The position numbers and the translations under genes are program-made. From the NCBI GenBank assembly GCA_947628755.1, contig CANRBC010000007.1:1-64000 (forward strand): DNA of 64,000 nucleotides, written 5' to 3'. The notes beneath the pieces were generated by a model. The model saw nothing but the letters and a program-made list of their open reading frames with translations, searched no databases and was not told the DNA's origin. Origin of the DNA: an uncultured Clostridia bacterium (lineage in GTDB: Bacteria; Bacillota; Clostridia; Lachnospirales; CAG-274). Every line of letters starts with the position of its first letter. Position 1 is the first letter of the stretch. Below, in pieces: positions 1 to 64,000 of the stretch.

Positions 1-347
1 AAACTGAAATTTGGCGTATAGTTATATGGTGATTATGCTGAAAGTGGCTTATTTACTGGGGTTGCGAGGGGTGTTTGAGAGCTTGGGCGGGCTTGCTCAA
101 GGAAATCTTATTATACCTCTTTGGAAAGGCGTCCCGACATGGAGCAGAGGACGCGGAGCTTTTCGTTTTAATTTAATTGAAAATAACAGTATTGAAATCG
201 TATTGAAATTTTGTACAGTAATAGTACTGTTATACTTCAAAAAATTGAAACCACAAGAATTCTAAAGGTAGGATATTTTTAAAACCTATGGAGTTCTTTC
301 GGTAGGAAATTATTGAAACGAAAGATGCGTGTTGCAGTTCCTCTGTT
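1..347. other. Leader region without a convincing gene
   Basis: An 84-codon open frame at 11-265 has no ribosome-binding site, no recognisable protein features and unusual composition, so I do not call it. A small inverted repeat (ACAGTA/TACTGT) lies near 217-232. Otherwise I see nothing I can support here. Confidence 0.5.
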
Positions 348-482
348 ATGACCTCTTACCTCTCCACCACCTTCGGTGGTCCCCCTCCCCTTGCAGGGGA
401 GGCAAGAGAAAGAAGCTGCGGCTGTCCCTCCCCTGCAAGGGGAGGTTATAGGCGAGGTTGGAGTATAAGGCGTTGCCTTATA
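348..482. repeat. Hairpin-rich dispersed repeat
   Basis: This stretch is packed with palindromes. Segments 384-402 and 427-445 are exact reverse complements of each other (19 bp, arms CCTCCCC/GGGGAGG), a smaller hairpin CCACC-TTCG-GGTGG precedes them, and a perfect 8-bp palindrome TATAAGGC-GTT-GCCTTATA closes the block at 464-482. The CCACC...GGTCCCCCTCCCC pattern resembles the right end of the 306-bp element at 10800-11105 read on the other strand, so the two are probably related. An open frame across it (348-560) follows from the repeat sequence and is not a gene. Confidence 0.6.
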
Positions 483-563
483 GGGACGGCTAAAAATGTA
501 TGTAACGGCTTTTTAAGCAAATTATGGAATCTAAAACTAATAACGAAAGGGAGGAATTAAAAA

Positions 564-3527
564 ATGAAATTAGATTTCAAAAGAATTATGAGTGCGATTC
601 TGGCTCTTACTATGATGGTCAGCTCACTCGTAATGGTAAATGTTGTGAGTGTAAGCGCGGCTGAAACACCTGAAGTTAAAATTGATGAACTTACAGGTGG
701 TAAAACCGTAAGTCAGATGGAAAAGTCTGATTTAAAAGGTCCTATTAAAGGAAATGAGTCAATATTAGATGCAGTATGGATCTCTACCGGTGAGAAAACA
801 GAAACTTATAATAGTGATTTTATTGATGTAACTGTTAATGTGGATGGTAATGGTATAAAAGAAAGCGGTAAAATATTAGGAAGTGCTGAACCTGTTTATT
901 TAAAGGGAAGTAAAATGAGCAGTGCTGAACACAATATTAAGATCAATGTTAAAAAAGCAGGAAAGATCTATATAGATTATGCCGGAAATGGTAGTAATGA
1001 TTGCTTACTCATTAATGATGGAGAACAAGATTATAATGCTGGAACTACAGGGGTAAACAGCAAAGGCATTCAAACTACATTCAAAGTTAATGCGTCTTCA
1101 AATTATACACTAAAATATAATGGCGCAGCTATAGATGTATATGCCATAGGTTTTGAATCAGACACCAGTGCAATATATGATTTTACCGGTAATTGCAAAG
1201 GTCTTAAAGAAGGAGATACCATTACTTTTTCAAAGGATGGAAATACTGTTTGTACAGCCAATGTCAATGCAGACAACTCAACATATAAGGCTATTAAGAG
1301 AGCCGAAACTGCTCCTTTTGAGGCTGGTACAACGCTTGATGTAAGCGCACATGGATATACTGTAGTTACTTCCCCTTCACAGGTTACTTTAGCAGCCGGA
1401 ACTGGCAAGTCTTATACGGCAAGTCCCGAAATTGAATTTAAAGCGATTAAATTTGAACAAGTACTAAATGCTGATGATATTACGCATTCAGGAACATTAA
1501 CAGAAGATACGATTCTTGATGAAATAGAAGGCAGTTATTTTAAGATAATCAGCAGTAATGTTGTAAGTATTGGTTCAAGTAAAAAGACTTTTCTTACACA
1601 AATAGGAAATCTTGAAATTACAAAAAACATCAAATTAGGCGGCGCAAACGTAACGGAGAGAGCTGTGTCATTCCAGACAGCGGAAGATGGAGATGTTTAT
1701 GTATATGCTATGACATCATCAAATGGTACCGGCAGAAAAATATTACTTCATGACGATTCCGCCTCAGGCAGTGATATCACAGCAACTCCAGATGTTGAAA
1801 GTGTTAATGATGTAGCAGAGTTCCACTTTAAGGTAACAGGAAATCATACTTATTCCGCACACTCAAATGATGGTGGTATGAATATTTATTACATTGGTTC
1901 TACTGCTAAGCTTAAGTCCTTTAGTGGGGATAGTGGAAGTACAACTACCTATACATTCAAAATGGGCGCTAAGGGTGACAACACAGATTATCCCGATGTA
2001 ACATTTGACCCCTCAACAACAACTTCAAAGACAGGTACTGTAACTGCTAAGTGGAATGCCAACAAAAAATACAAGGAAGGTCAGAAGGTCGTAACACTTC
2101 AAGCCGGTTGGTTCAGTGATGAGGATAGTTCTTGTACTATTCCTTATGACCAAATTTCAAAAGATTTTGTTGAAAATACTGAGCCGGCTACAGAGCTTAA
2201 GCCTATTCCGTTGGGTACTAAGGTTGCTTTCGGTTCTGCGCCGACTGTAACAGATGAAAAGACCTATAAGGATATGGTAAATAAGAATGATGAATATACA
2301 TCTGACGGATATTTCCAGTATTATATAAACCAATTAGATCCTACTGCTATACGTGTGGGAATTAATGAAAGTACAGATAATTACATAAAGTTTACACCTG
2401 AAACTGATTGTTATGTGGATATTAACTTTGAGGATAATGATATGGTAATGACAGGTGATGATGATTCATCAGTTGATGTATTCAGATCACCTAAGACAGC
2501 GGGCGATCCGATAACAAGAACACTTTATGTACAAAGTGGCGTAACCTACACTTTAAAACGTACAAAGCTTACAGAGAGTGGTAATGCATACATACATACA
2601 ATGTATTTCCACGATATTACTACAAGACTTGGCGTTGGTAACTACACTGTTGAAAATGGTAAGGAAATTACGGTAAATCTTGCAACAAGAGGTATCAAGG
2701 ATGATAATTTAGGTATTAAGGACTATGATATAATGGTAGTGTATGATGCCAATAAGCTTACATATGAAAGCACGGAGAGTGTTCCTGCTGAGCTTACTAT
2801 TTCACCTGATCCATCTGCCAACGCTGTAAACAGTGTAGCCAGTATGACCGGTTATGAATATATTGATATAAAGGCAAATAACTCCGGTACAGAAGCGCTT
2901 TCCAATGATGTTTTAGCAAAGATAAAATTCAAAGCAAAGGCTGTGGGCAAAGCTCCTGTGCTTGTATTCGTAACTTCAATAAATGCTACGACCGAAATGC
3001 CTCCGTATGTTGTTGTTGATGGCAGTGTTACAGTATCAGAAACCGCTCCCACAACAGGAGATAATATTCTTAAAATAGCTGCAGATAACAGCGTAACAAG
3101 AGATAATTTACAGGCAATATACAATATTACTCCTTCCGATGTTACTTTGTTTAGCAGGATTGTAGGTACAGTTGGCAGAAATAAGAATCAGCTTAAGAAT
3201 ATTGACGAGGTTGGTATAACTGTTGTAAAGACAGATGATTTTGAAGCTTGGAAAAACAATGGATTTGCAGACGACAGTAAGATATTGGGCAATGTAGCCG
3301 TTGATACAGTATACAAGGACGTATACAATGTAAGCGGAAACATCGCAGATCTTAATACGGGTAAGGAAAATAATGAAGCTAATACTTACTTTGATTCTAT
3401 TGTTTACGCTGATACATCTGTAGATTCAAATTCATTGACAGCCTGTGCATATACCGTTATTCAGGGTGTTAAGAGTTATTATAACAAGAGCGGTGAGACT
3501 TCAACCGTTGTAATTACTAATAATTAA
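564..3527 (+). CDS. Large secreted multi-module protein with cohesin-like domain
   Basis: A 987-aa exported protein of unknown exact function. The N-terminus is a classic signal peptide (KR charged start, hydrophobic core about residues 8-28, cleavage near VSA-AE). Three beta-rich modules follow (about 70-200, 315-460 and 545-685); their spacing and the pattern of aromatic, Gly and Ser residues resemble the carbohydrate-binding sandwiches attached to pectate lyases in gut Clostridia. Residues about 690-825 read like a cohesin-type sandwich (MVVYDANKLTYES, later LAKIKFKAKAVGKAP). About 150 C-terminal residues match nothing I know. GGGAGG precedes the ATG. No catalytic motif is visible, so a binding or scaffold role is inferred. 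A 47-aa peptide gene follows 13 bp later. Confidence 0.75.
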   Translation: MKLDFKRIMSAILALTMMVSSLVMVNVVSVSAAETPEVKIDELTGGKTVSQMEKSDLKGPIKGNESILDAVWISTGEKTETYNSDFIDVTVNVDGNGIKESGKILGSAEPVYLKGSKMSSAEHNIKINVKKAGKIYIDYAGNGSNDCLLINDGEQDYNAGTTGVNSKGIQTTFKVNASSNYTLKYNGAAIDVYAIGFESDTSAIYDFTGNCKGLKEGDTITFSKDGNTVCTANVNADNSTYKAIKRAETAPFEAGTTLDVSAHGYTVVTSPSQVTLAAGTGKSYTASPEIEFKAIKFEQVLNADDITHSGTLTEDTILDEIEGSYFKIISSNVVSIGSSKKTFLTQIGNLEITKNIKLGGANVTERAVSFQTAEDGDVYVYAMTSSNGTGRKILLHDDSASGSDITATPDVESVNDVAEFHFKVTGNHTYSAHSNDGGMNIYYIGSTAKLKSFSGDSGSTTTYTFKMGAKGDNTDYPDVTFDPSTTTSKTGTVTAKWNANKKYKEGQKVVTLQAGWFSDEDSSCTIPYDQISKDFVENTEPATELKPIPLGTKVAFGSAPTVTDEKTYKDMVNKNDEYTSDGYFQYYINQLDPTAIRVGINESTDNYIKFTPETDCYVDINFEDNDMVMTGDDDSSVDVFRSPKTAGDPITRTLYVQSGVTYTLKRTKLTESGNAYIHTMYFHDITTRLGVGNYTVENGKEITVNLATRGIKDDNLGIKDYDIMVVYDANKLTYESTESVPAELTISPDPSANAVNSVASMTGYEYIDIKANNSGTEALSNDVLAKIKFKAKAVGKAPVLVFVTSINATTEMPPYVVVDGSVTVSETAPTTGDNILKIAADNSVTRDNLQAIYNITPSDVTLFSRIVGTVGRNKNQLKNIDEVGITVVKTDDFEAWKNNGFADDSKILGNVAVDTVYKDVYNVSGNIADLNTGKENNEANTYFDSIVYADTSVDSNSLTACAYTVIQGVKSYYNKSGETSTVVITNN

Positions 3528-3540
3528 GGAGGTAGAGATT

Positions 3541-3684
3541 ATGAAAAAAAGTTATAATTCACCAAAGGTAGTAATCACTGCCTTCTCAGCAGCTGACAAT
3601 ACAAATCTTACGTATATTTCAGCTATTCAGCCGCCTGTAAGCAAGGTAACGAACTTCTCAAACGGTTTGAAAATCAATTCATAA
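3541..3684 (+). CDS. 47-aa MKKSY-type short peptide
   Basis: The peptide begins MKKSYNSPKVVITAFS. It follows the 987-aa secreted-protein gene by 13 bp and has its own AGGAGG site. No cysteine, no hydrophobic helix and no signal peptide are visible. The first 16 residues match the pattern MKKSYxxPxxxIxxFS, which recurs in the 44-aa peptide at 50611-50745, also adjacent to a large secreted protein. Short ORFs with a Y-x-x-P-x-x-x-(V/I)-x-x-F start are, as I recall, frequent in gut Clostridia, with no established role. A RiPP precursor was considered, but no modification enzyme is nearby. It ends just before a strong terminator. Confidence 0.7.
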   Translation: MKKSYNSPKVVITAFSAADNTNLTYISAIQPPVSKVTNFSNGLKINS

Positions 3685-3708
3685 ATATATGGTACAATAA
3701 AATGCAGA

Positions 3709-3737
3709 AGAACCGAGGCACTGCCTCGGTTCTCTTT
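3709..3737 (+). terminator. Intrinsic terminator
   Basis: An 11-bp perfect stem (AGAACCGAGGC/GCCTCGGTTCT) with a three-base loop follows the 47-aa peptide gene and is followed by a T-rich stretch. It most likely ends the secreted-protein/peptide transcript. Confidence 0.8.
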
Positions 3738-3835
3738 GCGTGGATAAATAGTGTATAAAAGGGCATGTAATATACGCCTTTAAGGAGAGGCTTGGTATAA
3801 TGCAATGCAAATGCACTTATTTACTTAAAAAACCA

Positions 3836-3884
3836 TAAAAAAACCGACCCCCTATCGTCAGATTTGCTCTAGCTTTGGGGGTCG
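3836..3884 (-). terminator. Terminator of the penicillin-binding protein gene
   Basis: On the minus strand an 8-bp stem (CGACCCCC/GGGGGTCG) with a loop of about 24 bases is followed by a run of T. It lies just downstream of the PBP stop codon. Confidence 0.75.
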
Positions 3885-3910
3885 TACATTATACATTATT
3901 TATTTATATT

Positions 3911-6900
3911 TTACTGGGCTGCTTCGCCTCCGCCGGAGTCGGCAGGAGCTGCGGGCGCTGCGGGAGCTGCAGGAGCGGTCTGGGCTGCAGGAGCGCTTTG
4001 CTCGGCAGGAGCTGCAGGCGTTGCAGGAGCAGTCTGAGCTGCGGGAGCTGACGGAGCTGCTACCTCTGAAGGCGGAGCGCTTTCAGCAGGAGCTGACGGA
4101 GTGCTTTCGCCTCCGGTATTCTCTCCTCCCGTATTTTCCGCAGGAGCAGTATTTTCATTGCTTTGGGTCTGCGTATTCTGACTGCTGTTTGTTGAATTGC
4201 TGCTTGAAGTTCCTGTACTCTTCTGAGAAGAGGTGGTCTTCTTCTTGGTGGTACTGCCGCTGCTTGAGCTGCTGTCGCTATATCCCGAAGAGCTTGCGAA
4301 ATATCCGCCCTTATAACCTCTGTGGCTTGTACAGTAATCGCCTACTGAGGCGGTATCGAACCAGTCTGTAACAGAAGGGCAGCCCATTCTGCTGTTGGCT
4401 CTCTTGCCGGATATTTTACATACCTTTATTTTTTCAACGCCATCGGGTTTAACAAACTGCTTTACCTCAAGTCCTTTATGTACCTGTTCCATTATATTTC
4501 TCCACATACGAAGATGTACGGACTGATTTATATTATTCATGTTCTTTACAGTATCGTCGTAGCTGTCGTAGCCAAGCCATATACTTGCCACATAGTATGG
4601 CGTGTAGCCTACAAATGTAAGGTCCTTTGAATCGGTGGTAGTACCGGTCTTACCGGCTACAGGCATTTTGCTAAGCTTTGCCTGAGTACCCGTACCGTTG
4701 GTAACAACGCTTGTCATAAGGTCCGTAAGTATATAGCCTGTGGAGGGCTTAAGCACCTGCTTGCTCTCATGAGTGTTCTCGAGAAGGAGGTTGCCGTCGT
4801 GGTCAAGAACCTTATCATAGAAATAGGGCTTGAGATACTGACCGTTGTTGGCAATAGTGCCGAAGGCTGCCGCTACCTCCACCTGTGTTACGCCGTTTGT
4901 AAGTCCGCCCAGCGCAGTAGCCGCATGGTTGTCGTTTTCCAGCGTTGTGAAGCCGAAGTTCAGAAGATAGTCATAGCAAAGGTCTATACCCGTTTCTACC
5001 ATTACCTTTACGGCTATAATGTTCATAGAGTCCTTGATACCTTGTCTTATGGATACAGGACCTCGGTAGCTGTTGCCCCACCAGTTATGAGGCTCATAGC
5101 CGTCTGCGGTCTTATAGGGTTCGTCCACAATAGTTGTGGCATTTGATATTTTGCCCATATCAAGAGCCGGAGCGTAGGCTGCCAGTATCTTGAATACAGA
5201 ACCGGGCTGTCTTGCAGAGTCCGTTGCTCTGTTGAAGGCTCTGTTTACTGTCTTTTCACCTCTGCCGCCTGCTATTGCCTTTATTTCGCCTGTATGGTAG
5301 TCGATAATAGCCATGGCTGACTGAGGCTGCTTTGTGTAAAATGCCTTGTCGGCAACTATTTTCTGATTGGCGGAAAGACCAGCTTCTATTTCAGCTCTCT
5401 TTTCCGCTACCCAACCCTCTGCGCCGGACTGTGAGCGAGCTATTTTGTTGTACTGGGAATGGGTCTGCTCTCCCGTATTGGTATCCTCTACGGAAACTCT
5501 GTAATCAATGCCTATACTGTAGGCTACCCATGGGAAATTGCTGTCGTTGTTGTATTCCTGGTCTACTATGCCCTGTATTCTCTTATCCAGATTGGAGTAT
5601 ATCTGAAGTCCGCCGTTGTATATAACATTGTTTGCCTCCTGTACAGACCAGTTGTACTTGGTCTGCAAATCCTCGGAGATTTGATTGATAAGGGCGTCCT
5701 CATAGTAGCTGTGTATATTTTCCGATTCGGCGTCCTCGCCGCTAGTGGTATCGGTTTTCTTTATTTTGGAATATACGTCCTCATTGATTGCGGCGTCGTA
5801 TTCCTCCTGCGTTATTCTGCCCTGATTGAGCATATAGTTAAGTATTATGACCTGTCTTTTCTTGTTTCCCTCGGGATTGGAACGAGGAGAATAAAGAGAC
5901 GGATTATTTGTTATACCCGCAAGGCAGGCGCACTCCGCTAATGTAAGCTCGGAGGGTTCTTTTCCGAAATAACCCTCTGCCGCTGTCTTTATACCGTTGT
6001 AGCCGTGACCAAGACCTATAGTATTGAGGTAAAGCTCCAGAATATAGTTCTTTGCTTCCTCCTTGCTGCCGAATTGGTCTGCCAGCTCCTTCTCATACTT
6101 AAGGGCAAGATACTGCTCCTTAAGCTTTGTCTTTACGGTATTTCTCGTTACCTTTGTAATGTTGTTTTTAATAAGCTGCTGAGTTATGGTAGAACCGCCC
6201 TGGAGCTGCTGACCGGAAAGTGTGGAATATACGGCTCTTGCAAAGCCCTGTATATCCACGCCGTCATGCTCATAGAATCTTTCGTCCTCTATGGCGATAA
6301 CTGCCTGCTGCATATTTTTGGGTATTTGGTCTAAGGTGACGTATTCTCTGTTTTCATCACCGTGGAGCTTGCTCAGCTCGTTGTTGTCGTTATCGTATAT
6401 TACAGAGGTATATGCGCCGGGCTTTATGCCGACTATACCCATATCGGGAATACTTCTTATTATAGCCACATATCCGCCTATAAGCACACCGCTGGCAGCA
6501 AAGCCTACCATTATAAGTACCATAAGAAGGAATGTAAGGAAAATTGAAAAGGGCTTTGAGCGCTTTTTGTTTTTCTTGCTTTTCTTAGGCTTTGCAAGGG
6601 ACTTGAAATGCTCCTTCTTTTCCTCTGCCGTCATGGAGGTCTGAGAGCCGCTGTGTGTTCTCTCTGCGTTTTGTATACTCTTGGTGCTTCTTTCCCTTAC
6701 CTCCGGCAAAGCTCCCTCGGATTTTGCAGGTAATTGCTTATCGCTTCTGATAGGAGGAAGAGCTTTGCTTTCCTCGGCTGCTGCAGCCGTAAGCGCCTCT
6801 GCTTTTCTCTGAGGCCTTTTGTCAGCTGCGCCTGACTTTATGCGAGGCGCTGACGCCTTTACGGGCTTTTTGGCTTTTTTACTTACAGGCGCTGTCCTGC

Positions 6901-7405
6901 CCTCGGTCTTGACAGCCTTTGCCTTATGCTCTGCCGCTTTGTCCTCGGCTTTGACAGTCTTTGCCTTATGCTCCGCCGCCTTGTCCTCGGTTTTAACAGC
7001 CTTTGCCTTATGCTCCGCCGCCTTGTCCTCGGTTTTTGCCTTATGCTCTGCGGCGTGAGCATCGTGGGACTTTGCCGCCGTGCTTTTTGTTTCCCCGACA
7101 TTTGCTGCCGCCTTTGCTCCGCCGGGCTTTTTCCTTGCCTTTCTTTCAACAGCTGCGCCTTCTTCGGGTATTCTGTTTACAACAGGCTTTTTATCAGCGC
7201 TTGCCTCGGCTATGTGAGCTGTCTTCGGCTCTGCCGCCTCCGAAGCGGGAGCTGCCTTTTTCCTGACAGGCTTTTTCTTCTTTACGGTATTTGTGTCCTT
7301 GCCAAAGTCAATGCCCAGGAATGTAGTTTTTTTCTTTTTCTTTTTTCTTTGCCTTTCTGCCTCTATATAAGCCGAACGGCGTCTTGTATTATCGGTTGGA
7401 TTCAT
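3911..7405 (-). CDS. Class A penicillin-binding protein (PBP1A type)
   Basis: Bifunctional peptidoglycan glycosyltransferase/transpeptidase anchored in the membrane. A very basic cytoplasmic region of about 280 residues carries about three tandem 14-aa units (KTEDKAAEHKAKAV type). One membrane helix follows (about 285-315), then the GT51 domain (EDERFYEHDG near 371, GGSTITQQL) and the transpeptidase domain (SVFK near 737, SMN, KTGTT near 915). A Cys-containing segment, a Ser/Thr/Asn/Gln-rich stretch and a Pro/Ala-rich tail end the protein. I chose the ATG at 7405 over an in-frame one 16 codons upstream because GGGAGGG precedes it at good spacing. Both termini are unusually long and low-complexity for the family. 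Confidence 0.95.
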   Translation of the reverse strand: MNPTDNTRRRSAYIEAERQRKKKKKKTTFLGIDFGKDTNTVKKKKPVRKKAAPASEAAEPKTAHIAEASADKKPVVNRIPEEGAAVERKARKKPGGAKAAANVGETKSTAAKSHDAHAAEHKAKTEDKAAEHKAKAVKTEDKAAEHKAKTVKAEDKAAEHKAKAVKTEGRTAPVSKKAKKPVKASAPRIKSGAADKRPQRKAEALTAAAAEESKALPPIRSDKQLPAKSEGALPEVRERSTKSIQNAERTHSGSQTSMTAEEKKEHFKSLAKPKKSKKNKKRSKPFSIFLTFLLMVLIMVGFAASGVLIGGYVAIIRSIPDMGIVGIKPGAYTSVIYDNDNNELSKLHGDENREYVTLDQIPKNMQQAVIAIEDERFYEHDGVDIQGFARAVYSTLSGQQLQGGSTITQQLIKNNITKVTRNTVKTKLKEQYLALKYEKELADQFGSKEEAKNYILELYLNTIGLGHGYNGIKTAAEGYFGKEPSELTLAECACLAGITNNPSLYSPRSNPEGNKKRQVIILNYMLNQGRITQEEYDAAINEDVYSKIKKTDTTSGEDAESENIHSYYEDALINQISEDLQTKYNWSVQEANNVIYNGGLQIYSNLDKRIQGIVDQEYNNDSNFPWVAYSIGIDYRVSVEDTNTGEQTHSQYNKIARSQSGAEGWVAEKRAEIEAGLSANQKIVADKAFYTKQPQSAMAIIDYHTGEIKAIAGGRGEKTVNRAFNRATDSARQPGSVFKILAAYAPALDMGKISNATTIVDEPYKTADGYEPHNWWGNSYRGPVSIRQGIKDSMNIIAVKVMVETGIDLCYDYLLNFGFTTLENDNHAATALGGLTNGVTQVEVAAAFGTIANNGQYLKPYFYDKVLDHDGNLLLENTHESKQVLKPSTGYILTDLMTSVVTNGTGTQAKLSKMPVAGKTGTTTDSKDLTFVGYTPYYVASIWLGYDSYDDTVKNMNNINQSVHLRMWRNIMEQVHKGLEVKQFVKPDGVEKIKVCKISGKRANSRMGCPSVTDWFDTASVGDYCTSHRGYKGGYFASSSGYSDSSSSSGSTTKKKTTSSQKSTGTSSSNSTNSSQNTQTQSNENTAPAENTGGENTGGESTPSAPAESAPPSEVAAPSAPAAQTAPATPAAPAEQSAPAAQTAPAAPAAPAAPADSGGGEAAQ

Positions 7406-7494
7406 ATTGCCTACCCTCCCAAATTTATAGAAAAATATTCCTTTATTATACATATATTTAAGTATGTAAACACCCTTAGTATTAATTATAGCAG

Positions 7495-7522
7495 ATATTT
7501 GTCAATATATAAAGCATAAATT
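7495..7522 (+). promoter_or_regulatory. Possible sigma-E-type promoter for yunB
   Basis: ATATT at 7495-7499 and CATAAATT at 7515-7522, 15 bp apart, approximate the mother-cell sigma-E pattern (ATATT, about 14 bp, CATACAnT) with one mismatch in the -10. The position fits yunB, a sporulation gene. A tentative call. Confidence 0.35.
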
Positions 7523-7543
7523 TTAAAAAAATGTGGTGATTTT

Positions 7544-8140
7544 ATTAAAAAACTATTATTTTTTGTTTTAATTTTATTTCTTTTGTTCATACTTACAGCC
7601 ACCCTTTGTTACAATCGTTTCGTTCTCCCTTCTGCAATAGCCGTAAGCCGTAAGTATGCCGTTGACAGAATAAACAGGGAAATATCCCATACAGTAGACG
7701 AGTGTATAACACAGCTGGATATAGATACAGATGATTTTATAAAAGAGGCGGGAGAGGACAGAGTAAACATAAATTCGTTGCTCATAAATCGCCTTTGCTC
7801 GGAGACTGCCGCAAGCCTTTCCGAAAGGCTTAGTAACCTTAAAAACGAGAGAATAGAGCTGCCCGTAGGTATTTTTTCGGGCATAGGGCTGTTCTCCAAT
7901 ATAGGCGTAAGCGTACCTGTATATCTTCAATCCATAGGAGAGGTCACAGCGGATTACGATACGGAAATGAGGTCAGGAGGCATAAATCAAGTGGCATATA
8001 TGGTGTGGCTCAATGTGGAGTGCAGGATAGAAATAGTAAATCCCCTCTGGAAAAAGGAGGTCGTTGTAAAAAGAAAAATAATGCTGTCGGATACTATACT
8101 AAAAGGCGGCATACCCGACGGATATATAATAGAACGATAA
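7544..8140 (+). CDS. yunB: Sporulation protein YunB
   Basis: Membrane-anchored sporulation protein of the YunB family, which is mother-cell expressed in Bacillus. The family pattern is clear: a short N-terminal helix, then IELPVGIFSGIGLFSNIGVS, VPVYLQSIGEVTADY, GINQVAYMVWLNVECRIEIV and a C-terminal IPDGYII segment. Usual starts leave the membrane helix truncated: the first is a TTG at 7583 without a ribosome site. An in-frame ATT at 7544, 3 bases after GGTGAT, gives a complete KKLLFFVLILFLLFIL helix. The sequence therefore suggests initiation at ATT, with 198 residues in all. It diverges from the PBP gene. Confidence 0.85.
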   Translation: MKKLLFFVLILFLLFILTATLCYNRFVLPSAIAVSRKYAVDRINREISHTVDECITQLDIDTDDFIKEAGEDRVNINSLLINRLCSETAASLSERLSNLKNERIELPVGIFSGIGLFSNIGVSVPVYLQSIGEVTADYDTEMRSGGINQVAYMVWLNVECRIEIVNPLWKKEVVVKRKIMLSDTILKGGIPDGYIIER

Positions 8141-8213
8141 AAAATCGGCATAAAAATACGCAATATCTCCGCTTTGTCTGCTTTACACATACTGTGGACA
8201 AATAATGCCATAT

Positions 8214-8242
8214 TTGACATTATTTATATAATATAGTATAAT
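8214..8242 (+). promoter_or_regulatory. Sigma-A promoter of the channel operon
   Basis: Consensus TTGACA (8214-8219) and TATAAT (8237-8242) are separated by exactly 17 bp. They lie about 50 bp upstream of the receptor-like gene, which has an AAGGAGG site. This gives the three-gene channel operon its own vegetative promoter. Confidence 0.85.
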
Positions 8243-8291
8243 ATATGCAGATATTGAAAGCTGTAAAATTAAAAAAAAGGAGGTATTTTTT

Positions 8292-9398
8292 ATGCAGGAA
8301 AACAAAAATAAAGCGCCTTTCAGAGTGACGTTCCATGAGCATGCAAGACTTGCCATTTACTTTAGCGCAGTAGCTATTATTTCTATAATTTATCTGAGCT
8401 TTGCAGTATCATCTCTCTATAAGTCCAAGGCAAAGGATGACAGCAGATGGGAAAACTGGCAGCACTACAACGACCCCGAAAGCGTACAGCTTATAGAAGA
8501 GAGAAGCGTAAACGCAACTCCCGTAACTGTAGGCACATATTTTGAAAACATAAGAGAAATGAGTATAAAAAACTCTACATTCAGAGTAGAGCTTGTGGTA
8601 TGGTTCAAATGGAAGGGAGATCCTGAGCTGGATATGGCAAATCACATAAGGGTATACAGAGGCACTATAAACAAGTATACCATTGTGGAGGAGCAGCACA
8701 AGGGCGAGGATCACTACCAGAGAGCCCAGATGGACGTAACCGTAAACGAGGGCTTTGACACTACAAGATTTCCCCTTGGCTCTTATGCTTTAAAGGTATA
8801 TATAGAGCCTACATACTCCATAGACAGAGTTAAATTCATAGCCGATGAGAAAAGCGATATGAACGAGGCTTATGACCTTCCGGGATATGTTCTTATGAGA
8901 TATGACACAGGTATACACAATATTATATATGACACAAACTACGGCGATCCCGATATGGAGGGAAAAAAGGCAGCCAATACGGAGCATCTTACAAGACTTG
9001 AAATAACAAGAAAAGGCTTCGGCACGTATGCCAAGTGCTTCATAGCTCTTATAGGCACGCTTACATGGATATTCATAGTAATGTACATAAATACATATCA
9101 CAAAGTAGACCCGTTGGGCATGATACCCGCCGCTTTATTCGGTACTGTTACCAATATTACGGTAGGCGCAAGTATGCTTCCCGATACGCTTGGTCTCGGA
9201 CTTCTGGAGTTTGTGAATATGTGGGGCGTTATGACCATAATAGCCGGTACTGTTACGGTCATTAACGTAAACCGAATAAGAAACAAGTGGGAGGACAAGC
9301 ACTATGCCTCTAAATTTGGACGGGTTATGTTTCTGGAGATACTTTTCTTTACTGTACTGGGGCATATCATAATGCCGCTTATGGCTTGGCGTCATTGA
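8292..9398 (+). CDS. Pentameric ligand-gated ion channel-like membrane protein
   Basis: A 368-aa membrane protein. It has a helix at about 16-40, an extracytoplasmic beta-rich region (about 60-235) and four more helices. Features recalling the Cys-loop receptor superfamily are VTVGTYFENIREMSIKNSTF with VVWFKW shortly after (GLIC/ELIC-like first strands), FDTTRFPLGSYALKVYIE (the FPxDxQxL turn) and, after the first core helix, LFGTVTNITVGASMLPDT (an M2-like segment with the LP turn), then a third helix. The extra N-terminal helix is atypical for channels of known structure. A K+ channel gene follows at 31 bp. I infer a ligand sensor or channel; the ligand is unknown. A non-channel relative of the same fold is the main alternative. 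Confidence 0.6.
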   Translation: MQENKNKAPFRVTFHEHARLAIYFSAVAIISIIYLSFAVSSLYKSKAKDDSRWENWQHYNDPESVQLIEERSVNATPVTVGTYFENIREMSIKNSTFRVELVVWFKWKGDPELDMANHIRVYRGTINKYTIVEEQHKGEDHYQRAQMDVTVNEGFDTTRFPLGSYALKVYIEPTYSIDRVKFIADEKSDMNEAYDLPGYVLMRYDTGIHNIIYDTNYGDPDMEGKKAANTEHLTRLEITRKGFGTYAKCFIALIGTLTWIFIVMYINTYHKVDPLGMIPAALFGTVTNITVGASMLPDTLGLGLLEFVNMWGVMTIIAGTVTVINVNRIRNKWEDKHYASKFGRVMFLEILFFTVLGHIIMPLMAWRH

Positions 9399-9429
9399 TA
9401 TACGGCTGAAAAATAAAGGGGGATATTTT

Positions 9430-10194
9430 ATGCGGCAGGTAATTTATGATGTAATAAAACAATCCAACAGCAACGACAGAACCAACAAGCTCTATGACTA
9501 TTTTATATGTATAGTGGCATTTTTCAGTATAATTCCGCTTATGTCAAAGAGGGATTTTGAAATTTTCCATGTTATGGATACCGTAACGGTGTATATACTT
9601 TTTGCCGATTATGTATTCAGATGGATGACCTATGATCTTAGGATAAAGAAGGGGAATATGAGCTTTTTGCTCTATCCCTTTATGCCTTATTCCCTTTTAG
9701 ACCTTTTATCACTTCTCCCGTCGCTGGGACTTGTGAGCCAGAGCTTCAGGGTACTGAGGATGCTCAGAATATTTAAGATACTGAGGTATTCAAAGAGCTT
9801 CAACTATATACTCCATGCCTTTGAAAAGGAAAAGAACACTCTTTCCTCCGTGCTTATACTGGCGCTGGGCTATATATTCGTATCTGCTCTTATTATGTTT
9901 TCATACGAGCCGGAAACCTTCAGCGACTTTTTTGCCGCTTTGTATTGGGCAACTACCGCCCTTACTACCGTAGGCTATGGCGATGTATATCCCAAGACGG
10001 ATATAGGAAGACTTATAAGTATGATTTCGTCGCTGTTCGGTATAGCCGTTATAGCTCTTCCCGCAGGTATTATCACCGCCAGCTTTGTAGATGAGATAAA
10101 TATGGAAAAGGAGGCTGCTGCAGAAGCAGACGAAGGCTCTAAAATAGACCGTATTATTGAAAAGAGAATGGAGGCTGACGATGATGAACAATAA
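9430..10194 (+). CDS. Voltage-gated-type potassium channel (six-helix Kv/KvAP class)
   Basis: A 254-aa K+ channel subunit. Helices S1-S4 are followed by a pore loop and S6. S4 carries regularly spaced arginines (FRVLRMLRIFKILRYSK, about 117-133), and the selectivity filter is a canonical TTVGYGD (about 179-185) preceded by the ALYWATTALT pore helix. The glycine/proline-containing S6 (IALPAGIIT) and an acidic C-terminal tail complete the architecture. GGGGGA precedes the ATG. It lies between the receptor-like gene and an ECF-S-like gene with which it overlaps, so the three are probably co-translated. The S4 charge pattern implies voltage sensing. Confidence 0.92.
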   Translation: MRQVIYDVIKQSNSNDRTNKLYDYFICIVAFFSIIPLMSKRDFEIFHVMDTVTVYILFADYVFRWMTYDLRIKKGNMSFLLYPFMPYSLLDLLSLLPSLGLVSQSFRVLRMLRIFKILRYSKSFNYILHAFEKEKNTLSSVLILALGYIFVSALIMFSYEPETFSDFFAALYWATTALTTVGYGDVYPKTDIGRLISMISSLFGIAVIALPAGIITASFVDEINMEKEAAAEADEGSKIDRIIEKRMEADDDEQ

Positions 10195-10738
10195 ATGGCG
10201 TTACTTTATCATTATGCTTCTGGGCGTTATTATGAACGAAGGTCTAAGCCTGCTCGCCGAGCCATATCCCGTATGGCTGGACGTAAGCGGCACAGCTCTT
10301 GCCGCTATTGTGCTTGAGCCTGCGGCGGGACTTATTGTAGGTCTTGTCAACAACTTTTGCATAGCTCTTTTCAAATACGACCAGACAACTCTTATATATT
10401 ATTGCGTAAGTGCTGCCGTTGCCGTTATAGTAGGCAACATTGTAAAAAATAAAGAGGGAAAAATAACTCTGAACGGCGTGCTTTTGGCAATATTGCTTGT
10501 AATAATAGTATCTACGGCTCTTTCCTCCGCTATTACTATATGGCAGAGCGGCGGCGTATCCAATGCCGCCTTTGAACAGGTGTGGTTTGAAAGATTCAGA
10601 GCAAGGGGTATGCACCCGTATATTGCCTGTACTCTTACTACATTTATAATAAAGATATATGATACTTTGGCAACCGCAGTTATTATAGGCATTGTATATA
10701 TACTGCTGCCAAAGAAATTAAAGTATAAGCCTACCTGA
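10181..10738 (+). CDS. ECF-transporter S-component-like membrane protein
   Basis: A 185-aa protein with about five or six membrane helices. The segment VWLDVSGTALAAIVLEPAAGLIVGLVNN follows the pattern LDxxGTxxAAxxxGPxxGxxVGxxxN seen in ECF substrate-binding components and in the 5TM input domains of some sensors. I chose the ATG at 10181, with GGAGG seven bases upstream, over a TTG farther up; it overlaps the K+ channel gene by 14 bp, so coupling is likely. No EcfA/EcfT partner lies in the window. Substrate and role are unknown, and pairing with two channel-like proteins is unusual. Confidence 0.6.
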   Translation: MMNNKWRYFIIMLLGVIMNEGLSLLAEPYPVWLDVSGTALAAIVLEPAAGLIVGLVNNFCIALFKYDQTTLIYYCVSAAVAVIVGNIVKNKEGKITLNGVLLAILLVIIVSTALSSAITIWQSGGVSNAAFEQVWFERFRARGMHPYIACTLTTFIIKIYDTLATAVIIGIVYILLPKKLKYKPT

Positions 10739-10799
10739 TAAAAACAGGGCTTAATTAAAAAGGCGTGGCGTTGAAATTTGGTTTATATGAGTTGTTTAT

Positions 10800-11105
10800 C
10801 GACCCTTCAGTCAGCGCAGTTCAAAGTCTTATTATTTCAAAGGTTTTGGCTGCGCTGACAGCTTCATTGCACAGAAGAAGTATCTGACAGCCGCAGGCTG
10901 GCTTTTGCCGTAGGCAAAAGTGCTGAACCTTCTCTGAAGGGACGCCTTAGGTATATGCTTGCCAAAGTAGTTTACTTACTTTGAAAGACGATACCTGAGC
11001 TGTAGCCAATACCCCAGCCTCCCCTAGCCTTGCAATAAAACGCAACGTGTTTTATTGCAGGCGTCGGAGGGGAGGGGAACCATGCGAAGCATGGTGGAAG
11101 GGTCG
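10800..11105. mobile_element. 306-bp MITE-like element with terminal inverted repeats
   Basis: The ends are perfect 9-bp inverted repeats (CGACCCTTC at 10800-10808 and GAAGGGTCG at 11097-11105), with further similarity just outside (TTTAT/ATAAA). Inside are several hairpins: GTCAGCGCAG/CTGCGCTGAC, CTTTTGCC-GTA-GGCAAAAG and a long stem TTGCAATAAAAC/GTTTTATTGCA set within CCTCCCC/GGGGAGG. No reading frame is present. Its right end resembles the repeat at 348-482. It lies between two convergent transcripts and is probably a non-autonomous element; no transposase is in the window. Confidence 0.6.
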
Positions 11106-11159
11106 TTATAAAGTAAATAATGTTATACTAAGATAAACAAAAATTTCCCCACAAATCAA

Positions 11160-11215
11160 ATAAAGCTGCTCCATTATGACCAACCTTTTGCCGAAAAATC
11201 ATAATGGGACAGCCT
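11160..11215 (-). terminator. Terminator of the 121-aa gene
   Basis: Near-perfect arms (GCTGCTCCATTATGA paired with TCATAATGGGACAGC) about 20 bases apart lie just downstream of the minus-strand gene ending at 11228. Confidence 0.65.
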
Positions 11216-11227
11216 TTTTGACTTTAT

Positions 11228-11593
11228 TTAATTTTGTTCACACACTTCTATATTTGTAATATTGTTCAGTTCATGAGCTATGATATACTTATTTGTTTTT
11301 ATGCACACCATATTTCTGGCGTTTCTGCCGATGAACTCACCCTCGAAATTAGTATTGGCGGTAGTTGTGATTTTAATGTGCATACCTCTTTTGAAAGTAC
11401 TGCCGTGAAAATCAAGCCTATCCAGAGGGAAAAGAGCGTAGCATCTGTTCATGACCGCTGTTACGTCCTTGTTTATGGCGGAAACCTTTTTAAGTATAGA
11501 GCGTATCTTAAGTATATTGTTGATAAACCATGTTATACAAAATGCCAGAAGCGCGGCATATAAAATTTCCTCAAAAGTCAATCCGATATTCAT
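11228..11593 (-). CDS. Small membrane-anchored protein of unknown function
   Basis: A 121-aa protein I do not recognise. One N-terminal hydrophobic helix (about 8-28) is followed by a basic segment and, from about residue 68, a compact beta-rich part (GMHIKITTTANTNFEGEFIG, then CIKTNKYIIAHEL and NITNIEV). That strand pattern could be a small beta-barrel, but I cannot assign a family. GGGAGGTG precedes the ATG. A promoter-like pair (TTGCAA, TATACT) lies just upstream, so it is probably transcribed alone. Confidence 0.75.
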   Translation of the reverse strand: MNIGLTFEEILYAALLAFCITWFINNILKIRSILKKVSAINKDVTAVMNRCYALFPLDRLDFHGSTFKRGMHIKITTTANTNFEGEFIGRNARNMVCIKTNKYIIAHELNNITNIEVCEQN

Positions 11594-11615
11594 ATTACAC
11601 CTCCCGAGTAAATAA

Positions 11616-11643
11616 AGTATAACACAAATTACAAAATTTGCAA
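11616..11643 (-). promoter_or_regulatory. Promoter of the 121-aa gene
   Basis: On the minus strand TTGCAA (11643-11638) and TATACT (11621-11616) are 16 bp apart, about 25 bp from the start codon. Confidence 0.5.
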
Positions 11644-11651
11644 CAGTTTTT

Positions 11652-12899
11652 TTATTTCTGAGAAACCTTCCAAAGCATATTGTTTACAAACTGCTTTGCG
11701 GTACGTCCGGACCTGCCCTTTTGCTTAAGCTCCCATGCCATTGCCTCAGAGCGGAGAAGCTCCTCGTCCATAATAAGTCCCTGCTCCTTAGCTATGCCCT
11801 TTACTATCTCTATATATTCCTTGGGCGTAGGCTTGGGGTAGGATATAGTTATGCCGAAGCGGTCGGAAAGGGACAGCTTCTCGTTAAGGGTATCCTGAGT
11901 GTGTATTTCGGCGTCATTGCTGCCGGAGGAACGGTCAGTCCACTTCTCCTGTATTATATGACGTCTGTTACTCGTTGCGTAGAAAAGCACATTGTCGGGC
12001 TGACCCTCAGAGCCGCCCTCCAGAAGTGATTTCATGTATTTATACTGTATCTCATTTTCATCAAAGGACAAATCGTCTATGAATATAATGAATTTTCTTC
12101 CTCTGTGTCTTATGAGCTTGAGTATATCGGGGAGCTTTGCTATTTGCTCCTTTGTTATCTCCACTATTCGCAGTCCCATGTCAAAGTATTCGTTTACAAG
12201 AGCCTTTACGGAGGAGGACTTGCCCGTGCCTCTTGCGCCTACAAGAAGCACATTGTTTGCTCTGTAGCCCTTTAGGAAAGCAAGGGTGTTGTCTATAAGC
12301 TGCTTTGTCTGAGCCTCATAGCCTATAAGCTCTCCGAATGTAATGGGGTCGGGATAATCTACGCCTACAAGAGCCTTGCGCTTGTCGTTATAGCGGAAAG
12401 ACTTATATATGGATATGTCGCCGCAGCCGTATTTGTTATGAAAAGCTATTACGTCGTCTATGGTATAGCTTCTGCAAAAATCCGCTGTATTTCCTTTGCT
12501 CACAGGCTTATAGTCGGTTATTTCCTTAAGCACGCCTTCTATATGGCTGCTGCCTGGAAGAGCCGACAAGTCAATATCCGCAAGACTGTTTATTATATCG
12601 ATATCCGCCTTTGCCAGCTTATACAGAGAGCTTCCCTTTACATCTGCGTTGTTCTCGCAGAAAAGCGTAAATGTATTTTCATCTCTGAGCATAAGATGAA
12701 GTATATAGCTCTTGAAAAGATTCCCCTTGAAGCCGCTTTTTTCAGCCATTTCTGTCAGCCTTGTCACAAGCAGCGAAAGAGCTGTCAGATTATCCTGCTC
12801 GGTAAGAATATCCCTTAAAATATCTATTATCTTATCGTGCTTTATATTATTATAAACTGTAAGCGAATTGATTTGTTCGGGAATTTTGCTCATATTCAT
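11652..12899 (-). CDS. DUF815-family AAA-type ATPase
   Basis: A 415-aa ATPase of the DUF815 group. The conserved YEAQTKQLIDNT lead-in precedes Walker A GARGTGKSS (about residue 220), then the Walker B-like FIIFIDDLSFDE, a sensor-type FYATSNRRH and the LSLSDRFGITISYPKPT segment typical of the family. The role is unknown: a remodelling ATPase without an identified substrate. The start is the ATG preceded by GGAG, which lies in the end of the upstream decarboxylase gene. The 6-bp gap between the two implies one transcript. Confidence 0.9.
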   Translation of the reverse strand: MNMSKIPEQINSLTVYNNIKHDKIIDILRDILTEQDNLTALSLLVTRLTEMAEKSGFKGNLFKSYILHLMLRDENTFTLFCENNADVKGSSLYKLAKADIDIINSLADIDLSALPGSSHIEGVLKEITDYKPVSKGNTADFCRSYTIDDVIAFHNKYGCGDISIYKSFRYNDKRKALVGVDYPDPITFGELIGYEAQTKQLIDNTLAFLKGYRANNVLLVGARGTGKSSSVKALVNEYFDMGLRIVEITKEQIAKLPDILKLIRHRGRKFIIFIDDLSFDENEIQYKYMKSLLEGGSEGQPDNVLFYATSNRRHIIQEKWTDRSSGSNDAEIHTQDTLNEKLSLSDRFGITISYPKPTPKEYIEIVKGIAKEQGLIMDEELLRSEAMAWELKQKGRSGRTAKQFVNNMLWKVSQK

Positions 12900-12905
12900 A
12901 CTTAT

Positions 12906-14306
12906 TTACTCCTGTACTATGGTAATACTGCCGTTTTCTGCGCCTATGACGGATATACCCGCCGCCTTAAGCTGTCTTATGGTCTCTATGCTTTCCTTTG
13001 TTATAATCTGCCCCATAGGTATCAATGGTATACCAGGAGGATATGGAATAACGGAGGAAGCGGCTATTCTGCCTATTGCATCCTCATAGCCCACTGTCTC
13101 CCTTTTGCTGAACCATACGTCTCTTGGCGTCATTTTGGGTATAGATACCGGCGCAGCGGATAAGGGTATCCTTTCTATGAATTTTCTTTCGTATTTTTTG
13201 TCAAGCTCCGTTATTGCCTTTACGAATTTCTTTATGCCCTTGGAGTCGTCTGCAACGGTCGTAAGGGCGACTATGTGGTGAAGTCCCGCAAGCTCTATTC
13301 TTATATTGTATTTGTCCAAAAGGAGCTTTCCAAGCTCTACGCCTGTAAGCTCTGTCCTTACCATTATAGTGAATTTGCTTATATCCACATCTGCTATATG
13401 GCATTGTCCCTTTATGCTGTCGTTTACCAGCTTAAGGGTCTTGCAGTGAGCAAGCTCGTGGCGGGCTTCCTTTAGAATCTGTATATAGGAGGAAAAGAGA
13501 TTCTTATCCTTACTGAGCAGCTCCCTTGCGTGGTCCACAGACGCCATAATGGGATAGGATGGACTTGTGGTATTTATCATAGACATTGCTTCTTTTATTC
13601 TGGATTCGTCTATTCTGCCGCCTTTAATACTAAGCACCGCACTTTGATTAAGACAGGGCAATGTTTTGTGCCAGCTGTTTACCACAACGTCTGCGCCCTG
13701 TGATATGGCGGAGGCGGGAAAAACATCCGAAAATATAAAATGAGCGCCGTGACATTCGTCAACTATAAGTATGGAATTGTGCTTGTGTACAATGTCCGCG
13801 ATAGTTCTGACATCACAGGTAAAGCCCTCATAGGTAGGGCTTGTTATTATCATTGCCTTAATATCATAGCTTTCAAAAGCTCTGAATATATCTCTTATGC
13901 TTATTCCTCCGCAAAGTCCCTCTTCTGTTATCTGCGGTGAAATATATATGGGATTTACCCCTGCCATTATAAGTCCGTTATACACGCTTTTGTGACAGTT
14001 GCTTGCTACAAGCACATTATCTCCGGGCTCGCAGCAGGCAAGTACGGAAGCCATCATTCCGCCTGTGCCTCCGTTTACGGATATATAAGAGCTGTCTGCG
14101 CCTATAAGCTCTGCCAGAGCCTTTTGAGCGTCTGCGATTATGCCTTCGGGTATATGCAGATTGTCTGTGCCTTCGGTTTCCGTATAATCATATAGTCTGA
14201 AATCATAGGGCATGAACCTTATGTTTCTCTTGTGCCCGGGCGTATGGAGAGGATATGCGTTCTTTTCCTCAAGCTCCCGTAGCTTATCAAAAATATAAGC
14301 TGACAT
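12906..14306 (-). CDS. Orn/Lys/Arg decarboxylase-family PLP enzyme
   Basis: A 466-aa fold-type I PLP enzyme of the group containing Bacillus SpeA (arginine decarboxylase) and YaaO. Visible motifs are the N-terminal PLHTPGHKRN, the cofactor-pocket NGGTGGMMASVLA, the DECHGAHF aspartate/histidine pair and the lysine-bearing NSWHKTLPCLNQSAVL. Length suits the short Firmicute form without the wing domain. The substrate (arginine, lysine or ornithine) cannot be decided from sequence; a polyamine role is inferred. A consensus promoter lies about 70 bp upstream, and DUF815 follows in the same transcript. Confidence 0.9.
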   Translation of the reverse strand: MSAYIFDKLRELEEKNAYPLHTPGHKRNIRFMPYDFRLYDYTETEGTDNLHIPEGIIADAQKALAELIGADSSYISVNGGTGGMMASVLACCEPGDNVLVASNCHKSVYNGLIMAGVNPIYISPQITEEGLCGGISIRDIFRAFESYDIKAMIITSPTYEGFTCDVRTIADIVHKHNSILIVDECHGAHFIFSDVFPASAISQGADVVVNSWHKTLPCLNQSAVLSIKGGRIDESRIKEAMSMINTTSPSYPIMASVDHARELLSKDKNLFSSYIQILKEARHELAHCKTLKLVNDSIKGQCHIADVDISKFTIMVRTELTGVELGKLLLDKYNIRIELAGLHHIVALTTVADDSKGIKKFVKAITELDKKYERKFIERIPLSAAPVSIPKMTPRDVWFSKRETVGYEDAIGRIAASSVIPYPPGIPLIPMGQIITKESIETIRQLKAAGISVIGAENGSITIVQE

Positions 14307-14372
14307 AATAAAAACCCCTTCCCAATTTACATTGCTTTTGATTACCGTCTCTTTAAAAGCCTATTTCATATT

Positions 14373-14401
14373 ATTATACTAAAAATAGCTGTAAATGTCA
14401 A
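14373..14401 (-). promoter_or_regulatory. Sigma-A promoter of the decarboxylase/DUF815 operon
   Basis: On the minus strand TTGACA (14401-14396) and TATAAT (14378-14373) are exactly 17 bp apart. Confidence 0.75.
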
Positions 14402-14476
14402 ATTTGATGAATTGCAGTCATATATTGGCAATATATAAGGCTTGCAGGGGTATAGGCATATATAAATATAAAATTA

Positions 14477-14505
14477 TTTACAAAAAATTAATTTTAGTGT
14501 ACTAT
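14477..14505 (+). promoter_or_regulatory. Probable promoter of the yqeG-aroE-aroK-pdp cluster
   Basis: TTTACA (14477-14482) and TACTAT (14500-14505) are separated by 17 bp, about 25 bp before the yqeG start. Confidence 0.5.
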
Positions 14506-14529
14506 TATATTATAAGACGAGGTGATAAA

Positions 14530-15051
14530 ATGCTAAAATTTCTATATCCCCATGAATACATATCCTCTGTATTTGAAATGACTGCCGATAAAATAAAGGC
14601 TCTTGATATAGATACGGTAGTGTTCGATATAGACAACACCCTTGTGCCCTATTGGATAAAAGTACCCGATGAAAGGCTTAAGGCTTATTTCAGCTCTCTT
14701 AACCAAGCGGGTATAAAAACGGCGGTGCTTTCCAACAGCAAGGAGGAAAGGAGCAAGGTATTCTGCGCCTCTGTAAATATGCCCTATATATACAGGGCAG
14801 GCAAGCCCGGAATAAAGGGCTTTAAAAGACTTATGGATAAAATAGGCTCAGAGCCGAAGCGCTCCATGATAATGGGGGATCAGATTTTTACCGACGTGTG
14901 GTGCGGCAACAGAGCAGGAGCATATTCCGTACTGGTAAAGCAGGTAAGTCCCAAGGACGAGCTTATAACTGCGCCTAAACGTCCCTTTGAGAAAATAGTC
15001 ATAAAAATGTATATGAGATACTGTAAAAAACACGGAGGTCATTATGAATAG
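14530..15051 (+). CDS. yqeG: YqeG-family HAD phosphatase
   Basis: A 173-aa HAD superfamily IIIA phosphatase of the YqeG type. The nucleophile motif is FDIDNTLVPYW, motif II lies in AVLSNSKEER, and the lysine and acidic motifs are GKPGIKGFKRL and MIMGDQIFTDVWCGNRAG. I moved the start to the ATG after GAGGTGA at 14530, since family members begin MLKFLYPHEY-like. The relatives' proposed substrates are phosphoglycerol/phosphatidyl compounds; here this is unproven. It overlaps aroE by 8 bp. Confidence 0.92.
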   Translation: MLKFLYPHEYISSVFEMTADKIKALDIDTVVFDIDNTLVPYWIKVPDERLKAYFSSLNQAGIKTAVLSNSKEERSKVFCASVNMPYIYRAGKPGIKGFKRLMDKIGSEPKRSMIMGDQIFTDVWCGNRAGAYSVLVKQVSPKDELITAPKRPFEKIVIKMYMRYCKKHGGHYE

Positions 15052-15931
15052 CATAAACACAGCTGTAAAGGGAACTACCGAGGTATATGCGGTAATAGGC
15101 TGTCCCGTTCACCACAGCTTCAGTCCCGTCATACACAATACAATGGCGGCAATTACGGGAAAGGACATTATATACACAGCCATGGAGGTGCAGCCCGATG
15201 AGCTTAGCTCGGCAATAAGGGGTGCCCACGCTCTCGGCATAAGGGGTATCAATGTGACTGTACCCCATAAGATAGCGGTCATGGAGGAGCTTTGCCATAT
15301 AGACAAAAATGCAAGAGTTATAAATGCAGTCAATACCCTTAAATATACGGAAAAGGGATACGAGGGCTACAATACCGATGTAATAGGCGTGTACTACGCC
15401 ATAAAAAACAGAGGCTTTGACATAAAGGACAAAAACGTACTGCTTCTGGGCGCAGGAGGCGCAGGAAATGCCTGCGCGGTCATGGCAGGGGATAAGGGCT
15501 GCAAAAAACTGTACATAGCCAACAGAACGGTGGAAAAGGCAAAGGGACTTGCAAATACTGTAAGCAGTAATTACGGCTGCAGCGCCGAGGCAATGTCATT
15601 GGAGGATATATACGACATAGACGCTGTGGATATAGTCATTAATTCGACTGTAATGGGCTTTGGAAATAATATCGGTATCAGTCCTATAAGGGATAAGAGC
15701 TTTTTTAAGGCTAAAAATGTGGAGCTGGTATTCGATGCGGTATATACGCCATGGGAAACACAGCTGCTCAAGGATGCGGCAGAGTGCAATGTGACTGCCC
15801 TCAACGGCTTTGATATGCTTGTGTATCAGGCTGTGGCGGCAGAGGAAATATGGTTTGACCAGAACTTTGACAAGGAGCTTAAAGAGGAGCTTTGCGCAGC
15901 GCTTAGAAAATATTACAGGGAGAATTTATGA
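15044..15931 (+). CDS. aroE: Shikimate dehydrogenase
   Basis: Reduces 3-dehydroshikimate to shikimate with NADPH in aromatic amino acid synthesis. The substrate-binding HHSFSPVIHN and NVTVPHK (catalytic Lys) motifs lie in the N-terminal half. The nucleotide-binding GAGGAGNACAV and ANRTVEKA segments follow, and NGFDMLVYQ is near the C-terminus. At 295 residues the length is normal. GGAGG precedes the ATG, which overlaps yqeG. aroK starts two bases after the stop, so the two shikimate genes are co-transcribed. Confidence 0.96.
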   Translation: MNSINTAVKGTTEVYAVIGCPVHHSFSPVIHNTMAAITGKDIIYTAMEVQPDELSSAIRGAHALGIRGINVTVPHKIAVMEELCHIDKNARVINAVNTLKYTEKGYEGYNTDVIGVYYAIKNRGFDIKDKNVLLLGAGGAGNACAVMAGDKGCKKLYIANRTVEKAKGLANTVSSNYGCSAEAMSLEDIYDIDAVDIVINSTVMGFGNNIGISPIRDKSFFKAKNVELVFDAVYTPWETQLLKDAAECNVTALNGFDMLVYQAVAAEEIWFDQNFDKELKEELCAALRKYYRENL

Positions 15932-15932
15932 A

Positions 15933-16442
15933 ATGAAAAGGAATATAGTGCTTATAGGATTTATGGGAAGCGGAAAAACAAGCGTGGGAAAAAGACTTTC
16001 CATAAACCTTAAAAGAGAATTTATAGACATGGACGACTTTATTGAAAAAAGAGAGGGCATGACAGTAAACGAGATATTTGAAAAGAAAGGCGAGCAGAGC
16101 TTCAGAGAAATGGAAAGGGAGCTATGCAGGCGCTTTGCCGTACCAAAGGGCAAAATAATAGCCACGGGAGGCGGAGTTATTAAAAATGCCGAAAATGTTG
16201 AAAATCTCAAAAAGGGCGGTGTTATAGTATATCTCAGCTCATCTCCCGAAAGGATAGCCTACAATCTGCGCTTCGATAACTCCAGACCTCTCCTTGCAGG
16301 AGAAAACAAGGAGAAAAAAATAGCCGCTCTTATGGAGGAAAGAAAAGGTCTTTATGAAAACTGCGCAGACATAACAATAGACGTGTCCGATATGAATCTG
16401 GACGGAACCTTAAAGGAAATATACAGAGCGCTGGATTTGTAA
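15933..16442 (+). CDS. aroK: Shikimate kinase
   Basis: Phosphorylates shikimate at the 3-hydroxyl using ATP. The P-loop is GFMGSGKTSVGKRL (residues about 8-21). The shikimate-binding DMDDFIE, the second-base FREME and the ATGGGVIKN motif are all present, and the lid arginines lie around NLRFDNSRPLL. The start is set at 15933, after GGGAG, because the longer open frame only reads back into aroE. At 169 residues it is standard for the family. Confidence 0.96.
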   Translation: MKRNIVLIGFMGSGKTSVGKRLSINLKREFIDMDDFIEKREGMTVNEIFEKKGEQSFREMERELCRRFAVPKGKIIATGGGVIKNAENVENLKKGGVIVYLSSSPERIAYNLRFDNSRPLLAGENKEKKIAALMEERKGLYENCADITIDVSDMNLDGTLKEIYRALDL

Positions 16443-16495
16443 AAGCGCAGGCGCTTACAGATATGGCGGTACAGCCGTTTAAGGAGGGTTGTTTT

Positions 16496-17800
16496 ATGAA
16501 CTTTACAGAGATGATTATAAAAAAGAAAAACAACGGCGAGCTTAGCTCCGAGGAAATACAGTATTTTATAGACGGCGTTGTGAAGGGAACTATACCCGAC
16601 TATCAAATATCGGCTATGCTTATGGCTATATGTATAAATTCCATGAGCGCCGCAGAAACGGCAGACCTTACAAGAGCAATGACATATTCGGGAAATACCC
16701 TTGATTTGTCTGCCATAAAGGGCATAAAGACGGATAAGCACAGTACAGGCGGCGTGGGAGATACCACAACTCTTGTGCTTGCGCCCCTTACCGCATCTCT
16801 CGGTCTGCCCGTAATAAAAATGAGCGGCAGAGGACTGGGTCACACCGGCGGCACTCTTGACAAGCTGGAGTCCATACCAGGCTTTAATGTAAATGTACCT
16901 ATGGAGCAGGCTATAGAGCAGGTAAACGACATAGGCATTGCAATAATGGGTCAGACCGATGCTCTTGACCCTGCCGACAAATACCTATATGCTCTTAGGG
17001 ACGTTACGGGCACTGTTGAAAGTCTGCCCCTTATAGCCTCCAGTATAATGAGCAAAAAGCTGGCGGCAGGCTCTGACGCCATTGTGTTGGACGTAAAGAC
17101 AGGCAGCGGCGCTTTTATGAAAAACGAGGAGGATGCGACCGCTCTTGCCAAAACAATGATAAGTGCAGGCAAAAGCATGGGTAAAAGCGTAACGGCGCTT
17201 ATCACCGATATGAACGAGCCTTTGGGACTGCATATAGGCAACAGCCTTGAGGTAATAGAGGCAATAGAGATACTAAAGGGCAGAAGAGAGGGCAGGCTTA
17301 AGGAGGTATCCCTTGCTCTGGGCGCAGAAATGCTTGTGCTTGGAGGTATTGCTAAAAATACCCAACAGGGCATAAGCCTTATGGAGGAAAATATACATAA
17401 CGGAAAGGGTCTGGAAAAGTTCAGAGAGCTTATAGAGGCTCAGGGCGGAAATGTCCATGTGACAGAGGATTATTCTTTATTCCCGCAGCCCAAGGCAAAA
17501 TATGAGCTGAGAGCAGAAAAGGGCGGATATGTAAATTCTATCGACTGCTACCATATAGGCAGAGCCTCTCTCTGCACAGGCGCAGGAAGAAAAACAAAGG
17601 AAAGTCCCATAGATTATTCGGCAGGCATTATAATGAACTGCCGCGTAGGAGATAAGGTGGAAAAGGGCAGCGTTATAGCAGAAATATATGGAGCTGATAT
17701 GGAGAAATGCCTTGCAGCCGCAGATATTATAAAAAATGCCGCTGTAATTTCCCACAGCAGACCGAAAGAGAGAAGGCTTGTGTTAAAAACGCTGAAATAA
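16496..17800 (+). CDS. pdp: Pyrimidine-nucleoside phosphorylase
   Basis: Cleaves uridine or (deoxy)thymidine with phosphate in nucleoside salvage. The family signature for the phosphate and base sites is clear: KTDKHSTGGVGDTT, SGRGLGHTGGTLDKLE and KTGSGAFMK, followed by the C-terminal RAEKGGYV domain. At 434 residues from the ATG after AAGGAGGG it matches the Gram-positive Pdp length. The longer open frame to 16463 lacks a ribosome site. Specificity against thymidine phosphorylase (DeoA) cannot be settled by eye; Pdp is favoured by taxonomy. Confidence 0.93.
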   Translation: MNFTEMIIKKKNNGELSSEEIQYFIDGVVKGTIPDYQISAMLMAICINSMSAAETADLTRAMTYSGNTLDLSAIKGIKTDKHSTGGVGDTTTLVLAPLTASLGLPVIKMSGRGLGHTGGTLDKLESIPGFNVNVPMEQAIEQVNDIGIAIMGQTDALDPADKYLYALRDVTGTVESLPLIASSIMSKKLAAGSDAIVLDVKTGSGAFMKNEEDATALAKTMISAGKSMGKSVTALITDMNEPLGLHIGNSLEVIEAIEILKGRREGRLKEVSLALGAEMLVLGGIAKNTQQGISLMEENIHNGKGLEKFRELIEAQGGNVHVTEDYSLFPQPKAKYELRAEKGGYVNSIDCYHIGRASLCTGAGRKTKESPIDYSAGIIMNCRVGDKVEKGSVIAEIYGADMEKCLAAADIIKNAAVISHSRPKERRLVLKTLK

Positions 17801-17804
17801 GCAG

Positions 17805-18536
17805 GTGTATAATGTGAATGAAAGGATAAGATACAATCTTATTGACACACTGAGAGGTATTGCCTTTATAAGCATGGCAATATATCATGGGGTGTGGGAT
17901 ATGGTATATATATTCGGCAAGGATTGGGATTGGTACGGCTTGGCGTATTCCCGTATTTGGCAGCAGAGTATATGTATCGGTTTTATATTTATATCGGGCT
18001 TTTGCTTCCTTATGGGCAGAAGCGGTGTAAAAAGAGGCGTTGCAGTGCTGCTGTGCGGCGCTGTGGTTTCTCTTTTTACAAACATATTTATGCCTGAAAA
18101 TAAAATATACTTCGGCGTTCTTGTGTGCATAGGCTCATGTATGGTCGTCGCATACTTATTGAGAGAATATATAGTTAAAATAAACTGCTATGTCGGTATA
18201 TGTATTTCACTTGCCTTGTTTGTACTTTTCAAAAACGTGGACAAGGGATATATTATGGGAATAAGGCTTCCCTATTTTCTGTATAGGGGAGTTGTAATGG
18301 CTTATGTAGGCTTTCCCGAAAATATGTACAGAGGAGTTGACTATTTTTCGCTTGTACCTTGGGTATTCCTATTTTTTACAGGCATTTTTTCGTATATCGC
18401 CTTTGAAAAAAGGGATTTGCTTAAATATACAATAAGGGGAATAAGACCTCTTAGCTTTATTGGTCGCCACACCCTTGCTCTGTATATGATACACCAGCCT
18501 GTAATTTATTGCCTGCTTTGGCTTATATATAGGTGA
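17805..18536 (+). CDS. DUF1624 membrane acyltransferase-like protein
   Basis: A 243-aa integral membrane protein of the heparan-alpha-glucosaminide N-acetyltransferase-like (DUF1624) group. The signature R-x-x-x-(I/L)DxLRGIA at residues about 9-18 and the histidine in AIYHGVWD are present, followed by about seven helices and an ending RHTLALYMIHQPVIY typical of such acyltransferases. The substrate is unknown. The start is GTG at 17805, or possibly GTG at 17814 with AGGTG upstream. It follows pdp by 4 bp. Its likely terminator hairpin has been separated from it by a repeat element. Confidence 0.85.
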   Translation: MYNVNERIRYNLIDTLRGIAFISMAIYHGVWDMVYIFGKDWDWYGLAYSRIWQQSICIGFIFISGFCFLMGRSGVKRGVAVLLCGAVVSLFTNIFMPENKIYFGVLVCIGSCMVVAYLLREYIVKINCYVGICISLALFVLFKNVDKGYIMGIRLPYFLYRGVVMAYVGFPENMYRGVDYFSLVPWVFLFFTGIFSYIAFEKRDLLKYTIRGIRPLSFIGRHTLALYMIHQPVIYCLLWLIYR

Positions 18537-18570
18537 AATTTATTGAATAAGTATTTTATATCACAACTGC

Positions 18571-18591
18571 TAATCCGCCTTTGGCGGGTTA
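18571..18591. repeat. Duplicated hairpin, left copy (flanks element A)
   Basis: A palindrome with arms TAATCCGCC and GGCGGGTTA around TTT. It matches the copy at 18833-18853 in 20 of 21 bases, in the same orientation, on the other side of element A. Confidence 0.85.
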
Positions 18592-18832
18592 CAGACTGTC
18601 GAAAAAACAATATTGTGACAGTAAATATAAATTAAAATAAAGAACAGTCTGCAAAAAAGCGTCGCAGACTTTAATCCGCAGGAGGAATTCACTTCCTCCG
18701 AGGACAGGAACTTTTCTGTAATTTAGGCATTTATGCCTAAATTGCGGAAAACACGGCTGGTTCCTTCCTTAGATAACTGAAAGAAATGCCAAAAAGCATT
18801 TCTTTCAAAGTGTCGATTTTATCGACACGCTC
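18592..18832 (-). mobile_element. Hairpin-duplicating element, copy A (241 bp)
   Basis: A non-coding multi-hairpin element, read on the minus strand: a GTGTCGAT/ATCGACAC hairpin, GAAAGAAATGC/GCATTTCTTTC, AATTTAGGCAT/ATGCCTAAATT, GGAGGAA/TTCCTCC, then AGTCTGC/GCAGACT, ending in TTTTTTCGACAGTCTG. It is nearly identical to copy B at 26365-26607 apart from loops and the AT-rich segment near the right end. The termini form an imperfect inverted repeat (TGTCGATAAAA against TGTCGAAAAAA). It is flanked by two copies of the same 21-bp hairpin. Confidence 0.8.
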
Positions 18833-19404
18833 TAATCCGCCTTTGGCGGATTATTTTTTATGTCTGTGGTAAGCTCCTCTGCGTCCTTGTCGTCAAGAAG
18901 AGAGCGCAGTATATTGTCGTATATGGCGGTGACGTTTTCCTTCCAGTTTTTGCGCACCTGCTTTGCCATTTCCTTTGAAACGACGGTTACGTTAAGCTCC
19001 ATAAGAGTAAGGTCGTTTTCTATAATACAGCATTTTACAACGTACTCGTCCTTACTGTGCATAAAATAATTGGCTGAGACCTCATATTCCTTTTTTATCT
19101 GCTTTCTGTATTTGCGTACATAGGCTATTATACTGTTGCGCTTGGATTCGGGAATGAGCTTGGAAAAGACGTGTACGGTCTTCTCTCCCTCCTCCGTAAG
19201 CGTATAGTATTTATTGTTGTTTTCGCTGTATGTTTCGAGTATGCCGTTTTCCTCCATATCCGTTACATAGGTCTGGAATTCCATATAGTCCATATAGTCT
19301 ACGGCAAAGTCGTTGAGATGTCCCCATGAAAGGGGCATATCCATCTGATATAGCAAATAAAGTATAATAAGCCTGTTTTCGGCAACAAGTCTGCTTTGTT
19401 TCAT
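18832..19404 (-). CDS. DUF4364-family protein
   Basis: A 190-aa cytoplasmic protein of the DUF4364 group, found in Clostridia. The N-terminal half has a winged-helix look (LIILYLLYQMDMPLSWGHLNDF, YVTDMEENGILETY, then YYTLTEEGEKTVHVF). That arrangement resembles PadR/MarR-like regulators, so a DNA-binding role is inferred but not shown. The C-terminal half is predicted alpha/beta. The final residues NPPKAD and the stop are encoded by the hairpin flanking element A. A promoter (TTTACT/TATAAT, 17 bp) lies 40 bp upstream. Confidence 0.88.
   Translation of the reverse strand: MKQSRLVAENRLIILYLLYQMDMPLSWGHLNDFAVDYMDYMEFQTYVTDMEENGILETYSENNNKYYTLTEEGEKTVHVFSKLIPESKRNSIIAYVRKYRKQIKKEYEVSANYFMHSKDEYVVKCCIIENDLTLMELNVTVVSKEMAKQVRKNWKENVTAIYDNILRSLLDDKDAEELTTDIKNNPPKAD
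18833..18853 (+). terminator. Terminator hairpin, right copy (flanks element A)
   Basis: A perfect 9-bp stem TAATCCGCC/GGCGGATTA followed on the plus strand by TTTTTT, so it can terminate the DUF1624 transcript. It also encodes the last residues and most of the stop codon of the convergent DUF4364 gene. Confidence 0.75.
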
Positions 19405-19443
19405 AAAAGTACCCTCTCTTAAAAAATTGTCGCATTACAGAAC

Positions 19444-19472
19444 ATTATACTTTATTTTGGCATATAAGTAAA
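19444..19472 (-). promoter_or_regulatory. Sigma-A promoter of the DUF4364 gene
   Basis: On the minus strand TTTACT (19472-19467) and TATAAT (19449-19444) are exactly 17 bp apart. Confidence 0.65.
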
Positions 19473-19517
19473 CACATTGATATATAGAAAATTACGGAAA
19501 TATTTTGTGTAATATGC

Positions 19518-20444
19518 CTATTGAGTAAGCTTGCTGCCCTGAAATGAGCTTCTTTTTACAAATTCCTTTGCTATGGAGTTCAGAACACGTCTTTTGTCCA
19601 AGCTCCACCAAGGCTCAAGGAGGGTGTCCTTTTTGCCGTCGCCTGTTATCCTGTGTATAACTATATGGGGCGGTATCCTCTCAATAAGGCTGACTATGGT
19701 ATCCGTATATTCCTCGGGAGTGAAAATACGAAAGGGCTTTTTTTCGTACATGGCGCAAAGCTCAGTTCCCTTTATAATATGAAGAAGCTGTAGCTTTAAA
19801 CCCTTAGTGCCGCTATTAACGGCGAAGCTGACGGAATCCAGCATTGTTCTGAAATCCTCGCCGGGCAGTCCCAGTATAATGTGGGTGACGGTATCTATAT
19901 TCCTGTCGTTTAGCATTTTCAATGCCTTTACATAGACATCGTTTTTGTAGCATCTGTTTATGAGCCTTGCGGTGTTTTCGTCTGAGGTCTGAAGTCCCAG
20001 CTCTACGCATATATATGTTTTTTGCGAAAGCTCACAGAGATAGTCTGCTATTTCCATAGTAATGCAGTCGGGTCTTGTGGCTATGGATATTCCCCATACA
20101 TCGGGAAGAGAAGCCGCCTCCTCGTAAAGCTCTGTAAGTCTTTCAATAGGAGCATAGGTATTGGTATATGCCTGAAAATACATTATGTATTTTCCGTATC
20201 CCCATTTTTTCGCCATTTTTTCTTTCATTTCCAAATATTGCCTTGTTACGGACAGGCTGCGTTTTCCCGCAAAATCCCCCGAGCCTTTTCCGCTGCAAAA
20301 TATACAGCCTCTGTCGGAAAGCCTTCCGTCTCTGTTGGGACAAGTAAAGCCTCCGTCTATTGCCAGCTTTATTATTTTTTCGCCGAAAAGCTCTCTGTAA
20401 TAGTCGTTTACGGAATAAAAGGGGTGTTTAGGGTTTAAATACAT
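19518..20444 (-). CDS. Radical SAM protein, YtqA/TIGR01212 family
   Basis: A 308-aa radical SAM enzyme. The cluster-binding cysteines are in a spaced form (TCPNRDG, then GCIFCSGKGSGDF, about residues 37-60), the hallmark of the YtqA/YhcC group, followed by YFQAYTNTYAP, ATRPDCI, ELGLQTS and HIILGLPGE motifs. The reaction is unknown for the family, though tRNA modification has been suggested for relatives. It begins 10 bp inside the end of addA, so it is the third gene of a recD2-addA-ytqA transcript. Confidence 0.92.
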   Translation of the reverse strand: MYLNPKHPFYSVNDYYRELFGEKIIKLAIDGGFTCPNRDGRLSDRGCIFCSGKGSGDFAGKRSLSVTRQYLEMKEKMAKKWGYGKYIMYFQAYTNTYAPIERLTELYEEAASLPDVWGISIATRPDCITMEIADYLCELSQKTYICVELGLQTSDENTARLINRCYKNDVYVKALKMLNDRNIDTVTHIILGLPGEDFRTMLDSVSFAVNSGTKGLKLQLLHIIKGTELCAMYEKKPFRIFTPEEYTDTIVSLIERIPPHIVIHRITGDGKKDTLLEPWWSLDKRRVLNSIAKEFVKRSSFQGSKLTQ

Positions 20445-23400
20445 AGTATCTCACTATCCTCGTACAGGGAATAAATAATTGCTTCCTCTACCTTTTTGCC
20501 TGTGCTTTGCTCAATGGCTCTTTTATACAGTTCAAGCTGTATGCGGTATTTTTTCACAAGTGTTTCCGTATTATGGTTCGGCACATAGTCTGTCTTGTAG
20601 TCCACAAGCACTATATGGTCGCCCTCTGTAAAATACAAATCTATAATGCCGTGTACTATTATATCCGTATCGGTATCGTACCTGTCGCCGTATAATTCCC
20701 TTGAGCTTATCTGCATAACAAAGGGTGCTTCCTTGTATATGCCCTCGGAATGCTGTATCCTTTTATACAGAGGAGAATCTATAAAGCGGCATAGCTTTGT
20801 GATATTTATTGTACTTATTTCCTCGGAGGAAAGAATATTTCTGTCCTTGAGAGAAATCAGGAGCTTTTTTATATCCTCCTCGCCCTTGACAGCTTTAAAG
20901 TCTATATGCTCCAGAACGCTGTGATATGCCGTGCCTCTTTCGGCGGCGCTTACGCTGCTTATTTCCCCATCAAGTACGGGAAGCTCTGAGGAGCTGCCGC
21001 TATAATAATAATAATGTGTATCCTCGTCCTCCTCGGCTTTCATTCTCTTTATTTCGGAAATAGAAATCTTGGAGGGTATTGCGTGAAGCTCGTTGTAGGG
21101 ATAAGCAAAGCATATATTTTTATAAAGCTCCGCATTTTTTTCGGCTTCTGTGGGTATTAGGAATTCTGCTGGCATTTCAGCGGCATTTTCAGAGCTGTCA
21201 ATACAAAGCTCATATATTTCTTGGGGAGTTATTATACTGTCCTCTATATATCTGTCAGCCACGTATTTTTCCTTGCGCACAAGAGCCATAAGTATCCAGA
21301 GCATTCTGTTCTGATTGACTGAAAGCAGTGATGAGGGCAGCGCTCTTTCCTTCCTGTCCTTTAAATATCCGAAGCCGTTGAGCTTCTCCGCTGCCTTTGA
21401 CACAGAGCCTATAAGCACTAGCTTCTCCTTTGCCCTTGTGAGAGCGACATACAACAGACGCATCTCCTCGGACAAAAGCTCGTTTGCGCTTTTCAGTCTT
21501 AGGAGAGTGTAGGGCAGGGATACGGTTCTTGTGCGGTATTCGGCGTCAAGGTGCTTTGCCGCTATGCCGTAGCTTCTGTCTATAAGAAGCTCATCGCTCA
21601 AATCCCTTTTGTTAAAGCGCTTGTCAAGCTCAGGCACAAATACTACAGGAAATTCAAGTCCCTTGCTGCCGTGTATTGTCATTATCCTTACGGCATCCTC
21701 CCCCTGGGATACGGGAGAGGTCTGCTGTACCGACATTTCATTAAGATATTCCAGAAGCCTTGTAATATTAAAGCCTTGATTTTTCTCGAAGTCGCTTACC
21801 GCCTCGCGGAATGCCTTGAGATTAGCTTGACGCAGCTCTCCGTTTTCGAGTATTCCGCAGTAGTTGTAAAAGTCCGTATCGTCATATATTTTTGTAATAA
21901 GCGCGGATATAGTGTTGTTTCTTGCAAATTCTCTGAATTGGGAAATATCTCCCATAAATTTTTTCAGCTTATGGGAAAGCTCGTCGTCAAAAGTATTTAT
22001 GTAGCCTTGCACAGCCTTGTAAAAAAGCCTTTCCTCGGAATTTATTCTTATTGCGGCAAGCTGATTGCTGTCAAAAGAATACAGTGGAGATGTAAGCACT
22101 TGTATTACATACAAATCCTGGAGAGGATTGTCTATTATGCCGAGCAGAGCGATTATCGTACCGACCTCGTAGGTCTGCACAAGAGGGCTGCCCTTTCTGT
22201 CTACTGCCGCAGGAATACCTCTATCCATAAGAGCAAAGGCATACTCCTCCGCATGATTTCTGTCCTTAAGAAGTATGGCTATATCTCTTGGGCGCAGAGG
22301 CACATATTCTCCCGATTGCATATCGTACACCTTATGCTCTTTGAGCATACGGGATATTCTGTGCGCCACAAGGAGAGGTCCGCACATATTGTTGGGTATA
22401 GGAGAGTCCTCGCCCGGGGAGGGCATATCAATTATATATATCTCCGTATTGTCCTTGTCGTATTGAGGATATGGAGCTTTGGCGTAAAGAGCCGCCTTTT
22501 CGTCGTAGTTTACCTCTCCCAGCTCCTTGCTCATAAGCTGATAAAACAAAAAATTACAGCTTTCCAGTACGCTTGCTCTTGAACGGTAGTTCTCGGAAAG
22601 GGGTATAAGTACGTTTTTTGCATTTATATCTGTGTTGTAGCTGTCGTATTTATCTGCGAATATTTCAGGCGTCGCCATTCTGAATCGGTATATTGCCTGC
22701 TTTATATCGCCTACCATAAACATATTGTTTACGCCTCTTTCATGGCGTGAAACGGCAGTAAGTATTTCCTCCTGCAGATAATTGCTGTCCTGATACTCGT
22801 CTATTATTATTTCATAAAACTGCTCCTGCAGCTCTCTTGCGGTATCCGTAGTGCTGCCGTCGTCGTTTCTAAGTATATTAAGGCAGGTATGCTCTATATC
22901 GCTGAATTCCGCAATCTGCTCTTCTATTTTCCTGTTGTAGAACATTTCCGAAAACTCTTTTACAGTATCGATAAGCTCTCTCATTAAAGGAGCCTGTATT
23001 TTTTCAATAGCGTCGGCGGTTTCCTCATCATAAGGGAAAAGAGAAGAATTGACCTTCTTCGCTGAATATATTTCGCCTATTATACCCTTGAATGCAGCTC
23101 TTAAAGAGTTGATTGCCTCCACGATCTCTCTCGGTACTGTGGACTTTTTGTCTGCTGCGGAACGGGCATATACAATATTTGAAATATAGTCCTTAAAATC
23201 GCTGTCTATACCCCTGCCGCACTTTTCAATAAGCGTGTCTATAATAGCCTTGTCGCTGTTTTCCGCCAGTATAAGCACTCTTTCAAGAGCCTTGTGGTAT
23301 CCGCCGCTTTCCCTGTAAAGGCGCAGGGCTGTTTCGTATATTTCCTTTGCATGGGACAGCTTTCTGAGTATTTCCTTTTGCAGAATTTCACCCCATACAG

Positions 23401-24052
23401 AGGAATAAATACCTCCCTCGCTGTCCTCATACATTTTGCGGCATTCCTCAAGCCATTTGAAAGGGTAGGGCTGAGAGCAGGAGTAGTCGTATAGTGAATA
23501 TATACAGTCCTCAAGACCGCTGTCCGAATACTGAGGGGAGAAATAATCGGAAAGAGCTATAAATTCCTCCCTTGCCTCGCCGTATTTTTTTTCAAGAAGC
23601 TCCTCAAGGACTTCTTTTTTAATACGCGCCGTTTCATCGGAGGTAACTGTTCTGAAATTAGGGTCCAGGTCTACAAGGTGAAAGCTGCGCTTCACTACCA
23701 TGGCGCAGAAGGAGTCTATTGTGGTGATATATGACTTATTCAGAAGTATAAGCTGCTTCTGAAGATGCGCCATAAGCTCGTTATTGCAGCCTTTACTCAG
23801 ACCCTCCTCCCGTATTGCTTCGTTTATGGCTCTGCCTATTCTTTCCCGCATTTCCGCCGCCGCCTTATTGGTAAATGTAACAATAAGAAGATTGTCTATA
23901 TTTATTTTGCTGTTTAAGTCCTTAAGCATGGACATAACCCTCTGAACGAGCACATAGGTTTTGCCAGAGCCTGCCGCGGCGCTTACAAGTACGTTTTTAT
24001 TTCTTATATTTATTGCCAGAGCCTGTCCGGTACTGGGAGATAGATTGGGCAT
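20435..24052 (-). CDS. addA: AddA helicase-nuclease subunit
   Basis: The helicase/nuclease subunit of the AddAB complex, which processes double-strand breaks for recombination. UvrD-type motifs run from Walker A SAAAGSGKTYVLVQRV (about residue 30) through IDEYQDSN and VGDIKQAIYRFR to IMTIHGSKGLEFPVVF and LYVALTRAKEKL. The C-terminal RecB-like nuclease shows GTAYHSVLEHIDF and the catalytic LVDYKTDYV. At about 1205 residues it is full length. The ATG at 24052 follows AAGGTGA. addB, usually adjacent, is absent on both sides: recD2 is upstream and a radical SAM gene downstream. Confidence 0.96.
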   Translation of the reverse strand: MPNLSPSTGQALAINIRNKNVLVSAAAGSGKTYVLVQRVMSMLKDLNSKINIDNLLIVTFTNKAAAEMRERIGRAINEAIREEGLSKGCNNELMAHLQKQLILLNKSYITTIDSFCAMVVKRSFHLVDLDPNFRTVTSDETARIKKEVLEELLEKKYGEAREEFIALSDYFSPQYSDSGLEDCIYSLYDYSCSQPYPFKWLEECRKMYEDSEGGIYSSVWGEILQKEILRKLSHAKEIYETALRLYRESGGYHKALERVLILAENSDKAIIDTLIEKCGRGIDSDFKDYISNIVYARSAADKKSTVPREIVEAINSLRAAFKGIIGEIYSAKKVNSSLFPYDEETADAIEKIQAPLMRELIDTVKEFSEMFYNRKIEEQIAEFSDIEHTCLNILRNDDGSTTDTARELQEQFYEIIIDEYQDSNYLQEEILTAVSRHERGVNNMFMVGDIKQAIYRFRMATPEIFADKYDSYNTDINAKNVLIPLSENYRSRASVLESCNFLFYQLMSKELGEVNYDEKAALYAKAPYPQYDKDNTEIYIIDMPSPGEDSPIPNNMCGPLLVAHRISRMLKEHKVYDMQSGEYVPLRPRDIAILLKDRNHAEEYAFALMDRGIPAAVDRKGSPLVQTYEVGTIIALLGIIDNPLQDLYVIQVLTSPLYSFDSNQLAAIRINSEERLFYKAVQGYINTFDDELSHKLKKFMGDISQFREFARNNTISALITKIYDDTDFYNYCGILENGELRQANLKAFREAVSDFEKNQGFNITRLLEYLNEMSVQQTSPVSQGEDAVRIMTIHGSKGLEFPVVFVPELDKRFNKRDLSDELLIDRSYGIAAKHLDAEYRTRTVSLPYTLLRLKSANELLSEEMRLLYVALTRAKEKLVLIGSVSKAAEKLNGFGYLKDRKERALPSSLLSVNQNRMLWILMALVRKEKYVADRYIEDSIITPQEIYELCIDSSENAAEMPAEFLIPTEAEKNAELYKNICFAYPYNELHAIPSKISISEIKRMKAEEDEDTHYYYYSGSSSELPVLDGEISSVSAAERGTAYHSVLEHIDFKAVKGEEDIKKLLISLKDRNILSSEEISTINITKLCRFIDSPLYKRIQHSEGIYKEAPFVMQISSRELYGDRYDTDTDIIVHGIIDLYFTEGDHIVLVDYKTDYVPNHNTETLVKKYRIQLELYKRAIEQSTGKKVEEAIIYSLYEDSEILCI

Positions 24053-24067
24053 ACAGTTCACCTTCTT

Positions 24068-26308
24068 TTATTTTTCCTCGGCAAATTCAGCAAATTCCTT
24101 TAGCTTAACGCAAAGGGCGGTATATCTGTCCACTTCTCTGTTGTTATCCACCATTCTGAATATGGTTTCGGGAGAGCCTGCCGTTACAGCAAGCTCCTTT
24201 GCTCTTGTAAGTCCCGTATATAGCAGATTCCTGCTCATGAGCATATCCGGACCGCTGAGAAGAGGCATTACTATGGCCTTGTACTCGCTGCCCTGACTTT
24301 TGTGTATTGTAACGGCGTAGCTCAGCTCGACCTCGTCCATTTGAGAAAAGTCGTAGTGTACTACTTTGTTTTCGTCAAATACCACTTCTATATATTCGTT
24401 TATATTGTCAATGTATGTTATTATGCCCTCGTCGCCGTTGAAGATTCCCACTCCGTCTGTAATATCGCCGTTTTTACCGACTATTTTCCACTCTATATTA
24501 TAGTTGTTTTTTATCTGCATTACCTTGTCTCCCTCGCGGAAAACGGTTTTTCTGAGCTGCTTTTCTCTTTTCTGTGGAGATGGGGGATTAAGAGCATCCT
24601 GAAGTATGGAATTCAGATTTACGACGCCAAGAGGGGATTTCCTCATGGGAGTAAGCACCTGTATATCTCTTGGTTCGCATTTGAGATACTTAGGCAGTCT
24701 TACGGAAACAAGGCTTACTATAAGTGATTGAAGCTCGGTCGTGTTATAGCGCTTCATAAAGAAAAAGTCCTTGTTTTTCTCGGTAAGGTCGGGATATTCT
24801 CCCCTGTTTATTTTGTGGGCGTTTGTTACAATGGCGCTTTCCTGCGCCTGTCTGAATATCTCCGTAAGCCTTGCGACCTTTATTACTCCAGAGTTTATAA
24901 TATCCTTAAGCACATTTCCCGGACCTACCGAGGGCAGCTGATTGCTGTCGCCTACCAGTATAAGCCTTGTGCCGTGGGGTATAGCCTTAAGAAGAGAGTG
25001 CATAAGCGTAATATCCACCATAGAGCTTTCGTCTATTATCACAACATCGGTCTCAAGAGGGTTATCCTCATTTTTTTCAAAGGTCTGGTTACGCGAATCC
25101 TCGTTGATAAAGCTGATGCCAAGAAGCCTGTGTATAGTCTGCGCCCTATGTCCCGTCGCCTCCTCCATTCTCTTGGCGGCTCTGCCCGTAGGCGCAGCCA
25201 GCTCTATATCAAGTCCCTCTGCCTCGCAAAGCCTTATTATAGCGTTTATAATAGTGGTCTTGCCTGTTCCCGGCCCTCCTGTTATTACAAGGACGCCGTT
25301 TTCCATAGCCTGCCTTATGGCGTCTCTTTGCTGGGGCACGAACGTTATGTTCTCAGCGCTTTCAAGAGCGTCTATTTCGCTGTCATAGTTATATATGCCC
25401 GCCGCGTCTGTGTCGCTTAGCTCATAGAGCTTTCTGGCAGTATAGCTTTCCGCATAGAAAAAGAAATTGAGATATACGTTTGTACCATCGGGTCTTCTGT
25501 CCAGCCAAATATAGTTTTCTATGTGCATAGAGGTCATTTCATTGTCTATAACCTCGTGGGATATGCCCAGAAGCTCCGCCGCGTTTTCAATAAGCAGACC
25601 GTAGGGCAGATATACATGACCGTTGCCTGCCGCCTGGTTCAGAACATACTTTACGCCTGCTCTTATTCTGAAAGGAGAATCCTTGGCTATACCTACATTT
25701 GCGGCTATACTGTCGGCTATTTTAAAGCCTATGCCGAATATATCCTCTGCAAGAGCGTAAGGATTTTTGGTGACTACCTCTATGGTTCTTTCCTTGTATC
25801 TTTTGTATATCTTAAGAGCGTATGTGGGGGAAATGCCGTATTCTCCAAGAAAAAGCATAGCCCGTCTTTCCTCTGCCTTTTCCTTGTAAAGCTCGCCTAT
25901 TGTCATTGCCTTTTCCTTGCTTATACCCCTTATTTCCGCAAGTCTTTCCGGCTCAAGGTCCATTATGCTGAGAGTATTCTTGCCAAAGCGCTCTATTATC
26001 TTTTTTGCTATCTTAGGACCGATACCCTTTATTATACCGCTTGCAAGATACAGCTCTATGGCTCTTTCGGTTTTGGGCATAGTCTTTTCAAATACCTCTA
26101 CATTTATCTGCTCTCCGTAGAAATGATGATTTACCACACTTCCCGTTATCTTTACGCTTTCCCCTTGATTGACGGCGGGAATATAGCCGACGCAGGTTAT
26201 TTCACCGTCGGGGTCGTTATCATCTGTAATTGTAAATACGGCATATCCGTTGTCGGGGTTGTAGAATGTGACCTTTTCCACAGTACCCTCCACAGTCAAT
26301 GCTTTCAT
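24068..26308 (-). CDS. recD2: RecD2-type 5'-3' DNA helicase
   Basis: A superfamily 1B helicase. The N-terminal OB-like domain (TVEGTVEKVTFYNPDNGYAVF) and helix-hairpin-helix region (IKGIGPKIAKKI, then LAEIRGISKEKA) are typical of RecD2 rather than of RecBCD RecD. Walker A is ITGGPGTGKTTI (about 340-351); later motifs are DVVIIDESSMVD, LVGDSNQLPSVG and YAVTIHKSQGSEY. The ATG at 26308 lies five bases after GAAGGTG. The upstream sequence is one copy of a 43-bp palindrome that flanks element B, so the element sits in this gene's leader. AddA follows 15 bp later. Confidence 0.95.
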   Translation of the reverse strand: MKALTVEGTVEKVTFYNPDNGYAVFTITDDNDPDGEITCVGYIPAVNQGESVKITGSVVNHHFYGEQINVEVFEKTMPKTERAIELYLASGIIKGIGPKIAKKIIERFGKNTLSIMDLEPERLAEIRGISKEKAMTIGELYKEKAEERRAMLFLGEYGISPTYALKIYKRYKERTIEVVTKNPYALAEDIFGIGFKIADSIAANVGIAKDSPFRIRAGVKYVLNQAAGNGHVYLPYGLLIENAAELLGISHEVIDNEMTSMHIENYIWLDRRPDGTNVYLNFFFYAESYTARKLYELSDTDAAGIYNYDSEIDALESAENITFVPQQRDAIRQAMENGVLVITGGPGTGKTTIINAIIRLCEAEGLDIELAAPTGRAAKRMEEATGHRAQTIHRLLGISFINEDSRNQTFEKNEDNPLETDVVIIDESSMVDITLMHSLLKAIPHGTRLILVGDSNQLPSVGPGNVLKDIINSGVIKVARLTEIFRQAQESAIVTNAHKINRGEYPDLTEKNKDFFFMKRYNTTELQSLIVSLVSVRLPKYLKCEPRDIQVLTPMRKSPLGVVNLNSILQDALNPPSPQKREKQLRKTVFREGDKVMQIKNNYNIEWKIVGKNGDITDGVGIFNGDEGIITYIDNINEYIEVVFDENKVVHYDFSQMDEVELSYAVTIHKSQGSEYKAIVMPLLSGPDMLMSRNLLYTGLTRAKELAVTAGSPETIFRMVDNNREVDRYTALCVKLKEFAEFAEEK

Positions 26309-26321
26309 ATTCTTCACCTTC

Positions 26322-26364
26322 AATAAAATAAGAGATATATCGTTGATATATCTCTTATTTTATC
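26322..26364. repeat. Duplicated 43-bp palindrome, left copy (flanks element B)
   Basis: Arms of 19-20 bp (AATAAAATAAGAGATATATC paired with its complement) surround GTT. An exact 43-bp direct copy occurs at 26608-26650 on the far side of element B. This copy is directly upstream of the recD2 ribosome site. Confidence 0.9.
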
Positions 26365-26607
26365 AAGCGTGTCGATAAAATCGACACGCTTGAAAGAAAT
26401 GCTTATTGGCATTTCTTTCAGTTATCTAAGGAAGGAACCAGCCGTGTTTTCCGCAATTTAGGCATAAATGCCTAAATTACAGAAAAGTTCCTGTCCTCGG
26501 AGGAAGTGAATTCCTCCTGCGGATTAAAGTCTGCGACGCTTTTTTTCAAACTGTTCTTTACTTGAAATTCACATTTTCTATCAAAATATTGTTTTTTCGA
26601 CAGTCTG
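26365..26607 (+). mobile_element. Hairpin-duplicating element, copy B (243 bp)
   Basis: The same element as at 18592-18832, in the opposite orientation. Hairpins in order: AAGCGTGTCGAT/ATCGACACGCTT, GAAAGAAATGC/GCATTTCTTTC, AATTTAGGCAT/ATGCCTAAATT enclosed by AGGAAC/GTTCCT, then GGAGGAA/TTCCTCC. It ends TTTTTTCGACAGTCTG. There is no reading frame. It lies between rnfB and recD2 (both minus strand) and is bounded by perfect 43-bp palindrome copies. Confidence 0.85.
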
Positions 26608-26650
26608 AATAAAATAAGAGATATATCGTTGATATATCTCTTATTTTATC
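26608..26650. repeat. Duplicated 43-bp palindrome, right copy (flanks element B)
   Basis: Identical to 26322-26364. It begins about 22 bp after the rnfB stop codon, where a terminator of the rnf operon is expected; as an AT-rich 19-20-bp stem it may serve that role. Confidence 0.9.
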
Positions 26651-26672
26651 ATTATTTACTTATTTTGTAAAC

Positions 26673-27491
26673 TTAATTATACTTAACGATTGCGCCCTTT
26701 GGACATTCGCTTACGCACTTGCCGCAGCCTACGCACTTGCCGTAGTCTATCTTAGCCAGCTTTGCGGGAGGAACGGACTTGGTGGCAATCATTTCTATAG
26801 CCTCAACGGGGCAGGCTCTTGAACACTTGCCGCAGCCTATACAAGCAGTATCGCAGGCTTTCATAGCAGCAGCGGCAGGGTCAAGGGAGTTACAGGTAAC
26901 TCTTACCTTCTTAGCGTAGGGCACAAGCTCTATAAGGCTCTTGGGACAAGCCTTTATACAAGCGCCGCAGGCAACGCATTTTTCCTTGTCTACCACAGCT
27001 ATGCCGTCTACTATATGTATAGCGTCGAAGGCACAGGCAGCAACACAGTTGCCGTCGCCTAAACAGCCGTAGTTACAAGTCTTGCGACCGCCGTTTACGG
27101 TTGCTTCAAAGGCGCAGTTATCTGAGCCGTAGTATTCAAATTTAGTCTTAGCCTTGTTGCAGTCGCCCTGACATTTAACAAAGGCTGTCATCTTTTCTGC
27201 TGAGCCTGCTTCCACGCCCATAACGGCAGCTACCTTTTCGGATACGGCAGCGCCGCCTACGGGACAGGCGTTTACGGGAGCGTCGCCCTTTGCAATAGCC
27301 TCGGCAAGAGCGTCGCAGCCTGCAAAGCCGCAGCCGCCGCAGTTAGCGCCGGGGAGACATTCCCTTACAAGAGGAACCTTCGGGTCTTGCTCTACCTTGA
27401 ATATAATTGAAGCAAAGCCAAGTACCGCGCCGAATACAACACCCATACAGCCTAAAACAAGTACGGGAAATAAAATCGCATTAATATCCAT
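26673..27491 (-). CDS. rnfB: Rnf complex subunit B (multi-[4Fe-4S] ferredoxin)
   Basis: The electron-entry subunit of the ferredoxin:NAD+ oxidoreductase that pumps Na+ or H+. An N-terminal membrane helix (about 5-28) precedes the four-cysteine motif NCGGCGFAGCDAL with a later CPVGG. Further CxxCxxCxxxCP-type clusters (CVACGACIKACP, CIGCGKCSRACP, CVGCGKCVSECP) and a CNYGCLGDGNC-type site follow, giving about five or six clusters. It is the last gene of the C-D-G-E-A-B operon, as is usual in Clostridia. At 272 residues it is normal. Confidence 0.97.
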   Translation of the reverse strand: MDINAILFPVLVLGCMGVVFGAVLGFASIIFKVEQDPKVPLVRECLPGANCGGCGFAGCDALAEAIAKGDAPVNACPVGGAAVSEKVAAVMGVEAGSAEKMTAFVKCQGDCNKAKTKFEYYGSDNCAFEATVNGGRKTCNYGCLGDGNCVAACAFDAIHIVDGIAVVDKEKCVACGACIKACPKSLIELVPYAKKVRVTCNSLDPAAAAMKACDTACIGCGKCSRACPVEAIEMIATKSVPPAKLAKIDYGKCVGCGKCVSECPKGAIVKYN

Positions 27492-27508
27492 ATTTTAAAC
27501 CCTCCTTA

Positions 27509-28081
27509 TTAAAGCATGCCTGAGAAGCCTAAAAAGGCAATAGACATAAGACCGGCAGTTATGAGTGTAATGGGAAAGCCCTGGAACGGCTTTGGTATAG
27601 GACACTTTTCAAGTCTTTCTCTTACGCCTGCAAAGAGTATGATTGCAAGAGCAAAGCCTACTGCAGCGCCTACGCCGTTTACAAGTGACTTAATAAAGCC
27701 GAAGTTGCTTTCCATATTTGTAACTGTAACGCCAAGCACGGCGCAGTTGGTGGTGATAAGAGGAAGATATACGCCCAATGCCTGATAGAGAGAGGGTGAG
27801 CTCTTCTTAATGAACATTTCCACAAACTGCACAAGTGAAGCGATTATAAGTATGAAGGCTATGTTGTATAAGTATGCAAGGTTCAGAGGAACAAGCACGA
27901 AATTATATACAAGCCATGTAGCTGCTGAGGCAAGAGCTATAACGAATATAACCGCAACGCCCATGCCTGCTGCTGTTTCAACCTTCTTGGATACGCCCAG
28001 GAAAGGACAGATACCAAGGAATTTACTGAAAATAAAGTTATTGACAAATATAGCTGCCATCAATGTTACGAATAAATCCAT
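27509..28081 (-). CDS. rnfA: Rnf complex subunit A
   Basis: A 190-aa integral membrane subunit with six predicted helices, homologous to RnfE in inverted topology. The family signature NNFIFSKFLGICPFLGVSK is at the N-terminus and TNCAVLGV in the middle. In complexes of known structure RnfA and RnfE carry a shared [2Fe-2S] centre; the cysteines here (GICPF and TNCAV) fit that. It shares its first base region with the end of rnfE (junction at 28081). Confidence 0.96.
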   Translation of the reverse strand: MDLFVTLMAAIFVNNFIFSKFLGICPFLGVSKKVETAAGMGVAVIFVIALASAATWLVYNFVLVPLNLAYLYNIAFILIIASLVQFVEMFIKKSSPSLYQALGVYLPLITTNCAVLGVTVTNMESNFGFIKSLVNGVGAAVGFALAIILFAGVRERLEKCPIPKPFQGFPITLITAGLMSIAFLGFSGML

Positions 28082-28686
28082 TATCTACTCACCTCCTGCT
28101 TTCTGTTTCTCACAAGATTAACAAGTACCATAAGGAAGGCAAGCGTAATGAATGCTCCCGGAGGAAGTATCATAAGTAAAGTCTTGCACATATCCGGAAG
28201 TATAGCAATGCCGAATATACTGCCGTTGCCTAAGAATTCTCTTACTGCGCCGAGTACCGTAAGGGCAAGTGTAAAGCCAAGACCCATACCTACGCCGTCG
28301 AAAAGAGAAGCCACAGGACCGTTCTTGCCTGCATAGGCTTCGGCTCTTGCAAGTATAAGACAGTTTACAACGATAAGGGGTATATATACGCCCAGCGCTG
28401 CGTCAAGAGCAGGAACGAAGCCCTTTAATACCATCTGTACTATTGTAACGAAGGATGCTATAACAACGATATAGCAGGGAATTCTTACGCTGTCGGGTAT
28501 TATCTTTCTTATCAATGAAATAACAAAATTAGAGCATATAAGAACAGCCGTTGTGGAAAGACCCATACCTACGCCGTTTATAGCAGATGATGTAACGGCA
28601 AGAGTGGGACACATTCCTATGACCTGTACAAAAGTAGGGTTTTCATCAATAATACCGTTTTTGATTATCTTAACAGGATTCATCAA
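28081..28686 (-). CDS. rnfE: Rnf complex subunit E
   Basis: A 201-aa six-helix membrane subunit, paired with RnfA. IGMCPTLAVTSSAINGVGMG, the VNCLILARAEAY motif and DGVGMGLGFT are family features; the two cysteines match the metal-cluster positions of RnfA. It overlaps rnfG by 4 bp and abuts rnfA. Confidence 0.96.
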   Translation of the reverse strand: MMNPVKIIKNGIIDENPTFVQVIGMCPTLAVTSSAINGVGMGLSTTAVLICSNFVISLIRKIIPDSVRIPCYIVVIASFVTIVQMVLKGFVPALDAALGVYIPLIVVNCLILARAEAYAGKNGPVASLFDGVGMGLGFTLALTVLGAVREFLGNGSIFGIAILPDMCKTLLMILPPGAFITLAFLMVLVNLVRNRKQEVSR

Positions 28687-29264
28687 TCTACCCCTCCTTC
28701 CGGATAATTTTCGCTTACATATTCAATAGCTCTTGAAGCTGAGTTAGAAACGGCTCTTGAAGTAATGGTAGCGCCTGTAAGAGCCTCTACCTGACCGCCG
28801 TCCTTGGTAACGGCTATATCGCCGCTCATGCCTGCAAACTGAGAGTAGAAGCTCTCGTTTGCCGCATTTGCTCCAAGACCCGGCGTCTCGTTTGAGCAGT
28901 TTACAACGGAAAGACCTGTAAGCACGCCATCTGTGTCAACGCCGAACATAAGCTGAAGTCCTGCGCTGAAGCCCTTTGCAGTAACGGCTACGGCATAGCC
29001 CATAGGCTCTCCGCTTTCGTCAAGAGCAGGAGTTATTGTAGTAATATCGATATTGTCATGCTCCTCGGGAGCGTCGTCTTCTATTGCCTCGGATTCGCCG
29101 AATTCAGCTGCGTCAGAAAGCACAGCCTTCATGCTCTCTGCCTGCGCCGCCGCCTCCTGTTCGGCAATAGGACCTGTGGTAATGGAGTTTACATAGCCCA
29201 GAAGTCCTGCGGCTATAAGACAAATTATAAGCAAAATTGCTGCGGGTCTTATTATATTAGACAT
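28683..29264 (-). CDS. rnfG: Rnf complex subunit G (covalent FMN)
   Basis: A 193-aa subunit with an N-terminal membrane helix and an extracytoplasmic FMN-binding domain. The flavinylation motif is VEALTGATITS (threonine in TGAT; consensus DxxTGAT, with Glu in place of Asp). GLSVVNCSNETPGLGANA is the typical substrate-side segment. An ApbE-type flavin transferase would be needed; none is in the window. It overlaps rnfE by 4 bp. Confidence 0.96.
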   Translation of the reverse strand: MSNIIRPAAILLIICLIAAGLLGYVNSITTGPIAEQEAAAQAESMKAVLSDAAEFGESEAIEDDAPEEHDNIDITTITPALDESGEPMGYAVAVTAKGFSAGLQLMFGVDTDGVLTGLSVVNCSNETPGLGANAANESFYSQFAGMSGDIAVTKDGGQVEALTGATITSRAVSNSASRAIEYVSENYPEGGVD

Positions 29265-29265
29265 A

Positions 29266-30279
29266 CTACTTCACCTCCTTAGCTTTGACCTTTGAATAGC
29301 CAAAGGTCCTCGGAGCAGTGTATCTGTCAATAAGAGGAACACAGAGGTTCATAAGAAGTATTGAGTAGGATACACCCTCGGGATAACCGCCGAATACTCG
29401 TATAAGAGTGGTTATAAATCCACAGCCGAAGCCCATAATGAGCTGACCCTTGGGAGTTACCGGTGAGGAAGCATAGTCTGTCGCCATAAAGAATGCGCCC
29501 AGCATAAGTCCGCCGTAGAAAAGCTCCTGAACGGGAAGTCTGTCAGCTGCGGCAGGAACGCCTGCAAACTTAAGTATAGTTGTGAATATAAATACCGTTG
29601 CTATATATACGACGGGAATTCTCCAGGATATAACCTTTCTTATTATAAGGTAAAGACCGCCTATTATAAGAGCTATGGCGCAGGTCTCGCCTATGGTGCC
29701 GCCTGTGTTGCCTATAAGTCCCTGAATAAGAGTCGCTCCTGCGTCGCCTGTCTGCTTGATTGAAGCAAGAGGCGTTGCGTATGTAGCTGCGTCTATGCCT
29801 GCCTTTGCCAGAAATCCCGTAGGACCGAAAGCAGAGCCGCTCATAAGAGTGGGGTATGATGCAAGCAGGAATGCACGTCCTGCAAGAGCAGGGTTTATAA
29901 AGTTCTGACCTAAGCCGCCGAAAAGCTGCTTGGCTATAATTATTGCAAAGAAAGCGCCGACCACGGGCATTACAAATATTGCAATGGGGTGAGTGTCAAA
30001 GCTCAGAGCCGGCAGATTCATAGCAAGAAGAAGACCTGTTACAACAGCGGATAAATCCTTTATGGTATTGGGCTTCTTTGCTATTTTGTTGTAAATTGAT
30101 TCGGCTACTATGGCTGCCAGTATACACATAGCTATTTCTATGGCAGCGGTCACGCCGAAGAATATAATGCCCATTACAGCAGCGGGCACAAGACCTATTA
30201 TCACATCTCTCATAACGCTTGAAATGGTTTCATTAGAGCGAATATGGGGAGATGATGATACCATTAAATTACCGTTCAT
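29266..30279 (-). CDS. rnfD: Rnf complex subunit D
   Basis: A 337-aa polytopic membrane subunit that binds flavin and helps drive ion transport. SSSPHIRSNETISSVM opens the protein as in homologues; FGGLGQNFINPALAGRAFL and the closing YSILLMNLCVPLIDRYT are conserved. The expected flavinylation site is IDAATYATPLA. The Asp and the modified Thr of DxxTGAT are present, but the usual small residue (Gly/Ser) is Tyr. rnfG follows one base after the stop codon. Confidence 0.96.
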   Translation of the reverse strand: MNGNLMVSSSPHIRSNETISSVMRDVIIGLVPAAVMGIIFFGVTAAIEIAMCILAAIVAESIYNKIAKKPNTIKDLSAVVTGLLLAMNLPALSFDTHPIAIFVMPVVGAFFAIIIAKQLFGGLGQNFINPALAGRAFLLASYPTLMSGSAFGPTGFLAKAGIDAATYATPLASIKQTGDAGATLIQGLIGNTGGTIGETCAIALIIGGLYLIIRKVISWRIPVVYIATVFIFTTILKFAGVPAAADRLPVQELFYGGLMLGAFFMATDYASSPVTPKGQLIMGFGCGFITTLIRVFGGYPEGVSYSILLMNLCVPLIDRYTAPRTFGYSKVKAKEVK

Positions 30280-30293
30280 TTCTTCGCCCTCCT

Positions 30294-31625
30294 TTATTTC
30301 TTTCTCTTAGAAGCCATAACTTCGCCTCTGTAAGCTATTATGGTCTGTGCAAGGTGTCTCTTGGCAGGACATACAAAGGAGCATGAGCCGCACATAATAC
30401 AGTCTAAGCCGTGGTGCGCCTCAAATGCCGCCATATCTGATGAAAGAGCGTCCTGATTAAGGTTAAGAGGCATAAGTCCCATAGGACATGCGCTTACACA
30501 CTTGCCGCATCTTATACAGTTGCTTTCGGGAGGAAGCGTCGCTGCCTCTCTTGTAAGACAAAGGAGAGCGGATGAAGTCTTTATAAAGGGAACGTCCGTA
30601 GAATATATAGCCTTGCCCATCATAGGACCGCCTGCTATTATCTTGCTGGGCTCTTCCTTAAAGCCGCCTACAGCCTTTATAAAGTCGTTCATATTCATAC
30701 CTATTCTTACCTGATAGTTGCCAGGGTTGTTTACCGCATCGCCTGTGAATGTAACTATCCTCCTCATAAGAGGTCTGTCCTTGCATACGGCCCTTTCCAC
30801 AGCAAGCACCGTATCTACATTGTCTACTATACAGCCTGCTGATGCGGGCAGCTTGCCTGAGCCTACCTCTCTGCCTGTTACGGCATATATAAGCTGCTTC
30901 TCTGAGCCCTGCGGATACTTGGTCAGAAGAGCGACTACGGAAATATTGTCAAAGCCCTGAACGGCTTTTACCATTGCGTCAATGGCGTTTTGCTTATTGT
31001 TCTCTATGGCTATGTAGCCGTGAGCGCCCGGGTGGAGCTTAAGCATTATGGCAAGACCCTGTACCAGCCTGTCTGTTTTCTCAAGCATAACTCTGTGGTC
31101 TGTTGTAAGATATGGCTCGCACTCTGCCGCATTTACTATGATAGAATCAATCTTGTCCGTAGGAGGAGGATTGAGCTTGATATGGGTAGGGAAGCCTGCG
31201 CCGCCTAAGCCTACGATACCTGCGTTCTTTATCTTGTCCAATATCTGTTCTCTTGTAAAGGACTCAAAGCTCGTGTCCTTGCCGAGAGAGGGGTCTTCCT
31301 CGAAAAGACCGTCGTTTTCAATGATGATAGACTGCACCATTGTGCCGCCGGGAGTGAGCATAGGCTTAATGTCCTTTACCGTACCCGATACGGATGAATG
31401 GATAGGTGAACACATAAATGCCTCCGCCTCGGCAATCTTCTGACCCAGAAGAACTCTGTCGCCCTTGGCTACAATAGGACTTGCCGGAGCGCCTATATGC
31501 TGACTCATGGGAAAAACCATAAGAGCGCCCGTTTCGGGCATTATAATCTCAATAGGCTTATCTTCGGTATACTCTTTGCCTTCGGGCGGATGGATTCCAC
31601 CTATTTTAAAGGTTTTAAGATTCAT
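30294..31625 (-). CDS. rnfC: Rnf complex subunit C (NADH/FMN side)
   Basis: A 443-aa peripheral subunit that carries FMN and two [4Fe-4S] clusters and exchanges electrons with NAD. GLGGAGFPTHIKL is the Gly-rich nucleotide motif; NAAECEPYLTTDHR is an FMN-site segment; CIRCGKCVSACP and CIMCGSCSFVCP bind the clusters. First gene of the operon, with AAGGAGG before the ATG and a promoter about 90 bp upstream. Confidence 0.97.
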   Translation of the reverse strand: MNLKTFKIGGIHPPEGKEYTEDKPIEIIMPETGALMVFPMSQHIGAPASPIVAKGDRVLLGQKIAEAEAFMCSPIHSSVSGTVKDIKPMLTPGGTMVQSIIIENDGLFEEDPSLGKDTSFESFTREQILDKIKNAGIVGLGGAGFPTHIKLNPPPTDKIDSIIVNAAECEPYLTTDHRVMLEKTDRLVQGLAIMLKLHPGAHGYIAIENNKQNAIDAMVKAVQGFDNISVVALLTKYPQGSEKQLIYAVTGREVGSGKLPASAGCIVDNVDTVLAVERAVCKDRPLMRRIVTFTGDAVNNPGNYQVRIGMNMNDFIKAVGGFKEEPSKIIAGGPMMGKAIYSTDVPFIKTSSALLCLTREAATLPPESNCIRCGKCVSACPMGLMPLNLNQDALSSDMAAFEAHHGLDCIMCGSCSFVCPAKRHLAQTIIAYRGEVMASKRKK

Positions 31626-31711
31626 ATCTATTTTCCTCCTTACTTAAGGATATTAGTCTGATTATATGCCTGCCGCCTATCAGACCGTCCTTAGAATTTA
31701 CCTTAAATACT

Positions 31712-31740
31712 ATAATACAATATTTTACATAAAAATACAA
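31712..31740 (-). promoter_or_regulatory. Promoter of the rnf operon
   Basis: On the minus strand TTGTAT (31740-31735) and TATTAT (31717-31712) are 17 bp apart. The rest of the 317-bp gap to luxS is AT-rich; I see no second clear promoter or operator there. Confidence 0.55.
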
Positions 31741-31942
31741 GAGTTTAACGCATATTTTTTGTGTTAAATATATAACAAATTTAAGGCTCGCTTGTATATT
31801 CTTACTATTTTTGTCGGAATTAAGCGCATATTTCTGATTAATATTTGTATTCTTTATAACTTATGCTTGTATTTACAATAAAAGTATACTAAAATTAGAG
31901 ATATATTTAATGAAGAAAAAGGAAAGAAAAGGAGCGATATAT

Positions 31943-32419
31943 ATGAAGGTAGCCAGCTTTACAATAGACCACGACAGACTTGAAAGAGGAATATTCGTAT
32001 CCCGCAGGGACAGCGTGGGAAACGAGGTAGTGACCACGTTTGACATAAGGATAAAAAAGCCCAACACAGAGCCGTGTATGGATACTGCCGCCATACATAC
32101 GCTGGAGCATCTTATGGCAGTATATTTAAGAGGAAACGACCGGTGGGCGGACAGGACCATATATGTAGGACCTATGGGCTGCCGAACGGGAATGTATGTT
32201 ATATTCAAGGGAGATTTGAACTCCGAGGATATAGTTGATGTAATGAAGGACACGTTTAAATACATTATGGACTTTGAGGGAGAAATACCCGCCACGACCT
32301 CAAAGGAGTGCGGAAACTACCTTGACCATAACCTTGAATATGCAAAATGGGAGTGCGCTAAATTTTACAACGAGATACTCATGGATATAAAGAAAGAAAA
32401 TCTGAATTATCCTGACTAA
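31943..32419 (+). CDS. luxS: S-ribosylhomocysteine lyase
   Basis: Cleaves S-ribosylhomocysteine to homocysteine and the AI-2 precursor, recycling the methyl-donor by-product. The metal ligands are in HTLEHLMA (HxxEH) and later KECGNY; the catalytic Cys is in GPMGCRTGMYV. The start was moved to the ATG at 31943 after AAAAGGAG, giving MKVASFTIDHDRL and 158 residues, the usual length. No mtnN/pfs is adjacent. Confidence 0.97.
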   Translation: MKVASFTIDHDRLERGIFVSRRDSVGNEVVTTFDIRIKKPNTEPCMDTAAIHTLEHLMAVYLRGNDRWADRTIYVGPMGCRTGMYVIFKGDLNSEDIVDVMKDTFKYIMDFEGEIPATTSKECGNYLDHNLEYAKWECAKFYNEILMDIKKENLNYPD

Positions 32420-32425
32420 AAGGAC

Positions 32426-32454
32426 TTGAAAAACTAATGCATTAGAGTTATAAT
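32426..32454 (+). promoter_or_regulatory. relA promoter with palindrome in its spacer
   Basis: TTGAAA (32426-32431) and TATAAT (32449-32454) are 17 bp apart. The spacer holds a perfect 12-bp palindrome CTAATGCATTAG (32434-32445), a position where a repressor would block RNA polymerase. Confidence 0.7.
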
Positions 32455-32500
32455 AGGATATTATTCATTTGTTGTAAATTGTAAAAACAGGGGTGATTTT

Positions 32501-34756
32501 ATGAGTGAAACCGATTATAATGCTCAGGTGGAAAATTTATATAATGAACTAATCGAGGAAATCAAGAAATATCACCCGTCAAAGGACCTTTCAATGGTAG
32601 AGAAGGCGTATAAGGTTGCTTGCGAGGCTCATGGAGAGCAGAAGAGAAAATCGGGAGAGCCTTATATAATACACCCCCTTTCTGTGGCTAAGATACTGGC
32701 GGAGCTGGAGCTGGATCTGGAAAGCATAGTGGCGGGACTTCTCCACGATGTGGTAGAGGACACGAAATATACCCTTGAGGATATTGCAAAAATGTTCAAC
32801 GACGACGTCGCCCAGCTTGTAGACGGCGTTACAAAGCTGGAAAAATTTGCCTATTCCTCCAAGGAGGAATTCCAGGCGGAAAATTTCAGAAAAATGTTCC
32901 TCTCTATGGCAAAGGATATAAGAGTTATACTTATAAAGGTAGCCGACAGGCTTCACAATATGAGAACTCTCAAATATCACAGACCCGAAAAGCAAAAGGA
33001 AATCGCCCAGGAAACTTTGGATATATATGCTCCCCTTGCGGACAGACTTGGTATTTCAAAAATAAAAACCGAGCTGGAGGATCTTTGTCTGAGGTATCTT
33101 GAGCCCGAGGCATATTACGACCTTGTGGACAAAATTCACAGAAAGCAAAACGAGAGAGAGGAATTTGTAAATAAAATAGTGCAGGAAATAAAGGAAAAAT
33201 GCGAGGCGGCAGGCATAAAGTGCAGCGTAAGCGGAAGACCCAAGCATTTTTTCAGCATATATAAGAAAATGCATACCAAAAACAAGACTCTTGACCAGAT
33301 ATTCGATCTGTTTGCGGTAAGAGTGCTTGTGAATAGCGTAAAGGATTGCTACGGCGTATTGGGCGTGGTACACGAGGCGTATACCCCTATGCCCAACCGT
33401 TTCAAGGACTACATAGCAATGCCCAAGGCAAATATGTATCAGTCCCTTCACAATACGCTTATAGGTCCTGACGGACTTATATTTGAAATACAGATAAGAA
33501 CCTACGAAATGCACAGGACTGCGGAATACGGTATTGCCGCCCATTGGAAGTACAAAAAGGGCATTACCGAAGGCGTTGAGGACAGCTCCGAGGACGCCAA
33601 GCTGTCCTGGCTCAGACAGATATTGGAATGGCAGAGGGATATGTCCGACAACCATGAGTTTATGGACACAATTAAGACAGACCTTAACGCCTTTAGCGAA
33701 AATGTATTCTGCTTCAGTCCCAGAGGAGAGGTCATTTCTCTTACAGAGGGTTCAACTCCCGTTGACTTTGCCTATGCCATACATTCTGCCGTAGGCAACA
33801 CTATGGTAGGCGCAAGGGTAAACAACAGAATAGTGAATTTCGACTATGTGCTTAAAAACGGCGACAGAGTTGAAATAGTCACATCTCAGAATACAAAAGG
33901 ACCGAGCCGCGACTGGCTTAAGTTTGTAAAGACGAGTCAGGCAAAGTCCAAGATAAATCAGTGGTACAAGAAATTAAATAAGGAAGAAAATATAATAAGA
34001 GGCAGGGAGCTTCTTGAAAAGGAAGCAAAGAGAAAGAACTACAACCTTGCCGATATTCTGACCCCAAAGGCTATGGGAGAGGTGCTTGAGCGTTACAGCT
34101 TCAGAGACTGGGATTCTATATGCGCCGCAGTAGGTCACGGAGGACTTAAGGAGGGTCAGATAATAAATAAGCTCTACGACATATATGAAGCGGAGCAGAA
34201 AAAGACAAGAACAGCTCAGGAAATTTTAAGAGAGCAGGAGGAGACGATAAAGGCTCATCTGGAAAGCTCTCAGACAGAGCAGCCCCACAGGAGAAAAAGC
34301 AAGAGCGGTATTTACGTACACGGCATAGGAGATATAGAGGTAAGGTTTTCAAAGTGCTGCTCTCCCGTGCCCGGTGACGAAATAGTCGGCTTTGTCACAA
34401 GAGGCAGAGGAGTATCCATTCACAGAACCGACTGCGTAAATATTATAAACTTAAGCGAGGAAGAAAGAGCAAGGCTTCTGGAGGCGGAGTGGACTGTGGA
34501 CAAGACCACATCCGGCTCATATTCCGTGGATATAAGAATATTTGCCATAGACAGGGACAGCCTTACATTCGATATACTTAAAATAGTTATCGACGAAAAT
34601 CTTTCTGTCAACAATATAAATGCAAGACCCGTCAAGAACGGAAAGGCAGTAGTGGATCTGAGCCTTAAGATAAGCAATGTTGAGCAGCTTGAGATATTCA
34701 GCAAAAAGGTGCTTAATGTAGGCGGAGTGGAAAGTATAGAAAGAGTGAACGTCTGA
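32501..34756 (+). CDS. relA: Bifunctional (p)ppGpp synthetase/hydrolase
   Basis: Makes and degrades the stringent-response alarmone. Domains in order: HD hydrolase (about 40-195; GLLHDVVEDT and ADRLHNMRTL), synthetase (about 235-350; GRPKHFFSIYKKM and YIAMPKANMYQSLHN), TGS (about 395-460; VFCFSPRGEVISLTEGSTPVDFAYAIH), a helical region, a zinc-finger-like RFSKCCSPVPGD segment and a C-terminal ACT domain. Both catalytic sites look intact. Its stop overlaps the dtd start (TGATG). It heads a relA-dtd-MBL-hemZ run. Confidence 0.97.
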   Translation: MSETDYNAQVENLYNELIEEIKKYHPSKDLSMVEKAYKVACEAHGEQKRKSGEPYIIHPLSVAKILAELELDLESIVAGLLHDVVEDTKYTLEDIAKMFNDDVAQLVDGVTKLEKFAYSSKEEFQAENFRKMFLSMAKDIRVILIKVADRLHNMRTLKYHRPEKQKEIAQETLDIYAPLADRLGISKIKTELEDLCLRYLEPEAYYDLVDKIHRKQNEREEFVNKIVQEIKEKCEAAGIKCSVSGRPKHFFSIYKKMHTKNKTLDQIFDLFAVRVLVNSVKDCYGVLGVVHEAYTPMPNRFKDYIAMPKANMYQSLHNTLIGPDGLIFEIQIRTYEMHRTAEYGIAAHWKYKKGITEGVEDSSEDAKLSWLRQILEWQRDMSDNHEFMDTIKTDLNAFSENVFCFSPRGEVISLTEGSTPVDFAYAIHSAVGNTMVGARVNNRIVNFDYVLKNGDRVEIVTSQNTKGPSRDWLKFVKTSQAKSKINQWYKKLNKEENIIRGRELLEKEAKRKNYNLADILTPKAMGEVLERYSFRDWDSICAAVGHGGLKEGQIINKLYDIYEAEQKKTRTAQEILREQEETIKAHLESSQTEQPHRRKSKSGIYVHGIGDIEVRFSKCCSPVPGDEIVGFVTRGRGVSIHRTDCVNIINLSEEERARLLEAEWTVDKTTSGSYSVDIRIFAIDRDSLTFDILKIVIDENLSVNNINARPVKNGKAVVDLSLKISNVEQLEIFSKKVLNVGGVESIERVNV

Positions 34757-35205
34757 TGCGTGTTGTATTACAGAGAGTTAAAAGTGCAAAAGTGACGGTT
34801 GAGGGCAAGGTCACAGGCAGTATAGACAGGGGCATACTGGCTCTTGTGGGCATGAACAAGGGAGATAATGAAGAGACCTTTAAATGGATGCTCAATAAGC
34901 TGGTGAACATAAGAATATTCGAGGACGAAAACGACAAGATGAATCTGTCAATTTCAGATTTGAACTACGGTCTTCTGCTTGTGCCTAACTTTACAATATA
35001 CGCCGACGCCCGCAAGGGCAACAGACCCTCCTTTGCCATGGGCGCAGGTCCGGAGGAGGCAAGGGAGAGCTTCAACAGATTTACGGAATATGCCAAGTCT
35101 AATTTTGCCAATGTTCAGACGGGAGTTTTCCAAGCCTATATGCAGGTAGAGCTTGTAAACGACGGTCCTATAACCATTTTGCTGGACAGCGATAAGCTGT
35201 TCTAG
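34756..35205 (+). CDS. dtd: D-aminoacyl-tRNA deacylase
   Basis: Hydrolyses D-amino acids (and glycine) mischarged on tRNA. The family SQxT/GP(x) motifs appear as NFTIYADARKGNRPSF (SQFTL/TNFTL variant) and VNDGPITILLDS near the C-terminus. At 149 residues it is the usual length. It is translationally coupled to relA by a TGATG overlap. Confidence 0.95.
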   Translation: MRVVLQRVKSAKVTVEGKVTGSIDRGILALVGMNKGDNEETFKWMLNKLVNIRIFEDENDKMNLSISDLNYGLLLVPNFTIYADARKGNRPSFAMGAGPEEARESFNRFTEYAKSNFANVQTGVFQAYMQVELVNDGPITILLDSDKLF

Positions 35206-35262
35206 TATTGCCGACGGCTTTGTAGCTGTGGGCAAGCCCAAATTTATTAAAGGAGAAGGTAT

Positions 35263-35886
35263 ATGAGGTTAAAGCAATTCGTATCTCCCGATATGGGAGA
35301 AAACTGTTATTTCGTCATAGACGAAAATACCAATGAAGCAATAGTGCTGGACCCGGGCGCCCAGGGCGAAAAGCTGTGCAGTGTAATAGACAGCGAAAAT
35401 CTTGATATAAAGGCAATATGCCTTACCCATTGCCATTTTGATCATGCGGGAGCGGTAAGGGAAATAAAGAAGCATACAGGCGCTCCCGTGTTTATATGCA
35501 GAGGCGAGGAGGAGGTTGCAAACAGCACCTCCTACAATCTTTCCGCCATGTTTGGCAGACCCTTTACGGTGGCCTATGACAGAGTGCTTGACGAGGGGGA
35601 TAAATTTTGCTTCGGCTCTCTTGAATTCCGCACAATTCTTACACCGGGGCATACTACGGGCGGCGGCTGTTTTTACTTTGAAAGGGAAGGGGTACTTTTT
35701 TCGGGAGATACCCTTTTCTGTATGAGCGTAGGCAGAACGGACTTCCCCGGGGGAAGTATGGAGCAGCTCATGGAAAGCATAAAAAACAAGCTCTTTGTAC
35801 TGCCTGACGATACAAAAGTGTACAGCGGTCACGGAAACGCCACATATATAGGCTTTGAAAAGGAGAACAACAGCTTTATATACTAG
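35263..35886 (+). CDS. Metallo-beta-lactamase-fold hydrolase (glyoxalase II-like)
   Basis: A 207-aa MBL-fold enzyme. Metal ligands are in LTHCHFDHAGA (HxHxDH variant with Cys), TPGHTTGG, LFSGDTLF and the C-terminal YSGHGNAT. It belongs to the group near glyoxalase II often found beside relA-dtd in Clostridia. The substrate is not established; a thioester hydrolase role is possible. AGGAGAAGG precedes the ATG. Confidence 0.9.
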   Translation: MRLKQFVSPDMGENCYFVIDENTNEAIVLDPGAQGEKLCSVIDSENLDIKAICLTHCHFDHAGAVREIKKHTGAPVFICRGEEEVANSTSYNLSAMFGRPFTVAYDRVLDEGDKFCFGSLEFRTILTPGHTTGGGCFYFEREGVLFSGDTLFCMSVGRTDFPGGSMEQLMESIKNKLFVLPDDTKVYSGHGNATYIGFEKENNSFIY

Positions 35887-35894
35887 GAGAAGCT

Positions 35895-37319
35895 ATGTAT
35901 TATATAATAAAGGGACATAATTTCGTTGACGAAACTGTGTCCGTACTTATGATATTCTATCCCAACGACAAATATATACAGACAGACAGCGTTGCCGAGG
36001 GCACTACTCTTGTAAGCGTATTTGACGGCAAAAGCGCCAAGGCGCAGCTTTATACCGATGGCGGGCTTAAAGCGGAGGCTATGGAAACGGCTGAAAACAC
36101 CGACCGCGGAGAAATAAAGAGAGTTATAGGCTTGTCCATAGCAAGGGCGGTAAACTCAATCAAGAATATTTCTCTTCCCTGGGGCATACTTACGGGAGTA
36201 AGACCTGCAAAGCTCATAAACCAAGGGCTTGACCAAGGCAGGAGTATAGATGAAATATCCGAAGCTCTCCATAATAAATACCTTGTGAGCCGTGAAAAGC
36301 TGGAGCTTATGATTCAGGTGGCGTCAGAGGAAAGGAGCATAGTTGAGGCAGGAAAGGGTAAAATAGGCTTATATATAGGCATACCCTTTTGTCCCACAAG
36401 ATGTCTTTACTGCTCCTTTACATCATATCCTCTCAATAGGTATATTGCCAAGACGGACAGCTATATGGACTGTCTTATAAAGGAAATGGAGTTTACAAGG
36501 CAGTTTACCCGCAGCCGTGAGATAGAGAGCATATATATAGGCGGCGGTACGCCTACTTCACTTAGCGAGGCTCAGCTTGACAGACTTTTAAGCGCCGTGG
36601 AGGAAAACTTCGGTATACCCGAGGAATACACCGTAGAGGCGGGCAGACCCGATACGCTTACCCGTGAAAAGCTGAGAATACTTAAGGCGCATAATGTCAC
36701 CAGAATTTCAATAAATCCTCAGACCCTTAACGACAAGACACTTGAACTCATAGGCAGAGAGCATACTGCGGCTATGTTTATAAATGCCTTTGAAATGGCG
36801 AGAGAGGAAGGACACGACCATATTAATACCGATATAATACTGGGACTTCCCGGAGAGGGCGAAAAAGAGGTAATAAACACAATGGAGGGTCTTGAAAGGC
36901 TTTCGCCCGAAAGCATTACGGTACATACCCTTGCGGTAAAGAGGGCGTCAAGGCTGCGTGAGACCCTTGAAAAATATTCAATGCCCGACGCCGAAGCAAT
37001 GGAAAGGCATATTGCCATAGCAAGGCGTTATACAGAAAAAATGGGAATGCTCCCTTACTATATGTACAGACAGAAAAATATGGTGGGCAATTTTGAAAAT
37101 ACAGGCTACTGCAAGAAAAACTGCCAATGTATATACAATGTGCAGATAATGGAGGAAAAGCAGAGCATAATAGCCCTCGGAGCAGGAGCCTCCACAAAGA
37201 CGGTAGATCCTGCTACCGACCGTATAGAGAGAATATTCAATGTAAAAAGCGTTGACGACTATATAACGAGAATAGACGAAATGCTGGAGAGAAAAAGGGC
37301 TCTGGAGACATTGCTTTAA
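35895..37319 (+). CDS. hemZ: HemZ-type coproporphyrinogen dehydrogenase-like radical SAM protein
   Basis: A 474-aa radical SAM protein of the HemN/HemW superfamily, HemZ subgroup. The cluster motif is IPFCPTRCLYCSFTSYP (about residues 163-179), followed by IGGGTPTSL, VEAGRPD, RISINPQTLN and DIILGLPGE. An N-terminal domain of about 150 residues is typical of HemZ. The annotated activity (oxygen-independent coproporphyrinogen oxidation) is by family and is weakly supported for this subgroup. It starts 8 bp after the MBL gene, with GGAG. Confidence 0.92.
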   Translation: MYYIIKGHNFVDETVSVLMIFYPNDKYIQTDSVAEGTTLVSVFDGKSAKAQLYTDGGLKAEAMETAENTDRGEIKRVIGLSIARAVNSIKNISLPWGILTGVRPAKLINQGLDQGRSIDEISEALHNKYLVSREKLELMIQVASEERSIVEAGKGKIGLYIGIPFCPTRCLYCSFTSYPLNRYIAKTDSYMDCLIKEMEFTRQFTRSREIESIYIGGGTPTSLSEAQLDRLLSAVEENFGIPEEYTVEAGRPDTLTREKLRILKAHNVTRISINPQTLNDKTLELIGREHTAAMFINAFEMAREEGHDHINTDIILGLPGEGEKEVINTMEGLERLSPESITVHTLAVKRASRLRETLEKYSMPDAEAMERHIAIARRYTEKMGMLPYYMYRQKNMVGNFENTGYCKKNCQCIYNVQIMEEKQSIIALGAGASTKTVDPATDRIERIFNVKSVDDYITRIDEMLERKRALETLL

Positions 37320-37367
37320 TGTAATATGCCAGAGCTGCAGTCATGCTTGCGATACTGTGGGTAAGTA

Positions 37368-37397
37368 TTGACGCCGTATATTTTTTTGCTCTATAAT
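37368..37397 (+). promoter_or_regulatory. Promoter of the 903-aa kinase-like gene
   Basis: TTGACG (37368-37373) and TATAAT (37392-37397) are 18 bp apart, about 110 bp upstream of the gene. The leader contains a short palindrome GTTTGCGCAAAC. A dedicated promoter supports independent expression from hemZ. Confidence 0.65.
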
Positions 37398-37506
37398 ATG
37401 GGTTTGCGCAAACGATTAATTTTACGGCGTAAACAACAAGGCGCATTGCCTCAAAATGTGTTATTATAGAAGCAGTAAAAATATGTATTTAAATTGAGGT
37501 GAAAAT

Positions 37507-40218
37507 ATGGCAGGAATAAGAAGGAAAAATAGAGACAGACTTTTTGCAGGCTATGACAATGAATACGAAAGGCTGGCGTTTGGCGAGAAAAGCGTCGAAA
37601 GCGAAAATATGCGCTCCGGTATGAGAGAACTGGCAGCTGAATTCAGAGAGGTTTTCGGCATAAGCAATTCAGACGAAATGCCTCTTAGCCAAAGAATAAA
37701 AGGTATACTGGACAGCATAAGGGTAGACGGTGAAAGCTACAACTTTTTAAGACCCGGCAGCTGGATTGACGATGAGGCGGCAATGGCGTGCGCCATGGCA
37801 AGAATAAAGAGAATGGCTGTTTACGGACAGAATCCCAAAAGCAAGGACGGAGTTTATCATATAGTATACCGTGACCCCGAAAGCAATCAATTCAAGGCTC
37901 TTGGCAACGGTATTTACGATATTGAAATACCGCCGAAGCCGGAACCTCCCAGGAGAAAGTTCTTTTTTACGGATTTGCAGGATTCCGACCGCTATGAAAG
38001 AGAGATGGCAAAATATAATGACGCCGTAAGGGAACAGAAAAGGATAGACGCTATCAAAAGAAATAATGAGAAATATATAGAAGAGGCTGAAAAAGAGGCG
38101 GAATCCGTAAATAAGGCAAATGAGCACGGGGAAAACGGCGCCGTAAGGAATATGAGTATACATGACCTTATGGCAGACAAGAACGGAAGCAAGGGCTCTC
38201 TTAAGCAGCGCCTTGAGGACGCCAACTCCTATACGCGCAGAAATTCAAAGGAATACAACGAATTTCTGAAATCTCTTGACAACGTAAACAAGCTGTGGGA
38301 AATGCCCAATACCAAAGAGAACACCAAGGCAATGCTTCATGCCTATGAAAGACTTGAAAAGGCGTGTAAGGCATATCTGGACAAGAATTCTTCTCCGCGC
38401 CGCACGGATATGGGCGAGCAAAGAATAGACATAGTAAGAGATGTGCTCAATCTCCAGCGCCGTGAGAAAAAGGAACTGGAGGGCTATTACAATACATTTG
38501 CCGCATCACCGGAAGAACGCATACTTGGCGACTGCGTTGAAAAGGCGAGATATGTGGAGCTGAATGAAAAGGATTACAAGCTCGGCAGAATAGGAGCAGG
38601 CACAAGCGTAAGATTACATATAGAGGGCAAAAACATAAACGGTATATTTACTGAGGAAAAGGCTGAAAAGTTTATAGGATTTGAGGGTATTATTATGAGA
38701 AACCTACAAAATGCCAAGAAGATTCCTCAGTCCGTAGCGGGAAAAATATGCAGCTATTCCAACTGCGCCACAAAAGGCTGCGCGCTTGTTGAAATTCACA
38801 AAGAGGATGATGTTTATAAATTCCTTACAGACAACAATATTATAAAGAAGAATAATAATGAAGCTGAAAAACAGCAATGGAAGCAGTTTGCCGAAAATCT
38901 TTCCGCAGATTTCAAAGAGATGCGCAAGAATAAGACCTATAACGCTTTTAATGCAGTAAAGGTATTAAATCGGGTTATAAATGAATATGCTCCTGCTGAG
39001 TACAAGGATGTTCTTAAAAGATACAATGACAGTTATAGATTTTTCAATGCCATATCCAGCCGTGATGTTTCTATGGAGGTAAAGCTCCAATACCTTAGTG
39101 AAAGGAACGTCTGCAGCAGGTCTGATATTAAAAAGGGCAGTCCTGCAAGAAAGGAGCTGGAGCAATTCCTGACTGATGTTACACTGGAAACGAATTCACA
39201 GAGAATTGCCGAGCGTACCGGCATTGATTCAGAAAGACGTATAGACCTTAATACAAGAAATATAGCCACATCTGTACTGGCGGAGCTTATAGGCTGTCCA
39301 AGCGTTGTTGCAAAGACGGAAAAGGCAACGGTCGTTACTGCGGACGGAAAGACCAGAGAGGGCATATTTATGGAGTATGTTAAGGGAAAGGAAGGCGGCG
39401 ATTTGGATTTTGGAGCAAGTGAAAAAATGGCTATGGACCAAAAGCCAAACGGCGGACTCAAGAAAAAAATAGCAGACCTTCAGGTACTGGACAGCCTTTG
39501 CGGACAGACGGACAGACATCTGAACAATATTATGTTCCAAACAGACGAAGACGGACTTGTATCTGATATAAAGGGCATTGACAACGATATGAGCTTCGGT
39601 GTAACAAAGCTGAATGCCAGCGGCTGTCACAACATAAACCTCGGCGCTATAACCCATATAGATGAAACAACGGCAAATAATATCAGAAATCTCAACAAGG
39701 AGATACTGGAATATAAGATGAAGGACCTTCTTGTGCAGAAGGAAATAGATTCTCTGTGGGACAGAGTTAGAGTAATGCAGGCGTGGCTGAACGACCCCCG
39801 TGTTACCATAGTGCCTACGGATGAATGGAAAAACAAGGAATGGGGCGAGCTTGCAAAGGGCGTGACCAATGAAGTTGAAGTGAATGTAAAAGGAAAGATT
39901 GAAATACGTCAGCAGGCTGACCTTCATAACTCAAACCTCTTTTATAAAGTGGGTTTAAGAACGCTGCCCGAGGGAAGGCTCTATATGTGCGCGCCTCAAA
40001 ACGATAATGATAAGAGGGATTATCTGAGAGGAATACATAACGTAAAGGTATTTGAAAACGAAAAGCTCGCGGAAATAAGGGAAATTGATAACAGAAGGCA
40101 GACGCCGTCTGCACGGGCTCTTTCTACCCAGGATTTGTCTGCCCGTAATCCGTCTGCGCGGACTATGCCTGTCAGGACTCCGTCTGCGCGAACCTCCGGC
40201 GGTATGGGTATGGGGTGA
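37507..40218 (+). CDS. Orphan 903-aa protein with atypical (PI3/4K- or HipA-like) kinase signature
   Basis: I do not recognise a named family. A Gly-rich loop GRIGAGTSVRLHI (about 360-372), a possible helix-C (ATSVLAELIG), a hinge-like GIFMEYVKG (619-627), a catalytic-loop-like GQTDRHLNN with D669 and N673/N674, and a metal-site-like GIDNDMSFG (D692, D694) lie in the order of a protein-kinase-fold enzyme, nearest in style to PI3/4 kinases and HipA. An insert of about 230 residues splits the lobes. The N-terminal third is charged and helical; the C-terminus is low complexity with repeated PSAR units. No signal peptide or membrane helix is seen. GAGGTGA precedes the ATG. It interrupts the hemZ-hisS neighbourhood. 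Confidence 0.7.
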   Translation: MAGIRRKNRDRLFAGYDNEYERLAFGEKSVESENMRSGMRELAAEFREVFGISNSDEMPLSQRIKGILDSIRVDGESYNFLRPGSWIDDEAAMACAMARIKRMAVYGQNPKSKDGVYHIVYRDPESNQFKALGNGIYDIEIPPKPEPPRRKFFFTDLQDSDRYEREMAKYNDAVREQKRIDAIKRNNEKYIEEAEKEAESVNKANEHGENGAVRNMSIHDLMADKNGSKGSLKQRLEDANSYTRRNSKEYNEFLKSLDNVNKLWEMPNTKENTKAMLHAYERLEKACKAYLDKNSSPRRTDMGEQRIDIVRDVLNLQRREKKELEGYYNTFAASPEERILGDCVEKARYVELNEKDYKLGRIGAGTSVRLHIEGKNINGIFTEEKAEKFIGFEGIIMRNLQNAKKIPQSVAGKICSYSNCATKGCALVEIHKEDDVYKFLTDNNIIKKNNNEAEKQQWKQFAENLSADFKEMRKNKTYNAFNAVKVLNRVINEYAPAEYKDVLKRYNDSYRFFNAISSRDVSMEVKLQYLSERNVCSRSDIKKGSPARKELEQFLTDVTLETNSQRIAERTGIDSERRIDLNTRNIATSVLAELIGCPSVVAKTEKATVVTADGKTREGIFMEYVKGKEGGDLDFGASEKMAMDQKPNGGLKKKIADLQVLDSLCGQTDRHLNNIMFQTDEDGLVSDIKGIDNDMSFGVTKLNASGCHNINLGAITHIDETTANNIRNLNKEILEYKMKDLLVQKEIDSLWDRVRVMQAWLNDPRVTIVPTDEWKNKEWGELAKGVTNEVEVNVKGKIEIRQQADLHNSNLFYKVGLRTLPEGRLYMCAPQNDNDKRDYLRGIHNVKVFENEKLAEIREIDNRRQTPSARALSTQDLSARNPSARTMPVRTPSARTSGGMGMG

Positions 40219-40332
40219 TTTTACATATAGTAAAAGGCGGCTCAGTGGCATGGGACTTTATTTCCCGTATGCCTGCCCGTTATACAGGGCTTATGATTTG
40301 CCGTTATAATCATAATCAAAAGGAGAAACAAA

Positions 40333-41661
40333 ATGGCTGAAAACAAAATAAAGCCCCGTATACTTACGGGATTTATGGAGCTGCTTCCTGCAGACCAGAT
40401 ATTGTTCAACAAAATATACGACACCATAAGGCAGGTATACGAGAGCTTTGGCTTTCTTCCTTTGGATACGCCTGTAATAGAGCTTTCCGAGGTGCTTCTT
40501 GCCAAGGCGGGAGGAGAAACGGAAAAACAGATATATCGCTTTACAAAGGGCGATAACGACCTTGCTCTGCGCTTCGACCTTACGGTACCTCTTGCAAGAT
40601 ATGTGGCGCAGCACAGCGGAGAGCTTACATTTCCCTTCAAGCGCTATCAGATGAGCAAGGTATACCGTGGAGAAAGACCTCAGAAGGGACGCTTCAGAGA
40701 GTTTTATCAATGCGATATAGACATAATAGGCAACGAGGAGTTAAGTCTTGTATATGACGGAGAAATACCTGCTGTAATATACAGTATATTCAGAAGGCTG
40801 AATTTCGGCAAGTTTACAATAAGGCTCAACAACAGAAAGGTGCTCAACGGCTTTTTCGGCGCGCTGGGACTTTCCGAGAGTATAACGGATATTCTGAGAA
40901 TTATCGACAAAATAGACAAAATAGGCAGAGAAAACGTAATATCAGAGCTTGAAAAGCTGGGAACAGAGGGCGATAAAATAAGCCGCATAATGGATTTCAT
41001 ATCCGTATCCGGTACGAACAGCGAAAAAATAAATGCTCTTAAAGCCATGGATATTGACGACGAGAAATTTGCTCAAGGCGTCGACGAGCTTGAAAGGGTA
41101 ACGGGCTATATGAGAGATTTCGGCATTGACGAGGACTATTTTGAAATAGATTTTACCATAGCCAGAGGTCTGGACTATTACACAGGCACGGTTTATGAAA
41201 CGGTACTTGACGATTACAGAAATCTTGGCAGTGTATGCTCCGGCGGACGCTACGACAACCTTACGGAATACTATACAAGCGCAAAGCTCCCGGGCATAGG
41301 CATATCAATAGGACTTACAAGGCTTTTCTCACAGCTTAAGGAAGCAGGCATAATAAAGGCGGAAAGCTCAAGTCTTGTAAAGGCTCTTGTTATACCTATG
41401 GGCATAGATATGGAATATACCCTTAAGGCTGCGGGCAATATAAGAAATGCGGGAATACCCGTCGACGTATACTATGCCGAAAAGGGTATGAAGGCAAAAA
41501 TGAAGTATGCCAACAAGCTGGGTATACCCTTTGCGGTAATAATAGGTGAAGACGAGGTTAAAAGCAATACCGTTATGCTTAAGAATATGATAAGCGGTGA
41601 GCAGAAGGCAGTTGCCTTGGATAATATCGCCGAGGAAATAAAGACACAGGAAAGGATGTAA
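40333..41661 (+). CDS. hisS: Histidyl-tRNA synthetase
   Basis: A class II synthetase. Motif 1 region ([13 protein letters not shown]), motif 2 ([23 protein letters not shown]), the histidine-specific [13 protein letters not shown] and motif 3 ([10 protein letters not shown]) are all present, with a C-terminal anticodon-binding domain. At 442 residues it is slightly longer than usual. The catalytic features argue against a HisZ paralogue. An AAAAGGAG site precedes the ATG. No T-box is visible in the 114-bp leader, which holds a GGCAT/ATGCC-type hairpin. Confidence 0.94.
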
Positions 41662-41666
41662 TAAAT

Positions 41667-43469
41667 ATGGCAGAATTAATGCAGGGCATAAGGAGAAGCT
41701 GTTACTGCTGCGATGTAAATGAAGCTATGGTAGGGCAGGAAGTTACTCTTATGGGCTGGGTAAGCAGAAAAAGAGAGTTTTCACACTTTTCATTTATACT
41801 TCTCAGAGACAGAACAGGCATAGTACAGGCTGTTGTGGACAGAGACAGCTGCTCACGGGAGGTAGCCGACAAGGATAAGGAAATAAGGGGAGAGTATGTT
41901 ATAGCAGTTACGGGAAGGGTAGCCGCAAGAACTCCCGAAAACATAAATCCCAATATGAAAACAGGCAATATAGAGGTAAATGTAGAGAGTATGAAGATAC
42001 TTTCAGAGTCCGACACTCCGCCCTTCCAGATAGAGGAAAGTATAAATGTAAGCACGGAATTAAGACTAAAGTACAGATACCTTGACTTAAGGCGACCCAA
42101 TGTTGCTGCAAATATAGTGTTAAGACATAAGCTGTGTCAGATAGTAAGGCAGTTCCTTTCAGATGAAGGCTTTATTGAAATAGAAACGCCTATGCTTACA
42201 AAATCCACTCCCGAAGGCGCAAGGGATTATCTTGTACCAAGCAGAGTGCATCCCGGCAATTTCTATGCGCTGCCACAAAGTCCTCAGCTTTTCAAGCAGC
42301 TTTTGATGGTATCGGGCTTTGACAGATACTTCCAGATAGCAAAGTGCTTCAGAGATGAGGATTTGAGAGCGGACAGACAGCCTGAGTTCACTCAGATAGA
42401 TATGGAGCTTTCATTTATAGAGCAGGACGATGTTATAGACGTAAACGAAAGACTTATAAAGAAGGTATTCAAGGAATTAAAGGGCATAGATGTGCCTACT
42501 CCATTTTTGAGAATGCCCTATTGCGAGGCCATGGAGCGCTTCGGCTCTGATAAGCCGGATATTCGCTTTGGCATGGAATTGCAGAACATAACCGATATAG
42601 TAGACGGCTCTGAATTCGGAGTATTCCAGAACGCCATAAACGCAGGCGGCTCTGTAAGAGGCATAAATGCCGAGGGCTGCGGCTCTTTCCCAAGAAAGAA
42701 AATAGATTCTCTTGTAGACGTAGCCAAGACATACGGCGCAAAGGGACTTGCGTGGATAGTTGTAAACGAAGAGGGCTTCAAGACCACTATTTCCAAGTTC
42801 TTTACAGATGATAAGATAAACGAGATAATAGCGCGCTTTAACGCAAAGGCAGGAGACCTTATACTCCTTTGCGCAGACAAGGACAGCATAGTGTTCGACG
42901 CCTTGGGCGCATTAAGGCTTGAGGTTGCAAAGCGTCTTGAAATACTTGACGAGCGCGAATATAAATTCCTTTGGGTAACTGAATTCCCGCTCCTTGAATA
43001 CAGCGAGGAGGAGCAGCGCTATGTAGCTAAGCATCATCCCTTTACATCACCTATGGACGAGGATTTGCAGTATATAGACACAGACCCGGGCAGAGTAAGA
43101 GCAAAGGCTTACGATATGGTGCTTAACGGCTGCGAGGTCGGCGGCGGCTCTATCAGAATACATTCAAGAGAAATACAGTCACAGATGTTCAAGCTCTTGG
43201 GCTTCACTCCTGAGGACGCGCAGGAACGCTTTGGCTTCCTTTTGGACGCCTTTAAGTACGGCGCTCCTCCTCACGGCGGTCTTGCCTTTGGTCTGGACAG
43301 ACTTGTCATGCTGCTTACGGGAGCAGAGAGCATAAGAGATGTAATAGCGTTCCCGAAGGTAAAGGACGCAAGCTGTCTGCTGACAGATGCGCCTAATACG
43401 GTAGACAAAATACAGCTGGAGGAGCTTGGTATAGAGCTTTCTCCAAATGAAAATACAGAGGTGGAGTAA
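41667..43469 (+). CDS. aspS: Aspartyl-tRNA synthetase
   Basis: A class II synthetase of the bacterial type, 600 residues. An N-terminal OB-fold anticodon domain ([22 protein letters not shown]) is followed by motif 1 ([20 protein letters not shown]), the [11 protein letters not shown] motif, motif 2 ([18 protein letters not shown]), the bacterial GAD insertion domain and motif 3 ([13 protein letters not shown]). It begins 5 bp after hisS, an arrangement common in Firmicutes. Discriminating versus non-discriminating charging cannot be judged by eye. Confidence 0.97.
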
Positions 43470-43598
43470 ATGCTGGATTTTAAGGCGGAGCTAAGTAAAT
43501 TCAAGCCCCTTCCCGAAGCGGAGCAGACAGATAAATATGGGGAGAGCGCAGTCGAGGATATTGTGGATATTCTCAATGAGATAAGGAATAACAAATAA
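43470..43598 (+). CDS. 42-aa protein downstream of aspS
   Basis: A short frame begins directly after the aspS stop (TAAATG), with GGTGGAG upstream. Its sequence (MLDFKAELSKFKPLPEAEQ start, VEDIVDILNEIRNNK end) is acidic and amphipathic, unlike a random frame. It is followed 11 bp later by the TPR gene with its own site. I recall similar short acidic ORFs near aspS in Clostridia but know no function. Confidence 0.55.
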   Translation: MLDFKAELSKFKPLPEAEQTDKYGESAVEDIVDILNEIRNNK

Positions 43599-43609
43599 GA
43601 GGTGTCTGA

Positions 43610-44920
43610 ATGGAATATCTTTCTAACGGAAGCCAGAAAAGGATAGCTTCTCTTTCTGCCAAATGCTATAATCAGGCGTTGGTATCATGCAATGAGGGCA
43701 AAATTTCGGAGGCTGTTGTAAAGCTGCGGGAAAGTATCTCGCTGAATAAAAAAAACATAGATTCGAGAAATCTTCTGGGACTTTGCTATTACAGACTTGG
43801 CAGAATAACCGAGGCGCTTATACAGTGGAAAAAAAGCGCCGAAATGAAGATTACGGACAATATAGCCACAGATTTTATTATAGCTGTGGAAAATGACAAG
43901 GACACCGCAAAAATGAAGGAGGCTGTCGCCAACTACAACGAGGCGCTTGCCTTTGCCGTGGACAACAATACGGACATGGCTATAATGTGTCTTAAAAAGG
44001 CTCTGGATATGAACAAAAATTTTGTGCTTGCCTGCGACCTTCTGGCTCTTTGCTATATGGAGAGGGGAAATAATGCAGATGCTCTTCCTCTTTTGCGCAG
44101 GGCTCTTAAGACAGACAGCTCAGACAGTATCGCCCTTGAGTATACAAATATAGCCGGAGAGGGCAAGACCGTGTTATTCAAGCCTAAGCGCAAGGAAAGC
44201 TGGGACAATACGCGTCCTACCGTCAAGGCAATAAAGCCTTCGGGGGATACGGGCAGCGGAATACTGTGCTTTATTGCAGGCTTAGCCGCAGCCGCCATAA
44301 TATCCGGCGCTCTTGTTGTGCCGTCGGTAATACACCATTACAAGTATATATACGACAGTCTTGAAACAAAGTATAATATTCTGCTCAATGATAAAAACAG
44401 CGCAGCCCTTAAAAATGAAGAAGCAATACAAAGGCTTACGGAGGAAAACGAAGACCTTAAATCAAGGCTCTACACCACAGGCTCTCAGGAGCTGCAGCAG
44501 AGGATAAAGGCTCTTTCTGATATAAGGGCGTATTTTGAGGAGGGAAATGCCGAAATGGCGGCGGAAAAGCTGCTTTCCCTTAATACGACAGGCTTTGGCG
44601 CAGAGGTCATGAAGGAGTATGATTCACTCAGAACGACGGTACTCCCTGCAGCCGCTCAGAAGTATTATACGGCAGGAACAGAGGCTCTTGGCGCAAAGGA
44701 TACGGAAACCGCCCAAAAGCTCTTTGAAAAATGCATACAATGTATGGGAAACGGCGAGGAGCTAAGATACAGCGCTATGTATCAGCTGGGCAAAATAGCG
44801 GCGGACAAGGGCGAATACGAGGCTGCCCTTAACTATTTCGGCACAGTTGCCGACAAGCACCCCGTAGCCTCTGTCAAAAACGACGCAATAGAACAGATAG
44901 AGAAAATAAAGAGCAATTAA
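43610..44920 (+). CDS. TPR-repeat membrane protein
   Basis: A 436-aa protein with N-terminal tetratricopeptide repeats (about 10-180; for example LLGLCYYRLGRITEALIQW and LLALCYMERGNNADALPLL), one membrane helix (about 220-245), a coiled-coil stretch (about 250-300) and C-terminal TPRs (YQLGKIAADKGEYEAALNYF). So repeats lie on both sides of the membrane. It is likely a scaffold; the partner is unknown. DUF1015 follows 15 bp later. Confidence 0.85.
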   Translation: MEYLSNGSQKRIASLSAKCYNQALVSCNEGKISEAVVKLRESISLNKKNIDSRNLLGLCYYRLGRITEALIQWKKSAEMKITDNIATDFIIAVENDKDTAKMKEAVANYNEALAFAVDNNTDMAIMCLKKALDMNKNFVLACDLLALCYMERGNNADALPLLRRALKTDSSDSIALEYTNIAGEGKTVLFKPKRKESWDNTRPTVKAIKPSGDTGSGILCFIAGLAAAAIISGALVVPSVIHHYKYIYDSLETKYNILLNDKNSAALKNEEAIQRLTEENEDLKSRLYTTGSQELQQRIKALSDIRAYFEEGNAEMAAEKLLSLNTTGFGAEVMKEYDSLRTTVLPAAAQKYYTAGTEALGAKDTETAQKLFEKCIQCMGNGEELRYSAMYQLGKIAADKGEYEAALNYFGTVADKHPVASVKNDAIEQIEKIKSN

Positions 44921-44935
44921 TGTGAGGTAATAATT

Positions 44936-46186
44936 ATGTCAGTAGTACGTCCCTTTAAAGGATACAGACCCATACCGAGACTATGCAAGGCTGTGGCGGC
45001 TCTTCCTTATGATGTAATGAGCTCCGAGGAGGCAAGGGAAACGGTAAAGGACGAGCCCTATTCCTTTCTTCATGTGGATAAGGCGGAAATAGACTTACCC
45101 GAGGGAACGGATATATATTCCGATGAGGTCTATGCAAAGGCAGCCGAAAATCTAAGCAGAATGATAAAAGAAGGCGTGTATATACAAGATGAAAAGCCTG
45201 TGTTCTATATATACAGGCTTACTATGAAAGGACGTTCTCAGACGGGTCTTGTTGCCTGCACCTCCATAGACGAATATATAGAGGGCAAAATAAAAAGGCA
45301 TGAGCTGACAAGAGCCGACAAGGAGGAGGACAGAGTTCGCCATGTAGACGCCTGCAATGCCAATACAGGTCCTATATTCCTTACATACAGGGCAGAAAGT
45401 GAAATAGACGATATTATAAATACATGGAAAGAGGAGCACACGCCTATATATGATTTTGTATCACGGGACGATGTGGGGCATACCGTATGGCTTATAGACG
45501 AGGAGGCTGTAATAAACAGACTTTCAATGGTGTTTGCAAAAGTGCCTTCACTGTATATTGCAGACGGACACCACAGAAACGCATCGGCTGTAAGAGTGGG
45601 ACTTGACAGGAGGAAAAAAGCGAAAAAATATGACGAAAATGCGGAGTATAACTACTATCTCTCCGTGCTTTTCCCCGACAGTCAGCTCTATATAATGGAT
45701 TACAACAGAATAGTAAAGGATATTAACGGCAGGAGCAAGGATGAGTTTATAAAGGAAATAAGCGGCAAATTTGATGTCGAGGAATATAAGGGCGAGGGCT
45801 GCTATAAGCCCGACAGGATGCACACCTTCGGTATGTATATTGAGGGAAAGTGGTATATATTAAGAGCCAAAAAGGAGATAATACACGAAAAAGACCCGGT
45901 AGGCAGTCTTGACGTATCCATACTCCAGAACGAGCTTTTAGCGCCAATACTCAATATAGGAGACCCTCGTACCGACAGCAGAATAGACTTCGTAGGCGGA
46001 ATAAGAGGACTTAAGGCTCTTGAAAAGAGCGTTGATTCGGGCAAAATGAAGGTAGCCTTTTCAATGTACCCCACAACTATGGGACAGCTTATGAACATAG
46101 CCGACAAGGGGAAAATAATGCCGCCAAAGTCCACCTGGTTCGAGCCAAAGCTCAGAAGCGGAATTTTTATACATACTTTGGAATGA
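44936..46186 (+). CDS. DUF1015-family protein
   Basis: A 416-aa cytoplasmic protein of the DUF1015 group, widespread in Clostridia and other anaerobes. Conserved features are VRPFKGYRPI and ALPYDVMSSEEAR at the N-terminus, HELTRADKEEDR, YIADGHHRNASA (about 200-211) and FVGGIRGLKALEK near the end. The biochemical role is unknown. It belongs to the aspS-TPR run by spacing. Confidence 0.93.
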   Translation: MSVVRPFKGYRPIPRLCKAVAALPYDVMSSEEARETVKDEPYSFLHVDKAEIDLPEGTDIYSDEVYAKAAENLSRMIKEGVYIQDEKPVFYIYRLTMKGRSQTGLVACTSIDEYIEGKIKRHELTRADKEEDRVRHVDACNANTGPIFLTYRAESEIDDIINTWKEEHTPIYDFVSRDDVGHTVWLIDEEAVINRLSMVFAKVPSLYIADGHHRNASAVRVGLDRRKKAKKYDENAEYNYYLSVLFPDSQLYIMDYNRIVKDINGRSKDEFIKEISGKFDVEEYKGEGCYKPDRMHTFGMYIEGKWYILRAKKEIIHEKDPVGSLDVSILQNELLAPILNIGDPRTDSRIDFVGGIRGLKALEKSVDSGKMKVAFSMYPTTMGQLMNIADKGKIMPPKSTWFEPKLRSGIFIHTLE

Positions 46187-46256
46187 TACGAATATACTTA
46201 CGGCTTTCGGTAAAAATAAATATGTAAAAGCTATGTATTTATGGGAGGTTGTATTT

Positions 46257-46523
46257 ATGGAAACATTAAAGGTATCATCTAATTCACAGCCAAAATCCGT
46301 AGCAGGCGCTATTGCTGCAATTCTCAGAAATAATCAGGATGTGGAAATCCAGACGATAGGCGCGGGAGCTGTCAATCAAGCTGTAAAGAGCGTGGCTATT
46401 GCAAGAGGCTATGTAGCGCCCAACGGTATAGACCTTGTTTGCGTGCCCGCCTTTTCCCAGTCCGAAATAGAGGGGGAAATAAAAACGGGCATCAAATTTG
46501 AGATATTGAGAAGAGGCGAATGA
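46257..46523 (+). CDS. spoVS: Stage V sporulation protein S
   Basis: An 88-aa Alba-like small protein needed for proper coat/stage V progression in Bacillus. METLKVSSNSQPKSVAGAIA, IQTIGAGAVNQAVKSVAIARGYVAP and IEGEIKTGIKFEI are diagnostic. GGGAGG precedes the ATG at 46257. No obvious sigma-H promoter is seen. Its terminator-like hairpin is duplicated around element C. Confidence 0.97.
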   Translation: METLKVSSNSQPKSVAGAIAAILRNNQDVEIQTIGAGAVNQAVKSVAIARGYVAPNGIDLVCVPAFSQSEIEGEIKTGIKFEILRRGE

Positions 46524-46546
46524 AAAAGTAAATCCATAATGACAAG

Positions 46547-46569
46547 GAGGCTGCCTTTTGGCAGTCTCT
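46547..46569 (+). repeat. Duplicated hairpin, left copy (flanks element C)
   Basis: A 23-bp hairpin (arms GAGGCTGCC and GGCAGTCTC, loop TTTT) just after spoVS. An identical 23-bp copy lies at 46845-46867 beyond the element. It is probably the original spoVS terminator stem. Confidence 0.88.
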
Positions 46570-46844
46570 CTGCGTGTCGATAAAATCGACACGCTTGCAA
46601 GAAATGCCTTACGACATTTCTTGCAGATATTCGGGTATAAAAATATTGAGCTTTACGAAAGCCAATTTATGGTTTTCTAAGCTCAAATTTTTTCCTCAGG
46701 CGGGCAAAGCTCGCCTTGCGGATTAAAGTCTGCGACCTGGTTGCATGGCGAGCAGCATTACGAAGTAATGCGACCAGCGCTTTTTTTGCAAGCTGTTCTT
46801 TAATTTATATTTACTGTAAAAATATTGTTTTTTCGACAGGCTGA
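46570..46844 (+). mobile_element. Hairpin-duplicating element, copy C (275 bp, diverged)
   Basis: Same ends as copies A and B (GCGTGTCGATAAAATCGACAC at left less one base, TTTTTTCGACAGGCTGA at right) but changed inside. The second hairpin is GCAAGAAATG/CATTTCTTGC, a paired change relative to GAAAGAAATG/CATTTCTTTC. The third hairpin is replaced (TTGAGCTTTACGAAAG region), the fourth is AGGCG/CGCCT, and an extra nested hairpin (CTGGTTGC/GCGACCAG enclosing GCATTAC/GTAATGC) is inserted after CTGCGAC. There is no reading frame. Confidence 0.8.
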
Positions 46845-46867
46845 GAGGCTGCCTTTTGGCAGTCTCT
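46845..46867 (+). terminator. Duplicated hairpin, right copy (flanks element C)
   Basis: Identical to 46547-46569 and followed by TTTAATATTTT, so this copy keeps the T-rich tail of a terminator while the left copy keeps the spoVS-proximal flank. Confidence 0.8.
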
Positions 46868-46938
46868 TTAATATTTTGCCCTCACAGTCAGTGTATGATA
46901 AAACCAACGCACTGAAATTTATATTCTGTCTTTTAAGA

Positions 46939-46967
46939 TTGCAATTTGCGCTATACTTTGGTATAAT
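46939..46967 (+). promoter_or_regulatory. Promoter of the epimerase/glycosylase/nadD cluster
   Basis: TTGCAA (46939-46944) and TATAAT (46962-46967) are 17 bp apart, about 37 bp before the start at 47005. Confidence 0.65.
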
Positions 46968-47004
46968 AAAAATAACAATAAATTCTATTAAAGAGGTGGT
47001 AAAT

Positions 47005-47847
47005 ATGGCATTTGGAATGAGAGGACATGATTTAGGCGGAAAGCAGAAATTTGACGAATTTCTGGCAAAGGTAAAGGAGCATAATATCGACCTTGTGCAG
47101 CTTGCTTTTCAGAAGTCCATTACGGACATTGACTTTACAAGAGGAAACTACAATCCGGGCTTAGGCTATTACATAGGCAGAAGACTGAGAGAGAACAATA
47201 TTCATGTAGCGGTGCTTGGCTGCTATATCAATCCGACCAATCCCGTAGAGGGAAAAAGGGTCGAGGCGGTAAAGAAGTTTATAGAGCATCTTAAGTATGC
47301 AAAGGCAATAGGCGCAGACATGGTAGGCACAGAAACGGGCAGACTTGACGAGAATTTCAAAATAGTTCCCCAAACCTATACGGAGACCTGCTATCAGCTT
47401 CTTTTGAAATCCATGAGAGAGATAGTATCCGCAGCTGAAAAGCTGGGAGTAATAGTAGGTGTGGAGGGCGTTGCCACTCACACTCTTTATTCTCCGGAGA
47501 TGATGCAGAGATTCTTAAACGATATTGATTCGCCTAATGTAGAGGTAATACTTGACCCTGTAAATCTTCTGGACAGAAATAACTATAAGGAGCAGGAGGC
47601 TGTAATAGCAAAGGCGTTCAGATATTACGGCGACAGAATATCCGTAATGCACATAAAGGACTTTAAGCTGGATGAGAACGGCGACGTAGCCTTTGAGCAG
47701 GTAGGCGAGGGACTTTTCAATTACGCTCCGCTTTTCAAGCAGCTTAAGGCAACAAAGCCTTATATCACAATGCTTATTGAAAATTCAAACGAAAGCAGAT
47801 ACCACAGCGATTGCGAGTATTTACAGAAAATATATGACGAGGCTTAA
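47005..47847 (+). CDS. Sugar phosphate isomerase/epimerase-type TIM barrel
   Basis: A 280-aa protein of the xylose-isomerase-like/AP-endonuclease-2 TIM-barrel superfamily. Metal-site motifs in order: GTETGRLDE, VGVEGVATH, VILDPVNLL, VMHIKDFK and MLIENSNES. The start is the ATG at 47005 after GAGGTGG; the longer open frame runs into the repeat region. The substrate is unknown; relatives act on sugars or myo-inositol compounds. Confidence 0.88.
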   Translation: MAFGMRGHDLGGKQKFDEFLAKVKEHNIDLVQLAFQKSITDIDFTRGNYNPGLGYYIGRRLRENNIHVAVLGCYINPTNPVEGKRVEAVKKFIEHLKYAKAIGADMVGTETGRLDENFKIVPQTYTETCYQLLLKSMREIVSAAEKLGVIVGVEGVATHTLYSPEMMQRFLNDIDSPNVEVILDPVNLLDRNNYKEQEAVIAKAFRYYGDRISVMHIKDFKLDENGDVAFEQVGEGLFNYAPLFKQLKATKPYITMLIENSNESRYHSDCEYLQKIYDEA

Positions 47848-48415
47848 AAAAGACTTCTATACAAGAGATACGCTTAGGGTGGCAAAAGAGCTTCTGGGCA
47901 AGTATATAGTCCGAGAGCTTGACGGACACAGGCTTATTCTTATGATAACGGAGACCGAGGCATATATAGGCTCTGTGGACAAGGCGTGCCATGCCTATAA
48001 CTACAAAAAGACCGAGCGCACCTCCACACTTTTCAGAGAGGGAGGCTGCAGCTATGTGTATCTCATATACGGTATGTACTCCTGCCTTAATGTGGTAACG
48101 GATATTGAGGGAGAGCCCTGCGCCGTGCTTATAAGAGGCGGCGAGCCTGTGGAGGGCATTGAATATATGTCCCGACTTAGGTATGGAAAGGACTATGGCG
48201 AGCTTACAAGCTATCAGCTAAAGAATTTCGCCAACGGTCCGGGCAAGCTGTGTAAGGCTCTTGCCATAGACAGAGAATTGAACGGCGTATTACTTGACAG
48301 ACCGCCCCTTTATATTACAGAGGGCAGGGAAGTGCAAAACTGTAAAACAGGCAAAAGAATCAATATAGACTATGCGGAGGAAGCGGCGGACTTCCCTTGG
48401 AGATTTTATATATGA
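47834..48415 (+). CDS. 3-methyladenine DNA glycosylase (AAG/Mpg family)
   Basis: Removes alkylated purines (and hypoxanthine) in base excision repair. FYTRDTLRVAKELLGKYIV, the catalytic ITETEAYIG (Glu activating water), RTSTLFREGGCSYVYLIYGMYSCLNVV and NGPGKLCKALAI are diagnostic. I chose the ATG at 47834 (194 residues), which overlaps the upstream gene by 14 bp; the longer frame starts inside that gene. It overlaps nadD by 4 bp. Confidence 0.95.
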   Translation: MTRLKKDFYTRDTLRVAKELLGKYIVRELDGHRLILMITETEAYIGSVDKACHAYNYKKTERTSTLFREGGCSYVYLIYGMYSCLNVVTDIEGEPCAVLIRGGEPVEGIEYMSRLRYGKDYGELTSYQLKNFANGPGKLCKALAIDRELNGVLLDRPPLYITEGREVQNCKTGKRINIDYAEEAADFPWRFYI

Positions 48416-49632
48416 AACAGTTGGCGCAATATAAGAATTACAATAAAATAGCCATAATGGGCGGAACGTTCAATCCCATACACATAGGTCATCTTGTGGC
48501 GGCGGAGGCGGTACGCCAAGAGCTGGGCATAGAAAGAGTGATATTCATACCTACGGGCAATTCTCCTCATAAGGAAAACGACCCTATGTATAACGAGCAC
48601 AGATACCTTATGGCGGTGCTTGCCACAGTCACCAATCCCTATTTTGAGGTATCCCGTATGGAAATAGACCGTACCGGCAAAAGCTATACCGTAGACACGG
48701 TAAAAGAGCTAAGATATATGTGCAGCAAGGACTGTGAAATATACTTTATAACGGGAGCAGACGCCATAGAGCAGATATTGACGTGGAAAGACCCGGAGGA
48801 GCTTTTGTCTATATGCCGTTTTGTGGCGGTAACACGTCCGGGCTATGACAAGACAAGGCTTGAAAAAACCATAAACACACTTAAGAAAAAATACAAGGGC
48901 AATATAGTGTTTCTTGAAGTTCCCGCTCTTTCAATATCCTCTACGGATATACGCAACAGAGTTGTGGCGAACAAGACCATAAAATATCTTGTGCCGGACT
49001 CGGTGGAAAACTATATACTTAAATTCGGACTTTATTCTACGGAATTTGCCCTTACCCCTCGTATAAACGATATAAACAAAAGGCTGCACAGCGTACTTAC
49101 GCCAAAGCGTTTCAGACACACTCAGGGCGTTGCCGAGGAGGCGGTAAGACTGGCGGAGAGATACGGCGCGGATATGGAAAAGGCGTATTACGCAGGACTT
49201 CTGCACGATTGCGCCAAGTGCTATACCGATGAGGAAAAGCTCAGTATGTGCGAGGAATACAACGTACCTCTTGACGATGTTCTTATGAAGCAGCCGGATT
49301 TGGCTCACAGCTTTCTGGGAGCTGCTCTGGCAAGGGCTGAATACGGCGTCGACGATGAGGATATAATAAACGCTATATGCTATCATACCACAGGCAGAGC
49401 TAATATGTCGCTGCTGGAAAAGATAATATATATAGCCGATTATATAGAGCCCAACAGGGAATTTTTCCCCGGCCTTGAGGAAATAAGGCAGCTTGCCTAT
49501 ACGGATATAGACAGGGCAGTGGAATATTCCCTCCGAAACACGATAGACTATAACACAAATAAGAAAAGGATAATACATCCCCTGAGCATAACGGCTCTGG
49601 AATATTACAGGGAGGAAAATAATGAAAAATAA
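48412..49632 (+). CDS. nadD: NadD-YqeK fusion: nicotinate-nucleotide adenylyltransferase plus HD phosphohydrolase
   Basis: A single 406-aa frame joins two enzymes usually encoded by neighbouring genes. Residues 1-205 are NadD (GGTFNPIHIGHL nucleotide site, ISSTDIRNR near its end), which forms deamido-NAD in NAD synthesis. Residues about 215-400 are a YqeK-type HD domain (FRHTQGVAEEA, LLHDCAKCY, IIYIADYIEPNR); YqeK relatives are Ap4A hydrolases. No stop or frameshift separates them. GGAG precedes the ATG at 48412, which overlaps the glycosylase stop. rsfS overlaps the end. Confidence 0.95.
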   Translation: MKQLAQYKNYNKIAIMGGTFNPIHIGHLVAAEAVRQELGIERVIFIPTGNSPHKENDPMYNEHRYLMAVLATVTNPYFEVSRMEIDRTGKSYTVDTVKELRYMCSKDCEIYFITGADAIEQILTWKDPEELLSICRFVAVTRPGYDKTRLEKTINTLKKKYKGNIVFLEVPALSISSTDIRNRVVANKTIKYLVPDSVENYILKFGLYSTEFALTPRINDINKRLHSVLTPKRFRHTQGVAEEAVRLAERYGADMEKAYYAGLLHDCAKCYTDEEKLSMCEEYNVPLDDVLMKQPDLAHSFLGAALARAEYGVDDEDIINAICYHTTGRANMSLLEKIIYIADYIEPNREFFPGLEEIRQLAYTDIDRAVEYSLRNTIDYNTNKKRIIHPLSITALEYYREENNEK

Positions 49633-49993
49633 CAGAGATTCTTTTGAGGCGGCAAGGATAGCATACGCCGCTCTCGACGACAAGCTGGCAATAGATATAA
49701 GAGTGCTTGATATAAGCAAAATATCTACATTGGCGGATTATTTTGTAATTGCAAGCGGCTCTAATCCAAATCAGCTTAAGGCAATGTCCGATTCCGTAGA
49801 CGAGAACCTATATAAGGCAGGCTATATACTTAAGCATACAGAGGGTATGCAGAGCCACAACAGAAGCTGGGTGCTTATGGATTTCGGCGATATTGTAGTC
49901 CACCTTTTCAATAAGGAGGACAGGGATTTCTACGACCTGGAGAGAATATGGGGCGACGCAAGAGAAGTGCCGGAGGATGAATTAAAAGGGTAA
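49622..49993 (+). CDS. rsfS: Ribosomal silencing factor RsfS
   Basis: Binds ribosomal protein uL14 and blocks subunit joining under starvation. A 123-aa protein with DIRVLDISKISTLADYFVIASGSN, GYILKHTEGMQSHNRSWVLMDFGDIVVHLF and a C-terminal FYDLERIWGDA, all typical. It overlaps the nadD-yqeK frame by 11 bp, the canonical nadD-yqeK-rsfS order. Confidence 0.96.
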   Translation: MKNNRDSFEAARIAYAALDDKLAIDIRVLDISKISTLADYFVIASGSNPNQLKAMSDSVDENLYKAGYILKHTEGMQSHNRSWVLMDFGDIVVHLFNKEDRDFYDLERIWGDAREVPEDELKG

Positions 49994-50044
49994 TACCCCT
50001 ATACTTTACAATTTACTGTCAGCAATTTTATTTTTCACATTAAA

Positions 50045-50077
50045 TTAGCCGAGGATTATTTCCTCGGCTAATTTTGA
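50045..50077. terminator. Bidirectional terminator between rsfS and the tRNA cluster
   Basis: A perfect 11-bp stem (TTAGCCGAGGA/TCCTCGGCTAA) with T-rich sequence on both sides. It serves rsfS on the plus strand and the tRNA array on the minus strand, where a run of T directly follows tRNA-Gly(GCC). Confidence 0.8.
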
Positions 50078-50100
50078 TATTGTTTTTAAAAAAAAAAAAA

Positions 50101-50171
50101 GCGCGAGACGGGATTTGAACCCGCGGCCCTCGCCTTGGCAAGGCGATGCTCTACCACTGAGCCACTCGCGC
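50101..50171 (-). tRNA. tRNA-Gly(GCC)
   Basis: A 71-nt cloverleaf on the minus strand: acceptor GCGCGAG/CTCGCGC, D-arm GGCTCAGTGGTAGAGC, anticodon loop TTGCCAA (anticodon GCC) and T-arm with GGTTCAAAT. The CCA end is not encoded. Last of a three-tRNA array. Confidence 0.95.
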
Positions 50172-50175
50172 ATAA

Positions 50176-50246
50176 GCGGGTGAAGGGAGTCGAACCCTCG
50201 TCCTCAGCTTGGAAGGCTGATGTACTAGCCGTTGTACCACACCCGC
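50176..50246 (-). tRNA. tRNA-Gly(TCC)
   Basis: A 71-nt cloverleaf on the minus strand: acceptor GCGGGTG/CACCCGC, anticodon stem-loop CAGCCTTCCAAGCTG (anticodon TCC) and T-loop GGTTCGACT. The D-arm (GGTACAACGGCTAGTAC) differs from the neighbouring glycine tRNA. No encoded CCA. Confidence 0.94.
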
Positions 50247-50251
50247 AGAGA

Positions 50252-50324
<73 letters not shown>

Positions 50325-50345
50325 ATATTGTGCTGAACATTAAAT

Positions 50346-50374
50346 ATTATATAGCATACCGCATGAATTGTCAA
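50346..50374 (-). promoter_or_regulatory. Promoter of the tRNA array
   Basis: On the minus strand TTGACA (50374-50369) and TATAAT (50351-50346) are exactly 17 bp apart, about 20 bp before tRNA-Phe. Confidence 0.85.
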
Positions 50375-50487
50375 GAGTTTTATTTGCGCTATGCTTCAAA
50401 TAAAAATTTTGCGGAGGTTTATCGCTCTTTTTGATACTGCTGAAATTTTGTATAATTTCACCGGTAAATATTTGTATAATTACGCTA

Positions 50488-50516
50488 TTGAAAAGCAGGA
50501 CAAAAAGTCGTATCAT
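50488..50516 (+). promoter_or_regulatory. Possible promoter of the peptide/GH105 pair
   Basis: TTGAAA (50488-50493) and TATCAT (50511-50516) are 17 bp apart, leaving a leader of about 90 nt before the 44-aa peptide. Two TTTGTATAAT stretches upstream (about 50446-50480) are alternatives. Confidence 0.4.
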
Positions 50517-50610
50517 TAATTTGTTGTTTTTTTACAGAGGATAGATATATATAGAATTATTATATATGTATCTATATGATTTATTTTGTAGATGAAAAGG
50601 AGTAATTACA

Positions 50611-50745
50611 ATGAAAAAATCTTATTCAAAGCCAATGGCGGATATTGAGGTGTTTTCTATTGAAAGCATAATAGCCATGTCTGCTGTCGTAGTTAATAAT
50701 AGTCCTACTGTAGTTAGATATACTAAGGGCAGACTTAATTTCTAG
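50611..50745 (+). CDS. 44-aa MKKSY-type short peptide
   Basis: The peptide begins MKKSYSKPMADIEVFSIES and ends with a basic VVRYTKGRLNF. An AAAAGGAG site precedes the ATG. It shares MKKSYxxPxxxIxxFS with the 47-aa peptide at 3541-3684, while the rest differs. It directly precedes the secreted GH105 protein (15-bp gap, GGGAGG within it), so the two are co-transcribed. The central IIAMSAVVV is mildly hydrophobic but too short for a membrane helix. Function unknown; no cysteines or maturation enzymes are seen. Confidence 0.7.
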   Translation: MKKSYSKPMADIEVFSIESIIAMSAVVVNNSPTVVRYTKGRLNF

Positions 50746-50760
50746 GGAGGACAAAAGAAC

Positions 50761-53565
50761 ATGAAAAGATATTTACTTAAAATAGTATCTGCCCTCCTTA
50801 CGGGAGTTATGCTTGTGGGTACGGCAGTTCCTGCTATGGCGGATATTTCCGATATACAGGTTATAGATTTGGCGGCAGAGACCACAACACCTGATTATGA
50901 TAAAAAGGATAACGGTGAAATTAAAATATATATTGTGGAAGACGGTAAACGATTACCGGAAGAGATTGATACATCTAAAATCAATTTCAAAGATATGGTT
51001 CAGATAAAAGCAGAGCCTGAACGTGATAACATGAAATTCGCATACTTTCAGTATGTAACTCCTGCAAGAAGCTATGTTGCGAGCTACGACAGTACTTTTA
51101 CATTTTATGCAGATCCGCCTATGACTATAGAGGCTGTATATACAAGCGATACTCAGTCAGTACAAAAAAATATTGTATCGGGTATGTATAAAGCGCCTGA
51201 GTCAGATGGCACAAATACATATTTCTACTGCTGTGTCACAGGCGGTACAAACGATATAAGAGCAAACGAAACAACTGCCAATATAACTTTTGGTCGCTCA
51301 CAAATGGCGGCAGATGACGGCAAAAATTCCGAGACCTTTAATACAAGTGCAGAGCAGAATATATATAACAATGAAGCTGAAACATCGGCACCAAGTACGT
51401 TTCAATATATAGTATCAAGCGGTATAAAGGTAGGCGGTCCTATTAATTTTGATGCCAAGGTTAACGGCAGTACTGCTCAAATCAAGACATGGGATTTCAG
51501 TACGGGCGCTTTTTATAATATAGGCACAAAAGGTACTATAAACGGGCTTAATTTCAGCAATGTTACAAAAAATACTGACAGCATTAATTTGACTGACGGC
51601 AGTAAATTAAGTTTCAGCGCCAATGCAGGAGACAAAATAAGAGTTTATGCTGACGGCAGAAGCACTTTAACTGTTAATGGAGCAACCGAATCTAAGCACA
51701 GTACTGACAATACAATAATTGAGTATATTGCAGGTGTTGATACGGTAGATATAAGCGGAACAGGCAATATTACAAAGATAATGTTGAATCCTATGGATAT
51801 TGCTATATCAGACAGCGGTGATGTTGAATCACCGAAACCGGAAGCGGCTACCACAGGCACAATAAAAGTTACTGTTAAGAGCAATTCAACAGTAAATAGC
51901 GAAGCTCTGCTTTCAGGGGCAACAGTAACGGCTAAAATGGAGCCAAACAGCGTTACTATTCCGGAAACAGGCGAGGGCATTTATTCCGTAAGCGCACCTG
52001 CAGGTGTATATAGTATAAATGTTGAGCTTAACGGTCAGACTGCCGAAGGCAGTGCTACAGTTGAAAATGGTGAAACTGCGGCTGTTGATATTTATATAAA
52101 GGATATTGAGGCTGAGAGACAGGACAAGATTGATGAATTGATAAATAATCTTAAAGATACCGATTCTAAAAATGGTTCTGTTTGGAATAAAGAAAATGAC
52201 ACAGAACAAAAATGGTCATATATTAATGGTTGTATGATTACTGCATTTATGGATTTATATGAAGTTACTAATAATACAGAGTATTATGATAATTCTCTTG
52301 AATATCAAAGTTCATTCTTAAATGATAGCGGAGTTCCTCTTAAAAATAACGGTAGTAGTACGAATCCTCTAACAAGTGATTCTACTCTTGATAATATAAA
52401 TCCGGGAAAATCGCTTCTTGACCTTATAGAACTTGATCAAAAAAATATTAAGAAATTATCAGATGTGAACAAAACTAAATTTACAAATTGTGTCAATGAA
52501 CAAATTTCAAATGGTATATTAAAAAATGTAAAAAGAATTAATATTGGAAACTTCTGGCATAAAGCAGTATACAATAAGCAAGTATGGCTTGATGGCACAT
52601 ATATGGCTCTGCCTTATATGATACAATACAAACGTGTATTACCTGATTATAATATTGCCGGAAAATCAACTACATTAGATGATGTTATAAAAGATATTGT
52701 AAATCAATTTACAAATATAGAAGAAAAAATGAAAAACACCGACACAGGACTTTATTATCATGGTTATGATGCTCATGCAGACAATAGCAACACAACAGAT
52801 TATAATATAGAAGAAGCTATGAGTTGGGCAAGAAATTCCGATGATCCTACAGCAACAGGAAACTATAAAGTTGGAACGGGTAAAGCATCAACTGCTAAAA
52901 ATGATGGTTGTTCATCTAATTATTGGTCAAGGGCTATGGGTTGGTATGCTATGGCGTTAATTGATTCAATTGAACAAATAAAGTTAGCAGATCCTCAGCT
53001 TGAAAAATACCAAATCGAGGTGACTAAACTTTCTCAGATATTTAAAGATTTAATGAATTCTATACTTAAATATCAATATGAATTAGATGAAAATGGAAAT
53101 CCAACAGAAAATAAAGGCAATGGGCAGGGATTGTGGTATCAGGTAACTGATAATCCACAAGATCCTAACAATTATAATTATATTGAAAGTAGCGGAAGTG
53201 CTACGTTTGCTGCAGCGCTTATGAAGGGTTATAATCTTGGTGTTCTTGATGAAACATATTATGATAAAGGCTTAAATGCATTTAATGCACTGACTGATCA
53301 TAAACTTGAAAATGGCGGACTTAAAGATATTTGCATTACCGCAGGTTTTGGAGGTTATGATTCTAGTGGTAGTTCCGGTCATACTTCTAAATCTGCAGGG
53401 CAAGAAACCGGCAGGGGAAGAGGTCCAAGATATTCCTATAGAGATGGGTCCTATGAATATTATGTATCTGAAGAAACAGTAGAAAACGATGCCAAAGGTG
53501 CAGCTCCTTACCTTATGGCATACGCTCAGAAGCTGCAGCACGACAAAGTAGCTGCCGGCAACTAA
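50761..53565 (+). CDS. Secreted multi-module protein with GH105 domain
   Basis: A 934-aa exported protein, predicted to remove unsaturated galacturonate from rhamnogalacturonan or related pectin oligomers. Signal peptide at residues 1-27 (cleavage near AMA). Beta-rich, binding-type modules occupy about 90-360; a carboxypeptidase-regulatory-like sandwich lies at about 364-450. The (alpha/alpha)6 GH105 domain runs from about 460 to 930: KQVWLDGTYMALPYM (Asp611, catalytic position), GLYYHGYDA, SNYWSRAMGWYAMALIDSIE (720-739) and ESSGSATFAAALMKG. The catalytic half is visibly more AT-rich than the first half. A bidirectional terminator follows. Confidence 0.88.
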   Translation: MKRYLLKIVSALLTGVMLVGTAVPAMADISDIQVIDLAAETTTPDYDKKDNGEIKIYIVEDGKRLPEEIDTSKINFKDMVQIKAEPERDNMKFAYFQYVTPARSYVASYDSTFTFYADPPMTIEAVYTSDTQSVQKNIVSGMYKAPESDGTNTYFYCCVTGGTNDIRANETTANITFGRSQMAADDGKNSETFNTSAEQNIYNNEAETSAPSTFQYIVSSGIKVGGPINFDAKVNGSTAQIKTWDFSTGAFYNIGTKGTINGLNFSNVTKNTDSINLTDGSKLSFSANAGDKIRVYADGRSTLTVNGATESKHSTDNTIIEYIAGVDTVDISGTGNITKIMLNPMDIAISDSGDVESPKPEAATTGTIKVTVKSNSTVNSEALLSGATVTAKMEPNSVTIPETGEGIYSVSAPAGVYSINVELNGQTAEGSATVENGETAAVDIYIKDIEAERQDKIDELINNLKDTDSKNGSVWNKENDTEQKWSYINGCMITAFMDLYEVTNNTEYYDNSLEYQSSFLNDSGVPLKNNGSSTNPLTSDSTLDNINPGKSLLDLIELDQKNIKKLSDVNKTKFTNCVNEQISNGILKNVKRINIGNFWHKAVYNKQVWLDGTYMALPYMIQYKRVLPDYNIAGKSTTLDDVIKDIVNQFTNIEEKMKNTDTGLYYHGYDAHADNSNTTDYNIEEAMSWARNSDDPTATGNYKVGTGKASTAKNDGCSSNYWSRAMGWYAMALIDSIEQIKLADPQLEKYQIEVTKLSQIFKDLMNSILKYQYELDENGNPTENKGNGQGLWYQVTDNPQDPNNYNYIESSGSATFAAALMKGYNLGVLDETYYDKGLNAFNALTDHKLENGGLKDICITAGFGGYDSSGSSGHTSKSAGQETGRGRGPRYSYRDGSYEYYVSEETVENDAKGAAPYLMAYAQKLQHDKVAAGN

Positions 53566-53585
53566 AAGTAAATAATAACACTAAA

Positions 53586-53617
53586 AAAGGCGTTGCATTA
53601 TAAAATGCAGCGCCTTT
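53586..53617. terminator. Bidirectional terminator
   Basis: A stem of about 13 of 14 paired bases (AAAGGCGTTGCATT/AATGCAGCGCCTTT) between the convergent GH105 and rubrerythrin genes, with T-rich flanks, most clearly on the minus strand. Confidence 0.75.
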
Positions 53618-53634
53618 AGTGTTTCAATTATGTA

Positions 53635-54180
53635 TTAACCGAAATATCTCTTAAGCAATCCGTTAAATGCACAGCCGTGTCTTGCTTCGTCTCTTGCCAT
53701 TTCATGAACAGTGTCGTGAATAGCATCAAGATTCTGCTCCTTAGCCATTTTAGCCAGCTTGAGTTTGCCCTCCGTAGCGCCGTGCTCAGCCATAACTCTT
53801 AATTCAAGATTCTTCTTTGTAGAGGGAGTAACTACCTCGCCTAAAAGCTCTGCAAACTTAGCAGCGTGCTCAGCCTCTTCAAAAGCTATTCTCTTATATG
53901 CCTCTGCAACCTCGGGATAGCCCTCTCTGTCAGCTACTCTGCTCATTGCAAGATACATACCTACCTCTGAACACTCGCCGTTGAAGTTATCTCTAAGACC
54001 CTGTACGATTTCAGGGTCAACGCCGTCGATAATACCTACCTGATGCTCGCAAGCCCAGTTAAGATTAGCCTCTTCAACTACCTTGAACTTAGAACCCGGA
54101 ACTCCGCATTGAGGGCACTTATCGGGAGGGCAGTCACCCTCGTGAACATAACCGCAAACGGGACATACAAATTTTTTCAT
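53635..54180 (-). CDS. Reverse rubrerythrin (rubredoxin-first), peroxide detoxification
   Basis: An oxygen/peroxide reductase of anaerobes. The rubredoxin domain is N-terminal ([12 protein letters not shown], then [12 protein letters not shown]), followed by the ferritin-like diiron domain ([50 protein letters not shown]). This order is the reverse of classic rubrerythrin and matches the clostridial revRbr group that reduces H2O2 with NADH via partner proteins. The start is ATG 54180, 8 bases after GGAGG. A consensus promoter and an exact Fur-type operator lie upstream. Confidence 0.94.
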
Positions 54181-54202
54181 AATCATATCCTCCTTATTTA
54201 AT

Positions 54203-54217
54203 TGATAATAATTATCA
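54203..54217 (-). promoter_or_regulatory. Fur-family operator (7-1-7 palindrome)
   Basis: A perfect 15-bp inverted repeat TGATAATNATTATCA, identical to the Bacillus Fur 7-1-7 consensus and close to the PerR box (TTATAATNATTATAA). It begins about 12 bp downstream of the rubrerythrin -10 box, where binding would block transcription. PerR would fit the peroxide function; the sequence favours Fur. Confidence 0.75.
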
Positions 54218-54228
54218 TTTGTAATATG

Positions 54229-54257
54229 ATTATAACATTGTATATATTTAAAGTCAA
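54229..54257 (-). promoter_or_regulatory. Sigma-A promoter of the rubrerythrin gene
   Basis: On the minus strand TTGACT (54257-54252) and TATAAT (54234-54229) are exactly 17 bp apart. Confidence 0.8.
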
Positions 54258-54284
54258 GAGCTTTTCATTATATTGGAAATTCCT

Positions 54285-54501
54285 ATTGAAAGAAATGCTT
54301 TTTGGCATTTCTTTCAGTTAGCTAAGGTAGGAACCAGCCGTGTTTTCCGCAATTTAGGCATAAATGCCTAAATTACAGAAAAGTTCCTGTCCTCAGGCGG
54401 GCAAAGCTCGCCTTGCGGATTAAAGTCTGCGACGCTTTTTTGCAAACTGTTCTTTGTTTTAATTAATGTTTACTGTCAAAATATTGTTTTTTCGACAGTT
54501 T
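54285..54501 (+). repeat. Hairpin-duplicating element, copy D (left-truncated)
   Basis: Matches copies A and B from the second hairpin (GAAAGAAATGC) to the right end (TTTTTTCGACAG) but lacks the first GTGTCGAT hairpin. Its fourth hairpin is the AGGCG/CGCCT form of copy C, while the third is the AATTTAGGCAT form of A and B. No duplicated flanking hairpin is visible. It lies between the rubrerythrin promoter and the SASP terminator. Confidence 0.75.
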
Positions 54502-54544
54502 GTCTTTATTATTTATCTGTGCTAGATATTTACCCCTTTCTTTG

Positions 54545-54586
54545 CAAAAAAAGACAGATGAAATTTTTTCTTTCATCTGCCTTTTT
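54545..54586 (-). terminator. Terminator of the SASP-like gene
   Basis: Stem GGCAGATGAAA/TTTCATCTGTC (one mismatch or wobble) with a T run on both strands, just downstream of the stop at 54598. Confidence 0.75.
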
Positions 54587-54597
54587 CTCTTTAATAA

Positions 54598-54783
54598 CTA
54601 TCTGCTGTTGCAGTTGTTGTTTGAAGAATTTTTGTTTGAGTTTTTGTTTGAGTTGTTTGAACTCTTCTTGTCCATTTCGCTGCTTATTTCGTTAGCAAAC
54701 TCAACTCTGCTTGAATCTCTGTTTGACTGATTGTTTGAGCTGTTCTGATTGTTGCTTGAGTTTCTTTCGCTTCTGTTATTCAT
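54598..54783 (-). CDS. Gamma-type small acid-soluble spore protein-like peptide
   Basis: A 61-aa protein made largely of Asn, Ser, Arg and Lys, with one ordered segment RVEFANEISSEMDKK. EFANE matches the E-F-A-S-E site at which germination protease cuts gamma-type SASPs (SspE), which are also Asn/Gln-rich stores of amino acids. GGAGG lies 9 bases before the ATG, a sigma-G-like promoter is placed correctly upstream and a terminator follows. Only one cleavage-type site is visible and Asn replaces Gln, so assignment to the SspE family is by resemblance. Confidence 0.6.
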   Translation of the reverse strand: MNNRSERNSSNNQNSSNNQSNRDSSRVEFANEISSEMDKKSSNNSNKNSNKNSSNNNCNSR

Positions 54784-54835
54784 AAATAAATAACCTCCTC
54801 ATTACTTTAAGCTGTTTTAATTTGCCTTACATCAT

Positions 54836-54864
54836 TATTATGAGCAGAAAAAGAAGCAATATAC
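54836..54864 (-). promoter_or_regulatory. Sigma-G-type (forespore) promoter
   Basis: On the minus strand GTATA (54864-54860) and CATAATA (54842-54836) fit the sigma-G pattern GHATR, about 18 bp, CATWHTA, with a 17-bp gap. It lies about 50 bp upstream of the SASP-like start. Confidence 0.6.
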
Positions 54865-54938
54865 TGTAATTATTTTCCACTTTTTTTAAATGTAATTACA
54901 CGGTTTTTGCTATCATATAATTACACAGAGGTGATTAT

Positions 54939-55343
54939 ATGGAAGAAAACAGTATCGATATGTCACAGCTGGAGAGAATAATGTCTGTGGTAAAGCTCAT
55001 GCAGTCCATAAACAGCGGCAGCGAGAACGCCGCCCAGATACAGGAAACGGCAGAGCCCGACAACGTTACGGCGCTTAATAAGATAAAGGAGGCGCTTCCC
55101 CACCTGGATGCCCCTTATCAAAGGAATATAGGTATAATGGTAAAACTAATGGAAATAGATAAGCTGATTCACACATTCAGGGCAATGTCCCTTGACAGCG
55201 GAGCAGACAGCAGAAACGTAAAAAAGAAAATGCTTATGGCAATAAAGCCGGAGCTGGATTACAAGAAGCAGCAGGTACTTGACGTATGCGTCAAGGCTAT
55301 GGAAATATCGGATATAGTGGAGGGATTGAGATTTGGAGAATAG
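54939..55343 (+). CDS. Small helical clostridial protein (134 aa)
   Basis: An all-helical protein without membrane segments. The C-terminal KKKMLMAIKPELDYKKQQVLDVCVKAMEISDIVEGL resembles the (L/M)LxAIKPxLxxxRxxxxDxxxKxMxL pattern that I recall from small proteins of spore-forming Clostridia. AGAGGTGA precedes the ATG. Two direct copies of TAATTACAC (54893-54901 and 54918-54926) lie just upstream and may be regulatory. It overlaps the next gene. Function unknown. Confidence 0.7.
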   Translation: MEENSIDMSQLERIMSVVKLMQSINSGSENAAQIQETAEPDNVTALNKIKEALPHLDAPYQRNIGIMVKLMEIDKLIHTFRAMSLDSGADSRNVKKKMLMAIKPELDYKKQQVLDVCVKAMEISDIVEGLRFGE

Positions 55344-55608
55344 AACGGCAGACGCAATACTTAACGACAAGGCTTTTGACTGTATGGACAAAGGCACAAA
55401 GGAGGCGTTTAAAAATCTGTATATAGGTATGCAGGGGAAATCACAGCAGGAAAGCATACCCATAATAATGGCTTTTTTGAAAACTATGCCTAAAAACGTC
55501 AGCTTTACGCCGGAGCAGAAAAGGGCAATGCTAGGCGTTCTTTTTGCAAACTCCTCCGAGGCGGAGAAAAACAGGCTTATGAGCCTTATACAGCTTATGG
55601 GTATGTAA
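55333..55608 (+). CDS. Small helical protein (91 aa), TTG start
   Basis: A partner of the preceding gene, overlapping it by 11 bp. The TTG start is supported by GGAGGG eight bases upstream. The sequence is helical with two similar-looking halves (IPIIMAFLKTMP and RLMSLIQLMGM). It is not recognised; proximity to the SASP-like gene and the pairing suggest a sporulation-linked role, which is inference. The gene stops 188 bp before the Re-citrate synthase gene. Confidence 0.65.
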   Translation: MENRTADAILNDKAFDCMDKGTKEAFKNLYIGMQGKSQQESIPIIMAFLKTMPKNVSFTPEQKRAMLGVLFANSSEAEKNRLMSLIQLMGM

Positions 55609-55728
55609 AAATGAATTTTTTACACTTAAATAATTCATAAAATCGTAAAAAACAATTAAATTTCAATTAATATTGTAATAATTTTGAAACACTTAACAAT
55701 TAATTATTCAAAATTAAGGCTTTTACTG

Positions 55729-55757
55729 TTGACATATCCGGTGTTTAGTTGTAGAAT
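55729..55757 (+). promoter_or_regulatory. Sigma-A promoter of the citrate synthase/IDH operon
   Basis: TTGACA (55729-55734) and TAGAAT (55752-55757) are exactly 17 bp apart. The upstream 100 bp is very AT-rich, as in an UP element. Confidence 0.8.
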
Positions 55758-55795
55758 TAAATGTATATTAATTTCAGAATACAGGAGGTGAAGCC

Positions 55796-57190
55796 ATGTT
55801 CATATTCAATCCAAAGACAAATGTTATAGAAAGACGCGAATCAACATATCCTCTCCAGGATGTTGAAAAGCCTAATTTGTTTGAAAATCTGTATGGATAT
55901 GACGAGGTCCCCAAAATAGCTTTTAACCATAGAATCGTGCCTATGGATATGCCGGACAATATATGGATAACCGATACCACCTTCCGAGATGGTCAGCAGG
56001 CAAGAGAGCCTTATACCGTAGAACAGATAGAGCATATATACAGACTTTTACATAAGCTGGGAGGTCCTAAGGGAATTATAAGACAGAGCGAGTTTTTCGT
56101 GTATTCCAAAAAGGACCAGGAGGCAGTATACAAGTGTCTTGAAAAGGATTACAGATTCCCCGAGGTCACATCATGGATAAGAGCCAGCAAAAAGGACTTT
56201 GAGCTTGTAAAGTCAATAGGCGTTAAGGAAACGGGCATACTTGTAAGCTGCTCGGATTATCATATTTTCTATAAAATGAATATGACAAGAAGCGAGATAA
56301 TGAATCACTATCTTGCTGTAATACGCCAATGTATAGAAACGGGCATAAGACCCAGATGTCATTTCGAGGATATTACAAGGGCGGATTTCTACGGCTTTGT
56401 AGTACCCTTTGCCTCCGAGCTTATGAAGCTCATGGAGGAGACGGGTATGCCCATTAAAATAAGGGTGTGCGACACTATGGGATACGGCGTTACGTTCCCG
56501 GGTACTGTTCTCCCCAGAAGTATAGCGGGTATAATATACGGTCTGCACCACTATGCAGGCGTTCCCAACGAGCTTTTGGAATGGCATGGACACAATGATT
56601 TCTATCGCTCGGTTATAAATGCCTCCACCGCTTGGATATACGGCTGCTGCGGCGTAAATACATCTCTTTTCGGCATAGGCGAGAGAACGGGAAATACGCC
56701 TCTTGAAGCTATGGTATTCGAGTACGCTCAGCTCAGAGGCACTCTTGACGGCATGGATACAACGGTCATCACAGAGCTTGCCGATTATTACCGCAACGAA
56801 ATAGGCTATGAGATACCGCCTATGACGCCCTTTGTAGGAGAAAACTTCAATGTGACAAGGGCGGGCATACACGCCGACGGTATACTCAAAAATGAGGAAA
56901 TATACAATATATTCAATACGGAGCTTTTGCTCAACAGACCCGTAAGAGTAGCCGTAGGCAAGACATCGGGACTTGCAGGCATTGCCCATTGGATTAATTC
57001 CTATTTCAACTTCAAGGGCGACGACCAGGTAAGCAAGCAGCACCCTGTTGTGGTAAAGGTAAAGGAATGGGTGGACAAGCAGTATGAGGACGGCAGAGTT
57101 ACGCAGATAAGCGACAAGGAGCTTATGCGCGTAGTAGCAAAGGAATACAAAAAATATAAAGAAACAAACAATAAACCGGAGGAAAAATAA
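55796..57190 (+). CDS. Probable Re-citrate synthase (homocitrate/isopropylmalate synthase family)
   Basis: A 464-aa DRE-TIM metallolyase, predicted to condense acetyl-CoA and oxaloacetate to citrate with Re stereochemistry, as the Clostridium kluyveri enzyme does. The core is WITDTTFRDGQQAREPY (DRE-type metal/catalytic motif), followed by RQSEFF, CHFEDITRADFYGFV, VCDTMGYG, ELLEWHGHNDF and GIGERTGNTPLEAM. The long N-terminal lead (ENLYGYDEVPKIAFNHRIVP) and lack of a C-terminal regulatory domain distinguish this group from LeuA. The next gene is isocitrate dehydrogenase, 1 bp later, supporting the citrate rather than leucine role. AGGAGG precedes the ATG. Confidence 0.85.
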   Translation: MFIFNPKTNVIERRESTYPLQDVEKPNLFENLYGYDEVPKIAFNHRIVPMDMPDNIWITDTTFRDGQQAREPYTVEQIEHIYRLLHKLGGPKGIIRQSEFFVYSKKDQEAVYKCLEKDYRFPEVTSWIRASKKDFELVKSIGVKETGILVSCSDYHIFYKMNMTRSEIMNHYLAVIRQCIETGIRPRCHFEDITRADFYGFVVPFASELMKLMEETGMPIKIRVCDTMGYGVTFPGTVLPRSIAGIIYGLHHYAGVPNELLEWHGHNDFYRSVINASTAWIYGCCGVNTSLFGIGERTGNTPLEAMVFEYAQLRGTLDGMDTTVITELADYYRNEIGYEIPPMTPFVGENFNVTRAGIHADGILKNEEIYNIFNTELLLNRPVRVAVGKTSGLAGIAHWINSYFNFKGDDQVSKQHPVVVKVKEWVDKQYEDGRVTQISDKELMRVVAKEYKKYKETNNKPEEK

Positions 57191-57191
57191 A

Positions 57192-58349
57192 ATGGATAAA
57201 ATCGCTATTGCAAAGGAAAAATTCGGAAAGCTGATAGAGGAACAGCTTGCCAGAGTTGAAAAAATGAAGGAGGACAAGGACTTTATAGATTTTACAAAGC
57301 TCCCTGTCATAAAGATAGGTATATGCGGCGGCGACGGCATAGGTCCTGCTATTACGGCGCAGGCTCAGAGAATACTGGAATTCCTCCTTGCCGACGAAGT
57401 AAAGGCAGGCAAGGTAGAATTCAAGGTTATAGACGGACTTACTATTGAGAACAGAATAGCGGCGGGCAAGGCTATACCCGACGATGTTCTGGCGCAGCTC
57501 AAGGAGTGTCCCGTTATACTTAAAGGACCTACAACTACTCCCAGAGCAGGCGATAAGGTGAATATAGAGTCTGCAAACGTTGCAATGAGAAAGGAGCTTG
57601 ACCTTTTTGCCAATGTAAGACCCGTAAGAATACCCGAGGAGGGCATAGACTGGACATTTTACAGAGAAAATACGGAGGGCTCATATACTCTTGGCTCAAA
57701 GGGCTTTGAAGTAGACGACGACCTTGCTTTTGACTTTACCGTTGCCACCACCGACGGTACGGAAAGAATAATAAGAGCTGCCTTTGACTATGCAAGGAAA
57801 AACAACAAGGGCAAGGTGACCTGCGTTACAAAGGCAAATATAATAAAGACTACCGACGGTAAATTCCTCAATACATTTAAGGAAATCGCAAAGGAATATC
57901 CCGAAATAGAAACAGACGACTGGTATATCGACATTATGACAGCTAAGCTGATCGACCCCAAGAGAAGACAGAGCTTTAAGGTAGTTGTGCTGCCTAATCT
58001 CTACGGCGATATTATAACCGACGAGGCAGCCGAGTTCCAGGGCGGCGTAGGTACTGCAGGCTCTATAAATATGGGCAAGAAATACGCTATGTTTGAGGCT
58101 ATACACGGCTCAGCTCCCAGAATGGTCGAGGAGGGCAGAGATAAATATGCCGACCCCTGTTCTATTATAAGAGCGGCGTCTATGCTCCTTGCTCATATAG
58201 GCTACACAGATAAGGCGGATAAGCTGGACAAGGCTCTCGATATATGCACTCAGACTGAAAGAAAAATTGCCGTAACAGGTCACGAGGACGGCTGCACAAG
58301 CGCAGAGCTGGCAGACTATATAATGGATACCATACAGGCTATGGACTAA
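57192..58349 (+). CDS. Isocitrate dehydrogenase (isocitrate/isopropylmalate dehydrogenase family)
   Basis: A 385-aa beta-decarboxylating dehydrogenase. GGDGIGPAIT, the substrate-loop ENTEGSYT, KANIIKTTDGKFL, NLYGDIITDEAAEFQGGVGTAGSIN and EAIHGSAP are the family motifs. Context (directly after Re-citrate synthase) supports oxidation of isocitrate to 2-oxoglutarate for glutamate synthesis; aconitase is not in this cluster. Cofactor choice (NAD expected) is not proved here. A strong terminator follows. Confidence 0.9.
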   Translation: MDKIAIAKEKFGKLIEEQLARVEKMKEDKDFIDFTKLPVIKIGICGGDGIGPAITAQAQRILEFLLADEVKAGKVEFKVIDGLTIENRIAAGKAIPDDVLAQLKECPVILKGPTTTPRAGDKVNIESANVAMRKELDLFANVRPVRIPEEGIDWTFYRENTEGSYTLGSKGFEVDDDLAFDFTVATTDGTERIIRAAFDYARKNNKGKVTCVTKANIIKTTDGKFLNTFKEIAKEYPEIETDDWYIDIMTAKLIDPKRRQSFKVVVLPNLYGDIITDEAAEFQGGVGTAGSINMGKKYAMFEAIHGSAPRMVEEGRDKYADPCSIIRAASMLLAHIGYTDKADKLDKALDICTQTERKIAVTGHEDGCTSAELADYIMDTIQAMD

Positions 58350-58370
58350 TTAAAAAAATTATGCTATAAT

Positions 58371-58402
58371 AAAGGAGTTGCCGCATTGGGCAACTCCTTT
58401 TA
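58371..58402 (+). terminator. Terminator of the citrate synthase/IDH operon
   Basis: A perfect 11-bp stem (AAAGGAGTTGC/GCAACTCCTTT) followed by TT, 20 bp after the IDH stop codon. Confidence 0.8.
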
Positions 58403-58424
58403 AAATAATCGGAGGGATAACAAT

Positions 58425-59081
58425 ATGGCTGATTTTTTTACGGAAGAAACAAACGAATACCTTATAGGCATAAGATACAACAACAATAAGCAATGGTTTC
58501 ATGAGCACAAGGATATGTACAGAGAGTATGTCCACGAGCCTATGGTACATCTTTCAGAGGAGCTTTTCAAGAGGTTTCACGACTATGACAAGTCCTTTAA
58601 CGAAAAGCCGAAGGTATCTCGCGCCAACAGGGATATAAGATTTTCAAACAACAAAAATCCCTATAAGGAGTGCAAGTGGTTTTTCTTAAGGGCAGACGGA
58701 AGCCCCCACATTACATACCCCAACCCTACATTTTTCTTTGAAATATCTCCGGACTGGTGGAGATACGGCTTTTTCTTCTATGCCGACCCAAAGGGAATGG
58801 CTGAATTCAGAAACAAGATAAACGCCAATGTAGCGGCTTGCAAAAGAGTTATAAAAAAATATGCTTCACAGGATATGTTTGTATTAAGCGGCGAGAAGTA
58901 TAAAAGAGTTTTCAACAAAGAGCTGCCCCAGGAGGTAAACGACTGGGCGCAGAGGAAATATCTGGATTTCATACGCTATGAGGACTACAACAATATGGAA
59001 TTTTATTCGGAGGATCTTGCCGATACGGTATTTGAAAGACTTAAGATGATTTATCCCGTATACAAATTCTTTTTAAGGTGA
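58425..59081 (+). CDS. DUF2461-family protein
   Basis: A 218-aa cytoplasmic protein of the DUF2461/TIGR02453 group. LIGIRYNNNKQWFHEHKDMYREYV, SRANRDIRFSNNKNPYKECKWFF and FFEISPDWWRYGFFFY are typical. Role unknown across the family. GGAGG precedes the ATG. tadA follows 4 bp later, so it belongs to that transcript. Confidence 0.92.
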   Translation: MADFFTEETNEYLIGIRYNNNKQWFHEHKDMYREYVHEPMVHLSEELFKRFHDYDKSFNEKPKVSRANRDIRFSNNKNPYKECKWFFLRADGSPHITYPNPTFFFEISPDWWRYGFFFYADPKGMAEFRNKINANVAACKRVIKKYASQDMFVLSGEKYKRVFNKELPQEVNDWAQRKYLDFIRYEDYNNMEFYSEDLADTVFERLKMIYPVYKFFLR

Positions 59082-59085
59082 TTTT

Positions 59086-59535
59086 ATGGATTACGAAAAA
59101 TATATGAATATGGCTCTTGAACAGGCGCATAAAGCCTACGATATGGGCGAAGTGCCCATAGGCTGCGTCATAGTATACAACGACGAGGTCATAGGCAGAG
59201 GCGCAAATATGCGAGTGACAAAGGGCAATGTGCTTGCCCATGCGGAAATAATCGCCATAGATGAGGCGTGCAGCTTTATGGGAGACTGGCGTCTTGAGGA
59301 CTGCACTCTCTTTGTGACCGTAGAGCCCTGTCCCATGTGCGCAGGCGCTATACTCCAGGCAAGAGTAAAGGAGGTAGTGTTCGGCGCAAGGAATCCCAAG
59401 GCAGGCTGTGCAGGGTCAATATACAATATACTCCAGGACAGCCGCTTCAATCATTTTGTAGAAATAAAAGAGGGCGTCATGCAGGAGCAATGTTCGGATA
59501 TAATGAAGGATTTTTTTAAGAGGTTCAGAAAATGA
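59086..59535 (+). CDS. tadA: tRNA adenosine(34) deaminase
   Basis: Converts A34 of tRNA-Arg(ACG) to inosine. The zinc site is VLAHAEIIAI (HAE) and EPCPMCAGAI (PCxxC); the fold continues with VVFGARNPKAGCAGS. At 149 residues it is the usual length. The gene lies upstream of the SRP RNA, the same neighbourhood as in Bacillus subtilis. It overlaps the HAD gene by 4 bp. Confidence 0.96.
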   Translation: MDYEKYMNMALEQAHKAYDMGEVPIGCVIVYNDEVIGRGANMRVTKGNVLAHAEIIAIDEACSFMGDWRLEDCTLFVTVEPCPMCAGAILQARVKEVVFGARNPKAGCAGSIYNILQDSRFNHFVEIKEGVMQEQCSDIMKDFFKRFRK

Positions 59536-60164
59536 AGGCGGTAATATTTGATTTTGACGGCACTATTGCAGACAGCGTGTATGTATGGGATAAGGTGGAC
59601 AGGGATTTCTTTGCCGTAAGAGGAATGGAGGTTCCCGAGGACTACTGCGACGCCATAAGTACAATGAGCTTCTACAACGGCGCAGTCTATACCAAGGAAA
59701 AATACAATATAAAAGAGAGCGTAGGGGAAATTATGTCCGAGTGGAATTCCCATGCCCTTGAGGAATACGAAAACAACGTAAGGCTCAAGCCCTATGTCAA
59801 GAATTATATTTACAGACTTAAGCAAAGGGGCATAAAGATAGGTCTTGCCACGGCGTCCAATCCGGAGTTTTATCTGCCTGTATTAAGGCGTGAGGGCGTT
59901 ATGGGATATTTTGACGCCTTTGCCGACGGGTCTGACAAAAATGTGAGAAACAAGGATTTCCCTGATATTTATATTCTCTGTGCCGAAAGACTGGGCGCAG
60001 AGCCTGCCCAATGCAGAGTATACGAGGACGTTATAAAGGGCGTGCTTTCCGCCAAGTCCGCAGGCATGGAGGTCATAGCCGTATACGACAGCTCAAACGA
60101 CAGCCGATGGGAGGAAATAAAGGCTGCCGCCGACGGGTATATAATGGATTTCAGCGAATTATAG
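59532..60164 (+). CDS. HAD-superfamily hydrolase (beta-phosphoglucomutase-like)
   Basis: A 210-aa subfamily IA HAD enzyme. The nucleophile motif is IFDFDGTIADSVYVW, motif II IGLATASN, the Lys is in KNVRNKDFPDIY and the acidic motif is CRVYEDVIKGVLSAKSAGM. It probably dephosphorylates a sugar phosphate or similar metabolite; the substrate cannot be set. It overlaps tadA (ATGA) and precedes the SRP RNA promoter. Confidence 0.9.
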   Translation: MKAVIFDFDGTIADSVYVWDKVDRDFFAVRGMEVPEDYCDAISTMSFYNGAVYTKEKYNIKESVGEIMSEWNSHALEEYENNVRLKPYVKNYIYRLKQRGIKIGLATASNPEFYLPVLRREGVMGYFDAFADGSDKNVRNKDFPDIYILCAERLGAEPAQCRVYEDVIKGVLSAKSAGMEVIAVYDSSNDSRWEEIKAAADGYIMDFSEL

Positions 60165-60177
60165 ACAAAATATTGTG

Positions 60178-60206
60178 TTGACAAATCCAATTATTGATAG
60201 TAAAAT
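60178..60206 (+). promoter_or_regulatory. Promoter of the SRP RNA gene
   Basis: TTGACA (60178-60183) and TAAAAT (60201-60206) are exactly 17 bp apart, placing transcription start at about 60213. Confidence 0.8.
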
Positions 60207-60213
60207 AATATAG

Positions 60214-60482
60214 TCCTGTGCTAGCCGGGGAGGCAGCGGTGCCCTGTGGTCTGCAATCCGCTTTAGCAGAGTTTATGTCCTTGCCGAGGCTTCAGGCTGT
60301 GGAGCTGCCTTGGACTATGCGGCGTTGAAGATCGAGTCTTGCGCAATAGAACCTTGTGAACCGTGTCAGGTCCGGAAGGAAGCAGCACTAAGCAAGTTAT
60401 TCTATGTGCCGTAAGGTAGCTTGGTCCGAGCTGCGTACCCAAGTAACGTCCGTAGTCTGCCGTCGGAGCAGGATGCACAGGA
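60214..60482 (+). ncRNA. ffs: Signal recognition particle RNA, large bacterial type
   Basis: The RNA scaffold of the SRP. The 5' Alu domain is present (GCCGGGGAGGCAGCGGTGCC and the following loop), the central helix 5 is closed by CCTGTGC at 60215-60221 pairing with GCACAGG at 60475-60481, and the Ffh-binding hairpin CAGGTCCGGAAGGAAGCAGC (60367-60386) is exact. About 268 nt, the Bacillus/Clostridium long form with Alu domain. An open frame on the opposite strand is an artefact. Confidence 0.95.
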
Positions 60483-60496
60483 TTTATGAATGATAT

Positions 60497-60530
60497 GCTG
60501 CCGTATCTATAATGACACGGCAGCTTTTTT
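60497..60530 (+). terminator. SRP RNA terminator
   Basis: A perfect 8-bp stem GCTGCCGT/ACGGCAGC followed by six T. Confidence 0.9.
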
Positions 60531-60588
60531 ATCGGTACTCCGTATAATTTCATTAGGCTTTTCGCCGTTTTATTATTAATAATAACTA

Positions 60589-60619
60589 TTGAATAAAAAG
60601 GGGTTTTGTGTTAATATAT
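60589..60619 (+). promoter_or_regulatory. Possible promoter of the copper-amine-oxidase-N protein
   Basis: TTGAAT and TAATAT separated by about 17-18 bp, some 20 bp upstream of the start. A modest match. Confidence 0.4.
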
Positions 60620-60638
60620 AGGGCAAGAGGTGATTTTC

Positions 60639-61478
60639 ATGGGAAACATAATGAAAAAAATATTTGTGGTATTGCTTATACCTGTTTTTTGTATAAATGT
60701 GTATTCGGCAGAGCAGAAGCTGAAGGTGTATCTTAACGGCGAGGCTGTCGTATTCAGCAATTCTCAGCCCGTTATAGTAAACGGCAGAACGCTTATACCC
60801 CTCAGAGGACTTTTTGAAAAAATGGGCTATACCATAGACTGGGAGCCTGCCACAAAGACTGCCACCCTTATAAACGGCTCAAGCATTATTTCAATGCGCA
60901 GCGGTCATAAGGCGCTTCAAGTCAATCAGAACAGCACATTCCTCGACGTTCCTGCTCAGATAATCAATAATTCCATGATGATACCCTTAAGAGCTATATC
61001 GGAGGCGACGGGAGCTTCCGTCAACTGGGATGCAAATACAAAGACCGTCCATATAGGCACTGTTACAAGGCAGATAAGTCCCGAAATAACCATAGCTCCT
61101 TATATAAGCCGTTATATGAGCTGTATTGCGCCTCTGGACGAGGTCACGGAAAATATTCTGTTCACGCTCAATTCCATAAACGACGAAAACATTACAGATA
61201 AGCTGGCGGAGCTGAGAGAAAGCATAGACGGCAATATCGAAACCATAGAAAAGGTCTCCGACGAGCTGGCGGCAATTACTCCCGAACCGAAATTTGAGCA
61301 GTTCCATATAAAGGCAAAGGACAGCGTTGTAAGACTTGGAGAGCTTGCCGAATTAATAAAGAATATGCTTATCAACAGCTATGACTATAACGAGGCAGAG
61401 GCAGAGCTTAAGGTGATACTCAGCGAGGCTCAGAGCGTAAATGCTGAAATGAACGCTTTGGCTGCGGCTATAAGATAA
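60639..61478 (+). CDS. Secreted protein with copper amine oxidase N-terminal-like domain
   Basis: A 279-aa protein with a signal peptide (MKKIFVVLLIPVFCINVYSAE). The domain that follows (about 25-140: VYLNGEAVVFSNSQPVIVNGRTLIPLRGLFEKMGYTIDWE, then a second LDVPAQIINNSMMIPLRAISEATGASVNWD unit) is the duplicated Cu-amine-oxidase-N fold common on clostridial surfaces, unrelated to oxidase activity. The C-terminal half is helical. The ATG after GAGGTGA was chosen over an upstream in-frame GTG that is part of that site. Confidence 0.85.
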   Translation: MGNIMKKIFVVLLIPVFCINVYSAEQKLKVYLNGEAVVFSNSQPVIVNGRTLIPLRGLFEKMGYTIDWEPATKTATLINGSSIISMRSGHKALQVNQNSTFLDVPAQIINNSMMIPLRAISEATGASVNWDANTKTVHIGTVTRQISPEITIAPYISRYMSCIAPLDEVTENILFTLNSINDENITDKLAELRESIDGNIETIEKVSDELAAITPEPKFEQFHIKAKDSVVRLGELAELIKNMLINSYDYNEAEAELKVILSEAQSVNAEMNALAAAIR

Positions 61479-61496
61479 GTTTCGGGGAGGATGTAT

Positions 61497-62468
61497 ATGA
61501 GTAGGCTAAAGAAATGCCCTGCAAAGGGCAAGGGCATAGGCGGTCAGGCGATAATAGAGGGCGTAATGATGAGAGGAAAGACCCTTTACGCCATGGCTGT
61601 GCGCAATCCCGAAAAGGGAATAATAATAGAAAAGACCTTTGTAAAGCAGCCCAAGGACAGATGCAAAATACTGGGCTGGCCTATAATAAGAGGCGTTGTC
61701 AATTTCTTCGACTGCCTTGTAATGGGCGTAAAGGTAACAAAGCGCTCATTTGAAATGGCAGGCATGGAGGATATAGAGTACGACAAGGAAAGCAAGTTTG
61801 AAATGTGGCTTGAGAAAAAATTCGGCGACAAGCTTGCAGACTACCTTGTGTATTTCAGCGTGATATTATCCATAGCGCTCTGTATAGGACTGTTTATGGT
61901 GCTTCCTACAATAATAGGCGGTTGGATTTCTCACTTTGCAGGAGACAGCACAAATGTCAGAAGCGCTGCGGAAAGTATAGTGAAAATAGTTATATTTCTC
62001 GGCTATATGATACTTGTGTCACAGATGAAGGACATAAAGAGAACATTTATGTACCACGGCGCAGAGCATAAGACCATAAATACCTTTGAGAACGATATGG
62101 AGCTTACCGTAGAGAATGTAAAGCAAAATTCACGCTTCCACAAGCGCTGCGGAACCAGCTTTCTTGTAATAGTGATGATAATAAGCATAATAGTTTTCCT
62201 TTTTGTAAGGACAAACGATTTCTGGCTCAGAATAATATCCAGAGTTATACTTGTGCCCTTTATAGCGGGACTTTCCTATGAGGTCATAAGGTGGGCAGGC
62301 TCACACGACAATCCCTTTGTGAATATAATAAGCGCGCCGGGAATAGCTATGCAGCTCATTACCACAAAAGAGCCTGACGACAGCATGATAGAGGTGGCAA
62401 TAGCCTCCCTTAAGGCGGTACTGGAGGAGGAGCCCGAAAATGAGTCGGACGATACAGGCTGTCCTTGA
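61497..62468 (+). CDS. DUF1385 membrane protein
   Basis: A 323-aa membrane protein of the DUF1385 group, nearly always found with prmC and prfA in Clostridia. GIGGQAIIEGVMMRGKTLYAMAVR, WPIIRGVVNFFDCLVMG and YHGAEHKTINTFE are diagnostic; four or so membrane helices lie between. Function unknown. The ATG at 61497 lies six bases after GGGGAGG. The gene overlaps prmC by 29 bp. Confidence 0.93.
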   Translation: MSRLKKCPAKGKGIGGQAIIEGVMMRGKTLYAMAVRNPEKGIIIEKTFVKQPKDRCKILGWPIIRGVVNFFDCLVMGVKVTKRSFEMAGMEDIEYDKESKFEMWLEKKFGDKLADYLVYFSVILSIALCIGLFMVLPTIIGGWISHFAGDSTNVRSAAESIVKIVIFLGYMILVSQMKDIKRTFMYHGAEHKTINTFENDMELTVENVKQNSRFHKRCGTSFLVIVMIISIIVFLFVRTNDFWLRIISRVILVPFIAGLSYEVIRWAGSHDNPFVNIISAPGIAMQLITTKEPDDSMIEVAIASLKAVLEEEPENESDDTGCP

Positions 62469-63279
62469 CAGCGTAAGAGCAAGGCTTAATGAAAAGGGCA
62501 TTGAGAGCGCATTTCTTGACGCCCGCCTTATTTTGGCAGAGGCTCTTGAACTGTCTCAGATACAGCTTGTCACCCATAATAATGATGAAATAAAGGACAA
62601 TGAACTTCATATAATAGAGGAATATACCAAAAGACGGCTCAAAGGAGAGCCTATGCAGTATATACTGGGACGCTGCGAGTTTATGGGACTGGAGCTTCAT
62701 GTGGACAGAAGCACGCTGATCCCCAGACCCGATACTGAAAATGTCGTTGAGGCGGCTATAAATATAATTCGGGAAAGAAAATACAAAACCGTGCTGGATA
62801 TAGGCACAGGCTCCGGCGCCATAGCCGTGAGTATAGGAAAATACACCGACGCCCATGTAACGGCTTTGGATATTTCTGCGGCGGCTCTTGACGTAGCCAA
62901 GGGAAATGCCGAAAACAACAATGTAAACGTAAGGTTTATAAAAAGCGACCTTTTTGAAAATATAACCGAAAGCTATGATATGATAGTTTCAAATCCCCCT
63001 TATATAGAAAGGGCAAATATAGCTACCCTCGATATTCAGGTAAAGGATTATGAGCCTGTATCTGCTCTTGACGGAGGAGAAGACGGACTTGATTTTTACA
63101 GAAAAATAATAGCAAGCTCTCCGCGTTTTTTGAAAAAAGGGGGTTGCATTATTTTTGAAATCGGTTATAATCAAGGGTATGCACTTTGTAATTTATTAAA
63201 GAAAAGCAATTTTGTAAACATATCCGTAGGCAAGGACCTAGCAGGTCTGGACAGAGTGGTTACAGGATATGCCCTATAA
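62440..63279 (+). CDS. prmC: Release factor glutamine methyltransferase
   Basis: Methylates the Gln of the GGQ motif in release factors. The SAM-binding VLDIGTGSGAIAVSIGKY (about 112-129) and catalytic SNPPYIE (about 184-190) motifs are clear; the N-terminal helical domain includes QYILGRCEFMGLEL. The start, with a GGAGGAGGAG stretch upstream inside DUF1385, gives 279 residues, as expected. Its substrate gene prfA follows 12 bp later. Confidence 0.96.
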   Translation: MSRTIQAVLDSVRARLNEKGIESAFLDARLILAEALELSQIQLVTHNNDEIKDNELHIIEEYTKRRLKGEPMQYILGRCEFMGLELHVDRSTLIPRPDTENVVEAAINIIRERKYKTVLDIGTGSGAIAVSIGKYTDAHVTALDISAAALDVAKGNAENNNVNVRFIKSDLFENITESYDMIVSNPPYIERANIATLDIQVKDYEPVSALDGGEDGLDFYRKIIASSPRFLKKGGCIIFEIGYNQGYALCNLLKKSNFVNISVGKDLAGLDRVVTGYAL

Positions 63280-63291
63280 CGGAGGCTTATT

Positions 63292-64000
63292 ATGTTTGAA
63301 AGACTTGCCGACATAGAGAAAAAATATATAGATTTGTCAGACAAGATAAATGACCCGGAGGTCATAGCGGACAACGAAAACTGGCGCAGGCTCATGAAGG
63401 AGCATAGCGATATTGCTCCTATTGTTGAAAAATACAGGGAGTACAAGAAGGTTTCCTCCGCCGTTGAGGAGGCTAAGGAAATGCTTAACGACAGCGACGA
63501 GGAAATGAAGGCTCTTGCTAAGGAGGAGCTTGCCGAGGGCAATAAGAGAATAGAGGAGCTTAAGGAGGAGCTTAAAATACTTATGCTCCCCAAAGACCCT
63601 AACGACGATAAGAATGTTATTGTGGAGATAAGAGGCGGCGCAGGCGGCGACGAGGCAAATATATTTGCAGGCGACCTTTTCAGAATGTATTCCCGCTATG
63701 CCGAGAGAAATCATTGGAAAACAGAGCTTATGAATGCCAATGAAAGCGACGCAGGCGGCTATCGTGAAATTACGTTTATGATAAACGGTCACGGAGCTTA
63801 TTCCAGACTGAAATACGAAAGCGGAGTACACAGAGTACAGAGAATACCCACTACGGAATCCGGCGGCAGGATACACACGTCTACCGCAACCGTAGCCGTT
63901 CTCCCAGAGGTCGAGGCAGTTGACGTAAAGCTGGATATGAACGACTGTAAGTTTGACGTATTCAGAGCGTCGGGCAATGGCGGACAATGTGTAAATACTA
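63292..64000 (+). CDS. prfA: Peptide chain release factor 1, truncated by the window end
   Basis: Reads UAA/UAG stop codons and triggers peptide release. The frame opens [18 protein letters not shown] after GGAGG and continues uninterrupted to the end of the window (236 codons). The RF signature [22 protein letters not shown] and the GGQ tip ([12 protein letters not shown]) at its very end are visible. The C-terminal third lies beyond the window. Confidence 0.97.

Follow-up and report, generated by a model that had tools for sequence, protein, structure and literature searches.

A conserved Clostridia operon of a divergent pentameric ligand-gated ion channel, a predicted voltage-gated K+ channel and an ECF-S-like membrane protein

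A 64,000-nucleotide stretch of DNA from an uncultured Clostridia bacterium, referred to here as the window, carries three membrane genes arranged head-to-tail on the forward strand. Their combination raises the question of what a relative of neurotransmitter receptors, a putative voltage-gated K+ (Kv) channel and a protein resembling ECF S components would do together in a bacterium. Taken together, the three proteins look like an integrated device by which a group of anaerobic bacteria could convert an external signal into a shift of membrane voltage. The reading we favour, which we regard as plausible and just short of probable, is that the operon is a membrane-potential signalling module, in which a pentameric ligand-gated ion channel (pLGIC) would act as the cation channel, the Kv channel would provide repolarisation and the third protein would be a sensor or auxiliary subunit of the Kv channel.

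Operon layout and the divergent ligand-gated channel

The operon comprises open reading frames for gene 1 (368 aa; positions 8292-9398, + strand), gene 2 (254 aa; 9430-10194, +) and gene 3 (185 aa; 10181-10738, +, counted from the ATG at 10181, with a TTG at 10157 also open). The 31-bp gap between genes 1 and 2 and the 14-bp overlap between genes 2 and 3, already given in an earlier reading of the sequence alone (the sequence-only reading), are borne out by the coordinates of these frames. The same reading had described a perfect sigma-A promoter, and the TTGACA-N17-TATAAT element at 8214-8242 (+) is indeed the best of the region, matching at 12 of 12 positions; an AAGGAGG ribosome-binding site can be read at 8277-8283 (+). 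This promoter is kept upstream of gene 1, 67-79 bp off, in four related loci (L002, L003, L004 and L006; 11-12 of 12 matches), and an AGGAGG-like site also precedes gene 1 in several relatives. The gap between genes 1 and 2 in relatives is 12-68 bp, a range for junctions without an insert that excludes the L030/L046 type (with a further gene between) and L045 (with a broken Kv frame), and the overlap of genes 2 and 3 is usually 4-14 bp. A YunB sporulation gene lies upstream of the operon, and a dispersed repeat and convergent genes lie downstream. The intergenic sequence that follows the operon (10760-11220) consists of dispersed repeats, pieces of which match about 100 places in the organism's own genome. 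Elsewhere in the window, positions 3911-7453 encode a class A penicillin-binding protein with a Lys/Ala-rich N-terminal tail of about 300 residues containing imperfect KTEDKAAEHKAK repeats.

As a single sequence, gene 1 gave no relevant match in Pfam, NCBIfam or PDB; its family was reached only through profiles and fold. On this evidence gene 1 is a divergent pLGIC, an identification that we consider strong. Its relatives in Clostridia share 90-93% identity within the genus, 71-74% within the family and mostly 40-47% elsewhere; beyond Clostridia, sequences from a planctomycete (30%) and from Bacteroidota and Alphaproteobacteria (23-26%) form a bridge to known channels. A profile of 12 sequences (A1) reached PDB entries of GLIC and Cys-loop chimeras at E 8.1e-20, and a profile restricted to Clostridia sequences, from which the bridging sequences were excluded (A6), matched a GLIC chimera (E 1.3e-4) and GLIC itself (E 3.6e-4). 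The structural similarity to pLGICs on which the sequence-only reading depended was found in both fold and sequence. The AlphaFold model has a pLDDT of 68 (mostly 70-90 in the ligand domain), and its residues 71-368 matched nAChR, DeCLIC and GLIC with VIA Z scores of 18.4, 18.2 and 17.7, respectively, as well as GABA-A receptors; the VIA alignments to pLGICs cover about 280 residues at an rmsd of about 3, with Foldseek E values of about 1e-14.

The predicted protein begins with an extra N-terminal helix, TM0 (residues 14-54 in the model; 8331-8453, +), which ends in a conserved D/E..W stretch. TM0 has a hydropathy peak at residues 17-45 and is kept across the Clostridia clade, where its outer-end sequence is conserved. 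Model, hydropathy and conservation therefore agree with the earlier suggestion of an additional helix, which we read as an uncleaved fifth membrane helix. Model, fold match and alignment delimit an extracellular beta-sandwich of the ligand-binding type (residues 71-241; 8502-9014, +), carrying the Pro-loop FDTTRFPLG and the pre-M1 Arg240, and a four-helix channel domain, M1-M4 (9021-9395, +), within which M2 spans 9111-9173 (+). The receptor-like FDTTRFPLGSYALKVYIE and the M2-like segment ending in SMLPDT that had been picked out from the sequence are both present. Residues F160-P161, W107/D110 and R240 are all kept in alignments A1 and A6, and correspond to the Pro-loop F-P core, the strand-2 Trp/Asp and the basic residue before M1 in a published list of pLGIC features (PMC549065). 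The alignment has no Cys pair flanking the gene 1 loop of the kind seen in animal Cys-loop receptors. An Asp after the F-P core (the aPaD signature) is very common in pLGICs and is not the basis of membership; in gene 1 it is replaced by Gly163 (FPLG versus FPxD), and other members of the clade have Asp, Glu, Ser or Gly at this position. The M1 proline is also absent from gene 1.

Asp273 (9108-9110) stands directly before M2, and nearly all relatives have an acidic residue at the M1-M2 junction, a conservation that fits a cation-conducting, and hence depolarising, pore as judged from sequence. Phe283 presumably occupies the 9' gate position, which is hydrophobic or aromatic in the family, with the prime numbering assigned through the alignment to GLIC and the LP motif. 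Because the Pro-loop Asp and the M1 Pro are both missing, the protein may gate in an atypical way or may fail to pass ions. A non-conducting protein of this kind could be a ligand-binding sensor that contacts the Kv or S-like subunit and so controls K+ efflux directly; the extra N-terminal helix could carry such contacts, and the divergence of the protein co-varies with that of its partners (see below). We nevertheless regard this alternative as highly improbable, given that M2 is strongly conserved and keeps what a functional pore would need, namely the acidic residue together with polar and aromatic residues along the pore. In genome G1171 the gene 1 clade is represented twice; the second pLGIC (L112) is about 30% identical, solitary and without the Asp before M2.

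The voltage-gated K+ channel and its ECF-S-like partner

Gene 2 is predicted to be a six-helix voltage-gated K+ channel, based on matches to Pfam Ion_trans (1.6e-21), to Kv2.1 as the best PDB hit (4.9e-22) and to a prokaryotic voltage-gated K+ channel (2.9e-16). In common with KvAP and Kv2.1 it has S1-S6, a TVGYGD selectivity filter (9967-9984, +; VGYGD invariant in alignment A4) and an S4 voltage-sensor helix, FRVLRMLRIFKILRY (9742-9789, +), with R/K at every third residue and five charges. The filter was thus correctly recognised in the sequence-only reading, but the S4 that it called full proved to be shortened on alignment with solitary relatives: compared with most of its closest solitary relatives, the ECF-S-linked Kv clade lacks up to nine residues and about three charges in this helix, with 3-5 basic residues against 7-8 in the six solitary channels examined. 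The short S4 is confined to the linked clade among these sequences. In a tree of 35 Kv channels, every one of the 25 with a linked or fused gene 3 fell into a single clade (support 100/99), the remaining ten being solitary relatives. The clade differs from KvAP and Kv2.1 both in having an S4 shorter than that of its own solitary relatives and in always being linked or fused to an S-like protein. One solitary Kv channel of the neighbouring clade (L151:676-2253; 525 aa) continues without a frame break into a domain that, judged by sequence, resembles HAD-type hydrolases. The filter coding region (9970-10083) also gave a sub-threshold match to Rfam K_chan_RES, the RNA-editing signal of animal K+ channels (28.3 bits versus a threshold of 51), most likely due to protein-level similarity.

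Gene 3 is, on the strength of profiles and a model, an ECF S-component-like multi-helix membrane protein. It matched NCBIfam CD3073 at 8.8e-15 (54.8 bits versus a cut-off of 180) and Pfam ECF_trnsprt with a score of 9.2 (cut-off 30.7), while its relatives reach 1e-12 to 7e-21 for CD3073 and up to 4e-7 for Pfam ECF_trnsprt / ECF-ribofla_trS. Its weak model (pLDDT 58) comes closest to RibU, BioY, FolT and ThiT, with S components heading the VIA list (Z 9.4). Gene 3 shares the LDxxGT..A...LEPxxGxxVG..N core with S components (CD3073 family, RibU, ThiT) and may resemble them in fold, and departs from them in scoring below the curated cut-offs and in having a K+ channel as its partner with no EcfT/A operon.

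The family and fold matches could indicate that gene 3 is a conventional ECF S component taking up a micronutrient through a shared EcfAAT, with the two channels adjusting ion balance during uptake or sensing the same compound; with two EcfT genes elsewhere in the organism's own genome, an ECF module might be available for gene 3 to join. We consider such an importer distinctly unlikely in view of its genetic partner. Genes 2 and 3 form a single 437-aa protein in G364 (L030:8643-9956), and a second Kv/S-like fusion, 58% identical over residues 9-435 and likewise in one open frame, is present in another species (G1180; L146), which rules out a sequencing error as the source of the fusion. In every case seen, gene 3 lies next to a channel of this Kv clade. 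Further evidence against an importer comes from a gene-3 profile search: in several Clostridia the domain forms the N-terminal part of proteins of 696-1235 aa ending in HD domains (HD_5, 1e-29 to 1e-41; HD-GYP-like), and one of these proteins also scores above the threshold for the LytS sensor domain 5TM-5TMR_LYT. The use of the S-like fold in signalling proteins of the same class is our main ground for considering gene 3 a sensor or auxiliary subunit. Gene 3 has the domain in common with these LytS-type 5TM sensor/HD-domain proteins, and differs from them in standing alone or on a K+ channel, without an enzymatic output domain. S-like/HD signalling proteins were observed at L139, L140, L141, L142 and L143, some with Reg_prop/Y_Y_Y propellers.

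The operon also has no ECF module, transport or vitamin gene beside gene 3, and an Rfam scan of positions 7400-11300 detected no riboswitch, K_chan_RES being its sole hit, so that riboswitch-controlled vitamin uptake was rejected. S components have an AxxxA motif in helix 1; its strict form is absent from helix 1 of gene 3. The likeness to a vitamin-uptake S component reported in the sequence-only reading is supported by profile hits below cut-off and by the weak model, whereas the vitamin-uptake role is unsupported, given the Kv channel as genetic partner, the signalling-protein homologues and the lack of an adjacent riboswitch or ECF module.

Conservation, variation and loss of the three genes

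The trio was found in the same order in 19 genomes representing five Clostridia families, with differing flanks, and in decayed form in a sixth family. This recurrence rules out a chance neighbourhood and confirms that the genes co-occur in other genomes; the trio is a conserved operon, with strong evidence for the linkage. Nine of the genomes belong to the organism's own family (f1), seven to f77 (including L045, with a frame break in the Kv gene) and one each to f41, f73 and f6. The genes are uncommon: hits, some of them partial, were obtained in 9 of 48 genomes of the family, 11 of 392 of the order and 9 of 391 of the class, and in a draw of 398 genomes from the phylum the organism's own genome alone matched. 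No Kv channel was found beside pLGICs outside Clostridia at the loci fetched. Pairwise distances are correlated between pLGIC and Kv (r = 0.93), pLGIC and S-like protein (r = 0.90) and Kv and S-like protein (r = 0.97), with none of 2000 permutations as high; these co-varying distances fit joint inheritance, with shared species history remaining in the permutation test.

Several genomes depart from the three-gene arrangement. In family f74 (G598 and G536) the cassette starts with a truncated pLGIC, which is followed by a second S-like gene, then Kv and the usual S-like gene, and in G536 a deletion joins the first two cassette genes (pLGIC and second S-like gene). The same four-part order occurs in G364 (f6) with the pLGIC intact. 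This second and more divergent S-like gene between pLGIC and Kv was seen in two families (L046:7193-7870 and L030:7919-8701), in which each channel gene then has an S-like gene of its own. Decay of the cassette was observed at L046, L047, L081 and L144: the pLGIC is truncated or a remnant in three genomes, and G464 has only a truncated S-like gene. Within genus g190 the pair of Kv and S-like genes lies beside murA without a pLGIC in G407, G494 and G441, while at the same site G581 has a pLGIC and G621 keeps a pLGIC remnant, which suggests loss of the receptor gene in this genus.

Overall, the Kv/S-like pair is kept with a degraded pLGIC in three genomes and with no pLGIC beside it in five. Of the three genes the pLGIC gene is the one that disappears most frequently, with the pair remaining, which speaks for a core made up of the pair and a receptor that feeds into it. 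The same eight genomes would also suit a system in which the pair keeps osmotic state, pH or K+ in balance, while the pLGIC acts separately as a co-regulated proton or cation sensor similar to GLIC, without any cycle of excitation and repolarisation; consistent with this, pLGICs of the clade also occur alone (L007, L112 and L113) and GLIC is the nearest solved relative by sequence. Against it stand the 19 genomes from five families in which the pLGIC accompanies the pair and the co-variation of their divergence, and we judge this alternative rather unlikely.

Mobile and defence-related origins were also considered. None of the three proteins had a PADLOC match, which sets aside a defence system, and a phage origin was rejected since profile A6 finds no relative in IMG/VR viral contigs. 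Plasmids contained only distant pLGICs (20-26% identical), mostly from Azospirillum.

A tentative mechanism and its relation to known systems

Under the membrane-potential signalling that we favour, gene 1 would form a homopentameric, probably cation-conducting, ligand-gated channel tethered by its extra N-terminal helix. An extracellular ligand, or pH, would open this channel, allowing cations to enter and the cell to depolarise; the putative tetrameric K+ channel of gene 2 would open in response and return the potential. The sequence-only reading had suggested such a coupling of ligand-triggered depolarisation to K+ repolarisation, and the evidence supports it in part. Gene 3, in this view, would serve the K+ channel as a sensor or accessory subunit and would import no nutrient; it may take over part of the gating, as S4 in the Kv clade carries about three charges fewer than in related channels. 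A more specific proposal, which we place on the unlikely side, is that of a previously undescribed kind of prokaryotic excitability unit, in which a Cys-loop-type receptor channel and a Kv channel are inherited as one operon, an ECF-S-like subunit that senses a small molecule has replaced part of the S4 of the Kv channel, and an extracellular and a second, membrane-bound ligand together shape the voltage signal.

Gene 1 resembles the characterised channels GLIC, ELIC, DeCLIC and sTeLIC in its beta-sandwich, four membrane helices, short M3-M4 loop and acidic pre-M2 residue. It differs from them in the extra N-terminal transmembrane helix, the lack of a Pro-loop Asp and M1 Pro, its Clostridia hosts, its operon with a K+ channel and being missed by Pfam as a single sequence. 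The available text of Tasneem et al. 2005 (PMC549065) describes bacterial pLGIC operons with PBP-II or Cache partners, and one case beside a Na+/H+ symporter. Those predicted operons are comparable in that the pLGIC gene is accompanied by a partner that binds small molecules, but that text names no K+ channel partner, Clostridia or S-like protein; Firmicutes, Clostridia and operons likewise go unmentioned in the available portion of Jaiteh et al. (PMC4795631). Full-text literature searches, covering a minority of subscription journals, returned no such trio and no link between an ECF-S protein and a K+ channel, in agreement with the sequence-only reading, to which no described bacterial system with these three genes was known. 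All three families are known; what is new, to our knowledge, is their combination, along with the Kv/S-like fusion, the Kv clade with its short S4 and a pLGIC with five membrane helices.

If the proposed function is true, this would be the first bacterial operon known to us in which both halves of an excitable membrane, a relative of neurotransmitter receptors and a voltage-gated K+ channel, are brought together. The Kv/S-like fusion also suggests that K+ channels can have an auxiliary subunit of a novel type and that ECF-S-like folds can serve as sensors in the membrane. The conserved partner genes would also offer a direct handle on the biological role of bacterial pLGICs, a question that has been open since their discovery.
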